Source: Tetmemena sp. SeJ-2015 (Eukaryota > Ciliophora > Spirotrichea > Sporadotrichida > Oxytrichidae). From it: DNA of 64,000 nt. This document shows positions 1 to 64,000 of this stretch, piece after piece. Numbering within the stretch: position 1 is the first letter of the stretch; each line of letters opens with the position of its first letter. The notes under the pieces were generated by a model that saw nothing but the letters and a program-made list of their open reading frames with translations, searched no databases and had not been told where the DNA came from. Location of the stretch: positions 1 to 64,000 of the forward strand of contig JAJKFJ010022920.1 in assembly GCA_027382625.1 (NCBI GenBank), given 5' to 3'. The position numbers and the translations under genes were made by a program.

Positions 1-2
1 AA

Positions 3-1609
3 ATTTTGAGAGAGTTGGAGAGCGATTCTGAAATGAGCGATCGAAAGTCTTCTAGCCCAGAGTATTCAGCACATCTTGAGGATGACACAAACGATGATAG
101 TTTCAAGGATAAGAAAGAATCTACCAACAAGGCAGATTCAAAAACTACCAAGATCTCTGCTCAAGTGAAGAAAGTTCCTCTCAAAGATTAGCATCATCAA
201 CTCTAGAATCAATAAAATTAGAAAAAGGATTAAAAGCCAGAAGCATAAAGTAAGAAGAGATTGGTCAAGAACAGAGATTTGAGTAGGGAGAGCAGCAGTA
301 GAGATAAAGAACTTCAACTTTCCAAAATAGTTATAGAGAAGCGGAAAAGATAGTGCGTGATTGAGATCAACACTCAGGACGAGAAGAATTCTCAAGTAGA
401 GAGCAAGAAGGTGATCTCTAAAGTCAATCTGGACACTTCATAAATCAAGTCAGTTTTATTTTTAGTCCAAGAATGCTCCAAAGACAAAAGATAAGCAAGT
501 TTCTCACTAGCCTTAGATCAAGAAAAGTGGGTTTGCTCAGATACCACCCAACAAAACTTCTGATTAAAAGAAAAAATAATTAGAAACTGAGACTACTTCA
601 AAGAAACGGGTCCTAAAGAAACCTTTTCAAGATAAGAACTTCGTGTACGAGGATGCGGATCTTTCCTAAGTAGAGGATATTGATAGTGCACTATTGACAG
701 ATTAAAAGAGAGGACTTAAAAATTGCATATCGTAAAAGAGCTAAAACAAAGAAGAGCAGATCGATGAGTTTAGCCAGAGTGATGATTTCTTGGAGAGAAT
801 GGAAAAGGAATCTCTCTACTCTGAAGATGAAAATAGTAAGTCTAAAAGAAAGAGAGAGAAGAAGCATAGCGGCAAATCTAAAGCTAAAGCAAAAAAAGGA
901 ACCAAAGAGCTAGTTGAGATAAGGAAAGGGGACTTTAACATGTCCTTTGTAATCCATACTCAGAAGAAAATGTAGATGGGCCCTTCTGCCTTAAGAGATA
1001 AAGTCTACTGCAAAACTGTACTTCACAAAGAAGATGAGGAAGTTAAGAAAGTGAAGAATCAATTAACAACAGCATAGAAGCAAGAGCTACTTTCAAAATC
1101 CCCAAGTAAACTAAATGAAGCAGAAAGGGCCGAGTACTTTGCTTAGAGAGCTAAAAGTATTGTGGAGTCTAAATTTTGCGTTAAGAAGGGAGCCACCAAT
1201 ACGAGTAAAGATCCGATGAAGGCTGAGTCATTAGCATCAGGGCAAACAAAGCTTAATGTTTCTACGAAGCCAAACTCCAAGATTACAGGAAAGCAGCTTA
1301 AAATGCAGAAAGAGGAGGAGAGTAAGGAATTTAAAGGTATTTAAAACTCATTTGTATTAGAAAAGAGAGCAAAGAAAATTGAAGAGGAAGAAAATAAGCT
1401 AGTCGATACTTCATAGATAAAGGATGAAGAGCTAAAGATCCTACTCTAAGAATTTGGAATAAATGTTAAGAGTTCTCTAACGAGAGTAAGTTATTTCCTG
1501 ATGTTATTTATTCCGAATGTAGAAAAAACAAGAGAAGATTTACAGGGAACTCTTTAAATATCAGAAGATGGGATCTTTGCCTAACTATTTCCATGATATC
1601 AGAATTTGA
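3..1609 (+). CDS. Lys/Glu/Ser-rich protein of unknown function, 5' end outside window
   Basis: The frame is open from the first bases, so the start probably lies upstream (an ATG at 33 is a fallback). The product is very rich in Lys, Glu, Ser and Gln and has basic patches such as SKRKREKKHSGKSKAKAKK near 840-900, suggesting a nuclear or chromatin protein; no domain was recognised. The frame changes between about 400 and 466. Removing 404-467, flanked by CAAGAA copies, joins VESK to NAPKTKDK. A canonical GTAAGT...TAG intron lies at 1486-1522; after it the last exon reads KKQEKIYRELFKYQKMG and ends FHDIRI before TGA at 1607-1609. Without that splice the frame runs into AT-rich flank. Function is not assigned. 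Confidence 0.6.
404..467. other. IES, pointer CAAGAA
   Basis: CAAGAA occurs at 404-409 and 468-473. Deleting 64 bp moves the reading frame by the amount needed to join the first two parts of the Lys/Glu-rich gene. The insert is AT-rich, and GT-AG alternatives ending at 465 also exist here, so an intron is not excluded. Confidence 0.5.
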
Positions 1610-2012
1610 ACCTGCCATGTATATGTAAACTTGTTAAGCCAAGTATAACTATTGCAATTAATTTTTCCAAAGTTTATCTTTTGAAGTTAATCATTAATTT
1701 TTGAAAATTCTTATTCTCAATATTTGCTTTAAGAGCCGCAATATTGAATGTTGAGTGTAAGATTTTAATGCTGTTCTTTCTTTAATTTGAAAATTGCTTT
1801 TTACACATTTTTTGGCTTGATTAATATCTTCTCCCCTCCCCTTAATCGATCCTTATATAATTATAACCCGGGGATTATTAAATCCGTATCTTTTAAAATC
1901 CATATCTTACTTAGCTAACTAACTCATTCATCACTCTTGATTGACTATCTTAATAAGTTCACATAATTTCACCCTTCACTTGATTTGGCTTCACTCTAAT
2001 ATTAAGACTATA
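1610..2012. other. AT-rich intergenic region
   Basis: No convincing coding frame is seen. It holds the 3' flank of the Lys/Glu-rich gene and the 5' flank of the RING-PHD gene. Confidence 0.5.
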
Positions 2013-4206
2013 ATGAACAACTAATAGCAAGTCGAATCTAAAAGTAGTTTAAATAGTAATCAAAGCAGAAACAAAAGGAGTAGCAATAATCTAAGACAAA
2101 ACGAGGAGGTGGGCTTAAGCTAGAGTTAACATAGAAAGAGAACTCTAAAGAGGCTGAGTGACAACTCTCATCACAAATGCAGTCAACATGATAAGGAAGT
2201 GTGAGGAGTGGATGGTGTTTGCTCTCAAGGAAAGAAGGAACAAAGGTTTTCCCAGTAGTTGGTTGTATCAGATGATGAGAGTGGCATGAATGTGAAATGC
2301 ATGATTTGCTTGGAGAAAGTGAATAATAAGAGCAAGCCCAAGGAGTGTCAGCATGTTTTCTGTCTTGAGTGTATTTAAAACTGGGCGAAGGTAGAGAATA
2401 AGTGCCCACTATGCAAAACCAAATTTACATACCTGCACGTTCTTGAGAGTGTCTAGCCTCCAAAATCTGGCCAGAGGGATAAATCGAAATCTAATAACAA
2501 GCTTTAACCACCTCCCAAACTGATTGAGAGGATCGCTCAAAGAATAAGAGTTAAGAATAAGGTTCAAGAGTACGAGGGTGGAACTGAGCTGCTGATGGAG
2601 TTCGCAGATGCTTGCTATATTTGCGGCATAGGAGATGAGGATGATTCTTAGTTGCTTGTTTGTGACATGTGTGATTACAAGGTGTGCCATTTTACTTGTA
2701 TCGGTTTGACAGCTGTGCCTGAAGATCCCTGGTATTGCGAGGACTGTCGATAAAACTAGCAGGTATAAGTAGCTCAAGCTGTCAGAGATACTAGCCGCCA
2801 GTTCAGGAGACGCTCTTAAAACTAGAGAACGAGAGAGAGTCTATAAAGGAGAGTTTAGAACGCTAGCAATCAGAGAGGGGGTGGAAGTGGCAGGAGTAGA
2901 AATCTTGACTTGAATGTGACTATAGGATCGAATTTAAATTCCTCTGTTCAAAGTTAAAGAACTCAGCGGACAATAGGACGCCAGACTATGAACTCAAGGA
3001 ATGCAATAATCCACGTTGGCATCTCCATCAATAGCCAAGGCACTCATCGAAATGAGGTTCGTTAGCTACTCTAAAGACTTGAAAATCCTAATGGCATCAA
3101 TAGAAGCAGAAGGAGGAGGCGCTATAGGCGTAAGAGAGTTAATAAAGATCGAAAGAGCAGAAGAAACGGAGGGGCAAAGAAGAAGTTCTTGCGCAAGAGG
3201 AAAGGGGTTTCTAAAAAGAAGAGAAAAAATCGCAATCGCCTAGGAAACAGCAGCAACAGAAGAAGACGGTCGAGATTCGAGGCCAAGGAGCACGAATTCT
3301 CTGAAGGATTCCTTCAGCTCTGAAAATGAGGAGGATTATAGTCCTGAAGAGGATGAGAGGAATATGAGCTCTGAAAACTCCTCTGTTTATGATCATCAGT
3401 CAGAACATGATTGCTTCATGGAAGAGCTTTAGGATATTAGCGTGGATATAAGCGTGCAGGATAACAGGTACAGCTAGGAAAGTTACTCATCCTAGAGAGT
3501 ACAAGAGGCGTAGATTTAAGAATAAAGTCAAAGTGAGAGGGAAGATTTTAAGAAAGTATCTCTACCTTAAGGCACAGGATGGGGATGGTGAAGAAGACGA
3601 GGAGGAGTAGAGTGAGTCCTCAGGAGGTGAGGAAGAGTGTGAGATGGATACTTATGACTCAGATGAGAACATGGAAGATCCTCCTCGCCCAAGTCGAAGT
3701 TCTAATAGGGCAGCAAAGAAGTAATCGGCTAAAGAGAAAGTCAAGGAGGAAATTCTCTCGAATAAAGACAAGGCAGTAGAGCTTAAACTAAAGATGCCTA
3801 AGGAATAAGAAAGTACTGAGATGAAGTCAACGAAGGTAGAGATGAAGATGGTTTATGACTCAAGATGGATAGGTTATTCTTAAACGTTTATAAGTTTGCT
3901 AAAAGTTAACTTTAAATATGCTTTTTGGAAATGGTTGCCCTTTCGCTTGGTCAAGATTTAAACTCAACATTAAAAATATAAGAGAAATTAAGAAAGCAAA
4001 GTATTCCTGTAATTAAGAATTAATAAAATTTAAAAGTCACTCTTTAAAGAGAGGATCTTTAGGATAAATTGTTTAAGATTTTTTTCATTTCAATATTTTA
4101 ATTTTTTTTAACTTTTTCTCCAATATTTAATCAAGTGCAATAAGTTGAGGGTGAAATTTAGACAGGATCTTAGTTGTTGAGAATGTTGAGCAGATTGAAT
4201 CTTTGA
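2013..4206 (+). CDS. RING-finger and PHD-finger protein (PHRF1-like architecture)
   Basis: After a Gln/Asn-rich start there is a RING finger at about 2290-2440 (CMICLEKV, then CQHVFCLEC and CPLCK) and a PHD finger at about 2610-2750 (CYICGIGDED, LVCDMCD, CHFTCIGL, WYCEDC). RING followed by PHD is the order in PHRF1-type nuclear proteins, where the RING acts as an E3 ligase and PHD fingers often bind histone tails. An Arg/Ser-rich and then an acidic region follow. The frame is broken four times: an in-frame TGA near 2200 and three frame changes at 3299-3324, 3548-3571 and 3845-3868. Each is repaired by removing a direct-repeat-bounded insert. With the last removed, the C-terminus stays open to TGA 4204-4206. 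An alternative at 2200 is a 57-nt GT-AG intron. The domain calls are firm; the exact tail is less sure. Confidence 0.75.
2193..2240. other. Probable IES, pointer AAGGAA
   Basis: AAGGAA is at 2193-2198 and 2235-2240; a third copy lies between them. Deleting 42 bp removes the in-frame TGA just before the RING finger. A GT-AG intron ending in TTTTCCCAG over nearly the same interval is equally possible. Confidence 0.45.
3299..3324. other. Ultra-short IES, pointer CTCTGAA
   Basis: CTCTGAA copies are at 3299-3305 and 3318-3324. Deleting 19 bp (12 unique) joins KEHEFSE to NEEDYSPEE in frame. No GT-AG choice fits this interval, which argues against an intron. Confidence 0.75.
3548..3571. other. Ultra-short IES, pointer TTAAG
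   Basis: TTAAG copies are at 3548-3552 and 3567-3571. Deleting 19 bp joins REDFK to AQDGDGEEDEEE. A 16-nt GTATCT...AAG removal would also restore the frame but is unusually short for an intron. Confidence 0.6.
3845..3868. other. IES, pointer AAGATGG
   Basis: AAGATGG copies are at 3845-3851 and 3862-3868. Deleting 17 bp opens the C-terminal frame MKMDRLFLNVYKFAKS to the stop at 4206. Confidence 0.55.
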
Positions 4207-4212
4207 AGCCCA

Positions 4213-7200
4213 TCACTTGCTTTGAAGCATCCGACAATCCAAGTTAGTGCATTCTAGGTTAGGGAGTTTTATGTTGGGCCGTTTATTCTAAAGCTATCTT
4301 GGTTAGTCTGGTTGCCCATTAAATAAAATAAAGATTATGAATTAAACCTTTATCTACTTAAATTTACCCATCACAAGGTCAATAGAAGGATCCATGAGGG
4401 TAAAGAGATTCAAAGTGGTGTTTTAGCTCGCGCCAGTTTAAATTGAGGCGGCATCAGTCTTTTAGAGCGTGGCAGCTATTAGGTAGGTGTAGTTAGCTCC
4501 AAACTATTTGAACTTGAGAGCTTATTATTGTGGCGTGATTGCTGACCTCCCGTCAGAGCCTTTTTAAAGCGTCACCTCCCCATAGTAGCTCACTCCGCCG
4601 CACTCCTTCTAAAGGAAGCTTAAATAGCAAGTATGGGTTTTGTCAAATTCAAAAAAAAAATAAGATGATATTATGATCTGAGTTTGCTTATTTATGTCAG
4701 TCTTGAAGATAAGGTGAAGAGCCAGGTTATAATTTGAAGCTGTAGAGACAGGCCTTGAAGTCATTTGAATCCAAAGAGGGCCCTACAAATTCTGATAGAT
4801 TGGGAGCAAGTAGAGCTGCTGATTCTAAGTTGTCTTTTCTCCAATAGCCAACAACTTTCAAAAAACTCATTGCTTTTAACTTTACTCTTTTAAACTCTTG
4901 TGCTATCATCATAGAACTGATCTTTCTTTGCGAACACAGAGTAGAAGTCGTTAGCCAGTTTCAAGAACTTGAAGGAGCCACTTCCATCAGTCAACTCACT
5001 TCTCTCTGTTAGTTGCTCACTCTTTGCTACTTCCTAGTCCCAACCCTACTTCAGATCAAGCTAGGCCCCATCAAGCGGTTCTTAAATTTAAAACTCTCCT
5101 AAAACGCAATTCATATTGAACATTCTTAGGTCTAGCCATTCCTTCACTTGCAAAACGACATTCTCATCTCTGTAAGTCTGGCCATTTATGTAGCTGACGA
5201 GATAATTCCCGAGATAGAGAGTCTTCTGTGATTGCTGAGACTCAGTGCTGAAGATGCCTCCAATCATCACATGGTCTTGGAAAGTTTAGAAGCTGCCTTA
5301 AGAAGACATCTGAGTATTTGAGAATAGAACTTGGAGAGGGTAGGGCTTATTACCAGAGATCTGAGGTGTGCTGAAGATGAAAGTACCATCCGCCTGAGAT
5401 TTGACAGATGCCAGTTGCCAATTTTTGCAGTCCTAGTAAAAGTAAGTTGAGAGGGAATATACGAAGAGACTGGAGGCTAAATAAAGAGTAGCTCCTGATA
5501 TCGGAGTGAAGTTGCTTGTCAGGGCCGGTCTATACTACAGCCCTTCCAGCTATTTTCAGGTCGTCCTTTTTGTCAAAAGCATAGTTTATCATCCTATAAA
5601 ACAAGCATTAGCAACAATACTTAGTCCAGCAGGTATAATAATTGAAAACACTTACTTCTGCATGATCAGATGCTCTCCTCTTTAATTCACAGTCACGCTT
5701 TCTCCCATATCGGCACTCACTATCTACCCACTCCCGAATTGTCCCTCTGGAGGGTAGGCGGTAATCTTGACCGAGAGGGTGTTGTCCAAGTCGAATGGAC
5801 ACTGCGGCTTATACTCAAATAGATCGAGGCAGCATTTACAGCCACCAGCCCTCCTCTGAATTATAATTAGTAGCCCTAAGCTATAAATAAGAAGTTTAAC
5901 CTATTAAAACAATGTTCTAGCTTTTGTATCTTTATTGACAATAGGCGTTTTCTGGGTAATTTGGACGCTTGACTTGTCGTAGGAAGGGTTAAGTCTGAGG
6001 ATTCCTTTATTAACCTCAAGTGAGACCAAGTAGTCCAGGTCTTTGCAGGTAAGGCCACAAGGACGTCTATCCTCTCTAATGATAATGTCGAAAATGTCAA
6101 AATAGCCATCGAACTGGCTGTATCTTGGGTCAATGACAAATTTGATAGCGACTAAAATCTGGATTTGTTATAAATGACAGTTGGCTTGATCATCTCACTA
6201 ACATCTCCAACTGTGAGGTTTGGCATGTAGGTGGGGCCTGCTGGTAGTAAGACAGTCACATAGAAGAGAGTGCAGATTGGAATTACTCCCACCAAGAAAG
6301 CAATTGTCTTTCTTGGAGCCCGGGGTTAACTTCCTGGACAGATAGATCTGCAAAAATCACAACAATTTATTTCTAATTTTAAATGTCATGAGGGCCACCA
6401 AAGTGGTGTAGTTACTATTCCCAGCACGCCAATAAGAACGCAGAAGTAGATTAGAAACTCAAATTCCCTCTTATGAACTCAAGTGTGGCGTCGCAGCATA
6501 CGTCATTCAAACAACCCACTTCAGTTAATATAATTAAAAGTAAATTAACATGATATAATCATTAAATATACTTCAGTCTTGTACTGGCTGTCCTCTGAGT
6601 ACTGGTTCTCCCACACTAGTCTGGTCGCATCAAGCGAGCAATTGGAAGCCAATTGAAGCTCTGAAATTGTAGGCTGAGTTGCAATGTACTTGACCTTGCA
6701 CTAGAAAAGCTGGAAGTCTTTCTGGTTGACTGTATCCATAGTCCAAAGAAATTATATGAGTTATATATCTAGTCTGATAGCACTTGAAGTTGGCCTCGTA
6801 CTTGTTGACGTCGCTCATAATGAAGAAGGAAAAGATGAAGATTAAGAGGAAGGCGATCATTGCACACTCCCAGGATCTGCATGGCGTGAATCCTGTCTCT
6901 GTATATAGCAAACCATTGGCCTATAGTCATCACCAGGATCAGAAAGCACAGATAGTAGTTGCCTGCGAGGGGCCACTGCCTCACGTAGTCAGCCAGCTCA
7001 TAGTGAAGCCAATACTGGCGGATGTCAGAGAGAAGGCTGAAAATGCAGCAGGCGATGACAACTTGCACGAAGTTCATAATTTGGTTGGACATGTGGTAGT
7101 ACTCATACCTCCTGCTCACTTAGAAGGCGTTCACAGATAGAACTATAGTGAAAATTAATATCACTATGGTCACTATAACCAATTTTGAGTATGTAATAGG

Positions 7201-8700
7201 GAGATAACAGCTCCGAGGATACACATAGTGGCGTCAAGCTTGATGATAACATACCAAAAGTCCAGCTGGCTGTCAATAGTTTCTTTGATGTTTGGCTTTA
7301 ACTGGCCTTTTCGTCAAAAGCTTCGCTCGAAAATGTGCATCTTAACTAGCCTATTTACTAATTTTTCATCACCAGCCCCATCACTCCTGCGCACAGATAC
7401 AGCATGAAGCAGATTGAAAATTTTAAATGTTCTTGAATTAATAACGAGAAAGATGAAAGAGGCGTAGAAGAGCAAAAGTTGTTTCTGTAATTCTCGAGTG
7501 GGAAGTGTGGGTGTTTCATTACGTTGCTAAGCCAGTTTTGAGTAAGGTAGAGAGACTACTCAAACTTTTTGGAGTTGAAATAGCCCAAACTACTCGTTAG
7601 CAAAGTTAGCACGGAGATTACTCCAGTTGCAGTCAGCAGAGGCAAGCTCACCTTGGCAAAGCATATCCAACTCAATAAAACTAGAAGTACTTAATAAGAA
7701 AGAATAAGTGTAAAATACAGATGGTCAAAGAGACTAGCCCAAATAATAAGCAAAAGCATATTAAGTTATAAATGCGATGAGGAGCAGCTTCTGAATCTAA
7801 GCTTAACAGCCATATTATTCAGCTCTTTATGAGTTACCTTATCTGATTCTCCATCTAAAAAATAACATATTAAAATGCATAGTTAGTTTACCTAATTAAT
7901 TGAGCTGCTCTCCTTTTTTGAGAGTCCTGAGTTCAGCACTCTCGCCCTCGTCTTCTCTCATTCCTGAGTCCTGCCTCCTCTGATTAGAGTTTTTCTTTGA
8001 GATGAGTAAAAAGCGCGCCCATGATTTTCATCATCCGTATCCTACTCATTCTAAAGTTTGTCAGGGCCCTCTTCATCATAGTACTCCTCCTCCTCGTCAC
8101 CTCTTATCTTCACCACCATCGTTTTCGTTCTAACTTTGACCTTCATAGTTCTTCTCGTATCTGTAGCCTTTATGGTGAGTGATTAAAGAATAAATACTCT
8201 AGCTAGTTAGGATATATATCTTTCTTTAATGATATAGTCTTAGTTCTATTTGGCTGGCTATTTCCTTAATTGACTTGCCCCCTCGACTCTAAAATCTCGC
8301 TTGCTTTCTTCCACTTCCTTGTCTTCATCCTCTGAGTACTATCTCTAACCTCCTCTCCCTACACCTGAATTCATTGGTAGTTTCTCTGCTAGAGCGAGGA
8401 ACTGAATTGCCTCTGACTCTGGCCAGTTGAGAATTAACCACCTCTCCAAGTTGAGTGGCTCCCCTATTACTATTCTAAATTCCCTGCTTGTATAGGCATC
8501 GCTGCCCTCCTCATTTTGTAAAGACTGCTATATTAATTTATTTCTGCTCCTCCAAACTTCACACAACTCTAAAGAACTGACTTTTGCGAATCATCTAAAT
8601 AGAGGGAGGAGAGAAATAAAATAACCACGACAGCCAAATCAATCAAGGTGGCAGGGAGACAGAACGAGTGTGTGTGAGTAAGTGATCTATGCTTTATCAT
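4213..8700 (-). CDS. Large multi-pass membrane protein with C-terminal beta-rich region
   Basis: Read on the minus strand. The first part, roughly 8700-7900, is acidic (QYSEDEDKEVEES, GDEEEEYYDEEG). Several hydrophobic segments follow between about 7840 and 6250 (MLLLIIWASLFDHLYFTL, VIVTIVILIFTIVLSV, KTIAFLVGVIPICTLFY). The last 2 kb lacks membrane segments and looks like repeated beta-domains (PISGATLYLASSLFVYSL, KECGGVSYYGEVTLQKG). A plausible reading is a membrane anchor with a large extracellular tail; no family was recognised. Two frame breaks are resolved by IES removal at 7175-7208 and 6132-6179. A GTAAAC...TTTTAG intron lies near 7860-7900. Start and N-terminal exons are unsettled (ATG at 8700 or near 8143). 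Stop is at 4213-4215, 6 bp from the convergent RING-PHD gene. Confidence 0.55.
6132..6179. other. IES, pointer TGTCATT (minus strand)
   Basis: The plus-strand copies of AATGACA are at 6132-6138 and 6173-6179. Deleting 41 bp joins SEMIKPTVI to DPRYSQFDGYFDIF in frame in the large membrane-protein gene. Confidence 0.7.
7175..7208. other. IES, pointer GTTAT (minus strand)
   Basis: ATAAC copies (plus strand) are at 7175-7179 and 7204-7208. Deleting 29 bp fuses two half membrane spans into the continuous segment CILGAVIVTIVILIFTIVL. The GT-AG alternative here leads straight to TGA, so an intron is rejected. Confidence 0.8.
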
Positions 8701-8974
8701 GATCGAAAGGTTTTATATTAAAAGTAGAATTTAAAAATTCAACTATCAATGGAAAAATAATAATTGGAGCTGTCCTCGAACACAAACACTCGCCAGCTCC
8801 AAAATAAACTGAAAATACTAAGGGGCACAATAATCAGCCAAGTAAAAACCTTCAGGGGAATGTTTAACGCTCAAAGGCACCTAGTCCATAGTCTAGCGTG
8901 AAGCCGAATCTATCCAGGATGGAGGATTTGGAGGAGAGTGGACAAAAAGATGATAAGAAGTTGGACCCTAGCTG

Positions 8975-11900
8975 ATGAAAGCTCTTAAATTATTTGCTAA
9001 AAATCACAAGGAATTGGAGAAAGCATCTGACCCAACTAAGGGACAGAATAAGTAGTTTTTTTCCATCTTATTTAGATTATTAATTGCTAATGAATCACAG
9101 AAGAATTCTCTCGCAGGATGCCAGAGGCAATTAGAATTCGCAGGCTATGATACCCTCGTACACGCACGAACGCGCTGGCCAACCTGTTCCTCGAGGTCCA
9201 AAGTTTTTCAATGAGCTCGTTGAAAGAGAACTCCAAACTTATAAGAAGGACTTACCATATTATCATAAAAGTGAACTCTTTTTAGTATGCTCCAATTTAA
9301 TCGCTCTTATTTTTGCATTTATTTGCTTATTTTAAGGAAGTTGAGGAGAAATTTAAGAATTCTTACATGAACAATTCATACTAGTTCCCTCGAAAGCAGT
9401 AGCAGCTTTTTTGCCGCACAGGACCAGAGCGTTCACTAGAGAGGGAGACCCCAAGCATACAGCAGCCTTAGCAGATCTCCAAGATTATTAGGGCCGGTGG
9501 TGGGTACGTCTCAGAGATGGGGCAGTTGAGTGAGCTGAGACCCATCTTTGATCAGAGCATCCTTATGGGACTAAGCTCCCACAGAGAGATTTCCTATTAC
9601 GATCCTTCAGCTCCAATAAAGACTCAGCCTGCTCTTGCTAACTTTATCATTATAAAATTCAATCCAGGTTAGAAGGTTTTTTTTAACGAAGATGTAAGCA
9701 TCTTGAACTTTAACGAAGGGAATATGCCTACAGAGTCTCATTAAATGATGAGTTAAGAAAGAGCACTTGATTTTCTTATAGTCTCAGGAGGGGAGGATCA
9801 TCTACAAGGATCATCAGGTTAGGTTGCTGGCTAAGAGTTTTATAAATTCACCCACCGATTCAGTATTTCTCAAAAGCGAAGCTCATGCTGCTAAGAATGG
9901 GGGAAAGTTTGAAAAATAACTCACAACTACTGCCGCTGCTGCTGGTGACTATAGAGCAGCAAACTTAAATTTAAACACTCAATAGCCTCAAAAGAATTTA
10001 AGTATAGTGGATATTTGTAAGCTGATTATTATAAATCACACAACGGGACAGCAGAGTCCGAGCAACTTCACTTCATAGATGAGTTCGGAGCCAAATTAGC
10101 CAGGCAGAGTACCGTTAAACGCTAAGATTATTTTAATAGGATAATAGGAATTTGTCATTTTAAGAAGCCAGTGATGATTCAGTTTAACAATAAGAAGATC
10201 ACATTTGTCCAGAAAAATCAAATGAAGAGAAGTGAGTTCATATCACCAGCTGAGACTGCAGCCACTACAGCTAAAGCAGGCAAGAGCACCACCTCCACTT
10301 CAGCTGGCAGACATATCAAGACGAAGTCCACTGGAGCTGGAATTGGTGCAGGCCCCAAGGTGGGGCAGTTTTTTAAATCTGCTGCATAAAGGAGTCCACG
10401 AAACGAATCCAGGCTCTAAAACCTCAGCCATGATCAAGACTTATAAGCAATGCACTAGAATGAGAACTAGATAGTGTTTTAGCAAGAGCTGATGAAGAAG
10501 TACACCAAGTCGAAGCCCAGAATCGGTGATTAAAATAAGCAGGCAAATGGAGGCAAAGCTCAGGTCAATTAAATCCTCAGCGACATTTTTCAGACCTAGG
10601 ACATATAGCAGACAAACGAAACTTTGCAACCAGAGTTCACCTGCCAAACTGAAAATCACAGAGCAAAAATATAGCAGTTAGCTTTAAGCTTTTAATCTAT
10701 CTATTCTCATTTTACGAAGTTGCACCCACAGCTTATCTACAGTACCTAACAGTAATATAGTAATGAGTAGAGCCAGTATTATCAGTCTTACGTTTCGCAA
10801 CCACAGAACGCAGTGATGATGCCTCAGAAGCAGCAATTTTCAAATTACCAATCGTATCGATAGTAACAGCTGCAATAGAATCCTTAGCATTCTCAACTCT
10901 AATAGATTGGGGCTAATCAGCCCATTGTCAATATTCTCAATCAGTTCCAACCTCAAAACTATTTTACTTAGGGGCTGCCGTCTCCGACCCTTTAGAAGTA
11001 GCAGCATCGATCTGTCCATAATAATTTTGTAAGCTCAGTCCCTACAGGCTCATAGAATGGTTAATTCTAAAATTCTTATCGCTTTAATTAAGGCTAGCAA
11101 GCTGTAAACTCCAATTCGACCAATTAAACAAATGCGACTATCACATCCTTTGGAGGCATGAATGATTTGCCGAAGGCTATCATAAGCAAGACTTAAGACT
11201 ATCGTAGAGGAGCTACTGGTAATTAAGTTATCAATAGATAGACGCTTGCCTCAGGAAACTCTGGTTAGAACAGTGATTTCAATGTAGGGACTGGATCTGT
11301 CCTTAGTGCAGGTAGAGGTAGTAATCTCGCCTCGAAGAACTCGGCCTCAAATGGAAGAGTGAAATAGAAAGTAAGGAACTAGAGTCATATTGAATATGGA
11401 AGTGGAAATGTCAGCAATATGAGTCACTTCCAGATCCCAAACAACTTCGATGAAGAAGCAAATATAGCGAGTGCTGTGAATATGTCCTTCTAACCTGGAA
11501 GTTTGAATCACTCCTTCGTGAATCATCCAGGAGGACTGAGATCCTAAGGAGCTAGTAAGATTGGCGGGCCAAATAAATTCCTCATTCAATCTAATATAGG
11601 TATTTTTTTTCCTCCTTAGAAACCTAGGAGTGAAATCAACTAGAGCGAATGCTGCTAAACGACAAACTCCGTTAAACATTTCAAACCACTACTAGCAGAT
11701 ACCTTAGCAAGCTAATTTCTCAGGTGACTAAGGAAGCACCACCACCACCACCACCTAACAGCCTACTCATCTCTACTAGCAGCAGCACTTCCATCAGTAA
11801 AACACAGGACTGAGGAACAATTTGATATTGGCTTAGTAGCAACAGCAGGTTAACATCGGAGGAAGGGGTCTGCTGCCCTAAACAGCGAACGGAATATCTG

Positions 11901-13015
11901 GTGTGGCTAATTCTTAGAATATGAGAGATACTTAAAGCACTAAATTTAACATAGTAGGGTAGACATCAGGCCACGCCTCCAAGAAACCGATGTTCCATCA
12001 ACTCACATCTGCTGGGAACAGCTTAAGAAACTCTGTCGTTCAGTCAAAAATCATTCCCGCAAATATGAGGCACCAGAAAGTGCAAAGTCTCAATGGCAAT
12101 CGCCTTCAGAATTTTGATGACTCATCACCTTCCTATTCTAACGTTAACTAGAAAATAAGTAACTCTTTTGGAGAGCCTTCTAATCCAAGGTACGGCAGCA
12201 AAATCGGTTATCAGGTCCCCCATTTTGGTAACAGTGCGAGTTTAAGAGCAGGGAGTAGTCAGCAGACGCGAAGAGCGGCCAACTATACCTCAGCTGCTAT
12301 AAACAACTTCTAGTTGCAGCCTTTTATACTCGATCAACCGCAGAGTTAGTTCAGTGACTACCAAACCTAATACTCACGCGCTCCGGGTGAAGATATGCTA
12401 ATCAGTTCTGGGATAGCATCAGGCTCGGGAGTAGTGGCCAGTGGTGCTTCTACTAATTTAAATTCAAGTATCACTCATTCATAGCCTGCAGCGGCTGTAC
12501 CAGTAGCTCCCGCGGGAAGTTAGAATATATAAGCAGAGAGGCAAGACATCAACAAATATGCTTTAATTGTAGGAAACTATCTCATTTAGTCTATTTATAA
12601 TAACTAGAGAGCCCTTCAATCCAATAAACTTGCTACCAATGACCACTCGAAGTATATTTTCTATTCTTTTTTCTAAGTCTTCTTTTTTGAAGCTAAATCG
12701 AAGTCACCTAAGGGACTCTATCAAATAGAACAGTCTAAGTATGAGCAGAGATGCCAACTTTAAACAAAGCTCCTCTGGGAATACAAACCTTGGTTTGTGA
12801 TGAATAGTGAATCTTTCTTGGCTGATGATCCTCTCTTTTTAAAAAACTCTAAAATGTGGATCCAAACAATTTTAGAAAATCAAATATCCCAAATTCTGCC
12901 CCTCTAGAATTTTTTGGGGTCTTTTTAAAAGGTTACCTTTTATTTACGGCGTATTTATATTATAAGAAAGTTTAGTTAAAGGTTAAAGTATATTATTAGA
13001 GGTTGGTTAATTTGA
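8975..13015 (+). CDS. Long Gln/Asn/Ser-rich protein of unknown function
   Basis: The ATG at 8975 opens MKALKLFAKNHKELEK; TGA codons precede it in frame. The first about 400 residues look globular (QRQLEFAGYDTLVHALANLF, IIYKDHQVRLLAKSF); the rest is low-complexity, Gln, Asn and Ser rich with poly-Thr, typical of a disordered scaffold or RNA-binding assembly factor. A more ordered end follows (KYIFYSFFQVFFFEAKS). Frame continuity needs IES removals at 9162-9173, 9734-9786, 10136-10149 and a 28-bp removal at 11597-11628 that can be read either as a GT-AG intron or as a TAGG-bounded IES. The C-terminus after about 12900 is AT-rich and might end earlier. No domain was recognised. Confidence 0.6.
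9162..9173. other. Ultra-short IES, pointer ACGC
   Basis: ACGC copies are at 9162-9165 and 9170-9173. Deleting only 8 bp joins AGYDTLVH to ALANLFLEVQ and opens a frame that continues for over 500 bp. Confidence 0.6.
9734..9786. other. IES, pointer AGTCTCA
   Basis: AGTCTCA copies are at 9734-9740 and 9780-9786. Deleting 46 bp joins GNMPTESQ to EGRIIYKDHQ. The nearby GT-AG reading gives the wrong frame. Confidence 0.75.
10136..10149. other. Ultra-short IES, pointer ATAGGA
   Basis: ATAGGA copies at 10136-10141 and 10144-10149 are separated by TA only. Deleting 8 bp joins LNAKIILIG to ICHFKKPVMIQFNNKK and removes a TGA. Confidence 0.65.
11597..11628. other. Intron or IES, TAGG at both ends
   Basis: Removal of 28 bp is required by the frame. 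The same 28 bp can be written as GTATTT...CCTAG or as a segment between TAGG copies at 11597-11600 and 11625-11628, so the two cannot be told apart from DNA alone. Confidence 0.6.
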
Positions 13016-13415
13016 AATTAAAGAAACTTTGCAACAAACAAAAGAAAAAATAGTAGAGGGAGTTTGAGTTAAGAGCTTATTTATAATTAAATATGGCTTA
13101 GAATATATATAAGGGGTTGTGTTAAACATCACAGTTAAGTATTATTGTTTTAGGTGTGGTTAAACGTACTAAGGACACTTATTAAGTACTAATGGAAGTG
13201 GGTGTTATAAGGTTATAATTTTAGGGAGGTGCTGAGTCATCTCGCCATCTCTTCATGTCTGTTATGTTATGTGAGCCTTGAGGGCCTCATAGTTTTTAGG
13301 TTATAAGCGTGGTTATTATCAGTCTTATTATTAATTTGGTTGCTCGTTATGTGTTTTATTATTATTGGCATCCTCTAGGTTAGTGTTTTGAGGATTCTCT
13401 GATAGTGATAATTAA
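13016..13415. other. Intergenic, no coding signal
   Basis: The region is T- and G-rich on the plus strand with no sustained frame in the ciliate code. It lies between two convergent genes. Confidence 0.5.
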
Positions 13416-14307
13416 TCAATAGGTGACTGTCATGGGGGCAGTGGGGGCCGTCTGAACAGTCTTTATCATAGGTTAGTTATAGATGTAAGTTGCTTGAGGG
13501 TGAACGCAGGCATAGGTTTGCGCGGCTTGCTAAGGCTGTTGCATTTGAGGTACTTTAATGAAAACTGGCTGTACATAGGGTTGGGGTTTTATTCCAGCTT
13601 GTTGATGCTGAATGATTGGTTGTTACACTGTTGGAATTTACTGAATTGGTTGCATCATGTACCTCTGATCAACCGCTGGATACGAAGGAGGTTGAGTAGT
13701 GTACTGAATGGTGGTTTGAATGGGGTATCCCTGAGGGTAGTAAGTTGGCTAAGCCTGCATGTAAGGTGCATTCACTGGCTGTACCTAAGCGACTGGCTGC
13801 ACTTGCTAGGATTACTAGTGAATCTGAGTCATGAGTTGAGCGTTTTTAAGCTGCTCATCCTTGAGTTGGTCTTTGATTTTCTAGATCTACAGAGGAGCCA
13901 TTAATTATATTAAATATGGGATATTTATTAATTCTTACCTCTGAGAATAATGACTGACGCTGATTTTTAAGCTTCTACACATCCTCTTGCAGCGATTTTA
14001 TCGTAACCTCCTGAGATTGGATGGTGTGCGTCTTTCTAAGTCTGCACTTGAGAGCGCTCTTCCTGTTTTGGAGTCGGCGTTTCTCAGCCTTGTCCATGGA
14101 TTTGAAGCGGTTGAGCTTGTTATCAATTTTCACGATTTTTCGCTCGGCCACCTCCTCGTGGGAGATATCCAACTCTGAGGAATCAAAGTCCTCCTCCTCG
14201 CCGCCGCTTAGCTCAATTCTAGCTTGCAATGAGCCAGCAGAAGAGCCTTCTTTGCTCTATGTAGCCTGGTTGAAATTCAAAAGTAAAGTAAAATTCTTAA
14301 ATTGCAT
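13416..14307 (-). CDS. bZIP transcription factor
   Basis: The protein starts MQFKNFTLLLNFNQ and has an acidic stretch (SGGEEEDFDSSELD), then a bZIP basic region, RRLQNRKSALKCRLRK, followed by a leucine-zipper-like helix (VTIKSLQEDVQKLKNQRQSL). The N-x7-R spacing of the DNA-contact motif is replaced here by NRKSALKCR, as in the family. The C-terminal half is Gln/Pro/Tyr-rich, a likely activation domain. One intron, GTAAGA...CTGTAG, lies at 13887-13938, inside the zipper. TGA is at 13416-13418. The start at 14307 is the first ATG that keeps this frame; an upstream exon is possible. It probably binds DNA as a dimer; the target is unknown. Confidence 0.8.
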
Positions 14308-14795
14308 TCTTGGTTCATGAACGAAGAGAGGGTGTGCTGGGAGAGATCAAGGCCCGATGAGGAGCGGCTATTTCCAACGAGAATTTAAAGGGCTTCGTTT
14401 GTGGTGGTGGCTGAAGTAGTGGAAGGATTCATATTTTGCAGATAGGACTTGTGTAATATTTATTGAAAAATAATGATAAAAATAGCAGAGCAGTCGCTTA
14501 AATGCCTAATCCGATTATAAATTTAATGAAAAGTTCACTAATATTTGAGATGCTGATGAAGCAAACATGCACACCCCTATCTATTAACATCTATATTTTT
14601 AATTCGTTTAACTTCGTAAAATAGGAAATCAACTTTCCTTGCTCTCCGGATTTATCTTAGTTATTCACCACTTACATGCTTGCTCTCTATACTCTTCAAA
14701 AAATGAAATGCGAAAGTATAAAAGTGCCATCTTGTTTTTATGAGTTAGAAGTATTTAGAATTAATAGCAACAATAATCTGATTTAATTATCTAAA
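14308..14795. other. Divergent intergenic region
   Basis: It separates the divergent bZIP and TPR-CNB genes. It is AT-rich without a convincing frame and probably holds both 5' flanks. Confidence 0.5.
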
Positions 14796-17700
14796 ATGAG
14801 CAACTTATCGTTTTCATAACTGAGGCAGTCCCTCATGAGCACTCAGCAATCTATCATCTCTCAGCGATTCTAGAGACACAAATCAGTTCTCAATCACAGA
14901 TTGGTACTCTCTAAAACATACTCACTCTCAACAATTCTTGACTTAACTGATTATAGGCTGAATGTAGACAGCATCAATTTTGCGAAAACTCTGTACCTCA
15001 TACGCCCAGAGAGTCAGACAGTGATGCAGGCCCTCTACCGAAAAGGAAAGTCAAGGACTAGAAAGGCAACTCTGTGAGCATGAAGTTCACTAATAGAAAT
15101 CCACTACAAGAGAATGAAAAGCTTGTAGTCACTAACAGAGGCCTTGATGACTGGCTGGCCAAAAATTTTGGACTATCTATTGAAAACTTTCCCGTCAACA
15201 AGCCTTATAATGTTCATAGAGAGAAATTTAAATTCATCTCTATTGCAATTTTAATGTTCCAGTAAGTGAGTTGAAATTTAAAGAACGTGATCTTCGTAAT
15301 AGTTTCCTGAAACTTAAGTTTACATGTTAACATATCTTGATTAGCAAACTGTCTACGATCAACTGAAAAAATATGCATAAAGCTCAAAGGCTCAAACCAA
15401 GCCTCTATTTTAATTTCAATTTTACCAACTAATAGCAGCTCTCCTCAAGCAAGAGTCATGAAGGGGCGGGCGGGAGAGCACAGAGAAAGAACAAGAGTAT
15501 ATTCACCAATCCGTTTTTAGACTCTGCTGAGAATAGCCCAGTATCTTAAATGAACAAAAGTAAAAAAGCCAAAGCACTCTCAATGCAGAGAAAGAATCTT
15601 CTGGGAGGCGGCCTTAGCTAGGGTTAAGATTCTTTTACCTCTCAAAAGATTCAGCCTATAGTCTACAACATATCTGAGAGGGTATAATCTGACTTGGTTG
15701 AAACTGAATTCACGCAAATTACTAAATTAATATATAAGTAGCTGTTAAATATAGAAGGAGACAAAGAGAAAGCCGACTCTTTATGAGGGAAATTTCTATT
15801 CCAACTCTACGAAGGATTCCTTATTTCAAAATCTTAAGAACTCAAGTCTTCTTTAGAAGATAGGAAATTCGAATGCACTCTTATCTACAGAGGCTTTGAC
15901 TAACTCGGGCTCTTTTCAAAGATAAGCTGTCCCGGCCTATCTCTCTCAATCCTCAAATTTAAGTTTGAACAAGAGAGCTCAACTACAGAAGCTAGTTGGC
16001 AAATTGGACGGCATTGTAAGTAGAGATGAACTTGAAGACTCTGTAATCCTTCATGCATCTTTTGATAAAGCTGCAAGAGATGATCGCACGCTTAAATAAG
16101 GCTAGAGAGAGGCAATAGGAGCATACACTAACTAGCCAACTTTTTAAAACATCTTAAATAGTAAAGGTTAGCAACAGTAGTAGCAAGACTCCTCTCGTCT
16201 CTCCATAAATGACTACCCCTCACTCCTTAAGAATAGAACTCTCTCAATAAGTGGTACTATATCTAGCTAGAGGAGAATTTTCTCTTCTTAAGCTAAGAGG
16301 TCTCAGAATATTAAGTTTCAACTTAACTAGCCCAGTGCTTAGATACTGGTTTAAGACGAGTTTTAGCTCCACAAAAATGGAATATCGCAAGGCACTGTCG
16401 ACACTTTCTCAAGCTTCCATAATCCAAGCCTCTTCAATTCAGTCTTCAAGCGAGAGGGGGAAGCTGCGGGTGTTGCTACCAACCAAAGGTTGGTACTCAA
16501 AGAGAGCGGAGAGAATCCCTACTAAAATAATCTTCTCTTCAAAGATCCTGCTCTGGTGAGCTAAATCTAGAACAAGTTTCAGTTGAAGAGGCAAGTAAGC
16601 AGTGCAGCTAAAAGACTAAACTAGATCACAACAGATGACTCAGTGAGGCTCAGATACACTGAGGAGGATAGCCACTCTTAAACCTTCAGCAGTCCAGTCA
16701 AAAAGGCGAGGAAGGTGAGAGGGCTTAAAAGTACTTTGAAAGGCGAGAAGATCAAGGTAAAATACTGCTGAAGAATATATCTGTATAGGAAATAAGAGAG
16801 AAGGCTTTTTCTGACTTTCAAGAGACTGTCAAGTAGAGTTCAGCACTCAACAGTTACATTTAAAGAAAGTCGAAAAAGAGGCCTGATCCTTATGGCAATT
16901 TATCTCAAGCCCCTACTTTTGAATTCAAATGCAAAATTATATGAAGAAATAAATAAATTGCATTTTGAATCCAATCGATCAATCTTCTAATAAAACAAAG
17001 CAGCTGCCAATCTCTTTCCAAACAAATCTAGGTAAGATTTCCTAGATATCGTGTGTCTAACAACTTTAGTAATGTTAATTAATTCAGTTCGGCCAGGAGC
17101 TCTGAGAATCAGTTCAACGATTCTATAAATAGAGGACTAATGAATTTCATTGAAGAAGACGAAGAAGATGATTAGAGCGTTATAGTTTCGCAAGAGCATC
17201 AGCTCAAGAGGGAAAGCATGCCCCTAGACTTTAAGTAATCTTCAGAGAAGCTAGTTCAACTAAAAGCTGAACTTAATCGAATGGGAACTCAGAGAACTGC
17301 TCCTTAGAATGCAAAAGTCTTCTAGGACTCTGATTTTTGGTACCACAAAGGAATCACAACAGGCAAGAAAGACAAAATGGAAACTGCTATTGAGTGCTAT
17401 AAACAGGCACTTAAAATTGTAAGAAGCTTTCCATTCATCAAAGATTTTAGAATCCAAACCACTATCCATCAATCTTCAATATCGCTTGCTGTTTCGAGAA
17501 GTTAGGAAAGCAAAGAGCAGCACTTAAAAATTTCCAGCACTTGATACAAATCAAACCCGATTGGTCGGATGCTTATTATGGAGCTTGCCTCAGTGCTTTC
17601 AAATTAGGGGAGTATGACCTTGCACTAGAATATATTGACGTAGCAGTTGAGCGTTTATCAGAGGAGAAGCAGAGTTAGAAAAATGCCTATGTCTATATGA

Positions 17701-19441
17701 AGGCGGTAGTTTTAAAGAAGCTCCAAAGATACGAGGAATCACTAGAGAGCTACAAGCTGCTTCATGATATAATTATGCGCACTGAGAATCAAGTGATAGT
17801 GAAGTATGTCTTTGGCATAATCCTACTACCTTTTCATAACGATCGCAGAACCACAATCGACTATGTGGAAAACTTTGAAAATCTAATGGAGTTCTATAAA
17901 CCTCGTAACACTATCAAGGATCCTATTTGTCCCTTCTTTGTTGAAGGAGACGGATGGAAGACAGATAAGATAGACACAGTTGTTCAAAAAGATCAAGGAT
18001 AGGTCTTTCTTCAAGCGCTTTAACAAGCTGTAAATAGTAAGTAAACTTAATGCTCTATAATATGCTTATAGAAATCTTTCTTGAGGCACATGACTGTGAA
18101 AACGATTCAGCACAGATGATATCATATTCGTCGAGGACAAGGTTGCAGTAATTCTTGAAGGAATTGTGCATCTAAAGAGCCATAGTGAAAATATTCTTCC
18201 ACCCAAACTCCTTGCTAAATATGAGTAGGGTGATATTATGGGCTATGATAAATCAGATGAAGGACTTTCGAGAAGAGTTGAAACTTGGTGTATAGCCAAG
18301 CACCCAACTGAAGTCGCCTATTTCTCGCCCCAACATTTTGATGTAAATGAATATCTATTCATAACTTTAGTTTGTCTGGAGTTAACACGAGCACAACAAC
18401 AACGCTTTGCTCGTGAAGATCCTCAAAACTCATCAATTTTTCTCAGTGCTTTCTGACTAGACACTTTTCTTCCTTGCCTATGAGCTTTTGCAAGTGAGGA
18501 AGTTCCAACCTGGAGAGAAAGTGATGAATCAGTCAAAGCGCTCAGGTGCTAAACTTTTTCTACAAAGATTACTTCGAGAATCATATGAGCAAACTGCAAA
18601 TTGAGATGAATGAGCAAAAGGACCGGATTCTAGCAAAGGACGATGATAACAAGATTTCTAACTTCCAAGGTCATGCTAAAGTAACTCAGCAATAAAGTAG
18701 CACACACAAAGGATGAAAGAGGAGAGATTAGCTGACTATTTAAAGTTTAAATGATCATTCTAAAATTTTAAAGACCCAAATGCGCACAAGGCGAAGCTAA
18801 AGGAACAAAAGTCAGTTTATTTTCCACAGCTTAAGACATATAGGATTTTGAACGATCAAGGAGAAAAGAAGATAGAAGGAACTTTAAGAGTAGAAGCAAA
18901 GAGAGATGGATGAGGATGATAACAGATCGAAGGAAAACTCAGAGTCTTAAGAGGAGCAAGTAAGTCCGAGGGTCCAGGAATATTACCGCAAGGAGAAATA
19001 GGAGCTGGAGATCCTGAAAACTGCTGCAGACTAAGTTGGAGAATACAGTCACCTTATAAATGACATCAAGGAGTCGGAGACGGATGGAGTTTATGTCATA
19101 GATACAGGGAGGTGCAAGATAGTCAACCCAGCAGATAATTATTCAATAGCTTCAATTTCAAGAGGCGATTTCTTCGGAGAGTCTCACGAGCTCAAGATTT
19201 CAGTAAGTGATTTAGCTTATAAGAGGTGATCCTTCTGTTATAGAGTATCAACTACTTTGGGGATATCATAGCTGACTAGAAGGAGGTCACATGTTTATTT
19301 ATTTCAACTGAGAACTTCAGACGCATCCCTATTTTTGAGCAAGAGAAGATCAGGGAGATCTGCCTCAAGAAGATCTAGAATCTTCAGTACACTGCAAGCA
19401 AGAAGTATGGTATACCGCTAGAAGAACTTTCAAAGTATTGA
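14796..19441 (+). CDS. TPR protein with cyclic-nucleotide-binding domains
   Basis: The first third is a Ser/Gln-rich region with an SV40-like nuclear signal (PLPKRKVKD near 15050). TPR-like helices follow at about 17340-17760 (FWYHKGITTGKKDKMETAIE, IACCFEKLGKQRAALKNF, AYYGACLSAFKLGEYDLALE). Two CNB-type regions come next: one at about 18130-18460 (KVAVILEGIVHLKSHS, AKYEQGDIMGY) and one at about 19080-19360 (GVYVIDTGRCKIVNPADN, RGDFFGESHELK, LFISTENFRR). The second has the conserved phosphate-cassette-like RGDFFGE. Introns are visible at about 16760, 17030 and 17419. A 50-bp IES lies at 15223-15282. The region 15300-15480 is not fully resolved, and two adjacent genes cannot be excluded. It is likely a regulatory protein sensing cAMP or cGMP. 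Confidence 0.65.
15223..15282. other. IES, 10-bp pointer GAAATTTAAA
   Basis: Copies are at 15223-15232 and 15273-15282. Deleting 50 bp joins YNVHREKFK to ERDLRNSFLKLK. A GTAAGTGAG inside looks like a donor but gives no usable frame. Confidence 0.65.
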
Positions 19442-19617
19442 ATAATAACTTATAATCAGAGAGACGCTAGAACTTTAAGCTTACTTATTTAGTTGATACT
19501 TGCCTTAATTTGAAAACAATTTCATAACTCAGATCTGGAATATTACTACAGAATTATAAAAGATACTCTGTATGAAAAAGATTACAATCTATAAGTGATT
19601 CTTGAAGAGTAAAGAGG

Positions 19618-20730
19618 ATGAAAAATCTTAAATAAAACTTTGAAATCAAAAAATAAGCTATGAAAATCGGAAAATAAATTAAAGGCAACATTTTGAGTAA
19701 GAGAACAATTAGAATCTTCTGTGAATAAAAGGCAACATCTATCTTCATCATTTAGAATCCTTCTTACTAGCTAGATTCTAATAAAGAGTACTGGCTGTTA
19801 TCAAAGCTCTCGGTCTGCTATATCTAACCAGGCTACTCCAACTTATTCATCAAGCTAAACTTGCTCTTTTAGAAGAGAACGAAGTCGCTCTTCCTTATTT
19901 GATTACTTGCTTAATTCGAGATCGGGCTTGATTTATCTTTGCCCTGCAGAGAAAAATTTTGAAGCCTGGAAGTTGAAATTCTTGAAAGGAGTGAAAGAAT
20001 TTACTTGTCGCTTGTTGTCTTCCTATCTTGGCTCTGGACTGTTCTTGTTGGAGTTAATTTGAGACACACGTGGTAATTGATGATGAAATCGGATTTGAGT
20101 ATGCGAGGGAGATGGTTTAAAGTTAAGAAGATCGATATATTTAGAGAATATTTATCTTAAAATGGCTGAAAAGATGTGAAGAGGACCACTATTTAGTTTG
20201 AGACTGTGCCCTGAATAGGTATTAAAATTGCTCGTTGCTATGTGATTGTTCCTAGATTTCTGAGCCTGTATAAAGGGTATTCTATCTTTTTTCTAAGCTG
20301 ATCCCTCGTCCTCGTGTTTCAAGGTATTTTGCAAACTCTGATAAATGAGATGCTAAAGAAGATTATACAACCAAAAGAGAGGTACAAAATTAATGAGGTG
20401 TTAATTTTTGGACTGGAAGTCTCTCGTTTTAGCCACCATTTTAACCATTGATCGTTCTCTCATTACAAACATTTCACTCACCTCACTCTAAAAAGATTAT
20501 CCTACATTTGACAACTAATTTTGGTCTCACTACACGAAGTATCTGAGAACATGGCGAAGTTCATGTTGATCTCATACTCATCAAGTGTTTCCTTTCTTCT
20601 TTACTGCTCTTATTTTAAAAACCCCCTTCTAATTTCTCAATGGTGGTTAGTAGTATTTTTTTCTATATTTGGAGAGGTTTTTTGTATTATCCTCACCTTT
20701 TTAAATTGCAATTTACTCATCATTGCTTGA
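19618..20730 (+). CDS. Multi-pass membrane protein, unknown family
   Basis: The ATG at 19618 follows an in-frame TGA and opens MKNLKQNFEIKKQAMKIGKQ. Further on it has hydrophobic segments (IYLSLVVFLSWLWTVLVGVN near 20020, FMLISYSSSVSFLLYCSYF and FFSIFGEVFCIILTFLNCN near 20560-20700) and a helix (GILQTLINEMLKKIIQPKER). It ends at TGA 20728-20730. One TGA near 19960 interrupts an otherwise same-frame reading, and frame changes follow between 20200 and 20500. These probably reflect IESs I could not place, so the model is approximate. No family was recognised. Confidence 0.4.
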
Positions 20731-20857
20731 GACGAGGTCAAAGTTTGAGACCTTTTAGTTAAAAGTCGAGTAACCTCTTAACTTAAGTTGCGTGTTCTCA
20801 TCAACTCGCATATTCAATTATTGGAAGAAAGTAAAGATTGAATGAGCAACTCTGAAT

Positions 20858-21130
20858 TCACGCAGAGACGTCTCTGCTCTATTCTACTCCCTCTACTGAT
20901 TTGGAGTTTGCATCCCCTTTTTCCTCCTCTCCCTCTTGGCCCAAAGTTTTCTTGCTGCTTTGCTGGAGTGGAGTTGCCTTATTAGTGGAGTCGCCTTCCT
21001 TACTCACTGAAAAATCCATGAGAGTTATCTCGTCTCCGTCTGTGTGCGACTGCTTAAGCTCCTTCGCAAACATATCAAAAGCTCTCACCTGATTATCATT
21101 CTTTACCCAAAGGTCCTCTTCATTAGCCAT
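20858..21130 (-). CDS. Small acidic protein, about 90 residues
   Basis: A single uninterrupted frame starts MANEEDLWVKNDNQVRAFDM and ends VEGVEQSRDVSA with TGA at 20858-20860. One TAG is read as Gln. The N-terminal half looks helical (AFDMFAKELKQS) and the rest is Ser/Glu/Lys-rich. No domain was recognised. Confidence 0.6.
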
Positions 21131-21252
21131 AATAAAGAATTTTGTTTTTAAATTTTAATTCATCTTACTGAAACTGAATCTGATAGGGGCATTAACAAAA
21201 AGAATATTTATTCCTCAGCCTCAGCTTCATAGTGTTATGAAAGATCATATTA

Positions 21253-24200
21253 TCATTTATAGTAAGGACTAACTAAATAAGGATCTGAAGTCTCTCTTTT
21301 ATACAGCAACACCTAACTTTTATCAATCCTCATCATCAAATCCTTTGAACTTTGCTTAGGCGATAGGGAAATGATGTTGATGAGTTCCCTGTGCTGCTAA
21401 CTGGTTCCGCTCAGCTGAAGATAGCTAGTCTGTGAATGAATCATCTTCTCGTGAGCTTCGCAAAGATTACTCTTTATTTGTCGCTTTGCCTATGACTTTA
21501 TATTCATGATCTCTGAGTTTTATGAAGAAATACTAGAAAATGGTTGAAGAGAGTTTTGGGGGAGCTTAGATGAGACACGGCTCTTGGGGTGCCTGTAGAG
21601 GCTAGTCTGTGTCAGGCGAGTCTTCTTGGATGCGTTCTTATTGAAGTCACTATAGAACTTTAAAAATGGTAAACTAATTTATTGCGAAGTCTGAAATGGG
21701 GCTTGGCATGGAGTTGAAAGAGGAGCGGTTGTTCTTTTAGAAAGACTCCTCTGGACTCTGCTAGTTAGAGTAGACTTAGTAGTTCTAGGGCTTGAAGTAT
21801 GTGCCTTTGAGTTCCATTATATTTCTATTAGATAGATATAATAATCTCCCTCCTCTTTTAAAATTAGCAAGCATGTTTATCAACTCACGTTCTCTCTCTC
21901 TATCCTCCCTATCATCTTTTATAGACTCTCTATATATTCTATGTGTGTGTGAATCTAAATTAAGAATTTACATAGTGAGTATAGATAAATTCATTTCTTA
22001 GACTTGGAGGGTGAACCCATATCCTTCTAGGGGTTAGCAAACTACTGGAAATTGAACTTCTCTGTCTTCCTGCTCGAGTTTAAATAACTCTGATCAGGTT
22101 TCCAAATTCTCCCCTGCCCCAAGAACGTAACGTACACTCACAAATCCAAATTCAAACTGGTCACAATAAGTATGATTGTTGTGGACTGAGTTCTCAAAGT
22201 TCTCTTGCTTGAGTCTCTCCACGATCTCCTTGCTTGTGAAGTTCTCTATGTTCTACTTCTTTGCATACTCAGTCTCCTAGATGATTTCGATCACAGACTT
22301 TGGCTGATTGAACTTATTCATAGCAGCTATGTCGTCATCACGCTTTCCCTCCAAGAAGTCCAGGTACTTGCTGATTCCGTAGCCAACTTTAAAAGTAGAG
22401 TGCAATTTATTGGAAGTCTAAACTTTTGAGCGCTGCTTGTCTATCTTGGCAATCTCTTCAAAAGCCTTCTAATCTACTTTCACCTTTCGTTGTGACTTCA
22501 TGACTATGTCCTTCACTCTTAGAGAGAAAACTAAAAGGAAGAGAGTTAAAAACACGTTCACTGTTTGCTTCACGTATTCGCTATCCACTTTCTTCGGACT
22601 TTAGGAAGTGACCTCCTCATAAGACTTTGGGCTACTCCTTCTTGAAAACCTCTAAAATTGCCTCGTTTCTCTTTCGTCAATATCCTCTTTGTTAACTTGC
22701 TCAGGTATGGGTATGAAGTTTTGAGTCACGAATAGGACTTTCTTGGACGGACTGAGTGTCCGAGTTTCCTTCCTAGTCCAAGCATCACCCAGCAGCCTCT
22801 GTGTCTCCCACTTCTTGAAGAAATCATTGACTTAGAATTGGCTCATAGTTTGGTTCAAAAGCTGCTTCTTGCGCTTGAATTGAAGATTCCTACTCTCTCG
22901 CATCCGTTTCTTCCTCTTTGAACTTTCTCCATCACTTTCTACCTCAACCTAGTTACTCTTATTCAGCTCTTCTCTTTCCTTCTATAGCTGCTATATAGGG
23001 TCCTCAGCTACTAGCCACTCCAAGTTATCCACACTCTCATTAACTAACAGTGCTTATCTCCTTTGGTATTCTCTAAAGTCGTTCATGAATTTAGCTTTGT
23101 TCACCTTCTGCTCGTTCTTAGTCTAGAGCATGAATGAGAACTTTTCTGATCGATTGAGTAAGCCATGCAAGATCTAATTTAACTTCTCCTCCTCTTCTAC
23201 GAAGTTATAAGTACCATCAAGAATATCTCGTGCTAGTTGCTTGATGTTCTGATCCTTGCGAAAAGCGAAGTAGTTGAGGTAGGAAGGGAGATTCACTACC
23301 GCTGAGTTAGAGGGCTTGATGAAGTCTCTCTCAAATTTCTCATAAGTGATCTTTCTGACCCTGTCCATCCTTGAAAGTGTTCTAGTCGGAACGAATCCTT
23401 GCGCCTGGTTTTAGGCGATCTCCTCAGTTATAAATAAGTTAAGTGCTTGATGCTTGTCTCTCTAGCATGACGTTCCAAGTCAGAGTTGTCAGTTTACTGC
23501 AGCTAAGAAAGCGCTCTTAGCTGTGTTTTTGCCCTCATACTTTGCAAGTCATTCTTCTAGTTCCTAGAAAGCAAACCCTCTTTAATGACCTGATGGAGGA
23601 GATCTGTCTTAGGATCACTGATTTCCAATTTATCAACCTTACTTTTAGTCTTTCTCTTACTGTCTTGTTAGATATTGATAGTAGAGGACATGATAGATCT
23701 ATTGAGCAGACTTTACTTAGAAGGAGAGAGAAATGCGCTTTGGTTTTATTAAGAGATGATAGACCTACTGCTTTCCTTGTAATTCTAGACCGAAGGGCTC
23801 TGGTCTCGAATGCTTATGTCTTCTTATCTAGCTTTTTCTAGAATGCGATTAGCTGTTTGCTTGGGGAATATTACATCCTTGACTTGAGTGACATGATTCT
23901 TGGAAGCGATGTTGGGGTTGTACTTCTTATGGTTGATTTTGTTCTCGATTAGTCTCTTTGAAAGATAGTCAGGGTCTTCCTCTCTAGGGTCAGAGGTTAG
24001 GCGGAAGTTTCGCTTGAACTTTGTCATGTTAAGCTTCAGCTTCTCCTTATCATATTTTAGATGGGAGCTTTTCTACTGTGCAACCTTTGTACTCGGAGAG
24101 GTAAAAGCTCTAGATGAAAGCAAAATTAGCACATATTTATCTTATGAAGAATGATCTTCAAGAGTCGCAGAAGCGTTAGAAATCAATGTAACTTAGATTA

Positions 24201-24876
24201 TATTAGATAAACGCTACTTAAAATTTTGAATCCCCTTGATTTCGGGTAATGCTACCATCTAATTTTGTTGTAGTTATTTCCTGGTTAGAATCTTTCTTGC
24301 TATCTTCTCATCAAGCTACTCCTTTTCTTGCATCTCAAGCATGGTCTCAAAGTTATCATCTGCTCCATATTAGCTAGTGCTCCCTACTTTGAATGCATCC
24401 CCTAAGGTTTGATTCAGGAAGAGCTGTTACTACTGCTGCTAAAACTCTTAACGTGAGGTTTTCCTAAGCGAGTGCTTCTTCTTTAAACTGCTGACCTGTG
24501 TTAGATAACTTCTGTTAAATGAGCTTTGATTTCTACTTTAGTTTTCATCTTGACTTGCACCCTCGATGACAGTTTTCTACTGCTTCCTCTTCTTATAGTT
24601 ATTGAGTGACATTTGAGAGCCATTAAGATTTTCTGATATATCCAGCGGTTCTATCCCTTCCCTCTCCATCGTTTGCTCTATTAAGCTTTGTAGCTCCGAC
24701 TAGAGAGTCGGCTTCAACTTTTTCAGGCTTGATTTCAAGTCTGACTGGTAATAGCTTGTGGCTTAAATTGTTGTAGATTGGCTCTTGAGTCTGCTTGGTG
24801 GAGAAATAGTTGCTACTAACTGGGGCTTCCTATGTTTAATCTGAGACAGCTAATTTAAGATGGTAGTGTTCTACAT
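21253..24876 (-). CDS. Large charged, Gln-rich protein of unknown function
   Basis: Starts MQNTTILNQLSQIKHRKPQL at 24876. The first part is Gln/Ser-rich (ARKILTRKQLQQNQ). A better ordered central block near 23370-23000 reads RKITYEKFERDFIKPSNSAV, LPSYLNYFAFRKDQNIKQLA and RRQALLVNESVDNLEWL. A basic and then a C-terminal charged part follow, ending DKSQVLLYKRETSDPYLVSP before TGA at 21253-21255. Frames change near 23450 and 22550 and an insert with GTTTACC...CTATAG lies near 21660. The central block resembles no family I can name. Confidence 0.55.
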
Positions 24877-25072
24877 TTTATCTTAGCAGTAGTTATATAA
24901 ATTTGTAATAAAACAATCTGAAAGAATAGGAAAAAAACTGAAATATATTCTCAGAATCATTAATTCTCCTTACTATTGATCTTTTAGAAAGGGCATTGAG
25001 GATAAATTTTAGGTCGTACTTTTAAAATATAACATAAGTATTTAGCATTTCCAAATTATTATAAAAGTAGAA

Positions 25073-26673
25073 ATGTTGTCGTCTGCAGAGCTGACTCAAA
25101 TCCAGAGCATCCTTTCTGATCCATCCAAGACTTTCGAGCAGTGCCTCAACCAGTTCCTCCGCTTCCCCAAGCCAGAATAGTTCCGCGCTTGCTGCACCCT
25201 CTGCCAGCTCATCGAAAACAATGTAAGCTACCCTCCTCTTAAACGCCAACCCAGAAAACTTTACAGATACAAACCCACTCCTCTTCCTCTCTCTCTTACT
25301 CACTAGGTTAATCATAAACTCTTTTTGTGCCCATTGAAAATATCTGATCACCCTTTTTATAGTAATTGTCTAAGAGCTAGCGCATAATAGCTTTCTACAT
25401 ACTCTACCAACTCTACCGCCATGAAAATGTCAACTCCACTCCCTTCGAGGCAGTCGTCCTCAGCTCCTTCCAGACCTGCTTGCTGCATGTGAACACGGCC
25501 ACGAATCAAGTGGGTGAGGAGAATCAGTTCAAGGCCGAGTTCCGCCTCCTCACTGACTTCCTCGTTTCAATCCCCAAGATGAGCAAGCAGTAGGTCACCC
25601 AGTATATCCAGGAGATTGAGGCCTCAAGAGATCCTATTGAACTCCCCATCCCTGATATTAATCAGTATTTCCAAATCTACCAAGAGAACATGCCCAAGCT
25701 CAACGGCCTCAAGGCTATCTCAGTCAACGGAGTCCTCTAGGACCAGGATGATGAGGAGGAACTCACTCCACCTGAAGTAGGAATGATGCTAGACTCAAAT
25801 CACAGGCTTTAATTGAGTGAGTATACTTTCTCTCTTTAGCTTATATCCCAGGCTTGAAGACTTGATGCCTCACTACTTCCCTCCAAACTTGCTCCGCCCT
25901 CTGCCTCTTGAAGAAACTGAGCCCTCAGATAGTTGCTTCGATGACTTGGACTTGATCTGGCTCTAGCCAGGTATGCTGCCCGAGCCTTACTGGGATATCT
26001 CTATGGGCCAGGAGAAGAACTTCTTCCAGACCTAGGAGCTCTTCAACCTCGCACTCAAGTAGGCTCTGACTTCTGAGGAATAGAAGAAGTTGCTCAAGGC
26101 TTTCAAAATTGACCCTGAGTTAGTATTCCATGTGAAGATGAGCCCTCATAAGCTGCCAGCGCTGATCAACGTTAACCAAACTATTGCCTTGGAGCTGCTG
26201 ATCTTGATGACTCCCTAGGAGCAGATTACTGACTACTATGATGCGCTTTCCAGTATGAAGATTAGCATCAACAAGATAGAGGTCTTCAATAAACTCTCGA
26301 ACATGGTGGAGCTCCCTCATGAATTTATCCAAGTCTTCCTCAAGAGTTGCATGCGTCAATGTAAAGAGTCTGCTGAATCTTTAAATCTGTAGATTGTACT
26401 ATAAAAAACGAATTGAATCTAAGTAAAGCCGCATCCGTATGGTCAGGTTGATCTGCGTCTTCTTGCAACAGATCATTAAAGCGAGACAGATAAAATGCTT
26501 ATGAGTATACAGTACTTAATAATTATGGAGAGATAAATATCCAGGAGTTACACTTGGACATATAATCTTTCTGCTTAACCTTCCCAGACGTTAGGAACTC
26601 ATAGGATCTTATGAAGGATTTACAAGTAGACAACTTCAAATAGAACAAGCAGTACTCAGAAACCAACTATTGA
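25073..26673 (+). CDS. CNOT11: CCR4-NOT complex subunit 11 homologue
   Basis: The N-terminus reads LSSAELTQIQSILSDPSKTF. A GTAAGC...TTATAG interval interrupts it and it resumes IIAFYILYQLYRHENVNSTP and FQTCLLHVNT. The second half has the CNOT11 C-terminal (formerly C2orf29) pattern: LPLEETEPSDSCFDDLDLIW, VFHVKMSPHKLPALI, NMVELPHEFIQVFLKSC, RIRMVRLICVFLQQII and LHLDIQSFCLTFPDVRN. The C-terminal pieces lie in different frames, so at least one insert sits at about 26370-26430 and another near 26500. Stop is TGA 26671-26673. CNOT11 binds CNOT10 and CNOT1 in the cytoplasmic deadenylase complex. Confidence 0.85.
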
Positions 26674-27103
26674 GTAAGATGAAAATCATAACAGAGGTAT
26701 CCCTCTACTTATTGCTATGTGACGAGAAATTATTAAACTAGAGCCAGAGAATAGGAAGACTGCTCTCATCCTATCGATGGTGAGTATCTTCCTCTATATA
26801 TGACTTCTAGTTTTCACTTTCTTTCGCAGCGCTACTTGTAAATATCAAGCCTATCCTCCTCGATAGACAATCACTATCATCATATTAGTAGAACCACCTT
26901 CATAACTTCATCATAAAGTTAGCCCCTTTCCCTCTTTGTTAATCTTTAATTTATTATTTACCTAACTCCCGCATTTAAGATCAATAAAGAAGATTTTAGA
27001 GTGTGTTTACGAGAGTGTGTTTGTGTTAGTTGTATTTGCTAATTCCACTCTCATTCCAATTTCTAATTGTAATAAGTATTAGTAATATAATATAGTAGTA
27101 GTA
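26674..27103. other. Intergenic, AT-rich
   Basis: No sustained frame was found, apart from a short open stretch just after CNOT11 (REIIKLEPENRKTALI near 26735) that could be an alternative or residual C-terminal segment. Confidence 0.4.
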
Positions 27104-27451
27104 ATGGGAAGAGTGGGACGCAAAGGCAATTTCTCAAAGAATAAAGCTCTCAAGAGGGAAAAAATAAAGAGATCATACAAAAGAGACATCGATCAGATAG
27201 TGTTTGAGGATTTGATTCCCGAGAACACCGCAAAGCTCCTTAACCAACCTGTAAGTGAGGACTTGCCAGGTTTGGGACAGCACTATTGCGTGAGCTGCGC
27301 GAGGCACATGATTTCTGAGAAGGCAATGCAAGAGCACATGAGGACCAAGGAGCACAAGAAACGCTTCAAGATCATTAAGAACGACAAGCCCTACACTCAA
27401 GAGGAGGCCGACAGAGCTGCTGGACTCATGCCCGCTAAGAAGAATAAGTGA
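27104..27451 (+). CDS. Bud20/ZNF593-type zinc finger, ribosome biogenesis
   Basis: A complete 115-residue protein in one exon with no IES and no reassigned codon. It starts MGRVGRKGNFSKNKALKREK, has the family's basic N-terminus, a single C2H2 finger (YCVSCARHMISEKAMQEH plus the second His in TKEHKKR) and a short Lys-rich tail ending PAKKNK. This matches yeast Bud20 and human ZNF593, which travel with pre-60S particles for nuclear export. TGA is at 27449-27451. Confidence 0.9.
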   Translation: MGRVGRKGNFSKNKALKREKIKRSYKRDIDQIVFEDLIPENTAKLLNQPVSEDLPGLGQHYCVSCARHMISEKAMQEHMRTKEHKKRFKIIKNDKPYTQEEADRAAGLMPAKKNK

Positions 27452-28068
27452 GCAAGGAGGAGAAGTGATTAACTTTGATCTGGAATTGACTTAGGGAGAG
27501 AGGCAGACATATGAAACACATTTTCGATAGAGTGTGTGTATAGTATGAACAACTTAATTAAGAAGCGCTGATTAAAAGTTCTCAACACACCTCTCACTAT
27601 TTCATTAAAGTGTGAAGCTGAATAACTTAAAATGAGGGAGAAAATTGAAATCTAAGAGTATTAAAATTTTCTGCACGATATTGTACTCCATGGAGACTGA
27701 AGTAGGGCTGCGCATATTAGTTTGTGAGGAATTCTCTTTTGGGAACAATTTTAAGTTTAGCTTAGGCAGTTTGTTTTTTTTCAATTAAATTATAATCCAA
27801 ATTATAGCAATCTCCTATCGCTCCACTAAGTTTGAGATAATTGTTGTGAAGACGGCACTGATTTTTTTCCTATAATAGCACACTTTCTATTAAGCACTAG
27901 TCCCATCTAACTTTTACCTTTGCAGACTACTTAACCCTATTAAAAATATTGCACTAATAAATTTCAATTTAAAGATAGAAAATATTTTAAAAGAGCATAA
28001 ATAAGCAAGCATATATTTTGAATTTTTATATAATTTGATGATATTTGCGATGAATTAAACTAATAAAA
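27452..28068. other. Intergenic, very AT-rich
   Basis: 617 bp without a coding frame or recognisable RNA gene. Confidence 0.5.
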
Positions 28069-30316
28069 ATGAATCTGCAACTGGGTAGTAAATTTCCAAC
28101 AGGCCCAGGAGCAGCAAGGAACCCTCTCAAGACGGCCAACAGTCAGTCACTTCCTCCAAAGTTGCTCCTCCCTCCATGTCTCAACTCAATAAACCCCCTT
28201 CCTTATAGAGAGTTTACTAATTATGCACCACTATTTAGGTTTATATTCGTGAGCGACGATAAACAGAGCGAGTTAAGACATAGGAGGCAATAGAATCAGC
28301 AGTTGGAGCAGCTACAAAAGCACATGGTAAGTTAACTTTTACCATAAATGAGTATGGGATAAGCTCCTCAGCTGATCGCCAACTCTAAATTTAAAAATAT
28401 ACTACACGCATTATAAAAAATATAATACTCCTAAAATATGTGAGAAAAGACCCACTGCTTTATAAGAAGCGCTATGATAAATACTTCATCCATAAGCAAA
28501 TATTTCAAAATTATGGTTCTTGCTTAGATAGCCTTTTTATCAGTAAAAACTCGTTTTGTAAACTTAGAATTTACATATTATCTTTACAAGTGAAGAGTAT
28601 TTCAATCATTGTGTAATTTTTATAAGAGTTTAAATTTAGAGGAAGGTTTAGAGTCCTCGCAAGAAAACTAAGGCAAAGAACCAACTAAAGTAGAAGTAGG
28701 TAGAGAGTGGAAACGTTTTTCTAAGCCAGCAACTGTAATCCTAAAGCAGCATTAGCAAGAATAAGTAAGTCAATCCCTTAATTATCAATTACAATATTAA
28801 CAGGCGCAACAAAAATGCAGCTTCCCTAGATGCAGATCCCAACGCCAAAGTTATTGAGTAAACTGAGTCCTCTAAGTTCAAAAAAGAGCTTCTAAAAACT
28901 ACTGAAAGAGAACTCTTGACTTCTAAAGAGAGACAGGTGGATGGGAATGAATAGCAGCAAGTTATAATCTTAATGCTTCATTTGTAATACTCTAGTTTAT
29001 AAAGAGAGTGTGCGGAAAGCTAAGAAGAGGAGAAGAGTTAAAGATGAAAAATAGGATGAGGGTAAAGGGATAAAGAAGCAGAAGAAGAGGAGAATTTCTA
29101 AAAATGGAAAAGCGAATGAAGGTGGCTAGCTAAATCCTGAGTCTGAGCTGAAGAAAGCAGTGGCAAGGAGAATTTTTAAATTTATGATTTCGTTCTTGCT
29201 TGATTGAATTACTCTGTTGATGAAGAGAACAAGCGAAGTCAATTTCATGAGCAAGACTTCCTTTGAGAATAAGGAAGTTTGGAATCCTTACCAGACACCG
29301 GCTTAAGAGCAGAACCAGCAAAAGATATGCAAGCTGTGTAAGTAGGAGCAGTACTACCACGAGTTGTTGAGAACACTCCCACAAAAGAAGTTGACTCCTT
29401 TTATGAAATCCCTCGCTGCTGACATCGAATCTCACAGAGCAGAGTTTAAAAAGAGAACTAGTCCATGTTATTGCCTATTTATTATCTTATATAGAGTACT
29501 TGAAGAAGTTACACTTCTCGCAGCACTTTGTAAACCCCTGCTCTTGTAAGGAATTTTAAGTCCACGCCTAAACTAAAATGAGAAGTGGCATGAGTATGTA
29601 TCCCTTCACATTTAATTGTTTACTGTATGACCGCTTAGATAATTAAGAGCTAGAAGATTTACTGCGAGGACTGTGGGTAGTACTATCGCCTATATCTTCA
29701 GAAGGAGAAGATCTGCACGGGCAAATTCTTCAAGATAGTCACCAAGTATGCTTGTCTCTTTATCATACTCACCTCTGTCATCGCTTTCTTTATAAATGGA
29801 GCTTGCATTTCTCAGTCTATCACTTTAAATTATCGCTGCTGGTTTGATCTTAGATCAGCTCTTGAAAGTGACGACTGGCACAACAAGCATAAAACTTATA
29901 AGTGAATTTAAACTGAGATTATTAGCAGCACTGAATCTCAATTCGAGGGAAAGAATTTGACGTTCAGTTTCGCAGGCGCTTCCCCGAATAGTAGCAGTTG
30001 AAATTACACTTTCGACCTGTCTAAGATAGACACATCCTCATTACAGACAGAGAGTTTAAATTTCTAACTACCATTAAATTTGAGTTCATCATCTATGAGC
30101 TTCTCAATTAGGAACATCACTTGGATTATAATGGTACCGCTGTTCCTGATAATGACTATCATCTTCGTGTGGTGCTTCTACTTCCGCTTCATCAAAACTT
30201 TCATTCGTGGACGGGGCCTCAACTACGTGGAGGTACAGTCTTTCGACACTGCTCGTCTCATTTCTCGTAAGGAAGCCAAATAAATCATCATAGATGAGAC
30301 TCTTCAATCATAGTGA
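28069..30316 (+). CDS. Cys-rich zinc-binding membrane protein (RING-variant-like)
   Basis: Starts MNLQLGSKFPTGPGAARNPL. A large AT-rich gap from a GTAAGT at about 28326 to about 28650 looks like an intron or IES. A basic region follows (KKQKKRRISKNGKANEGG), then CKLCKQEQYYHELL (about 29330), NPCSCKE (about 29545) and YCEDCGQYYRL (about 29660). The spacing of these CxxC and CxC pairs recalls RING-CH (MARCH) ligases, but the middle His/Cys is not clear. Two membrane spans follow: YACLFIILTSVIAFFINGAC and ITWIIMVPLFLIMTIIFVWC. Between them is an Asn/Ser-rich loop, likely lumenal. TGA is at 30314-30316, overlapping the convergent gene. Membrane E3 ligase is an inference. Confidence 0.6.
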
Positions 30317-32368
30317 TACTAGATTTTCTTTCTGCGAGTCGGCATCTGAGCTCTAACTCTCTCCCTTGCTCTCTACCTGCGCTCTTTCTCAGAGTCGTCC
30401 ATCTCCTCGTCGTCATCATCATCACCGTCTTCCTCCTCGTCATCTTCGTTGTCGTTCTCCTCTTCCTCGTCCTCATCGTCCTCCCCATAGTGCTCATCCT
30501 CTTCGTTCTCATCATCAGAATCTCTCCCAAGCATAATAACTAAACTATCAACAATTACAAATCTTGCTGCCTCTTCTTATGCTTCTTGCCTGAAGCACCG
30601 ACCATCTAAACAACTTTGCTTCCTTAAAAATAGTGTGGATTCCAATGTATTTTTAACTTTGCTCTTCTTGGCGGCTACTCCGTTCGAACCAGCCCCATGT
30701 CTGTTTTGGTTCCGCCTTTTCAATTCAACTTAAAGTTTGCACGTTTAAATAGATGATGAGCCTTTGATCCTCATTAGACTGTAGGTTTACAGCGTCCTCG
30801 TCGCTCTCCTCAGCATCCTCGTCCTCTTCCTCTTCGTCGTCTTCATCGTCAGCGATTGCCTTCTTAGACTCCTCAATCAGAGACTCCACCTCCCGCATCT
30901 GCTTCTAGAGTAACTGGTCGTTGATTTCTTGTTGTAGGTTTAATTACTAGGTATTCGACAGTGGCTATTGCCCACCACCAGAGTTGTTCCTGTTGAAACT
31001 CATCTGCTGTTGCTACAGAAGCTGCTGCTACTAAAGCTACTGCTATTGTTGCTGCTACTACTATTGGGTTCGTTTGTCCATGGATTTGTTATTCTACTGG
31101 CGCTTGTCAATACTCCTTTACTGTTGTTGTTAAAGCTAAGGCTTGGGCTCTGGATTTATCTTATGGGACTAGCTGTCTTTGTACTTGCGGTTGCCGGACA
31201 CGTTGCTGGGCCTCTGCTGGTCCGCATCTGTGTCCTGGTTCTCATTCTGCTAGTTGCCTTCGTGGTCGATCTCCTCGTCATACTCCTCACCCTCTGCATC
31301 TTAGTCCACATCCTCTTCCTCCTCATCTTCTTCTCCTTCCTCAGTCTGCTGCTGGTTTCTGTACCTTTGTTGTTGCTATTACTGTTTCTAATTAGATTAC
31401 TTATTATTGGTCTGCTTTACTGGCTTGCCTTGCTTCTTAGCGTCCTCAGAAGCGCTGTCCTCTATATCGATCTGGAGGTTCTTCTTGACCGGAGTGGCGC
31501 TGTTATTGATAGTGTTTGACTGGTTTCGCTTGTGCTTTGATATAAAGGAAAAGTCTAAAACTATAATTTAAGTTGATTGGTTGTCATCTACGCCTACTTT
31601 AGTGGAGCCTTTCTTACCAGTTGGAACGTTATGCACAACAGTCTTGCTTTCCTGAATCTATTATCTCTGTTGGTTCGCGAAAAATAAGGATATCATCTTA
31701 TTGGTTCTGGGGGCCAGATACGAGGGTAGCATCATTCCTGAAGCTATAGTCGCCTCCATCCACCTGCTAATTCTACTTTTACTATGCACTTTGGGCCTAA
31801 CTATTCGCATTTTACTTATTAGGTTTCTGTTATTTGTTTGGCGACTGTGCTTACTTTTACTGCTACTACTACATTTACTGCTGGTCTTCTTCCTCGTCAT
31901 CCTCCTCGTCTGTGAAATTTAAAATTACTTGAAATCTGATATTATTTGGTCTGCTGCGTCTTGGAACTGGTCAGTGTCCACTTACTGCCTATCGCTGTCG
32001 AGCTGTTAGTCTTGCATCTGCTGCAGCTGCTTCAACTGTTGCTTGTAGCGCAGGTCTTCCTCGTCGTCTTGTCCTTCGCTCCCCTCCCCTTCTTCGTTGT
32101 CCACATCCTCCTCCTCTCCTTCCTGGCCATAGTCCTGCTGCTCGCCTTCGTCCTGCTCCTCTTAATCCTGGCCCTGATTATCATTGTCATTGGCCTGTCC
32201 CTTCCTATTCCTGTTGTATAACACTTATTATTGGGGATCGATTGCTTGATGATCCATTTGCTCTTCTGACTGCCCCTTTATCCTTTAGTTAGATGGCTAA
32301 TTGGAGGGTGGATTAGATTAGGAGGCGGAGGGAGGATGATGCTACTGATGTTTTAAATCGCTGCTCAT
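30304..32368 (-). CDS. Acidic poly-Gln protein
   Basis: Starts MSSDLKHQQHHPPSASQ. The sequence is dominated by Gln runs, many coded by TAA or TAG, and Glu/Asp blocks (EEGEEDEEEEDVDQDAEGEE near 31300, DDEDDEEEEDEDAEESDEDA near 30820). It ends with an acidic tail and a basic end, RARERVRAQMPTRRKKIQ, before TGA at 30304-30306. Frame changes near 31900, 31550 and 30580-30700 mark introns or IESs; GTAATTG...TTTAG near 30560-30580 looks like an intron. The composition suggests a nuclear or chaperone-like disordered protein. The hydrophobic Leu/Val-rich open frames on the opposite strand are antisense to these Gln codons. Confidence 0.6.
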
Positions 32369-32451
32369 ATTTAAATTCAATCAATAAAATTTATTTCCTG
32401 CAGTTTCCCTCAGAATTTCTAAATTGATATTATCAATTACCAAAATAGAGA

Positions 32452-32835
32452 ATGTATTAGAAAGTCGAAGCATCATCTGAAAAGTCTAAAATTGGTAATT
32501 ATAATTGATAAAAGTAAGTAGATTCTGTAGGTGGAATTACTTTATTGTTACAAAGGATGGACTCAGTAAAGGAAAACAAATAGATTACTGCTGAGATCAT
32601 TAATTAAGAAAGTTTTAGAAATTTTGGAAATGCTTAGATATATTGGATAGGTAGGAGGAGGCCCTAGCAGTATCTTTATCATTAGATTTATAGATCGAAT
32701 GATATAAAGAATTAAAAGCTAACTGCGAGGCCTCCTCCTCTTCTAAAGAGCAGCTAGCTTTTAATCTACGACAGTCTACTCAGCAGCAGGAGTCATGACT
32801 TATTCTCTACTACTTATAAGTTCGGAGTTTATTGA
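32452..32835 (+). CDS. Small protein, about 116 residues, unknown
   Basis: Starts MYQKVEASSEKSKIG. A GTAATT...TGTAG removal at 32495-32530 (36 nt) joins KSKIG to GITLLLQRMDSVKENKQ. The frame then stays open (FRNFGNAQIYWIGRRRPQQY, KLTARPPPLLKSSQLL) to KFGVY and TGA at 32833-32835. It has no membrane span and no domain I recognise. The upstream flank is AT-rich. Confidence 0.55.
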
Positions 32836-33093
32836 GGCGTACTCGATGGGGCCCTCCAAATATTTGACTCTCCCACAATTTATGAATCGTACTTGGACTG
32901 ATGAGTTGAAGTGCGCATTTTTACCCAATAACATCCTTTTGCCAGTAGTTTAAAATAAATTCTTAAGAATTTAATAATCAAATCTTATGTTAAAAATTAT
33001 TTGTTGGTATTGACCGTTGTCTTCCTATTATTCTATACAAGAAAATTCAATAAAAACTAACCCTATCATTCATTAAACCACCAGGCTATTAAA

Positions 33094-35127
33094 ATGACAG
33101 ACCAATACTAGACTCTCAGATACGTCCACAGAAACTCCGAGGATTATAAGAATTTCATCAAGAAGCTAGAACAGAACTATGTAAGTACAGTCTAGAATAG
33201 TCATTCATTCTCGAATTTCTTCCTCCTTTTTCCTGAATGCCTTGGCATTTCGGAATTTCCTCATCTTATTCTGTAGGAAAGCCAAAACAAGCAGTCTATG
33301 TGTCTTCTTTGCTGGGGCTTTCTATCAGCCTATCAAAAGAAGAAGCACATGGCTCACTAAGTCTACATCATCAACCCCTCGCTCTGCAGGACAGAAGATC
33401 ATTATAACATTTTATTGATGCTTACTTATTAGTGATCAGTACCTCAAACACGCAAATGACAATAAGAAGCTGAAAGAGGGAAACCAGATGATCGCTTTAT
33501 TCTCTGAATAGTGCGCTTAGCTGCTTGAAAACCATTACCTGTTCCCAGTGAGTTAGGCTAATCACAGACCACTCATGCCGACTTAAGCTGCCCTCGCACA
33601 AGGCGCATCAATGGGTATAGCCCCAAACACTCAGAACATCATGGAGTTGAGGAGCCTCTCTCAAAAGCAGTTCGATATGGAGCAGAGATTCAAGCGACTT
33701 ATGGTCATGTACCAGTAAGGAAAGGAGGAGTAGGAAAGCTAGCGCAAGCTACTGCAAATGTGCCTCCAGAGACTGCAAAATATAGAGAGAATCTGCCAGT
33801 CCAGCGGCATGTAGAGCAGCACGCAGCAGGAAGATATGCCGATGCATAGAGAAGAAGAGAGCTATCAACTTACTTAAATGATCCTGAATAGTAGCCTGCC
33901 TTAGAGAGAAGAACCCAATCTTGGTAAGATAGTTTTCTGACTGGCTTACTCGCTTTATAGAGAGTATGATGAACTTCAACTCAGACTTGGGAGATCTCTC
34001 GACAGCGGCCAATAACAATCTTGAGAAGTATAGATTAAAGTCTTCTTCAGAGGGTTCCCCCGCACTTATGGCAACTTGAAACTAAGAGACGTCTAAATTC
34101 TTAGACCCTCTTCATTAGAACTTCTAGGTGTCACCTTGCCAGCATGTGAGAAACTCAGCTCCCAGTGAATCTTCCTTGTAAATACAAGAGAACTCAAATC
34201 GAGCTCCAAACTTTTAACAAGATGAAAGGATAATGAAAGAGTAGCAGCTAGCAAGTATGATGATGCCAGGCCCCAAAGTTGACATCCTAGATAGAGACAT
34301 GATACTCCATAGTATGGCAGTCGCAACTAACAACTCAATGAGTCTAGACTCAATAAACTGCTAGCTCTCTATGGACTCTTCTCAAATCTAGCTTTGTGAA
34401 GGCACTGAGTTTCAGGAGAGACACTAAGCGAAGCAAATATTTGTAGATAACGAAGCAGTGCTGAAACTTGATCAGTATGGAATCAAACCTCAGTAATACA
34501 TAGAGGAGGAGTTCAATCACGCAGATACAGGCTTTGCCAATTTATAAATGGCAGTTTACTTTATCTTTATCACTAAATATATTGAATATCAAGAATAAGA
34601 AGAGACCTGATACCTAAGCAAGTTCCTTAATCGGATAGAAGTAGAACCTCTCTCAGGATTAATCATCCTAGAAAGTGAATCAAGCAGAAAAGAAGCCGAG
34701 GTTTAAAGTCCCAATTAAAAGCTTAGCAACTTAATAATCCTAAGATAGCATGGTCCCGCTAAATACGAGTGAGTTCTAGACATCTAAAGAGAATTTGCTC
34801 ACTCAATGCAGCTTGGAGGATGACGATAGATAACATAGTGAACTTAACTAGACGTAGTAGTCATAGTCCACAAATGCGATACAAAGTCAAAGCAATAACC
34901 TAACAGGAGATAATGAAGAGGATAGTGCGATGATCTCAGATGAGAAAGATAGAATAGAACTTAATAGTTCCTCTCAAGTGGATAAAAAATCTCCATAAGC
35001 ACCTGCTAAGAAATCCTTAAAGGAGGCTTTGGAGAAGAGTGGCGCCATCTGCAAGCGCAAACTTGACTAGTTCAAGTTTGAAGGGAATGCACTTAATCTC
35101 AAGTTCAAAGGGAGCCTTAATAAGTGA
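33094..35127 (+). CDS. Zinc-finger protein with long disordered tail
   Basis: Starts MTDQYQTLRYVHRNSEDYKN. A clear 98-nt intron (GTAAGT at 33181, TGTAG before 33279) is followed by CLLCWGFLSAYQKKKHMAH, a CxxC...H-type zinc site. A Gln/Ser-rich region with a helix (QKQFDMEQRFKRLMVMYQQ) comes next, then a long acidic and Lys-rich tail ending LKFKGSLNK at TGA 35125-35127. A GTAAGA...TATAG intron lies at about 33924-33960 and a 33-nt removal near 34058-34090 deletes an in-frame TGA. Further breaks occur near 34600-34680. It may bind nucleic acid; no closer family is seen. Confidence 0.6.
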
Positions 35128-35457
35128 GCGAGCTGAACTTAATTATGAACTATCAAGCTAGCGAATCTCTTAGGGGAAAATAATTTATTTATTTAATGAA
35201 GATAGAGTTTAAGCCTTTAGAAAAGATATGGCTTGACTAATTGTAAATAGATTAATGGAGAGAGTTCTAGTGTTTTATTACATCTATTATTCTCGAAAGA
35301 TTTCTTAACACTTTATCAAACTCATTATTCTTTCGATCCTCCAAATATTTATTATCCTCTCTCTAAGTATTAAAATGAGAATGTGAGAGAGAAAATTGTT
35401 TACAACATTTCTTCTTCCTCATTACTTTAATTATATTCCGTATTAAAATAGGCAAGC
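35128..35457. other. Intergenic, AT-rich
   Basis: 330 bp between two same-strand genes with no coding frame. Confidence 0.5.
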
Positions 35458-37654
35458 ATGAAAAAGTCTAGCTCTGAAAGTAATTTTCAAAGCAAGAGGA
35501 GTCCCCACAATAGATCCACTGAGATCCCTCAAAATTAACTCAATAAGAGTCATTTGGCCAGCATCAGGTATCCTTATATAGCTTTATTATCATATCCTTA
35601 GGATGCAGCAGTCGATGTAGAATTGAAAACGGGTGGCCCTTCCTTGATATGAGTTTTCAGAGTACGGCTTCTCCCCAGAGATAGACAATAACTTGAAAAT
35701 GTTATCAATGAGTGGCTCAAATTCTTTTATAGCTTGATTTTCTGTCAGTCAGGATCCAAGGAGCGGCACTCAAGAGCACCAAGCAACCACTTCACGAGCC
35801 AGTTATTCGCAGACAGTAATTCTCTAAACACCTCATAGATTCAACTACGCAGCAGCTAGTAAGCTTCAATCCTCACTCACCATCACCAATCAAGCAACGT
35901 GCACAGTAAAGTCTATCAGCGCAACTTTGACACTAATTGCACATCACAGCAGTTCGTCCCATCACTAGCTGCTAAGAGAAAGACCATCAAGAAGTAAAAA
36001 CTCACCATCCTCTAGTAGAATACACTAGCAGCTTCAAAGAAGAACAATTTCACCTACTTGGAGAAGAATGCTTAGAGGTACACAGATGCGGATTTAAATA
36101 TTAAGGACTAACTTGGCAATTCGTCTCTCTTCTACGCTGTAACTCACTCTCACTACGAAACTGTGGATACCTTGCTAAGGCTGGGTGCTGATGTAAATTG
36201 CAAGAATGAGTTTGGAAACACTCCTCTCCATCAGGCTTTGATAATAGCTGCCTCTCTTAGTGATTAGGCAGCTCAGCTAGAGTAATAAAATGAGTTGATC
36301 TCACCTGCAGAAAACTCAGACACTTCAAAGGGTTTCCTTAATTTTGAGCTTATAAAATTTTAAGGGGTATCTACTCAAGAGAGTAGTTTTTAATCAGCCA
36401 GCCAAGCCTAGCAAAAAGACAGGTACTTCAAAGCTAGAGGAAGAAGACAACAGCATAACGAGATCATAAATCTGCTGCTGAACTTTCGAGCAGATCTCAC
36501 TGCTTTAAACGACTTCAAGTAGACACCTGTCTTCTTCACTTCCAAGAAAATTTAAAACACGCTGATTGATTATCCACTCTACTTTTATTAAATGGCAAAG
36601 GATCTTGGCCTTTAGAAACTGACTGCAAGCATTGTAAGTTACAACGACATTGCGGATAATAAATTCGAACTAAATGATCGGCTCAAGGACAAGTTAAATG
36701 AGCTGAAAGACAAGTTTTCTTTGAGAAAGACAAATTTCAAGGGCTCTTATAGTTATATCTATAGTATATGTTGTTAGCCTTTCTCTAGACTAAGCCTCCA
36801 AGTTTCAACAATTCAATCAACACAGTAGGGGCAATTCAAAGTAGCAAACTGCTGCTACTGCTGATAATTTTTCATCACCACTAAAGCAAGATAACAGAGC
36901 AGAGGAGAAGAACTTCAAAATTCAACTCAGTGGCAAAGTGCAGTTCAAAAACTATGTCAAGCTCAGTACAGGGGTAGTTTTAGATAAGTAGCCTGTGCAG
37001 TTTCGATACAGGACTTCGAAATGGATAAGAACAATTAGAATAGTCAAGTCCTCTCAAAAAGCCTAGCTTTTGTTCAGTTAGCCTTAAATTCAATCTCAAA
37101 CTTAGATGAAGCAGAAAGGAGCTCATGAGAATATAAGAACAAGTCAGTAGTCTATTGATTACGAGGATGAAGAAGGAGGAGTAGGTGGAAAAGAGGAACT
37201 GGACGACTATTTTAACTTAAAAGGGAAGATGAGGGCAAGACTAGGAAATCAAGCCAGAACTACAGCTGGGTCAGGCTACAGGAAGGGCAGCTTAGTGACT
37301 GGAGGCAATAACGGTAGTATCAAAATCATGAGAAAGATTTCTGAGAGCAAAGGAAGAGAAATAAATAATGCGACCTCGGCTTTTGAAAGGAGTATGGACT
37401 AAGAATAAAAGAAGGAGCTACCTCATCTGTAGAATAAAACTATGATTAAATTGAACAGAAACATTGATGAGAAAAGAGATGTTCCAGTATAAAATTTACA
37501 AGATACGCGGGTGAAGCGAAGGAAGATACACAACCTAACAACTGGAATGGCCACACCGGATGATTATGAGAAAAATGAAGAGGTTGAAGTCATTGACGAT
37601 TATCTAATGAGCAAGGTAAATATAAAGAAGGAATCTTTCAAGGGCCTATAATGA
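35458..37654 (+). CDS. Ankyrin-repeat protein
   Basis: Starts MKKSSSESNFQSKRSPHNRS, followed by a GTATCC...CTTAG interval near 35568. After a Ser/Gln-rich part, ankyrin repeats appear at about 36090-36230 (LNIKDQLGNSSLFYAVTHSH, ETVDTLLRLGADVNCKNEFG, NTPLHQAL) and about 36455-36560 (NEIINLLLNFRADLTALNDF, KQTPVFFTS). The C-terminal third is charged, with GKVQFKNYVKLSTGVVLDKQ, and ends NIKKESFKGLQ before TGA at 37652-37654. A CTATAG/CTCTAG-bounded break lies near 36770. Ankyrin repeats mediate protein binding; the partner is unknown. Confidence 0.7.
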
Positions 37655-37957
37655 TTCATTTCTAATTTATCTTCTTTCCTATATAACCCTCCGAAAGTCT
37701 ATAAGCTAGTCAACTATTTCGCTGAAAGTGATCCTCATTAAAATAGAGTCTGAAATAAATTATTAACAGAGTGGGTATCTTCATTTTTCATTTACACCTC
37801 CCTCCACTTACATATCTTAATTTCCCTACTTTCCATAAATATATTCACTTTGATATCATTTATAGCTAAAAATTAACCAATTTTTACAAAAATAATCCTA
37901 AAATGAGAGAAAGACTATCGTCTTCTCCTCCCTTCTTTTTCTCTATCTAAACAGCAT

Positions 37958-39213
37958 TCAAAGATTGTTTTCGATGAGTCTCATGCACTCCTTAACAAGA
38001 TTTTCATCGAAGTGCTCCATCATGAGAGTTCCATCGCTCTGCTCCACGAAGCCCACACCCTTGAGGATAGAAGGGCCTCCGTTGATTTTGCCAACACGCT
38101 TTTGGAAAGCCTCATTTGCTTGATTGATACTCTTGTACTTTGGTTCGCTAGGGTCTTTCACAAGATTGCTTAAAAGTAGTAAACTTCTTTATAAGGACTA
38201 TTGCCAAGGTAGATGTTAATCGTCTTAAAGCAGGTCTTTGCAATTCCAGGCTGTCTGTCCTCTGTGTAGAGAGTTCATATAAATTAGTAGAAGTTAATAT
38301 CCAATACAGTTCTGACAAGCTTCATTCCATGTTTAACCAATTCGATTCCCTCGAGAGCTGCTTTCTGAGTGCCGCTGCTAGCTGCGACGGTAGCGCCAGC
38401 GGCTGCTCCTGCCTTCTTGCCGAAGCGTTCCTCTCTGTCTCTCTGCAATTAATCTAGCATCCTCGCCTTGGCATCCATGAACTCCTTTTTCTCCCTCTTC
38501 TGTTGATCAAGAGCTATGCGTTGCTACTGCTCCTCCATCTTCCTCTTGATCTCCTGCATCTGCTTGGTGGAAGCTATGCGGCTCTTCTCCTGTTCCTCCT
38601 TCAGTCGCTTCTCTTCAGCTGCTCTCTTCTTGCGGATTGACTCCTGCAGCTCCTTAGCCTTCTGCAGTCGCTCCTCCTTGGAAAGGGTGCTCTTCTTGCT
38701 CTCCTCTTAGCCAACAATCTGCAGCTCTTCGTGGAAGTCAGAGTCCTCCGAGTGTTCTGAGATCCAAGTGAGGGCGAGCTCAAGAGGCTCTCCTTGCTTG
38801 CTGAGGTTGAAGAATAGCGCTTTCTCAGCAACGATCTTCGAGAAACCCATCTCAATCAACTGGGTGACGATGGCCTGGTTCACGTAGGAGCTGATCGAGC
38901 CTCCACCTGCGCTCACTTGTCCATCAGCCTCATTCTGAATTTCATTCTGCAGCATCTGGATCATCATCATAAGAATCAGTGAGATATATTTGGCTATGGA
39001 TTTCATGATTTGCTGCATTTTCCTTCATTCTCAAGTTGTTTAGCTAGCGCCAATGATTCCTCCAATCCGGTATTATCGTGAACATGAGCGCCCTCTTCGT
39101 GCATAGCCACATCTATGAATTAGTTTAAGAAAAACCTGCACTTTAAATTCAAACTCTGGTTATAAATGGAATTTGAGTTGACACTTACCAGCCTAAGCCT
39201 GAGAAGATTCCAT
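37958..39213 (-). CDS. UBA and PUB domain protein
   Basis: Exon 1 is only MESSQAQA (39189-39213); a GTAAGTG...CATAG intron at 39113-39188 follows. The next part has ESLALAKQLENE, then a UBA domain (VTQLIEMGFSKIVAEKALFF), a long charged coiled coil (RLKEEQEKSRIASTKQMQEI) and a C-terminal PUB domain (GIAKTCFKTINIYLGN, LVKDPSEPKYKSINQANEAF, PSILKGVGFVEQ). PUB domains bind the p97/CDC48 tail and UBA binds ubiquitin, so a p97 cofactor is likely. The PUB domain is cut by two IESs (38272-38312 and 38165-38204) and a third sits before the UBA (38941-39031). TGA is at 37958-37960. The UBA plus PUB order without UBX is uncommon. Confidence 0.8.
38165..38204. other. IES inside PUB domain, pointer GCAAT (minus strand)
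   Basis: ATTGC copies are at 38165-38169 and 38200-38204. Deleting 35 bp joins NIYLGN to LVKDPSEPKYKS, exactly the spacing expected in a PUB domain. No GT-AG choice gives this frame. Confidence 0.85.
38272..38312. other. IES inside PUB domain, pointer GAACT (minus strand)
   Basis: AGTTC copies are at 38272-38276 and 38308-38312. Deleting 36 bp removes an in-frame TGA and joins GMKLVRT to LYTEDRQPGIAKTC. Confidence 0.8.
38941..39031. other. IES before UBA domain, pointer AGAATGAA (minus strand)
   Basis: TTCATTCT copies are at 38941-38948 and 39024-39031. Deleting 83 bp joins AKQLENE to IQNEADGQVSAGGG. Part of the insert (DSYDDDPDAAE in another frame) looks coding-like, so the boundary is less certain. 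Confidence 0.5.
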
Positions 39214-39535
39214 TACTACTCTGAGATTAATTAAGATTTTAAAAGATTATTATAATTGATCACAAGAGAGTTCTAGAAAAATATTTAATGCTCTACTTTT
39301 AATAACAATAGATTGAATTTATGACGATAGAGAATTAAAAGACTACAGTAATATTTTAAGTTGAAATTTATAACAACTTTAGGTCTTATTTAAGCCTATG
39401 TTGGTAATAGTAGTATTTATAAATATAAAGAGATCTATCTAGCTCTCTCCCTCAAACTATCAAACTGTTCATATCAGATTCAAACCTGCTTCACATTTTT
39501 AGACTTTGCAAGAGAGCGGATGATGAAGTGATAGA
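39214..39535. other. Intergenic, AT-rich
   Basis: No coding frame on either strand. Confidence 0.5.
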
Positions 39536-39863
39536 TCATAGATTGGCAAAGAAGTTGGGGTCCTCTAGGATCTACTTTTAAATGGACAGGATCTCAGATT
39601 CACGCTTGCGTTCCATCTCCAGGTTGCGCTCCACTCTGAACTTTAAAATGTTGCCTGGCTTTATATTCTTAGGAAGCAGCATCAGGGGCACATCTAAGAT
39701 TACATCAAAACATTATAGAAAGCAGGTTAAATCAATTCTCTATTATAATCTTAAGATGTTGTGCTCGCTAGAGATGAGTACAGCATTTCCATCCTCTATC
39801 CTGCCTACTGTGTAGTTCACTTCAAACTTTTTCTTTCTCTCAAATTCAAATCTCTAAACACAT
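39536..39863 (-). CDS. DUF3006-like small protein
   Basis: Removing a 13-bp insert between GAGA copies just after the ATG at 39863 gives MCLERKKKFEVNYTVGRIED. The core GRIEDGNAVLIS and VPLMLLPKNIKPGNIL resembles the RIEDG...AVLL...LP...GD pattern of DUF3006 proteins, which are known mainly from bacteria. The tail KFRVERNLEMERKRESEI is helical. A 57-bp AT-rich IES candidate lies at 39695-39757; its removal gives SSEHNILDVPLMLLP. TGA is at 39536-39538. The family call rests on motif resemblance only. Confidence 0.6.
39695..39757. other. Frame-neutral IES candidate, pointer ATCTTA (minus strand)
   Basis: TAAGAT copies are at 39695-39700 and 39752-39757. The 57-bp insert is in frame and has no TGA, so only its AT-richness and the clean join HNIL-DVPLML mark it as eliminated DNA. 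Confidence 0.55.
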
Positions 39864-39876
39864 AAGTGTGTATTTT

Positions 39877-42095
39877 TAAGAAGAAGCCAAGAGCAATCTA
39901 TGCCAGGTGCTTGAAGATTGGCGAGGGCCTGAGAAGGACAACGAGATCTTTGATAAGTACTACTATCAGCAGCGGGAGCGCAAGCTACTTGTAGACCCAC
40001 TACTTAGTATGAAAGCAGAGTCGCAGTAATCATAGTAGTAGCTGTAGCATCTAGGGGAGGCTTAGTCACTAGGTGCTAATAGCGGCTATGTACTGCCCAT
40101 CTTTCAGAACATAACAGCCTTGGGTTCTTATCAAGATGAAGGAGTTGAGGGAGTAACTGGCACTCAGGTGCATAAGGATGTCATTTCAGAGGAAATGGAA
40201 GAGGACAAAAATGATTCCTTTGATCTCGGAAGGAAAAGGACTCTCCCACTTCAGCATGAAAAAGAGCAGAAAGGGAGTTAGAAAATTCATGGATTTAAAA
40301 TTGCCTCTCTTTTTACTAAGAGATAGGTTCCTGCATATTAAGGATTATTATGCAAACTTAAGCATATGAGTATTATTAATGAGTAAGGATGCGAAGAGTC
40401 GGATGAACGAACAGAGGAATATCCCCTTAAGCTAGAAAGGCAAGAGCACTACTAATCACGGAGTGATATCAGATAAATCACCTAGCTCAGGAGTCAGAGA
40501 CTCAGTAATGTTCGAGTCTAACAATATCTTATTTCATTGGAGTGAATTATTTCATAAGAAATAAGGGCTCTCGAAATGCAAGTGAGTACACTTTCCAAGG
40601 CAACAACTACAATAACATCTAAGATAACGGTTCCAGTTCCTAATTCTAGCTTACAAATTTCAAACTTACTTGTTTATTTAATTGTATTTAGCTTAAACCT
40701 AGTGAGGAGGATTTGAACTCGCTGCAGCGGTTTCAATCTCCCGGGGTGGGAAACATATCCGCGACTCCAATCTTCAACTTGAACTCTCAGCAGCAAAAGC
40801 AGAGAGCCACCTCAATTCACTCTAATCTCTCGAATAACAGCAGCGGCCATAATACTAACAAAAAGGGCTATCTTGTTAACGGCATCATACAATTAATTAC
40901 CCTTTAGAGATAATTGTTGCATAAAGTAGATACCTGAAGAGGAGGATAGTCCCTAGAAGCCACAAACGAAGATATAGATTCTTATTTCATTTAAACTTAA
41001 TTTCTCAGAAGAAAGGGAGAAAGGAGGAGAGGATTGGCTAATTTCAAGAGCTGAATGGCTCAGATGACAGTAGCCTGATATTTAAAGAGATTGGGGGTGT
41101 AAAGGGATCTATAAAAGGCCAGAGCTCACCTAATGATGCAGAGAAAGCTAAGCAGTCTAAATTCAAGAACTATCAGTTTAAGAAGGAAGTACGCTCTCAT
41201 TCAAGTGGTCACAACGTACCCGTAAATACTCCTTTGTAAATCTTATAAAGAGGGCATTATATTTTTACTCTGCCAGAGATAAGCGCTCTCTCATTTCAAA
41301 ATGAAGAGCAAAATCTCAGGATAAACACTCGTCCGTTAAGTGGAGCATCTCCAAAATTCTAAGTTAATCAGAACCGAAAGCGCATAATCAATGACTTCTC
41401 ATCTCTCAACTAGTTAAAAAAGTGGAGGTGCAAATGAGAATCAAACTACTAATTATGTGCCTTTGGAAAATGGCTAGCCTTAGATAATCAAAGAAGTAGA
41501 GGCTGAGGATGAAGTTAATTCCCCTATCATGCATCTCAAGCAAGAGAGCTAGTCATTCCTCATTTCTCAGTCAGCTCATCCTAACGATAGCTATTAATAA
41601 TTATTGCATTAGTTTTAAAAGATAAGTATTTACTATGATAGAATGGGAACCGATGGCGATATAGGAATAGTAGATTAGCAGTAGGAGCGCACAGCAACTC
41701 TGATAGACTTCCATCGTTAGCAATCAGGCTTATCCTCTCCCCTCCTTCCTGAGCACAATACAAGCGGAAGCTAGAATAACCTGCATGTGTCTCAAACAGT
41801 TGGCCTGTCTAACTCAGGGACGACTCTGGCGTAGAGTAAGAGTAAAATTGGCATAATGAGTCAGCACTCAAAGTCTCTGAGACTCGAAGAGCAGTTCAAC
41901 AACTCGGGAAACTTTCAAAACGAGGCTCAGTAGTCACAAAAGTCAGTGATAGATCCAGATGAGGAGAATTAGCTGCGTAAACTTTAGAGATAGCTTAGAC
42001 TCATTTCATATTAATGCATCGTATTTATAACTGATAGAGGAACCTAGAACCATTCCTTATATTAAAGTTTAAAGTTCAAATTTTAAACTAGATGA
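39877..42095 (+). CDS. Gln/Ser-rich protein without a visible start
   Basis: A strong frame begins KSNLCQVLEDWRGPEKDNEI at about 39890 and runs as a Gln/Ser/Glu-rich protein (KYYYQQRERKLLVDPLLSM, VIDPDEENQLRKLQRQLRL) to about 42000, with breaks near 40550, 40700, 41240 and 41430. No ATG precedes it before the divergent DUF3006-like gene at 39863; the first usable one is near 40009 (MKAESQ). Its 5' part may be a distant MDS. Its 3' end runs into the 15-bp repeat that bounds the GC-rich insertion, so it may continue beyond that. No domain was recognised. Confidence 0.5.
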
Positions 42096-42634
42096 CATTT
42101 TTAAATTAGAAAGTTAAAATTCAGGACGCACACGACCGGCACTAGGCACCGGTCGCCCTTTCCTGAAAGGCTTTCTGGGTTTTGGGAATCCATTGGCTGG
42201 TGGGTGAGTGCTTAAAAGAGGCAAGGGATAATGCAGCCCAAGCCTGGGGAAGGTGGTTTAGCTGCTCACTGGAGAGATAATCAAAGGTGAGTGGTTCCCA
42301 CTCACCCCCCTAATCCTTGTAGGCGTGGAGGGACGAGATCTATGGCAAACACTCAGTCATGCAGTTGGACAGCCCAAGCCAGACGCTAGGAGCAGCAACT
42401 TGTCTCCGGTCCGAAGCTACCGGATTTTTTTTCTCTTTTAGGTTTTTGGATGGGGAAGCCGTTGGCTTCATCCAGAAATGTGAGGTGGATGCAGTGTTTA
42501 ATATCCCTATTCGGCTGGTAGGTTTGTGTGCGTCAGATAAGTGCGTCACAGCAATATCATTGACGTCACGGCCTATCTTATTTAAGCCGGGGCCCCTTTA
42601 ATTCCCTTAATTATTATTATTAAACTAGATGACA
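42083..42634. mobile_element. GC-rich 522-bp insertion with 15-bp direct repeats
   Basis: TTAAACTAGATGACA occurs at 42083-42097 and again at 42620-42634. The DNA between is visibly GC-rich compared with everything around it. It contains perfect hairpins (42133-42155 with CGACCGG/CCGGTCG arms, 42286-42306 with 9-bp arms and TTC loop, 42405-42424 with TCCGGT/ACCGGA arms) and a TGACGTCA palindrome at 42561-42568. No transposase frame is present. It could be a large IES, a small non-autonomous element or a structured RNA gene carried in germline DNA. Confidence 0.55.
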
Positions 42635-42988
42635 AGGAATGAAAAGCTAGCTCATAAGAATGGAAACTAACTAAAGTAGAATAACTTTGTAATGATGGAG
42701 GACTCACCAGAGGAGCAAGTCCCTGAAATTATAGAGTCAGTCGTACAGGAAAATAAGTAAAGTCAGGAGGGATATGTTCAGTCCTTATAAAATAATGATG
42801 ATACAAAAGCTGATTAGGAGAAGGAAGGGACTTCCAAATTTTCAAAAGTAGGTGAGAATGTGTCCAAGCTGAGCAAATACTCTAACGCATTTATGACTGG
42901 TCAGAATAAGATGACCGATACTTAAAATGAGAGAGAAATAGAGGATGATATGAGTAAACAGTATTCAGTTTTGAGAAAGATAAAATGA
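42629..42988 (+). CDS. Short acidic protein or downstream MDS
   Basis: The frame MTRNEKLAHKNGNQLKQNNF starts inside the second copy of the 15-bp repeat and stays open through PEEQVPEIIESVVQENKQSQ and KFSKVGENVSKLSKYSNAF to LRKIK and TGA 42986-42988. It may be an independent gene or the continuation of the Gln-rich gene once the GC-rich insertion is removed; the 537-bp removal is frame-neutral. No domain was recognised. Confidence 0.45.
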
Positions 42989-43189
42989 AACAAGAATGAG
43001 CTTTGAGATATGGAGTTTGAAATATGAAAGAAAATAAAATTCGCAAATGGTATGAATAAGTAAGATCACTTATGGTATCAATAACATCAACTTTGTTTTC
43101 TAAAAAATTTTAAGTCTTTCCCTAGCTAAACAATTATAATTTTTAAACTTCTAAGAAGATTAAAGTTAAGAATTAGTAAGTAGTTTAAC

Positions 43190-44443
43190 TCATGTGCTTC
43201 CCCTAATTCCGCAATTCTTAATTTGAAAGTCTAGCTCTGATCTCCTCATATAGGAGCTTTTCTCTATGACTATTGTTCTTCTCATGTTGTCATTGTTGGT
43301 TCCCTTGCGCTTCAAATGGATACGCTCGTTAATGCAGTTAGTCCAGCCTATTCCTAGTCCTGCCTATATCCCGTGGCTTTTCTATCTCGCATCGAAATAT
43401 CCCTATAAGATTAAGTTAATTTTCTATCTTATCTCTTCAAAATTTATCACTTACCCTCTGATTGTCAGTTTATATATCAGCCACTACGTTATTCATGATG
43501 ATAACTGTCAGGTCGTACTAATGTGCTATGGATTTCAAAAGCTTAGCATGCTTTTACACGAATTTGCTTCTCTCCAAGAAGTCTGTCTGTCCATCTGCCT
43601 TCTAGAAGTTATCACACACGCTTGTGATATTATCCACGATCACCAGTTTCACATTATCTCTATGGGAAAAGATAAATACTCTGAGAGACTTACTAAGTGA
43701 TGCGAGAAACGAGGTTCAAGAACACCTTGTTGTACTCCTCTATGTTTTTGCAAAAATTCATGATGATGTTGTCGCGGATGTCGTTCTCTGAAGTCAATCC
43801 TTAGTGCTCGATTAAGAAGAACTCTATACAAAGAATAAAGTAAGATTTTTTAGTCGCTCATGTTAAATTTGTTACCCTTCATCTCGTTGAACCTCTTTTC
43901 GTTGAGTTACTTTCCAGCCATGACAAGGAGAGACTTCCCGCCTAAACCTCCATTCTTTATGGGCAGAACTGACTATAGTCAAAATTAATCTTCTCCCCTC
44001 ATTAAGTAGTATATTTAAGCTTACATTTAGCAAAAGCTGAATAGCAAACTGAGTCTTCCCTGAGCCTGATTCTCCATAGACTTCATAGATCCTTCTTGGC
44101 AAAAAGCCACCCCTATTAGAATAAGTTAACAATAAAGAAGTTTAAGACTGGCAATATATCTTTTGTAATAATGGGATCTCTCTTACCTGAAGAAGTCATT
44201 GATGACTTTGCAGCCAGAACCGAGCTTCACCTCTTGAACTTGGGCTAAAGTATAGCAGTCAGTCACGTTGATCAGAACCTCTCTATGATCTTGCCCCAGG
44301 CCATCATACCCACCAGGGCCTCCTCCATAGAAGCCCCCATGGTTGTCATAGTTAGACTGTGCGTGATGTGTAACTGAGGTCTCCCTTCCAAAGCCACTGC
44401 CTTGATTGTGAAACAAGTTGAAATTGCTGCTGCTTCCCTCCAT
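43190..44443 (-). CDS. RAD51-family recombinase paralogue (XRCC3/RAD57-like)
   Basis: Starts MEGSSSNFNLFHNQGSGFGR. The ATPase core has Walker A GESGSGKTQFAIQLLLN, LPIKNGGLGGKSLLVMAG, a Walker B-like strand VKLVIVDNITSVC, VIIMNNVVAD and GLGIGWTNCINERIHLKR, the last typical of XRCC3/RAD57 paralogues. Introns: GTAAGAGAG...TAATAG after DFFR, GTAAGC...CTATAG after LLLLN-type helix, GTAAGTCTC...CATAG after SRIT, and GTAAGTG...TATAG before GYFDARQ. A 7-bp frame repair at 43830-43840 joins KILLCIE to FFLIEHQG. TGA is at 43190-43192. Role: presynaptic RAD51 filament assembly in homologous repair or meiosis. The N-terminal HhH region of RAD51 itself is absent. Confidence 0.8.
43830..43840. other. 7-bp frame repair between CTTT repeats (minus strand)
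   Basis: AAAG copies on the plus strand are at 43830-43833 and 43837-43840. Deleting 7 bp restores the RAD51-like frame. The insert is so short that an assembly error is possible. Confidence 0.4.
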
Positions 44444-44785
44444 TGTAAAATTTGCTATATTTCTGATTATGCCAAGCCAATTATTTTTAAAGCTTTCAAA
44501 TTTCCGCAAATTTCGCAACTGAACATTTAAAATCAATAAGGATTAAAAATTTTGAAATGCTCTTCTGAGAAATTAAGCTTGATGTGTATTGATAAATGAA
44601 TGGATTATAAATGACTATGAGATAAATTTATATAAATAATTTTGAATGCTGAACTCTGATATTAAGTTCGATTTAAAGTTTAATATATTTGTTTCTGCCT
44701 TGGTCAGAATGAGACGTTGGAATTTAAATTTGAGAATTAAAAGAATAAATGCTTATTAGTTTTTGTAAAAATACAAATCAACATC
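44444..44785. other. Divergent intergenic region
   Basis: AT-rich 5' flanks of the RAD51-like gene and the coiled-coil gene; no frame seen. Confidence 0.5.
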
Positions 44786-47700
44786 ATGATGGAAAACTTA
44801 ACAGCAACGTTTAAAGATGAAAGTTAAAAATAGGCAGCTCTACAAATCCCAAATCCTAAGTAAAATAGTATCCAACAGAGGCAGATGAGTGCAGCTCGAG
44901 ACTTCAATGAAACGCAGATGCTGTAACTCACTCACATTCTTGAAAACAGAAGTGGCTAGGGCAAGAAACAAGGCACGCCTGTCGTTTCCCTAAACCTCGT
45001 GAAAGCTCAAAACACAAACTCTGCCAATCAACAATGAAAATTAGTTGTGTAAACTATCTCATATTATATTCATCAACTCGTGGAGCAGGAGCAGGCAATC
45101 AACTCGATGCATAACTTTGATAATCTGCAAATTAATGTCACGCAGTTTGATTCAAACCTTCAGAACTACATTCTAAGTGAAATTAATTAAGATAAATTCT
45201 TATTTGCTGATGGAAAATAAATTTCTAACTTTTAAGTGAGAGCAGCATAGATAACTATGAGAGTCAGCTTTAATAGCATCAAGAAAGCAGCTCCTAGCAA
45301 TTTCAGCTTCCAATGGTCTAGTAAATTCAGAGCACTAAGAGCTCCCAAAAATAGCTACAGAATCATCAGTAGACCTTCAACCTAGAGCCAAGTAGAACGC
45401 AGGATGAAACTCTCAATAACAATGGCGACAGTCATAATCTGAGTCTTTGCTATGCAGCTGTCAACTATAAAACACCTGTCCTTACTGCAAAGCAGAACTT
45501 TTATTTTATTTTAAAGCTTATATCATTTAATAGCAAAGAACTTTAATAAGTACCTTAATTGCCAAGGCCCGCCAAGTCTTTCTCAACTAATGAGTCAGGG
45601 GAATAACTCAGGCAACAGCTCTCGCTTAGACTTGGTTAGAAGTAGGGAGCGACTCCCTGAGAACCTGATGGCCAGTACCACAGGCTTGAGCCTAGGATCC
45701 TCTACTCTCTGCCAATAATCTAAGTAACAAATTACAAGCATATATGAGGAGCTGTTGTAGAACTCACAGCTAATATCAACTAATAACATTAATCACTATT
45801 TCTTCAATAATCTTATCACTCATAGTTTATTTATCAGGACAAGTCTCCAATGATGAGAAAAGAGGGATAATCTGGCTCCCTTCTCGAAAATTCATTCAAG
45901 CTCATTTAACTTTTCACAAGTTTAAATGGAACTGCCTTTGCGATGCGAAGAGGCTTCGGCTTCAAACGCTACTTAAGAAGCAAGGGCCACCCCGCACGAA
46001 GAAATTTCAGTACGTAATGAGCGAGCGCAACAACCAACCAGCGCTCTCTCAAGGGCTCCCGAAAGAGCTGAGTCAAATGAATCAGTTTCAAAATACAGGA
46101 GTGCAAAACAACCTCAACTAGTCTCAGTTAGACATGCAGGAGTTCCTCAACTCCCAGAAGATTCAGAAGGAGAATTAGATGAATCTTTATACGCAGCTCA
46201 TTCAAACTAGCAACCTCCTCAAAGGAACCATCTATCAAGAGGTCATTAACTTAGAAGAGGCCGAAGACCTTAGAACCAATCGCAAAATGGAAAGATGAAC
46301 CAGTCAGTTATCGTGAACAGCAATCCAGAGACTTACAAGAGCTAAGCACATTCATCTTCAAACCAGACTAACAGGCTAAACAATCATCATTAGCCTAGTT
46401 CAAAATATAAATGCCTCTGCAGTTGCATTAGGCAGACTATAAGAGCCATTCAACCTCAGAGAGAGCTTCAGTGGAAGCTACTCCGCATAATAAGTCTAGA
46501 GAGGAAAAGAGAAAGCTATCTCAGGGGTTTATAAATTATCAGGCCACTCAAATTGGAAATTACTGCAATAGTCTCAACAAGGTCTTAAACTATTTGAAAA
46601 ATATTAGACTTAAATTTTCAAAGGGAATAAATATCCTTGGGACAACAAACGAAGCTAATAACTTAAGCTCTTTAGGAGGAAATAACTATAGATAGAATAG
46701 CAGCAACAATGCCAAGAATAGAAATGAAAACTTGCAACCTGGCTTGAGCTCTGTCACTCACTATCACATCAAGCCCAACGGAGTCCCTGTTCGTAGTAGC
46801 AACACTTCTTAAGTCTTAAATAGCACCACGGTGGGGATAAATGTTCACGTTACTGATGTCCTGAGAGCCACTCAAGGAAAGCGGGGATCCGAAACCCGGA
46901 AAATGGGCGTGGAAGATGAGATGATGAATAACTTAATAAAGAGAGTAGATAAGAAGAATCACTTGAAACTAAATAGGTAGACCTATTCCAAATTAGACCT
47001 GTATCACTTTCTCAAGCAAATAGATCAAGAGTTCACGATTGCAGAGTAGAATTAGAAAAGCCTAAAGAGCAAGTATCAAAAGACCTTGAATGATAAAACT
47101 GAACTAGAGAGAAGTAACAAGGAGCTGCATAAGAAAGTTGAAAATCAAAGTAATATGCTAAGCAAGTTGAATTCTCAAGAGTATTTGAATGAGTAAAAAA
47201 ATTGAAGGTAGATTGATAAGAATTTATTAGAGCTTGAAAGTGAGCTTAAAGCTAGCAACTCTTTGATGAAGCAGATCCGCATAACTTTAGGCTTCCTACT
47301 TTCCTTCTATAAGGAAGTATCAGACGCTTCAGTCTCACCTTTTGTAGACGAACTTCCTGAGCTGCTGCAAAAGGTGATGGAGTAATTTCAGATTAGTGAG
47401 GTCTTCACAAACATAGACGAGATACAGGCAAAGATCACTCACTACGACAAACTTTTCAATATACAAGAGGATATGAAGCCACTTGCCAAATATGGCTACG
47501 ATACTAATGCAAGTGAGACACATAAGAAACTCCTCAGATCCAAGTCTGCTAGTCAGTATCGTGCTTACTTTAATTTTTATTAGATTTGTAAAACATGCTT
47601 AACAGGCAAATTCAAAGAGCAAATTCAACCAAACCTAACTGACAGGGTCTTCTAATTTGAATTCCAAGCATCCAAAGTCCCCCAAATTCTTAATCCAAGG

Positions 47701-48912
47701 GAACTCTTCTCAAGAGAACGCTCTAAGGAAGGAGGTTGAAATGTAGAAGATAGTTATCCAGAGGTAAAATATACTTTATCCATCCATTCTTACTATACTT
47801 GTAGACTGAAGAAAGAGAGTACGGAGAAGGACTATTACTTGACTCAGCTAAAAAAAGTGATACAAGACAACTAGGAGAAAAGTTAGCTGCTAAATTCTAT
47901 CATGACTTTTGAGAAGGAGCGACTTCAGTATCAAGAGGAGTAGGAGTCTATCAAAGCTAGGCTCCAAAATATGCCCTAAGACTTGGCGAAAAGGCAGGAA
48001 GAGTTAGATGAAAAGACAAGAGAGGTGAATTAACTTACTGAGAAGGAGAGATATTTGCTGACTGAGATTGATGAACTCAGAGGTCTACTTCAAAACCATA
48101 GCTCTGTTAAGTAACTTGAGAGCACAATTTCTCAACTCTCATCTATACTCTTATCCTCAAGTGTAAGCATAAGTTATGTCGAAGCTTATTTATAGACTGG
48201 ACTAAAGCTAACAGATAATCAGATGAGGTAGCTGATCTACATTTTCAATTTCAAAGAGCAGACAACAAGAGTAAAGAAGCAGCTGTAGAAGGAGTTCGAA
48301 GAGTCTGGGCAAGTTCTTGAGGATTTCAATAGCATTCTTGAGTACGCATTAAATTACCTCCCTCAAGACTCTTACTTAACGAGTTGGAAGGATAAGCTCA
48401 GGAGCTAGATATTCTCTAGAGAGAAGAAGTATAAGGTAAGCTCGATACTTTTAGCTCTTGAACTTTTTTAGAACTTGGAAAAGAACTTGAAGCAATGGGG
48501 AGGCTCTGAAACCTCTAAAATAGACGCACATGGGTTCAATAGCACAACGAAAAGCGTATTTGAAGATGATCCGACGGCCAATCTCTATGAAGAATTTTCC
48601 CACATTTCAAGCAATTAAAAACACACACACAACTCACTTACTTAAATTTAAAGCATGAAGAAATTCCCGAAGCCGTTCACAATCATGAGCTAGACTTAAA
48701 GCATTCACGATCTTACGCTTAGTGATATCTCAAAGAGCAGGAAGAAGTCAAGCAGCAAATCTAAGAAGAGATAGAAACCTCCCCTTAACAACAATCATTA
48801 GAATGGTTACCAAGAGCAAACTCTGATTCATAGAATTGATATAGAGGACAAGCAGATGCTATCTTTAAATTTTAGTGAAGGCAAGCTTCAAAATTTGAAG
48901 AGAATAGAATGA
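44786..48912 (+). CDS. Long coiled-coil protein
   Basis: Starts MMENLTATFKDESQKQAALQ. The N-terminal third is Gln/Asn-rich. From about 46980 to 48600 it is a long heptad-type coiled coil (TIAEQNQKSLKSKYQKTLND, KNLLELESELKASNSLMKQI, KERYLLTEIDELRGLLQNHS) with a globular insertion (KVSSILLALELFQNLEKNLK). The tail is basic (KKFPKPFTIMSQ, SKSRKKSSSKSKKRQK) and ends at TGA 48910-48912, directly in a TGAT tandem repeat. Several frame breaks between 45000 and 46470 are unresolved; a second start at 46017 (MSERNNQPALSQG) leaves two genes possible. It is likely a cytoskeletal or ciliary scaffold by composition only. Confidence 0.55.
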
Positions 48913-48933
48913 TTGATTGATTGATTGATTGAT
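48910..48933 (+). repeat. TGAT tandem repeat
   Basis: About five perfect TGAT units begin at the stop codon of the coiled-coil gene. In a code where only TGA stops, this gives tandem stops in more than one frame. Confidence 0.7.
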
Positions 48934-49036
48934 AAGACGCCGCTCGTGAGAAATAATTATCGTACTTAATTTTTGAATCAATTAAATATCAAGTTCATAG
49001 CTCATCATATATCATTACAATTTTAAAGTGGGACCA

Positions 49037-50075
49037 TCACTATTAGTTTTGCTCCTCTCTCATTTTCCTCATGCCTTCAGCAACAAGCTTCATTCTGTTT
49101 TATTCAGCGATAAGCTCTTCTCTAGTTTACTTCTTTCCGAAGAGTGTGATCTTGGAGGGTTGATGAAAAATAAAATTCCTTTCTAAGTTTGATGCTTGAA
49201 GATGCTCTTCTTGTAGTCTGGGAACTCATTCATCATCTTAGTAGCTAGTTCCTATATCATAACTTGCCTGTCAGCGTAGGTAGCTTGTGCATCGTAGTTT
49301 CTCAGACATTGAGCCACAGCACTTTAGGCGTTATCAAGAGCGTAACTTAAAGGAGTTTTGCCCTCCTGGTTCTTTATCCTCGCTATCTTTTTGTTCTTCT
49401 TCATCAGGAAATCGCAAATCTCCAACTACCCGTCTCTTGCTGCGAAATGAAGCACAGTATCCCCAAATTTGTCTTAAATTATAAATTATGAGCATCATTT
49501 TAAGTCTTGGTGCTCTAGATTAGTTCTAGTGTCCTTGGCAAGAATGTTAACGACATCAACATGGCCAGCCTCGGCTGCAAGGAAGATGGGAGTTTCATTG
49601 AACTTGTTCTACACCATGGGGTTTATGCCTTTGTGCAGCAAGTAGAGAGACATCTTGGCTTAGCCACCCTTGCACGCGAAATGGAGTAGAGTGTCGCCAA
49701 AGTTATTCTTGTAAGTGATAGGATATGATGGACCCTCGAGGAATATAAATTAAGTGATAAATAGGGGGCACTAAATGTGTGTGAGAGGAACTTGATAACG
49801 TTAATAAGTCCGTGTGCTGCTGCCAAAAGCATGATTTCTCCTCCACTCTTTCCAAGGATGTGGACACCCACCTTCCTCAATCATTAATTTTTCAAGTTAG
49901 TAAGCACTTAAGTGTTTTTATTATCTCTAAATGCTGCCTCCGCCTCAAGTCTGAGGTAATGGGCTCACACTCGCCTTCCAGTTCCTCAATAGTCATGTCT
50001 ATGTCATTTAATTGGCTTCATCCTCTTGAGCTTCTCATCCACATAGAGGTCGTCAGATATCAGTTTCCTGTTCAT
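49037..50075 (-). CDS. Ankyrin-repeat protein, rich in resolved IESs
   Basis: Starts near 50075 with MNRKLISDDLYVDEKLKRMK. Ankyrin repeats follow: GEIMLLAAAHGLINVIKFL, NNFGDTLLHFACKGGQAKMS, NETPIFLAAEAGHVDVVNIL, KFGDTVLHFAARDGQLEICD and NQEGKTPLSYALD. The C-terminus is a helix, KKQTREELIAEQNRMKLVAE, ending EEQNQQ at TGA 49037-49039. Three IESs (49738-49790, 49471-49508, 49160-49194) each join ankyrin or helix segments at the exact expected register. The first 150 bp of coding is less certain. It is likely a protein-interaction adaptor. Confidence 0.75.
49160..49194. other. IES, pointer CATCAA (minus strand)
   Basis: TTGATG copies are at 49160-49165 and 49189-49194. Deleting 29 bp joins KSIFKHQ to PSKITLFGKKQT in the ankyrin gene. 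Confidence 0.8.
49471..49508. other. IES, pointer AAGAC (minus strand)
   Basis: GTCTT copies are at 49471-49475 and 49504-49508. Deleting 33 bp removes an in-frame TGA and joins TNLEHQD to KFGDTVLHFAA, one ankyrin repeat boundary. Confidence 0.85.
49738..49790. other. IES, pointer TTCCTC (minus strand)
   Basis: GAGGAA copies are at 49738-49743 and 49785-49790. Deleting 47 bp joins LINVIKFL to EGPSYPITYKNNFGD. Confidence 0.85.
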
Positions 50076-50410
50076 TCCTTCTTTCTAAATTATAATTATC
50101 GATTTAATCTCAAGAGAAAATCTATTCTTTTAGAATTTATTTAAGGTTTTAGAAAAGCTCATGGAGCAAACTAAGCAAAGATTGAATGAATATTTTTGTC
50201 TGATCATCAGTTATAAACTTTTAATATTACTCACTTAAATAGAACTTTTTCATTAAGTTCGGAATGAAGAAGACTCTATAAGAATTGTTTCAAGATCAAT
50301 GCTGATTTATCCGATGAACTCTCTTGATGGGTATTCATTTTAACTTAAAGAAGGGAGACACCAATAAAAGTCAAGTTAAACCAAAAGTCAGGTCCAAGAT
50401 AAATTGGCTT

Positions 50411-50939
50411 TCATTTAATGGGAGTCACTTGCCTCAGCTACAACTTATCAATATAATGGTAATTGATAGATTGCACTGGAAGTGACGATACAACTTGGAA
50501 ACTATGGACAGCTTATAAGCATGCTATCTGTGTTAAAGAGGTGATCTACTTGCCACTTGCTCAGGGGATGGCACTGTCAAGGTCTGGGACTTCTTTTCAT
50601 CTAAGTTGATTTCCATGAGAGTGGGGACTTCTTGAACACCTAATAAATAATCTGAGTTATAAGAGCAAGTATACTTTCAGAGGACACGTGGACTCTGTCA
50701 ACTCCATTCAGTTCTAACCCTACTCCTTGCAAAGAAGCATATTTTATAACCATCATCTTTGGGATATCAGGACCAATCTCTGCGTCCAGACTTTCTTACG
50801 CTTCTATTGAGAAGACAAAATTATTCATTTACTTATCAGTGCAGTTTAACTTGAGAGTAAGGAATATAAATCTTAAACAAATTTCATTATAGGGAGATAC
50901 TATTGCCTCAGCTGACTGCGATGGAATCACTAAGATTTG
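50411..50939 (+). CDS. Even-numbered MDSs of scrambled SPAG16/PF20-like WD40 gene
   Basis: On its own this stretch gives only WD40 fragments: TGSDDTTWKLWT, GDLLATCSGDGTVKVWDF, HESGDFLNT, KYTFRGHVDSVNSIQF, RTNLCVQTF and GDTIASADCDGITKI. Each fragment is bounded by a short sequence that recurs at 53.2-55.2 kb. Segments and their bounding pointers: 50475-50511 (ACTGGAAGT, TATGGACAG), 50537-50592 (AGAGGTGA, TGGGACTT), 50609-50648 (ATTTCC, AATAAAT), 50666-50727 (CAAG, CTCCT), 50757-50796 (CTTTGGGATATCA, CAGACTTTCT) and 50836-50939 (TCAGTGCAGTTT, ACTAAGATTTG). A first segment begins at TCATTTA 50411-50417. The last contains a normal GTAAGG...TATAG intron at 50857-50892. Spacers are AT-rich and 16-39 bp long. 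Confidence 0.85.
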
Positions 50940-51410
50940 CTTCTCAATAGGGAAATTGGATTGAATTGATAGGTTCATTATGTAATTCAAAGTCTCTGGC
51001 ATTAAGATCGACAAAATATTCTTATAACTTTAACATAAACTGTTAATATTCTTATTTAATTGATGTCCATTGAGATGGGATTATGCTTTTTGTACTTGGA
51101 GAGAGGTCAATCAATAATTATAGATGTGTAAATATTGCTCTTACCTCAGGCTTATCATTGTTCTACTAAAAACATTATTCCTTATTTCTATCTTGACTGT
51201 CGATAGGACGAATAGAGAGAAGATTTATAATAAACCCATCATCATTATTATCTTCATAGATGAAAACTCACATAGCTTTCTTCTCAAAAACTTATAAGAT
51301 CAAAAGCTGTCTAGCACTTACGATTCATAAATAAATAATGTTTTAAATTCTGTTAGTCATCAGGTATTTAATTCCTCTGAGTGAAGCTCTGCTTAGAGAG
51401 TCTCTCCATG

Positions 51411-52195
51411 TCATTTCAAGAGAGTGTCCATCTTACTCGACTCTAAAGCAAGGCTGTTAGTATTTAGAGAGAACTTATTCAAGTTAGAAGTTATAACAAA
51501 TGAGATTAGCACTTCTATCTTGTTTCCATAAGTGTAATTGTACAAACTGTCATAATTATTGCAGATTAGCATCCATTAAATAATGATTATGATGTGCTCA
51601 GCCCATTTATGATGTCATTCTTTATTTGAATCTCCTTTTACACTTGCATGACAGGATGGGGACTTCCAAAGAGTGGCCTCACTTTTACTAAGGGTTACTT
51701 GGCAGGTGTGAAGTACTCCTTATAGTAGGGTGTATTGTAGTAAAACTAAGGAGATAAAGGGAGCACTGGCTCAAGGAGTATCTTAAACTGGAGGTGGCTC
51801 AATCACCCTCGACACTATCTTAGGCCGGTTCACAATATAATTCAAGAATTAGAGAAAAAGAATATATATGAAACGCTCTATTTATCCTTCATCATCGACA
51901 GGGTCATAATATTTGCTGCTCTATTTGTATCGTTCATTTGCAGCTATAGATAATTGCTTTGCATCTGATAAGAACGTTTGATCTCATCCAATCACTGCTT
52001 AAACTCTGACTCTCAAAAAATATTGAAATTTTCTCTACTAGGCTTTTAAAATCTCTCCTGTTGCCAATTTATTAAAAAGAAGGAAGTATCTTACTTTGTT
52101 CAATTCAGCTGGATTTCTGTATTTTTTAATCTACTAGTATCATTTAAACTTTTCCTGAGATCCACTTTGTCATACACATCAGTCTTCAGACTCAT
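51411..52195 (-). CDS. Unknown protein lying inside the scrambled locus
   Basis: Starts MSLKTDVYDKVDLRKSLNDT at 52195. It continues in pieces: DEIKRSYQMQSNYLQLQMND, KIVSRVIEPPPVQDTP, FYYNTPYYKEYFTPAKQPLV, VRPLFGSPHPVMQV and YNYTYGNKIEVLISFVITSN, with the final helix LALESSKMDTLLK before TGA 51411-51413. The frame changes between pieces suggest three or four IESs. The N-terminal half looks like a coiled coil and the C-terminal half like a beta domain. No family was recognised. Confidence 0.5.
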
Positions 52196-52219
52196 TAATT
52201 TTTAATCTTATTTATAATT

Positions 52220-53209
52220 ATGCAAGGATTTAATTGTACTTTGAGAGAATAGCTTAATTAATCCTCAGTGATCATAAATTATGAAAATGAGAAAGTGACA
52301 TGTGAAGCATTTTAACTAAATGAAATAAGACCTCCTAACTTCAAAGCTTTTGTTCCTCTTCTCAAAATATTTTGCAAATCATCTACACAGTCTTCAACAA
52401 GGGCCGCTGTTAGAATTAAATCATTGTAATAATTGAGACTTAGATCGAAGGCGATGGAAATGGCTATCCACTAACTCCAGATGATGAGCTGGAGAAAACT
52501 ATGGGATCTATGTGGGCCACTAAATAAGGCCTCAAGCCTATTCATTTTATATATTTCGATGCCTCTTTTCTGCGATCACTTAGATTGATCAATCATTTTA
52601 AGTTACCCATCTATGTCACTCCCACATTTGTGCAACGTCTCGGCAGCGAAGAAGACTTGTTTGAGTAGCTAAATAGAGTGCAGACGATGACAGTTTGGAT
52701 CAGAATCTATCATGGAAATGAAGAAAACCAATTAAAACCCACTCTATATAATGAAATGAATGTTTCGTCTCTGTAAGTTATCATTTTAGTATTTATGAAT
52801 TATTTAGCACCTCTATGGGTATCCGCAGATACATGACTTCGATTTTTTGATTAATGGCAGCCAACAAGAGTTGCTTTCAGTCTTCAATAACAATGGAAAT
52901 TATTTTTACATCTCAGAGGGAGGAGTTTGCTTCTTTGCGAATTATGAATACTTAGAAGAATAGGAATAATTAGCTGCTACTAACTAGGGCTACCCTCAAG
53001 ATTGCTTTCGCTCTTAGTTTAATCTACAGCTTAAGGCTCTACGATGGACCGATCATTATTCATCTTTCCTAAAAGCTTAATCATAGATCCAAGATCAAGA
53101 AGCAAGAAAAGGGTATTTAAACTGTAAAACTTTGAAATCCCCATTCAATTAGATTCTACAATTTTAATTTGGAGAAAGCAAGGGTGTATAAGTTTAATTT
53201 ATAATTTGA
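52220..53209 (+). CDS. Unknown protein, divergent partner inside the scrambled locus
   Basis: Starts MQGFNCTLREQLNQSSVIIN at 52220. Then come NEIRPPNFKAFVPLLKIF, IIYTVFNKGRCQNQIIVIIE, PLTPDDELEKTMGSMWATKQ, LPIYVTPTFVQRLGSEEDLF, GSQQELLSVFNNNGNYFYIS and SFLKAQSQIQDQEARKG. Frame breaks lie near 52370 and 52780. TGA is at 53207-53209, one base before the ATG of the WD40 gene, so the true end may be slightly earlier. Its start is 24 bp from the divergent gene's start. No family was recognised. Confidence 0.5.
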
Positions 53210-53210
53210 A

Positions 53211-55198
53211 ATGGAAGGAGGAGCAGAGCACGATTTCCTAAACGATAACGCCGAAGAGAGCCCAGATCAAAATCAATACGCCCTTGAAGGTAAAAACTTA
53301 CAAGCCACAGCATCAAACTTTGAACTGCGCAATTATTCTAGAAACTATGCGTTACTTACTTTAAATATAGAGGTTGAACTAACTGAAGACAGTAAAGGGG
53401 AGTTCAGCTATAAGGAGGTTAGTGACATCAGCGATATCACAGAGGAATCTTACCCCGATGGCATGTCTCAGTATGGAGCGGGCGCTAAAGATCTTGAAAA
53501 CTATGAAAAGCTCATTTGAAGAAAAAAAGATTGAAGATCCTGGAGGGTAAGCTTAAATCACTCATTCATCACTCTTGAATTTAGATGACTAGACTTCAGT
53601 TGCTATAACTTTAATCATCATCGCATTTAATTTGAATTGATTATAGCACCCGACTGGAGCACTCAGACGAATTCCTAAGGAACTTTTTCATTTGAAATTT
53701 AATCTTCAACCTACAATTTTAAGGAAGACTCTAGACTCTTTCCAGCAAGAATGGTTTGAGCTCAAGGCAAAAGGACAACTAAACATTGAAAAGATGCCCG
53801 CTCTCCCAGAGATCTACAAGATCAACATTTGCATCATTTATGATGATGACTTGAAATTATTGGGGAACTCTCCGCCCTTCAGTAAGAGTTAGATGAGGCG
53901 CGCATCACTGCAGAGAAAGCAAGATCTACTTATGATAAGCTGCGCAAGCAAAGAGACTTCTAGAAGATCAACCACAGGCGAGTGCAGCAAGAGAAGTAGA
54001 AGCTGAATTCGGATATTGGCAAGCTAAAAAAGACCTATGAGCAGTATTAGGAGCAGTTTAAGAATCTTTCTGGTAATTACGAGACTGCTGTCAAAGAGAA
54101 GATGCTCATGAAGCTTGAAAAAGACCGTCTGTATGCGAAAGTAGAGAACCTGGAAAATAACCTCAGACAGATAGAGGAGAATCAAGTACTCGAGAAGAAA
54201 GAGAAGGACGAAATTTAGAAGAGACTTGAGGCAGAAGAAGAAGGGAGAAATAGTGAAACCAAAGGGCAATCCATCTGTCATACCTGCTAAGGATAAGCCT
54301 AATCCAAACCTATAGGAGATATTCGAACCCATCAATTTTTAAAAAATTAAGAGGTAACTTATGATTAATTCACATCTCTCTATGCAAAAGACTTTAAGGG
54401 TCATTTATTGGTGCATGGAAATAGAGGAGCTACAATCCTAAGAAAGCAATTATCGCAACTGGAAGTTCAAGAAATATGGACAGTCCCCAACGGAGATTTA
54501 ATAATGAGTGGAGAAGGTCATTTAGACTGGATTGGTGGCTTAGCTTTTAGTCCTAGAGGTGAAATAAAGCAAAAAATTGTAAAAATATGGGACTTTGTAA
54601 ATGCTAGTTGCGCTTATCCTTTAGGACGGTAACCTGTTTAAATTATTTCCCATTAATTTTTTTAAACTTTTTATATTTTTTTGGGAAGCAATAAATTTGG
54701 GGGATTTAAATGGCCAAGGAAAAAAAAAATTTTTTTTCCTTTTTATTCTAACCCTCTCCTGTATGTTCGTGAGTGGAGCAGGAGACAAGACAGTCTCACT
54801 TTGGGATATCATTAGAAATAAATATCAGACTTTCTACGGTCACAACAATGCAGTCAACTCAGTGCAGTTTTTTGAATCCTTTCTAACTAAGATTTGGGAC
54901 GCGAGGATGGTGAGAGACTTCAGCAGTTTGACAGTGGCTTGCCCTCTGCAAACAAAGCAATTTTGATAAGAGCAACACTTATGTACTCGTGGCAAGTGAA
55001 GATGCAACCGTCAAAGTGTAAGTGCAATATAATAAGCCACAATTTTTAATCACTTTTAGTTTCAATATGCAGAGCAAAGAGAAGGAAGCCGAGTTAAAGG
55101 GCCACGAGGATGCAGTGCTGGATCTAACCTTCGACAGTGGCAGAGATGGTTACTTAGTATCTGCAAGTTCAGATTGCTCCTTCAGAGTCTGGCAGTGA
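53211..55198 (+). CDS. Odd-numbered MDSs of scrambled SPAG16/PF20-like WD40 gene
   Basis: N-terminus MEGGAEHDFLNDNAEESPDQ, a central coiled coil (NLSGNYETAVKEKMLMKLEK, LYAKVENLENNLRQIEENQ) and a C-terminal WD40 array, as in SPAG16/PF20, a protein of the axonemal central apparatus. WD40 pieces here: IWTVPNGDLIMSGEGHLDWI, SGAGDKTVSLWDI, YGHNNAVNSVQF, KIWDARMVRDF, VASEDATVKVFNMQ and GYLVSASSDCSFRVWQ. Missing parts are supplied by 50411-50939. Pointers here: TCATTTA 54401-54407, ACTGGAAGT 54458-54466, TATGGACAG 54475-54483, AGAGGTGA 54555-54562, TGGGACTT 54588-54595, ATTTCC 54645-54650, AATAAAT 54690-54696, CAAG 54715-54718, CTCCT 54756-54760, CTTTGGGATATCA 54799-54811, CAGACTTTCT 54826-54835, TCAGTGCAGTTT 54859-54870, ACTAAGATTTG 54886-54896. 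An intron lies at 55018-55059. TGA is at 55196-55198. Confidence 0.85.
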
Positions 55199-55363
55199 CC
55201 ACAAACCACCACTATCTCTTTTAGGCTTTAATTATAGTTTAAGCTATTTTTATTTAACTTTCTTCTAATCAAATTCTTAAACTCTAAAGCACTAAGCTAC
55301 TACTATTACTACTATTATTATAAACTCTTATAATTATATTAAAAATTAATAGGAGTCTAAAAA

Positions 55364-56248
55364 ATGAGAGTCCTCTTACTTAGACATGCAGAGAGTCAAA
55401 ACAATTCAATTAAGCTACAGCAGCCAAGCCCTGAGTACATTGAACTCAGAGAAGAGGACCCCCCACTCTCGGACCTGGGAGTGGCTGACACATTAGTCTT
55501 TGTTGAAAAACTCAAAGCCTCCTATAAAATTAAATAGGGACAAAATATTCACTAGCGCTTTCAGAAGGAGTCTGCAAACTGCTCATCACATAAGAAGCCA
55601 GCTAGAAGATGTTCCTATTTTATGATAAGTTGAAATATTTTAAGTTCCTATAGCTTTGATGACGAAGTTGCATGAGTAAGGAGGTTGCCATTTGAAGGGT
55701 TAAATAATGCCAGGTCTCTCTCTATCATAAGTTAAAGAGATCATCCCAGATATGGCAATTCACGAGAGACCACAAGCTCAATTAAAAGAGGGAGAGGAAG
55801 AAAAGTAAAATGAGAAATTGCCTCCTACAGCATAAATAGACGAGCATGGTTGGTGTAAGTTAAGCAAGTTGGAGACAACTTTTCATAAATGATCATATCT
55901 ATATAAGCACTCTTTTTAACTGAATAGTGCACTGCAAGAGCAAAAGAAGTCTTAAAGGATTTCAAGGAGCTTTATGAGGAGCACAAAGGGCAGACTGTAC
56001 TAGCAGTTTCCCATGGCAAGTTCATAAATCTACTTGCCTGCATGTTTACCAACAACCTAGGGAATGAAGATGCCAAGCTCTTTAACCTTTATTTTACTTG
56101 CTTATCGTTTTCTTCTCTCTTTATCCCGAAGAACAATGCTTTTGCAATATTGGATTTCTTCGTGAACAAGAACGAACATCAAGGGGAAGGCAGAGAATTC
56201 GTTGACGTCAAATTCACAGCCTCTAATATTGTCCTCCACAGGATATGA
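55364..56248 (+). CDS. Histidine phosphatase (phosphoglycerate-mutase superfamily)
   Basis: The catalytic RHAES motif is at the start (MRVLLLRHAESQNN), followed by the branch motif FTSAFRRSLQTAHHI and a second catalytic His in VLAVSHGKFINLLACM. It ends VDVKFTASNIVLHRI at TGA 56246-56248. IESs at 55526-55546 (AAAAT) and 55645-55651/55612-55618 (TTCCTAT) restore these motifs, and an insert from GTGTAAG near 55858 to about 55930 must also be removed to join DEHGW to CTARAKEVLKDF. The superfamily removes phosphate from small molecules or proteins; the substrate cannot be told. Confidence 0.8.
55526..55546. other. Short IES, pointer AAAAT
   Basis: AAAAT copies are at 55526-55530 and 55542-55546. 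Deleting 16 bp joins LKASYK to IFTSAFRRSLQTAHH, restoring the phosphatase branch motif. Confidence 0.8.
55612..55651. other. IES, pointer TTCCTAT
   Basis: TTCCTAT copies are at 55612-55618 and 55645-55651. Deleting 33 bp removes an in-frame TGA and joins QLEDVPI to ALMTKLHEQGG. Confidence 0.85.
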
Positions 56249-56396
56249 GAAGACATATTCTCTTTTCTTCTCTCTTTCAGTAGAACGATAATTAATTAGC
56301 ACATTTATTCTTCCAAGGTTTATTTCTTCTATACTTCTCTGCAAGTGTGAGATTTGATAAATTTAGAGAGAAATAAGTAAGTTAATTTGGAGCAAA

Positions 56397-59300
56397 ATGA
56401 GCGATGTAGCCCAGCTAGACAACATAAATGACTTTCATTCGCATCTCACAGATTAGACCAAGGCCATTCAGAGAGATTTCTCAAGTAAATACTAAAGCGC
56501 TAATTTAGAAATGCTTTTATTTTATCAATTGTCTCTAATGAAGATATGCTTATAGAGTCAACAGCTGATTTAATGAGTCTGAAATTAAATCTCAATAATT
56601 ATTATCTTTATCAGGAAAAGTTTCAGAGATAGGAATACAAATGCACATCTCGACTTCAAACAAGTCAGCTACGGAAATCCACAAAGTATAAAATTATGAA
56701 TGCGTAACAAAGTAATCCAGGAAAGAAGGGTCTAGGAAAATTGGGTTTCAAATTTAAAAGCCAAACTGGGTCAGTTAAAGCGTACTACCTTTAAGAAGTA
56801 AGAAGAGAATAAGTCTAAAGGAAATTTGAGATTTCCTTTCTTCATTTAGGTTTGACTTTATACTGATGAATTAGAGTTTTACAAGTATAACTTTTATAGA
56901 AAGCTTACCTCCCATCGAAAAGAAACACTATGATAGAGAGTCAGATTATAAGTAATGAGGAATAGGTAATTTACTCTAATAAATGCAAAGGTTCAGAGGA
57001 GATGTGGCAAATTAACTTCTAGCTAATCATAGGTTAACTGATGATGAGGGTTACTAATTTCCACGTTAGCAAAGACAACCCTAATCCTTTAATTAATATG
57101 AAGTATATATATACTCAAGAAGTCTTAAATGTTGGTTCCACCTCCTGTAGTAATCGACCCCAAAGCATATCAGAATTATGAGCCTGTCTTATATCAAATC
57201 CAACAGATAAAAGCAATTTAGCTGAGCACAGAAATAAAGAAAGTCAAGAATTATGAAGAATTATTGCAAAGTCTCTTAATTTTATTATAATAAAGGAAAC
57301 TTACTATGAGAAATAGAGAAGTATAGTTTAAAGGCCTATAACAATTTGAAGAATATATTTGCAGTGATTAGCTCTAAAAGATTAAGATTTTATAATAATT
57401 TAAATGGAATTTAATTCGATAGCCACTCCACGAACTTCTAAAAGCCTAGTTTAAATGCAAATTAGGTCTTGCTTTTGCTGGAAGCCAGATGATGTTCAGA
57501 AATATCAATGACATTCACAAGTCTTGAAATTATAAAGACTCAATTTCTACTTTCCTATCAGATTAATTTTGAGAAGAAGTACAGGAGTGTGTCAAGGGGC
57601 AGCAATAAATCTTCTCTGCATAGATTATTCAAATGGCAAGATAGAAATGGCTTGCTGAGGTAAATACTTTAAAATAATTGACCAATTTTCTATAGAACAA
57701 TCTCGAATATAAACTTATTAATTGAGCAATAATTGATGAGTCAGTTGGTCCTCTCTCAAAATAAATGACTTCAATATGCTAATACTATCTCAATGGACAC
57801 TTAGATCCACGATTTGAAGAACTTCTTCGTGTCGAACAATCCCAACATAGATAGACCCTTCCACTACTACGCTTCAGGCAATTAAACTTTGAACCTTAAT
57901 AAATAGCTTTATAAGATTTAAGAAATGCATTCTTAAGATCTGGTTTACTACAATTAGCCATTTGAGAACCGAGTAGACGAGGTGATAAGGTTATCAGTGG
58001 ACTTTGACGAGATATGGGAGCGAGGTTCTCGCTTACTGGACGAGGTGAAATAGACCTTCCTCTCTTTCAAAGATCAGGTCAACAAAGCTTCAAACTTACA
58101 GCAGATGCCTACTCTCCCAGTCCACTTCATGCCCTGGGCCTCTGATGTTCAAATAGACATGAAGCTCAAGCAATTTGAAGTTATCAAAGAAGATCTACAG
58201 CGCTTCCTGGCCAGGATCCCCAAGCATACTATGATGCACAAGCTCAGGAATCAAATGCTCAAGGATCTGCAAAAGTACAAATACGAGATAGAGAGAATAA
58301 AACCTTTTCATCTTACTGTTTAGTGATCATAGGAAGCCAATATACCCGCCTGCTCTTATCAATGAAATAAGTAAGGGTATTAGAGTTTTTGTTCACACTC
58401 AGTAGAATAATCCCGTGAAAATGCCAAGGTATAATGCTCTTAATGGGGTTAGAATATGCTTCGATTATATAATCAACATCCTTAAGTACGAATACTCACA
58501 CATGCAAATCAAACTTAGACAGTAGTCTAACTTTATTAAGGGCCGTTGCTTTGTGGATCCCTAGCTTACGAGGATCTATGAGGTAGTGAACTATCATCAT
58601 GGACCCAAGAAATTTGGACAGGCAGTTTTCAATGAACCCTCATTAATTATAGAAGAGCTATATGCTGAGCCTGACTCTTTTTTAGTGTTGGAGATTCTTG
58701 GAAAGCCTTGCAACCCAAAGAAACTATTCATTGAGACTTCTCATCTAGAGCAAGCCTATCGGATGGACTGCTATGCCTTTGTAAATTTATGCTTGGATTT
58801 GCAGAGAGGCCATTTTAAGTTTGTGTGAGTTATTTACTTTCAGAACGATGGGAAAATCAATTCATGACTCATCCCTCGCTCTCTGTAATAATTATAGGTA
58901 ACTATTGTTTGAAATTACTTCGATTACAAGGACCACGAGTCTATCTCTAAAAGAGATCCTACCTACAAGTGCACTGGATTCCACGTGTTTATCCATTTTA
59001 CTCGCGGGCACGCCCCAGTCAGGCCAACTATTAACATCAACATACTAAAGATAAGCTTCTCGTTTCTAACTTCTTCAATTTGGAAGGCATATCATCAAAC
59101 ACTCCGAGGGAGAGAAGTAAGTATTATCATTTTATCTTTGCGACAGCGGGTATTAACCCGCCCAGAAAGAAGAAATAGAAGAAGCTTAAGCCTGGTGAAG
59201 AGCCAGTACCTGAACCTGAATTCGATCGTAAGCAACGTCTTTACTCTTATCTGTCTCTATAGCTGCTAATAATCTCTATTTTCAATAGGTGATCCCTCAA

Positions 59301-59906
59301 TATTGCCTTTTGTTTTAATCGGGAAGGGTATGGATTAGAGACTTCTACAACTGGCTGTGGGACATGTGGGACGAAGACTGCTTCTACAACCTTAACCTCC
59401 TAGTCCAGCTCATTCTTTAAAATCATCAACGCTCTAAACATTTTTGATCCAAATTATTCAGATAAAGGAGGAAGGTGAAAATGCCGACTGTCTCCTCGCT
59501 GATCTCAAGAGAGCTGATTGAGGCTGAGTACGACCTGATTGGTTATGGCGTTGTGGCTGTCAACGACATCAACGGCAAGATTAACTACGGAGACTACAGC
59601 TTAAGCAAAATTAAATAGAGGGGAAATTTAATGCTATGGCATTAGAACGATCTATATGGAACAACTTGAAAAGTCAAAGGTCAAATAGAACTAAGGACAT
59701 AAGAATTTCTTTCCCAAAGCCCTCAAAGTAGGAGATCATTCCTCAGTTCCCTCCCAAGGAAGCCAAATCCAAGTATATCTACTCAGAGCTACCATGCTCA
59801 TGGCAATAGATCCATATTTATAAAGAGAGAAGCAAGAAACAATCTTGACTTCGATTGTTATTCCAAGGGAGATGGAGAAAATGAAACCAGACTTCTATGT
59901 CGTATG
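56397..59906 (+). CDS. Large protein with C2-like C-terminal region
   Basis: Starts MSDVAQLDNINDFHSHLTDQ. A helical middle follows (VIRLSVDFDEIWERGSRLLD, DMKLKQFEVIKEDLQRFLAR, MLKDLQKYKYEIERIKPFHL), then GVRICFDYIINILKYEYSHM, KFGQAVFNEPSLIIEELYAE and PDSFLVLEILGKP. Near 59340-59600 come FYNWLWDMWDEDCFYN and AEYDLIGYGVVAVNDINGK, which with PSQGSQIQVYLLRATMLMAI recall C2 domains. It ends PREMEKMKPDFYVV at TGA 59904-59906. Frame breaks near 56520, 56900, 57300, 57660, 58320, 58830 and 59270 mark IESs or introns. It may be a ciliary or membrane-associated protein; more than one gene is possible. Confidence 0.5.
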
Positions 59907-60066
59907 AATAGAAGAAAAAAATAACATATCACTCGGCAAACTTATAATCATAATAATCATAAAATTCTAGGCTTTTGGGAAAATACTTGATTAAATTAGT
60001 TAATTGATACTATTTTTTATGAGTTATTAAACTTTCTTCTCCATGATAGTCGAGAAAAAAACTGAT

Positions 60067-61247
60067 TCAGAGTACAAATAGAATGTAAAAAGTAGAGAAG
60101 AGCATGAGTATGAAGAATATTTTGAGAAGTAGTTTACGTGTGCTCTTGGTATCCTCATAAACTTCCCTCAGTTCCTTCTTCGCTCCCTCTAAATCGTAGA
60201 GTGCCTACTCCGTGTTCTAATCTATTCTGTCCACTAGAACTGAGTGCTCCTGCACTATGTGCGCGAATCTTTTGAAAAGCGTAGATATGTCCCCTAGAGT
60301 CTTCTCTATGGTTTAGATGCTTGAAGCTCTTTGATGCACATGCTCATCGTGTTGGTCTTATGCTACAGTTAGTAAAGTATCGCCTTCGCTGTTTAGACTA
60401 CTGTTAGCAGTCGAGCTATTCGAGTAGCGCTCGTCTGCGATATACTGATGAGGGAGGATTCGCATAGCACCTCCCATCTTCTTCTGCCCTCCGTTTGCTA
60501 AACCCTGCCTCATTCTCAGACTCTTAGCCCCTCCAAGTTTCTCTTTCTTAGCTTCTTGCTTTTTAATGACCAGTTAGTGATCAGTGAGTAGCTGCTTGAA
60601 TTGTAAAGTGGCTCGCATGGAGCGAGAGTTGAGGATGTCCACACAGGTCTGCACTGCCTTCTTCTATTATTGACTTGCAGTTCGCATGCTGTCGATTTGC
60701 TTTGTCAATTCTTCGTTCTCTACTTGCACTTCTGTCAATTGCTAAGAAAGAGAGTGAATAAGAGGAAATATTAATGCAGAAATAGACCCAGAGAATCGGT
60801 CGAATAATTTCTAGTAATTGATGATTTATTATTTTTTTCCATATACTTACATCCTTGATGAGTATGTTGAGTTCTTGAATCTGATCTTGAGTGGATGCAA
60901 AAATGGAAGAGTCATTCGATACTATAAACCAATTATTCAAGAATACATTAAGGCTTACACTTTGCGAGTCGCTGCTGATTGAGATAGATCTTCATCTATT
61001 TTAGTTTGATTGACAGTGATTGGCAGCAAGGAGTCCTCGCTCAAACTGGCCAATCTTTTAGCTGAAGTGTTGAGTGGCTTGAGTCTGCAGAGAGCTGCTA
61101 GAGTATTTCTTGAACCTTCGAAAAGAAGGAAGCCGTAAGGTCTCTTTGGGTCTCAAATGAGCCCTTACCCTCGAACTAGGAGCCTGAATAGAGACCTCCT
61201 CTATCAGCAATAGAAGAGGACGTGTAGTTGTTTTCCGACGAGTACAT
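60067..61247 (-). CDS. Syntaxin (Qa-SNARE) with unusual central layer
   Basis: Starts MYSSENNYTSSSIADRGGLY. An N-terminal helical region (RDLTASFFSKVQEI, then ELTKQIDSMRTASQ, VDILNSRSMRATLQFKQLLT) is followed by a SNARE helix (SIQTIEKTLGDISTLFKRF, then HIVQEHSVLVDRIDQNTEQA) and a single C-terminal anchor (KIFFILMLFSTFYILFVL) with TGA at 60067-60069. Against the syntaxin pattern V-x-x-Q-x-x-x-(I/V)-D-R-I, the position of the ionic-layer Gln is His (codon at 60244-60246). IESs or introns interrupt at about 60740-60850, 60920 and 61060. It is a membrane-fusion protein, probably of Golgi, endosomal or vacuolar membranes. Confidence 0.75.
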
Positions 61248-61450
61248 TTTAAATTGATGATGATCTATTATAATTGCTTGCTTCTTTTAATTATTTCCAT
61301 AAAGATTAAATTCAACGAGACAAATTCAATATCAGTTTCTAATATTTGAGAACACAAAGAAGAAGAATTACGATTATTCTGGTAGAGATAAATCTTCCTC
61401 ATTGATTGGTCCATTGGTATCTAAATCATACTTCATATATAATCTTTCTA

Positions 61451-62030
61451 ATGACAAATGAACAAGAGTCAGAGTGTTCACGATACTCCCAAATCTTGAA
61501 GATGAGTCCTCTTATAGAAGGCGGGCTCTTCTCTAAAATACTTGAGTCTACTGAGCATGTGAGCAAGAAAGAAGTTGAAGAAGGGAAGGAGATAGTGAAA
61601 TCAAAAGCAGCCTCTGGGATTTATTTCATGCTAATTGGGAACTAGTACTTCTGCTTTCCACCAACTCAACTCTGATGAAATTTGGCATTACTATAAAGGG
61701 ACTGCGCTCGTGAAGCTCTATCTTATAGATCATGATGGCACCCTATCAACAGTTCTATTAGGCGACCCACTCAAAGATTTAAAGGCATAGTTCCAACAAC
61801 TGATTCCCAAAGGCACTTGGTTTGCAGGAGAGCTCGCTCCACACTAGGAGAACAGTAGCAGTTAAACCAATTAAAAGCCTTATGCCTTAATGGGCTGCAA
61901 CATGAGTCCTGAGTTTAAGGAATAAGACTTACATCTAGCAGACTAGAATTTAATCAATATCTTTCCCCAGCATAAGAACTTAATCTCCAGGCTTTTGATC
62001 AAGGATCGAATTCCTTAATCAAGTCATTGA
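61451..62030 (+). CDS. DUF985 cupin-like protein
   Basis: Starts MTNEQESECSRYSQILKMSP, then GGLFSKILEST and SGIYFMLIG, with SAFHQLNSDEIWHYYKG, ALVKLYLIDHDGTLSTVLLG and KGTWFAGELAPHQ, the DUF985 (cupin superfamily) pattern with its HxxxxDEIWHxY signature and C-terminal LIPKGTWF strand. The two halves differ by one base in frame near 61640 (GGGAACTAG); no direct repeat explains this. TGA is at 62028-62030. Family members are small sugar- or metal-binding-like barrels of unknown activity. Confidence 0.75.
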
Positions 62031-62151
62031 TTCAATTTACTTATCATCAATAGTGGAATTCATTTTAGTTATATAGGATAAATAATGTGACTGAATGAGA
62101 AATAACTTTTTAAGTCTGAAGAATTAATTCTTGGAGTAACTATCCATGTCT

Positions 62152-64000
62152 TCAATTGAAAATATTCTCAACTCTTTCAGCCTGCTACTTCCTTACTTAT
62201 TAGTCGATCCAGTCGTTCTTGTTCTTCAATTAGGCTTGTCGCTGTCTCTCAATTGCCCACCTCTGATCCTCGTGGTAGGTCTGCTTTAGTGCGTCCAGGT
62301 GATTTCTTTCTAATTCACGCTCGGTGTCTCTCTCACGCTCCTTCTGTTCACGCTTGAAGCGGATAGTCTCCTCCAAGGCCAAACGCACTTATTGCTTCTT
62401 GTCCTGCTAAATGTCCTTCAGCACATTCACTATCTGCTCTGTCTGCTCAGGCCCGTAGGAAGTCTTAGCCTGCTCCTTCAACTGCTCCTCCTCAAACTGC
62501 TGCATCATTCTTTTGTGCTCCAACTGCGAAGTCAAGAATTCTTTAAAAGTAAGATAGGTGACTATAGTTTGGGAGGATTGTGTATATTCCTTAGTCTCTT
62601 GCTGTCCCTTAACCTTATTGAAGCTCTTACGCTCCCTCTCTTTGACGTCCCTCTCGATCTCTGAGTAGAAGTAGTGTTCCAGTTTCTTCTTTTCCAGCTC
62701 CTTCTGTCTCAGCTAGTCCTCAAACCTCTCCCACGCTTTATCGAGTGTCCTCTCCATGTTCTCAGTTATCTTCACTTCAATATGGCAAATGTCTTACTCA
62801 TTGCTTATAATTGAACTTGGTAAGGGTAATTGTTATTGGCTCTGGCGAAGGTGACCCCATGTGGACTTGGCAAAGCCACAGTCTGCTTAAAATACACAAG
62901 AACTAGTAAGATTCGACTGCTTATGGGCGTTGACAGGATCTGAATCTTCTAATGGTGCTCCATGGACTTGGCTGCTAGTCTTGTAGCCCCTCGCTCTCTC
63001 TTAGGAATGCGACTGGCTCTATTTGAGTACCTCCTTCTATTCCATAAGTTCCTGCTTCTAGATGTCTCTGATCATCTGTCTCTGCTGCTCAATCTGGTCT
63101 CCATGAGTAAAGGGGAAGTAGTTCATGCGGTCATGCAGGCGCTACTGCTGCTCTCCCTCTTTCATTAGGCGCTTTTCATGAAGCATTGCCTCGTTGGCTG
63201 ACAGGAAGTCAAGTCTCTTGCGGAGCTTATCACTCTTGAAGCGCTCTCTGTCTTCTTTGAGTCTCTCGCCCAGGTACTCGACCTCCCTCTGTTCATTGAT
63301 GAGCTTCTCCTGCTTGTTGAAGGACTTGTAAGTCTGCTTGTGGGAGATCTAATCCATGATGTAGCCCAGGATCTTGGTCTGGTCGTCACTTTGGTCGAAC
63401 TTCATCTTAGAAGAATAATTTAAATGAATTTGAAGATCTTCTTTCCGAAGCGCTGACCAGTCCTTCTCTCAATGAAAGCCTAGAGGAAGGGGTAAGGGAT
63501 TTGCTACTTAGGCTGAGTCGAAGTGAGTTTTGAATCTTATCAGTAAATTCTATCCATAGTAATTATGAATCATAGTCAATGGAGACCTGTTCACTTTGAG
63601 GCTTTGACTGAAGGGAGCCTCCCTATTTGCAGCGAAGATGTCTCTGTTTTCCTTTGAGATGCTCCATTTAAAATGAAAGACTTTAATGAGAGTATCTTTC
63701 AGTGATTTCTGTACTTGAGCCAGAAGTCTTGAGTCTTATTGAGATTGTACTTCTTGAGGGACCTGGCTTTGGTGGACATGGATCTCACCTCAGAATTGGC
63801 ATTGGATTTGGTGGTGAAGGTGTTTTTGGAGTAAGTGGAGGTGGCAGGAGTGCGGATGGACAAGTTTTCCATGTAGTTGCTCTTGATGGTGATGACTCCA
63901 TCCTTCCCCATCTAGCTCAGAAGAGCACTCCCAGTGTCTAGCAAGCTGATGTCTTCTCTGATGCTTTCTCTGTCTTAGTATGGCCTGTCTCTCAGATTCA
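62152..64000 (-). CDS. Charged coiled-coil protein, 5' end outside window
   Basis: The frame is open to the window edge (RPYQDRESIREDISLLDTGS), so the start lies beyond 64000. After a basic region come long Glu/Lys/Gln/Arg helices: TYKSFNKQEKLINEQREVEY, LGERLKEDRERFKSDKLRKR, MLHEKRLMKEGEQQQRLHDR, LEHYFYSEIERDVKERERK, RMMQQFEEEQLKEQAKTSYG and KNDWIDQQVRKQQAERVENI, ending IFN at TGA 62152-62154. This resembles trichohyalin/plectin-homology-type axonemal proteins such as MNS1 or CFAP45. Breaks near 63420, 62960-62780 and 63640 are likely IESs. Confidence 0.6.

Follow-up and report, generated by a model that had tools for sequence, protein, structure and literature searches.

The 64,000-nt stretch of DNA analyzed here (the window; contig C3556 within a 146-Mb assembly) carries pieces of one gene at two plus-strand loci, A (50152–50939) and B (53211–55198), and raises the question of how a PF20/SPAG16 product could arise from them, as neither locus A alone nor locus B alone yields a continuous PF20 frame. 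Our answer, which we hold with near certainty, is that this is a scrambled PF20/SPAG16 gene, the 21 segments of which alternate between the two loci and would be joined at 20 pointers in the new macronucleus. Scrambled genes usually come to light when a macronuclear genome is mapped onto its micronuclear counterpart. In the present case, sequence that is likely germline was by itself sufficient to resolve a gene of 21 pieces, and selection, seen between two diverged copies, backs the joined frame.

Origin of the DNA

The window is likely germline (micronuclear) DNA of a hypotrich ciliate related to Stylonychia. The preliminary description of this locus had read the DNA as hypotrich, in agreement with an actin from the same assembly that is 99% identical to that of Stylonychia lemnae (92% to Halteria) and with a joined PF20 frame that is open under translation table 6, in which TAA and TAG encode glutamine. 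The same A/B arrangement is present in contigs C4225 and C594, which serve as clean copies.

Architecture of the two loci

In C4225, 20 shared words of 7–13 bp are found, and alternation at these words joins 21 segments (MDSs), 11 odd ones in locus B and 10 even ones in locus A. Consecutive segments switch between the two clusters in both clean copies: the order B-A-B-A is kept through 20 junctions in C4225 and C594, and the pointer is present at both loci for 20 of 20 junctions (7–13 bp in C4225 and 5–14 bp in C594). The A and B parts are complementary and do not overlap. The joined frame in C4225 encodes 593 residues once three introns, 166 nt together, and two conventional IESs are removed; their bounds were picked so as to restore the frame. 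The features of the window are as follows.

50152–50186 (+), MDS 2, locus A; includes pointers 1 GAAAAGCTCAT and 2 AAAGATTGAA
50242–50278 (+), MDS 4, locus A; pointers GAACTTTTTCATT and GAAGACTCTA
50291–50323 (+), MDS 6, locus A; pointers CAAGATCAA and GAACTCTC
50411–50443 (+), MDS 8, locus A; pointers TCATTTA and AGCTACAA
50475–50511 (+), MDS 10, locus A; pointers ACTGGAAGT and TATGGACAG
50537–50592 (+), MDS 12, locus A; pointers AGAGGTGA and TGGGACTT
50603–50635 (+), MDS 14, locus A; pointers AAGTTGATTTC and GACTTCTTGA, B copies gone in the window (corrupted stretch), present in C4225
50661–50727 (+), MDS 16, locus A; pointers AAGAGCAA and ACCCTACTCCT
50757–50796 (+), MDS 18, locus A; pointers CTTTGGGATATCA and CAGACTTTCT
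50836–50939 (+), MDS 20, locus A; pointers TCAGTGCAGTT and ACTAAGATTTG
50857–50892 (+), intron in MDS 20; 36 bp, GT-AG
53211–53515 (+), MDS 1, locus B; predicted start codon
53290–53370 (+), intron 1, in MDS 1
53526–53692 (+), MDS 3, locus B
about 53546–53659, conventional IES in MDS 3; repeat CTGGAG, bounds set by the frame
53724–53825 (+), MDS 5, locus B
53865–54407 (+), MDS 7, locus B
about 54339–54371, conventional IES in MDS 7; repeat AATTC, bounds set by the frame and homologue P0003
54428–54466 (+), MDS 9, locus B
54475–54562 (+), MDS 11, locus B
54588–54755 (+), corrupted stretch standing for MDS 13, spacer, MDS 15, spacer; legible only in C4225 and C594
54756–54811 (+), MDS 17, locus B; begins at CTCCT, the remnant of pointer 16
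54826–54870 (+), MDS 19, locus B
54886–55198 (+), MDS 21, locus B; ends at a TGA stop
about 55018–55059 (+), intron 3, in MDS 21

The odd-even alternation had been recognized in the preliminary description, and the four junction words spelled out there all recur in identical order at both loci (A/B positions: CTTTGGGATATCA, 50757/54799; CAGACTTTCT, 50787/54826; TCAGTGCAGTTT, 50836/54859; ACTAAGATTTG, 50929/54886), just as the peptides quoted there are reproduced when A and B are alternated. Its count of thirteen junction words must be raised to 20 pointers and 21 segments, and the start of locus A, placed at 50411, moved to 50152, six further pointers upstream having been missed. The spacing given as 2.3 kb applies only to the interval between the last position of A (50939) and the gene start at 53211.

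Two other readings of locus B were rejected. Were the second MDS 3 gap an intron, the frame would be lost, whereas an IES bounded by CTGGAG keeps it. The stretch between DFVNA and SKYTF, if taken as a single coding stretch, would hold an in-frame TGA in C4225; it is in part the spacer between two further pointers, and in the joined reading the stop is gone and likeness to homologue P0003 appears.

Corruption of the window and pointer statistics

Relative to C4225, about 54555–54900 of the window is corrupted (52 substitutions, 31 bases missing, and 2 extra in the bin 54500–54749; 11 substitutions, 4 bases missing, and 0 extra in the bin 54750–54999), and the window itself is unreadable through this region. 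Because of this corruption, the window lacks pointers 13, 14, and 15 at locus B, and pointer 16 is reduced there to CTCCT. The window word TTCTAACCCT was rejected as a junction, since its use disrupts the frame and the clean copies read differently; at its place, C4225 has ACCCTACTCCT as the junction and C594 has CTCCT.

A damaged stretch within locus B is what might be seen if the reads of a normal gene had been shuffled into two loci during assembly. Two further contigs share the arrangement, however, one of them 6–8% diverged, all three contigs being from one assembly, and the spacer differences between the copies fit unconstrained DNA; we consider such an artifact extremely improbable.

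The ordered words shared by A and B exceed those of dinucleotide-shuffled sequence even in the window, with a total of 98 nt for words of at least 8 bp (mean 44.5 and maximum 75 in 300 shuffles) and 140 nt for words of at least 7 bp (mean 79.6 and maximum 110 in 300 shuffles). In C4225, the chain comprises 21 words and 204 nt, against a mean of 79.8 and a maximum of 117 in 500 shuffles, and need not equal the 20 pointers exactly. In a window-wide scan with words of at least 9 bp, the score of the PF20 chain, 21, barely tops the best of 40 shuffles (20) because of the corruption.

The joined protein and selection on its frame

The joined readings of both copies are open over 1782 nt and encode 593 residues. 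Comparison of the corrected joined protein with Chlamydomonas Pf20 (7n61; E = 3.5e-139) and with a solved SPAG16 (9ijj; E = 4.2e-105) upholds the SPAG16/PF20 identity first proposed from the WD40 repeats: the alignment covers a PF20-type N-terminal region (query 31–239) and the C-terminal WD40 domain (282–592), and Pfam finds six WD40 stretches in the same corrected protein. An axonemal role of the product is predicted from this homology. All six relatives that were tested span the junctions collinearly (junctions covered, and those ungapped within 3 residues: P0001, 20 of 20 and 19; P0002, 16 and 15; P0003, 15 and 15; P0005, 19 and 19; P0008, 20 and 20; P0009, 20 and 19).

Purifying selection acts on the joined frame. 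The two copies differ at 55 codons, 53 of them synonymously, and the 2 non-synonymous codons compare with 44.6 expected (minimum 35 in 1000 simulations). Divergence is 3.4% (54/1587) in the coding segments and 11.6% (61/525) in the scrambled spacers. These values bear on the proposal that an intact PF20 gene lies elsewhere, that A and B are two tandem paralogues of it in decay, and that they alternate by chance. A PF20-like gene in linear order does exist on contig C1841, but at 39–55% identity per block it is too remote to have given rise to either locus; moreover, decayed paralogues would give neither such a synonymous excess in the joined frame nor a coding-segment divergence one third that of the spacers, and the A and B parts are complementary rather than overlapping. 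We regard this proposal, too, as exceedingly unlikely. Nor do two separate expressed paralogues, named in the preliminary description as a refuting outcome, fit a locus with no single-locus PF20 frame and selection on the joined one.

Proposed joining of the segments

The pieces could instead be joined as RNA, by trans-splicing or exon-order splicing, with the DNA staying scrambled. GT-AG introns do lie inside the segments, and RNA splicing therefore acts on the PF20 gene; the 20 junctions, however, are direct repeats of 5–14 bp that are kept once in the frame, and short direct repeats kept once at junctions are the signature of hypotrich DNA pointers (PMC9797194). We judge joining as RNA to be very unlikely, and from these repeats we infer that the A and B segments are joined at the DNA level.

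At formation of the new macronucleus, the 20 shared pointer words would join the 21 segments. By analogy with other hypotrichs, the spacers would be eliminated, each pointer would be kept in one copy, and segment order would be guided by RNA copies made from the parental somatic gene. The joined gene would then be transcribed, its three GT-AG introns spliced out, and the message, in which TAA/TAG would specify glutamine, translated into a protein of the ciliary central apparatus. A search of the same assembly, with a 293-residue WD40 part from C594 that still contained the wrongly read DFVNA–SKYTF stretch as the query, found no contig with the joined gene, the only close matches being C3556, C4225, and C594.

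Differences between the copies

Two versions of the same scrambled locus are open to comparison, with nearly identical protein, unlike pointer lengths, and one insert that needs exact removal. Pointers 16 and 19 measure 11 bp in one copy but just 5 bp in C594, and MDS 20 of C594 is interrupted by a 414-bp copy of a repeat family (site at about 50899/50900). One cell may hold these as two alleles of the scrambled PF20 gene that need different editing, with junctions chosen on a parental RNA template over pointer length and a new IES being born in an already scrambled gene, a tentative reading to which we give slightly less than even weight. If it is correct, the insert in segment 20 needs exact excision, or else the protein would be cut short; and as both alleles keep the same protein, it would be the parental RNA template, not pointer length, that decides junction choice. 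The locus is a natural test of pointer repeats versus guide RNAs in specifying junctions.

Relation to known scrambled genes

The locus is a further case of odd-even scrambled genes, a kind already known in these ciliates. It resembles those of Oxytricha trifallax, Tetmemena sp., and Euplotes woodruffi (Feng et al. 2022, PMC9797194) in that odd segments are clustered apart from even ones in the germline, pointer repeats are short, spacers intervene, and conventional IESs and introns occur in the same gene. Those genes were mapped with a macronuclear genome, whereas the PF20 locus was read from likely germline sequence. That study reported a correlation of MDS and IES lengths and a similarity between the two, both strong in E. 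woodruffi but weak in O. trifallax and Tetmemena sp.; at the PF20 locus, neither was detected. Of 19 pairs, 16 were scored (segments 3, 7, and 20 were omitted for length or intron); in these, spacers between segments n–1 and n+1 did not resemble the replaced segment n (z = 1.05, p = 0.175 and z = –0.34, p = 0.62), and the Spearman coefficients of 0.17 and 0.26 were not significant. The duplication model put forward for the origin of odd-even loci is therefore unsupported here.

Other ORFs lie between A and B, at about 52200–53200, and have no Pfam match; they may belong to another chromosome, as in the nested, interleaved (Russian doll) loci of Oxytricha (PMC5940158). Relative to Chlamydomonas Pf20 and SPAG16, with which the N-terminal region and WD40 domain align, it is the scrambled germline structure that differs.

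Other scans of the window

Pfam at E 0.01 gave no match for four of five proteins, the fifth being PF20, and ARAGORN (bacterial code) and Rfam returned nothing on the window. In the window-wide scan (words of at least 9 bp), an inverted chain between 51064–51492 and 57433–57799 scores 28, a value reached by 1 of 40 shuffles, and is only suggestive of another scrambled locus; the remaining chains are weaker.

Architecture of the Scrambled PF20 Gene

Odd-even scrambling is well documented, and the PF20/SPAG16 gene is a new, well-supported example of it. Scrambled genes account for 15.6% of the O. trifallax gene set, 13.6% of that of Tetmemena and 7.3% of that of E. woodruffi (PMC10901763). Literature searches of openly licensed papers turned up no account of a scrambled PF20/SPAG16 gene. 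The features discussed are as follows.

50152–50939, plus strand: locus A, the even-numbered coding segments (MDSs; n = 10)
53211–55198, plus strand: locus B, the odd-numbered MDSs (n = 11)
~54555–54900: corrupted stretch of locus B
~50899/50900: site of an insertion carried by another copy
51064–51492, minus strand, and 57433–57799, plus strand: an inverted chain of shared words

The preliminary description had placed alternating shared words between 50411 and 55198. The four that it spelled out lie where it put them, in identical order at A and B, and its quoted peptides are reproduced when the reading alternates between the loci. The alternation stands; the extent does not, as six further pointers (the words common to both loci at the junctions) lie upstream of its start. 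In the window, ordered words of at least 8 bp sum to 98 nt, compared with a maximum of 75 among 300 shuffles.

A search of the assembly (146 Mb, 5213 contigs) located the PF20 locus on the window's contig, C3556, and on two others, C4225 and C594. Across the 10 kb compared, C4225 and the window share 98.8% identity, with at most six differences in every bin outside 54000–55249. At ~54555–54900 the coding sequence of the window is replaced by long A and T runs, one 250-bp bin showing 52 substitutions and 31 missing bases relative to C4225; both C4225 and C594 are clean there. C594 matches the window in two collinear blocks (92.4% and 94.1%) with an insertion between them. Both contigs end at window position 57506, their last 107 bp identical to the window, a pattern that suggests haplotypes in an assembly bubble.

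Twenty pointers, in matching order, are common to A and B of the clean copies and divide the gene into 21 alternating segments. Two pointers, AAGTTGATTTC and GACTTCTTGA, are located in the stretch corrupted in the window; with these as pointers, an apparent in-frame TGA of C4225 becomes spacer. The joined reading of C4225 omits two conventional IESs, with CTGGAG and AATTC as their repeats, and three GT-AG introns; it is 1782 nt long (593 aa), and its frame is open with TAA/TAG read as Gln and TGA as stop. The C594 reading has the same length once its 414-bp insert is also omitted.

Support for the Joined Frame

Between C4225 and C594, 53 of the 55 differing codons are synonymous; of the 56 base changes, 5 lie at first, 2 at second and 49 at third codon positions. 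An equal number of random changes would give 44.6 non-synonymous (minimum 35 in 1000 simulations).

Divergence between C4225 and C594 by site class
Coding segments: 54/1587 sites, 3.4%
Scrambled spacers: 61/525, 11.6%
Introns: 21/164, 12.8%
Conventional IESs: 10/146, 6.8%
Flanks: 12/237, 5.1%
Pointer copies: 9/390, 2.3%

Six relatives, taken from 120 listed of 959 matches with E ≤0.001, were aligned across the junctions.

Junctions covered / ungapped within 3 residues, among 20
P0001: 20 / 19 (alignment begins at residue 38)
P0002: 16 / 15
P0003: 15 / 15
P0005: 19 / 19
P0008: 20 / 20
P0009: 20 / 19

At the sequence level, the codon pattern between copies, the divergence by site class and the relatives' alignments indicate that the joined PF20 frame is real. 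The longest source contigs of P0001–P0003 measure 1.7–2.2 kb, which would fit nanochromosomes.

Pointer Differences and a 414-bp Insert

For pointer 16, C4225 has ACCCTACTCCT and C594 CTCCT; for pointer 19, they have TCAGTGCAGTT and TCAGT, respectively. Pointers 3, 4, 6, 10 and 14 differ by 1–2 bp. On C594 only, MDS 20 carries a net insertion of 414 bp with TA/ATA flanks (L009 6690–7100) and ends TATAG/CTATA. It belongs to a repeat family, with 42 matches of 70–100% identity from the 40 scored among 3821 first-look candidates, some of which may not be real copies; the window contains no copy. Because the insert introduces a TGA in the gene's frame, its removal must be exact, or the C594 copy would be broken. 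It looks like a nonautonomous transposon turned IES. For exact removal of this kind, a close precedent is known from Oxytricha, whose telomere-bearing transposons are excised precisely.

Origin of the Scrambling

In developing macronuclei of this lineage, spacers are removed and segments joined at pointers with parental-soma RNA as guide (PMC9797194, PMC5940158). At the PF20 locus, these steps would yield one PF20 chromosome. One model for odd-even loci (PMC9797194) has them arise by duplication, segment n leaving a decayed copy of itself as the spacer between segments n−1 and n+1. In the 16 of 19 pairs scored, the summed spacer-segment alignment was not above shuffles (z = 1.05 for C4225 and −0.34 for C594), and spacer and segment lengths were uncorrelated (Spearman 0.17 and 0.26 for 19 pairs, −0.10 and −0.08 for 16 pairs). 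The PF20 scrambling is either old or of another origin.

Product, Paralogue, and Lineage

Pf20 of Chlamydomonas (7n61; E = 3.5e-139) aligns with the 593-aa product in two blocks, one covering the N-terminal region and the other the WD40 domain. The product also matches a solved SPAG16 (9ijj; E = 4.2e-105). A second PF20-like gene, a paralogue in linear order with 39–55% identity per block, lies on the minus strand of contig C1841 (blocks ~48015–48982; L013 = C1841:44000–53000).

One actin of the assembly shares 99% identity with that of Stylonychia lemnae, 92% with one from Halteria grandinella and 99% with EukProt 403358614; for a Bud20-like protein encoded in the window, identity is 67% to Halteria and 81% to EukProt 403346209. 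Both EukProt numbers are presumably those of Oxytricha trifallax. An actin gene on contig C2293 (L025 = C2293:48404–52513), which may or may not be actin I, is one open frame, unscrambled, its coding part free of IESs. In Stylonychia and Oxytricha, the actin I gene is scrambled (PMC2394655).

Neighboring Signals

Between A and B, at ~52200–53200, lie open frames of another gene, for which Pfam returned no match. The intervals 51064–51492 (minus) and 57433–57799 (plus) have seven words of 9–13 bp in common, in the same order and inverted orientation, a score reached in 1 of 40 shuffles; they may represent another scrambled gene, inverted and interleaved with PF20. One alternation of this chain reads open for ~90 aa up to a TGA. 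Differences between copies number 0/80, 0/20 and 7/123 sites in the predicted segments in A and 5/18, 2/49 and 5/62 in the spacers.
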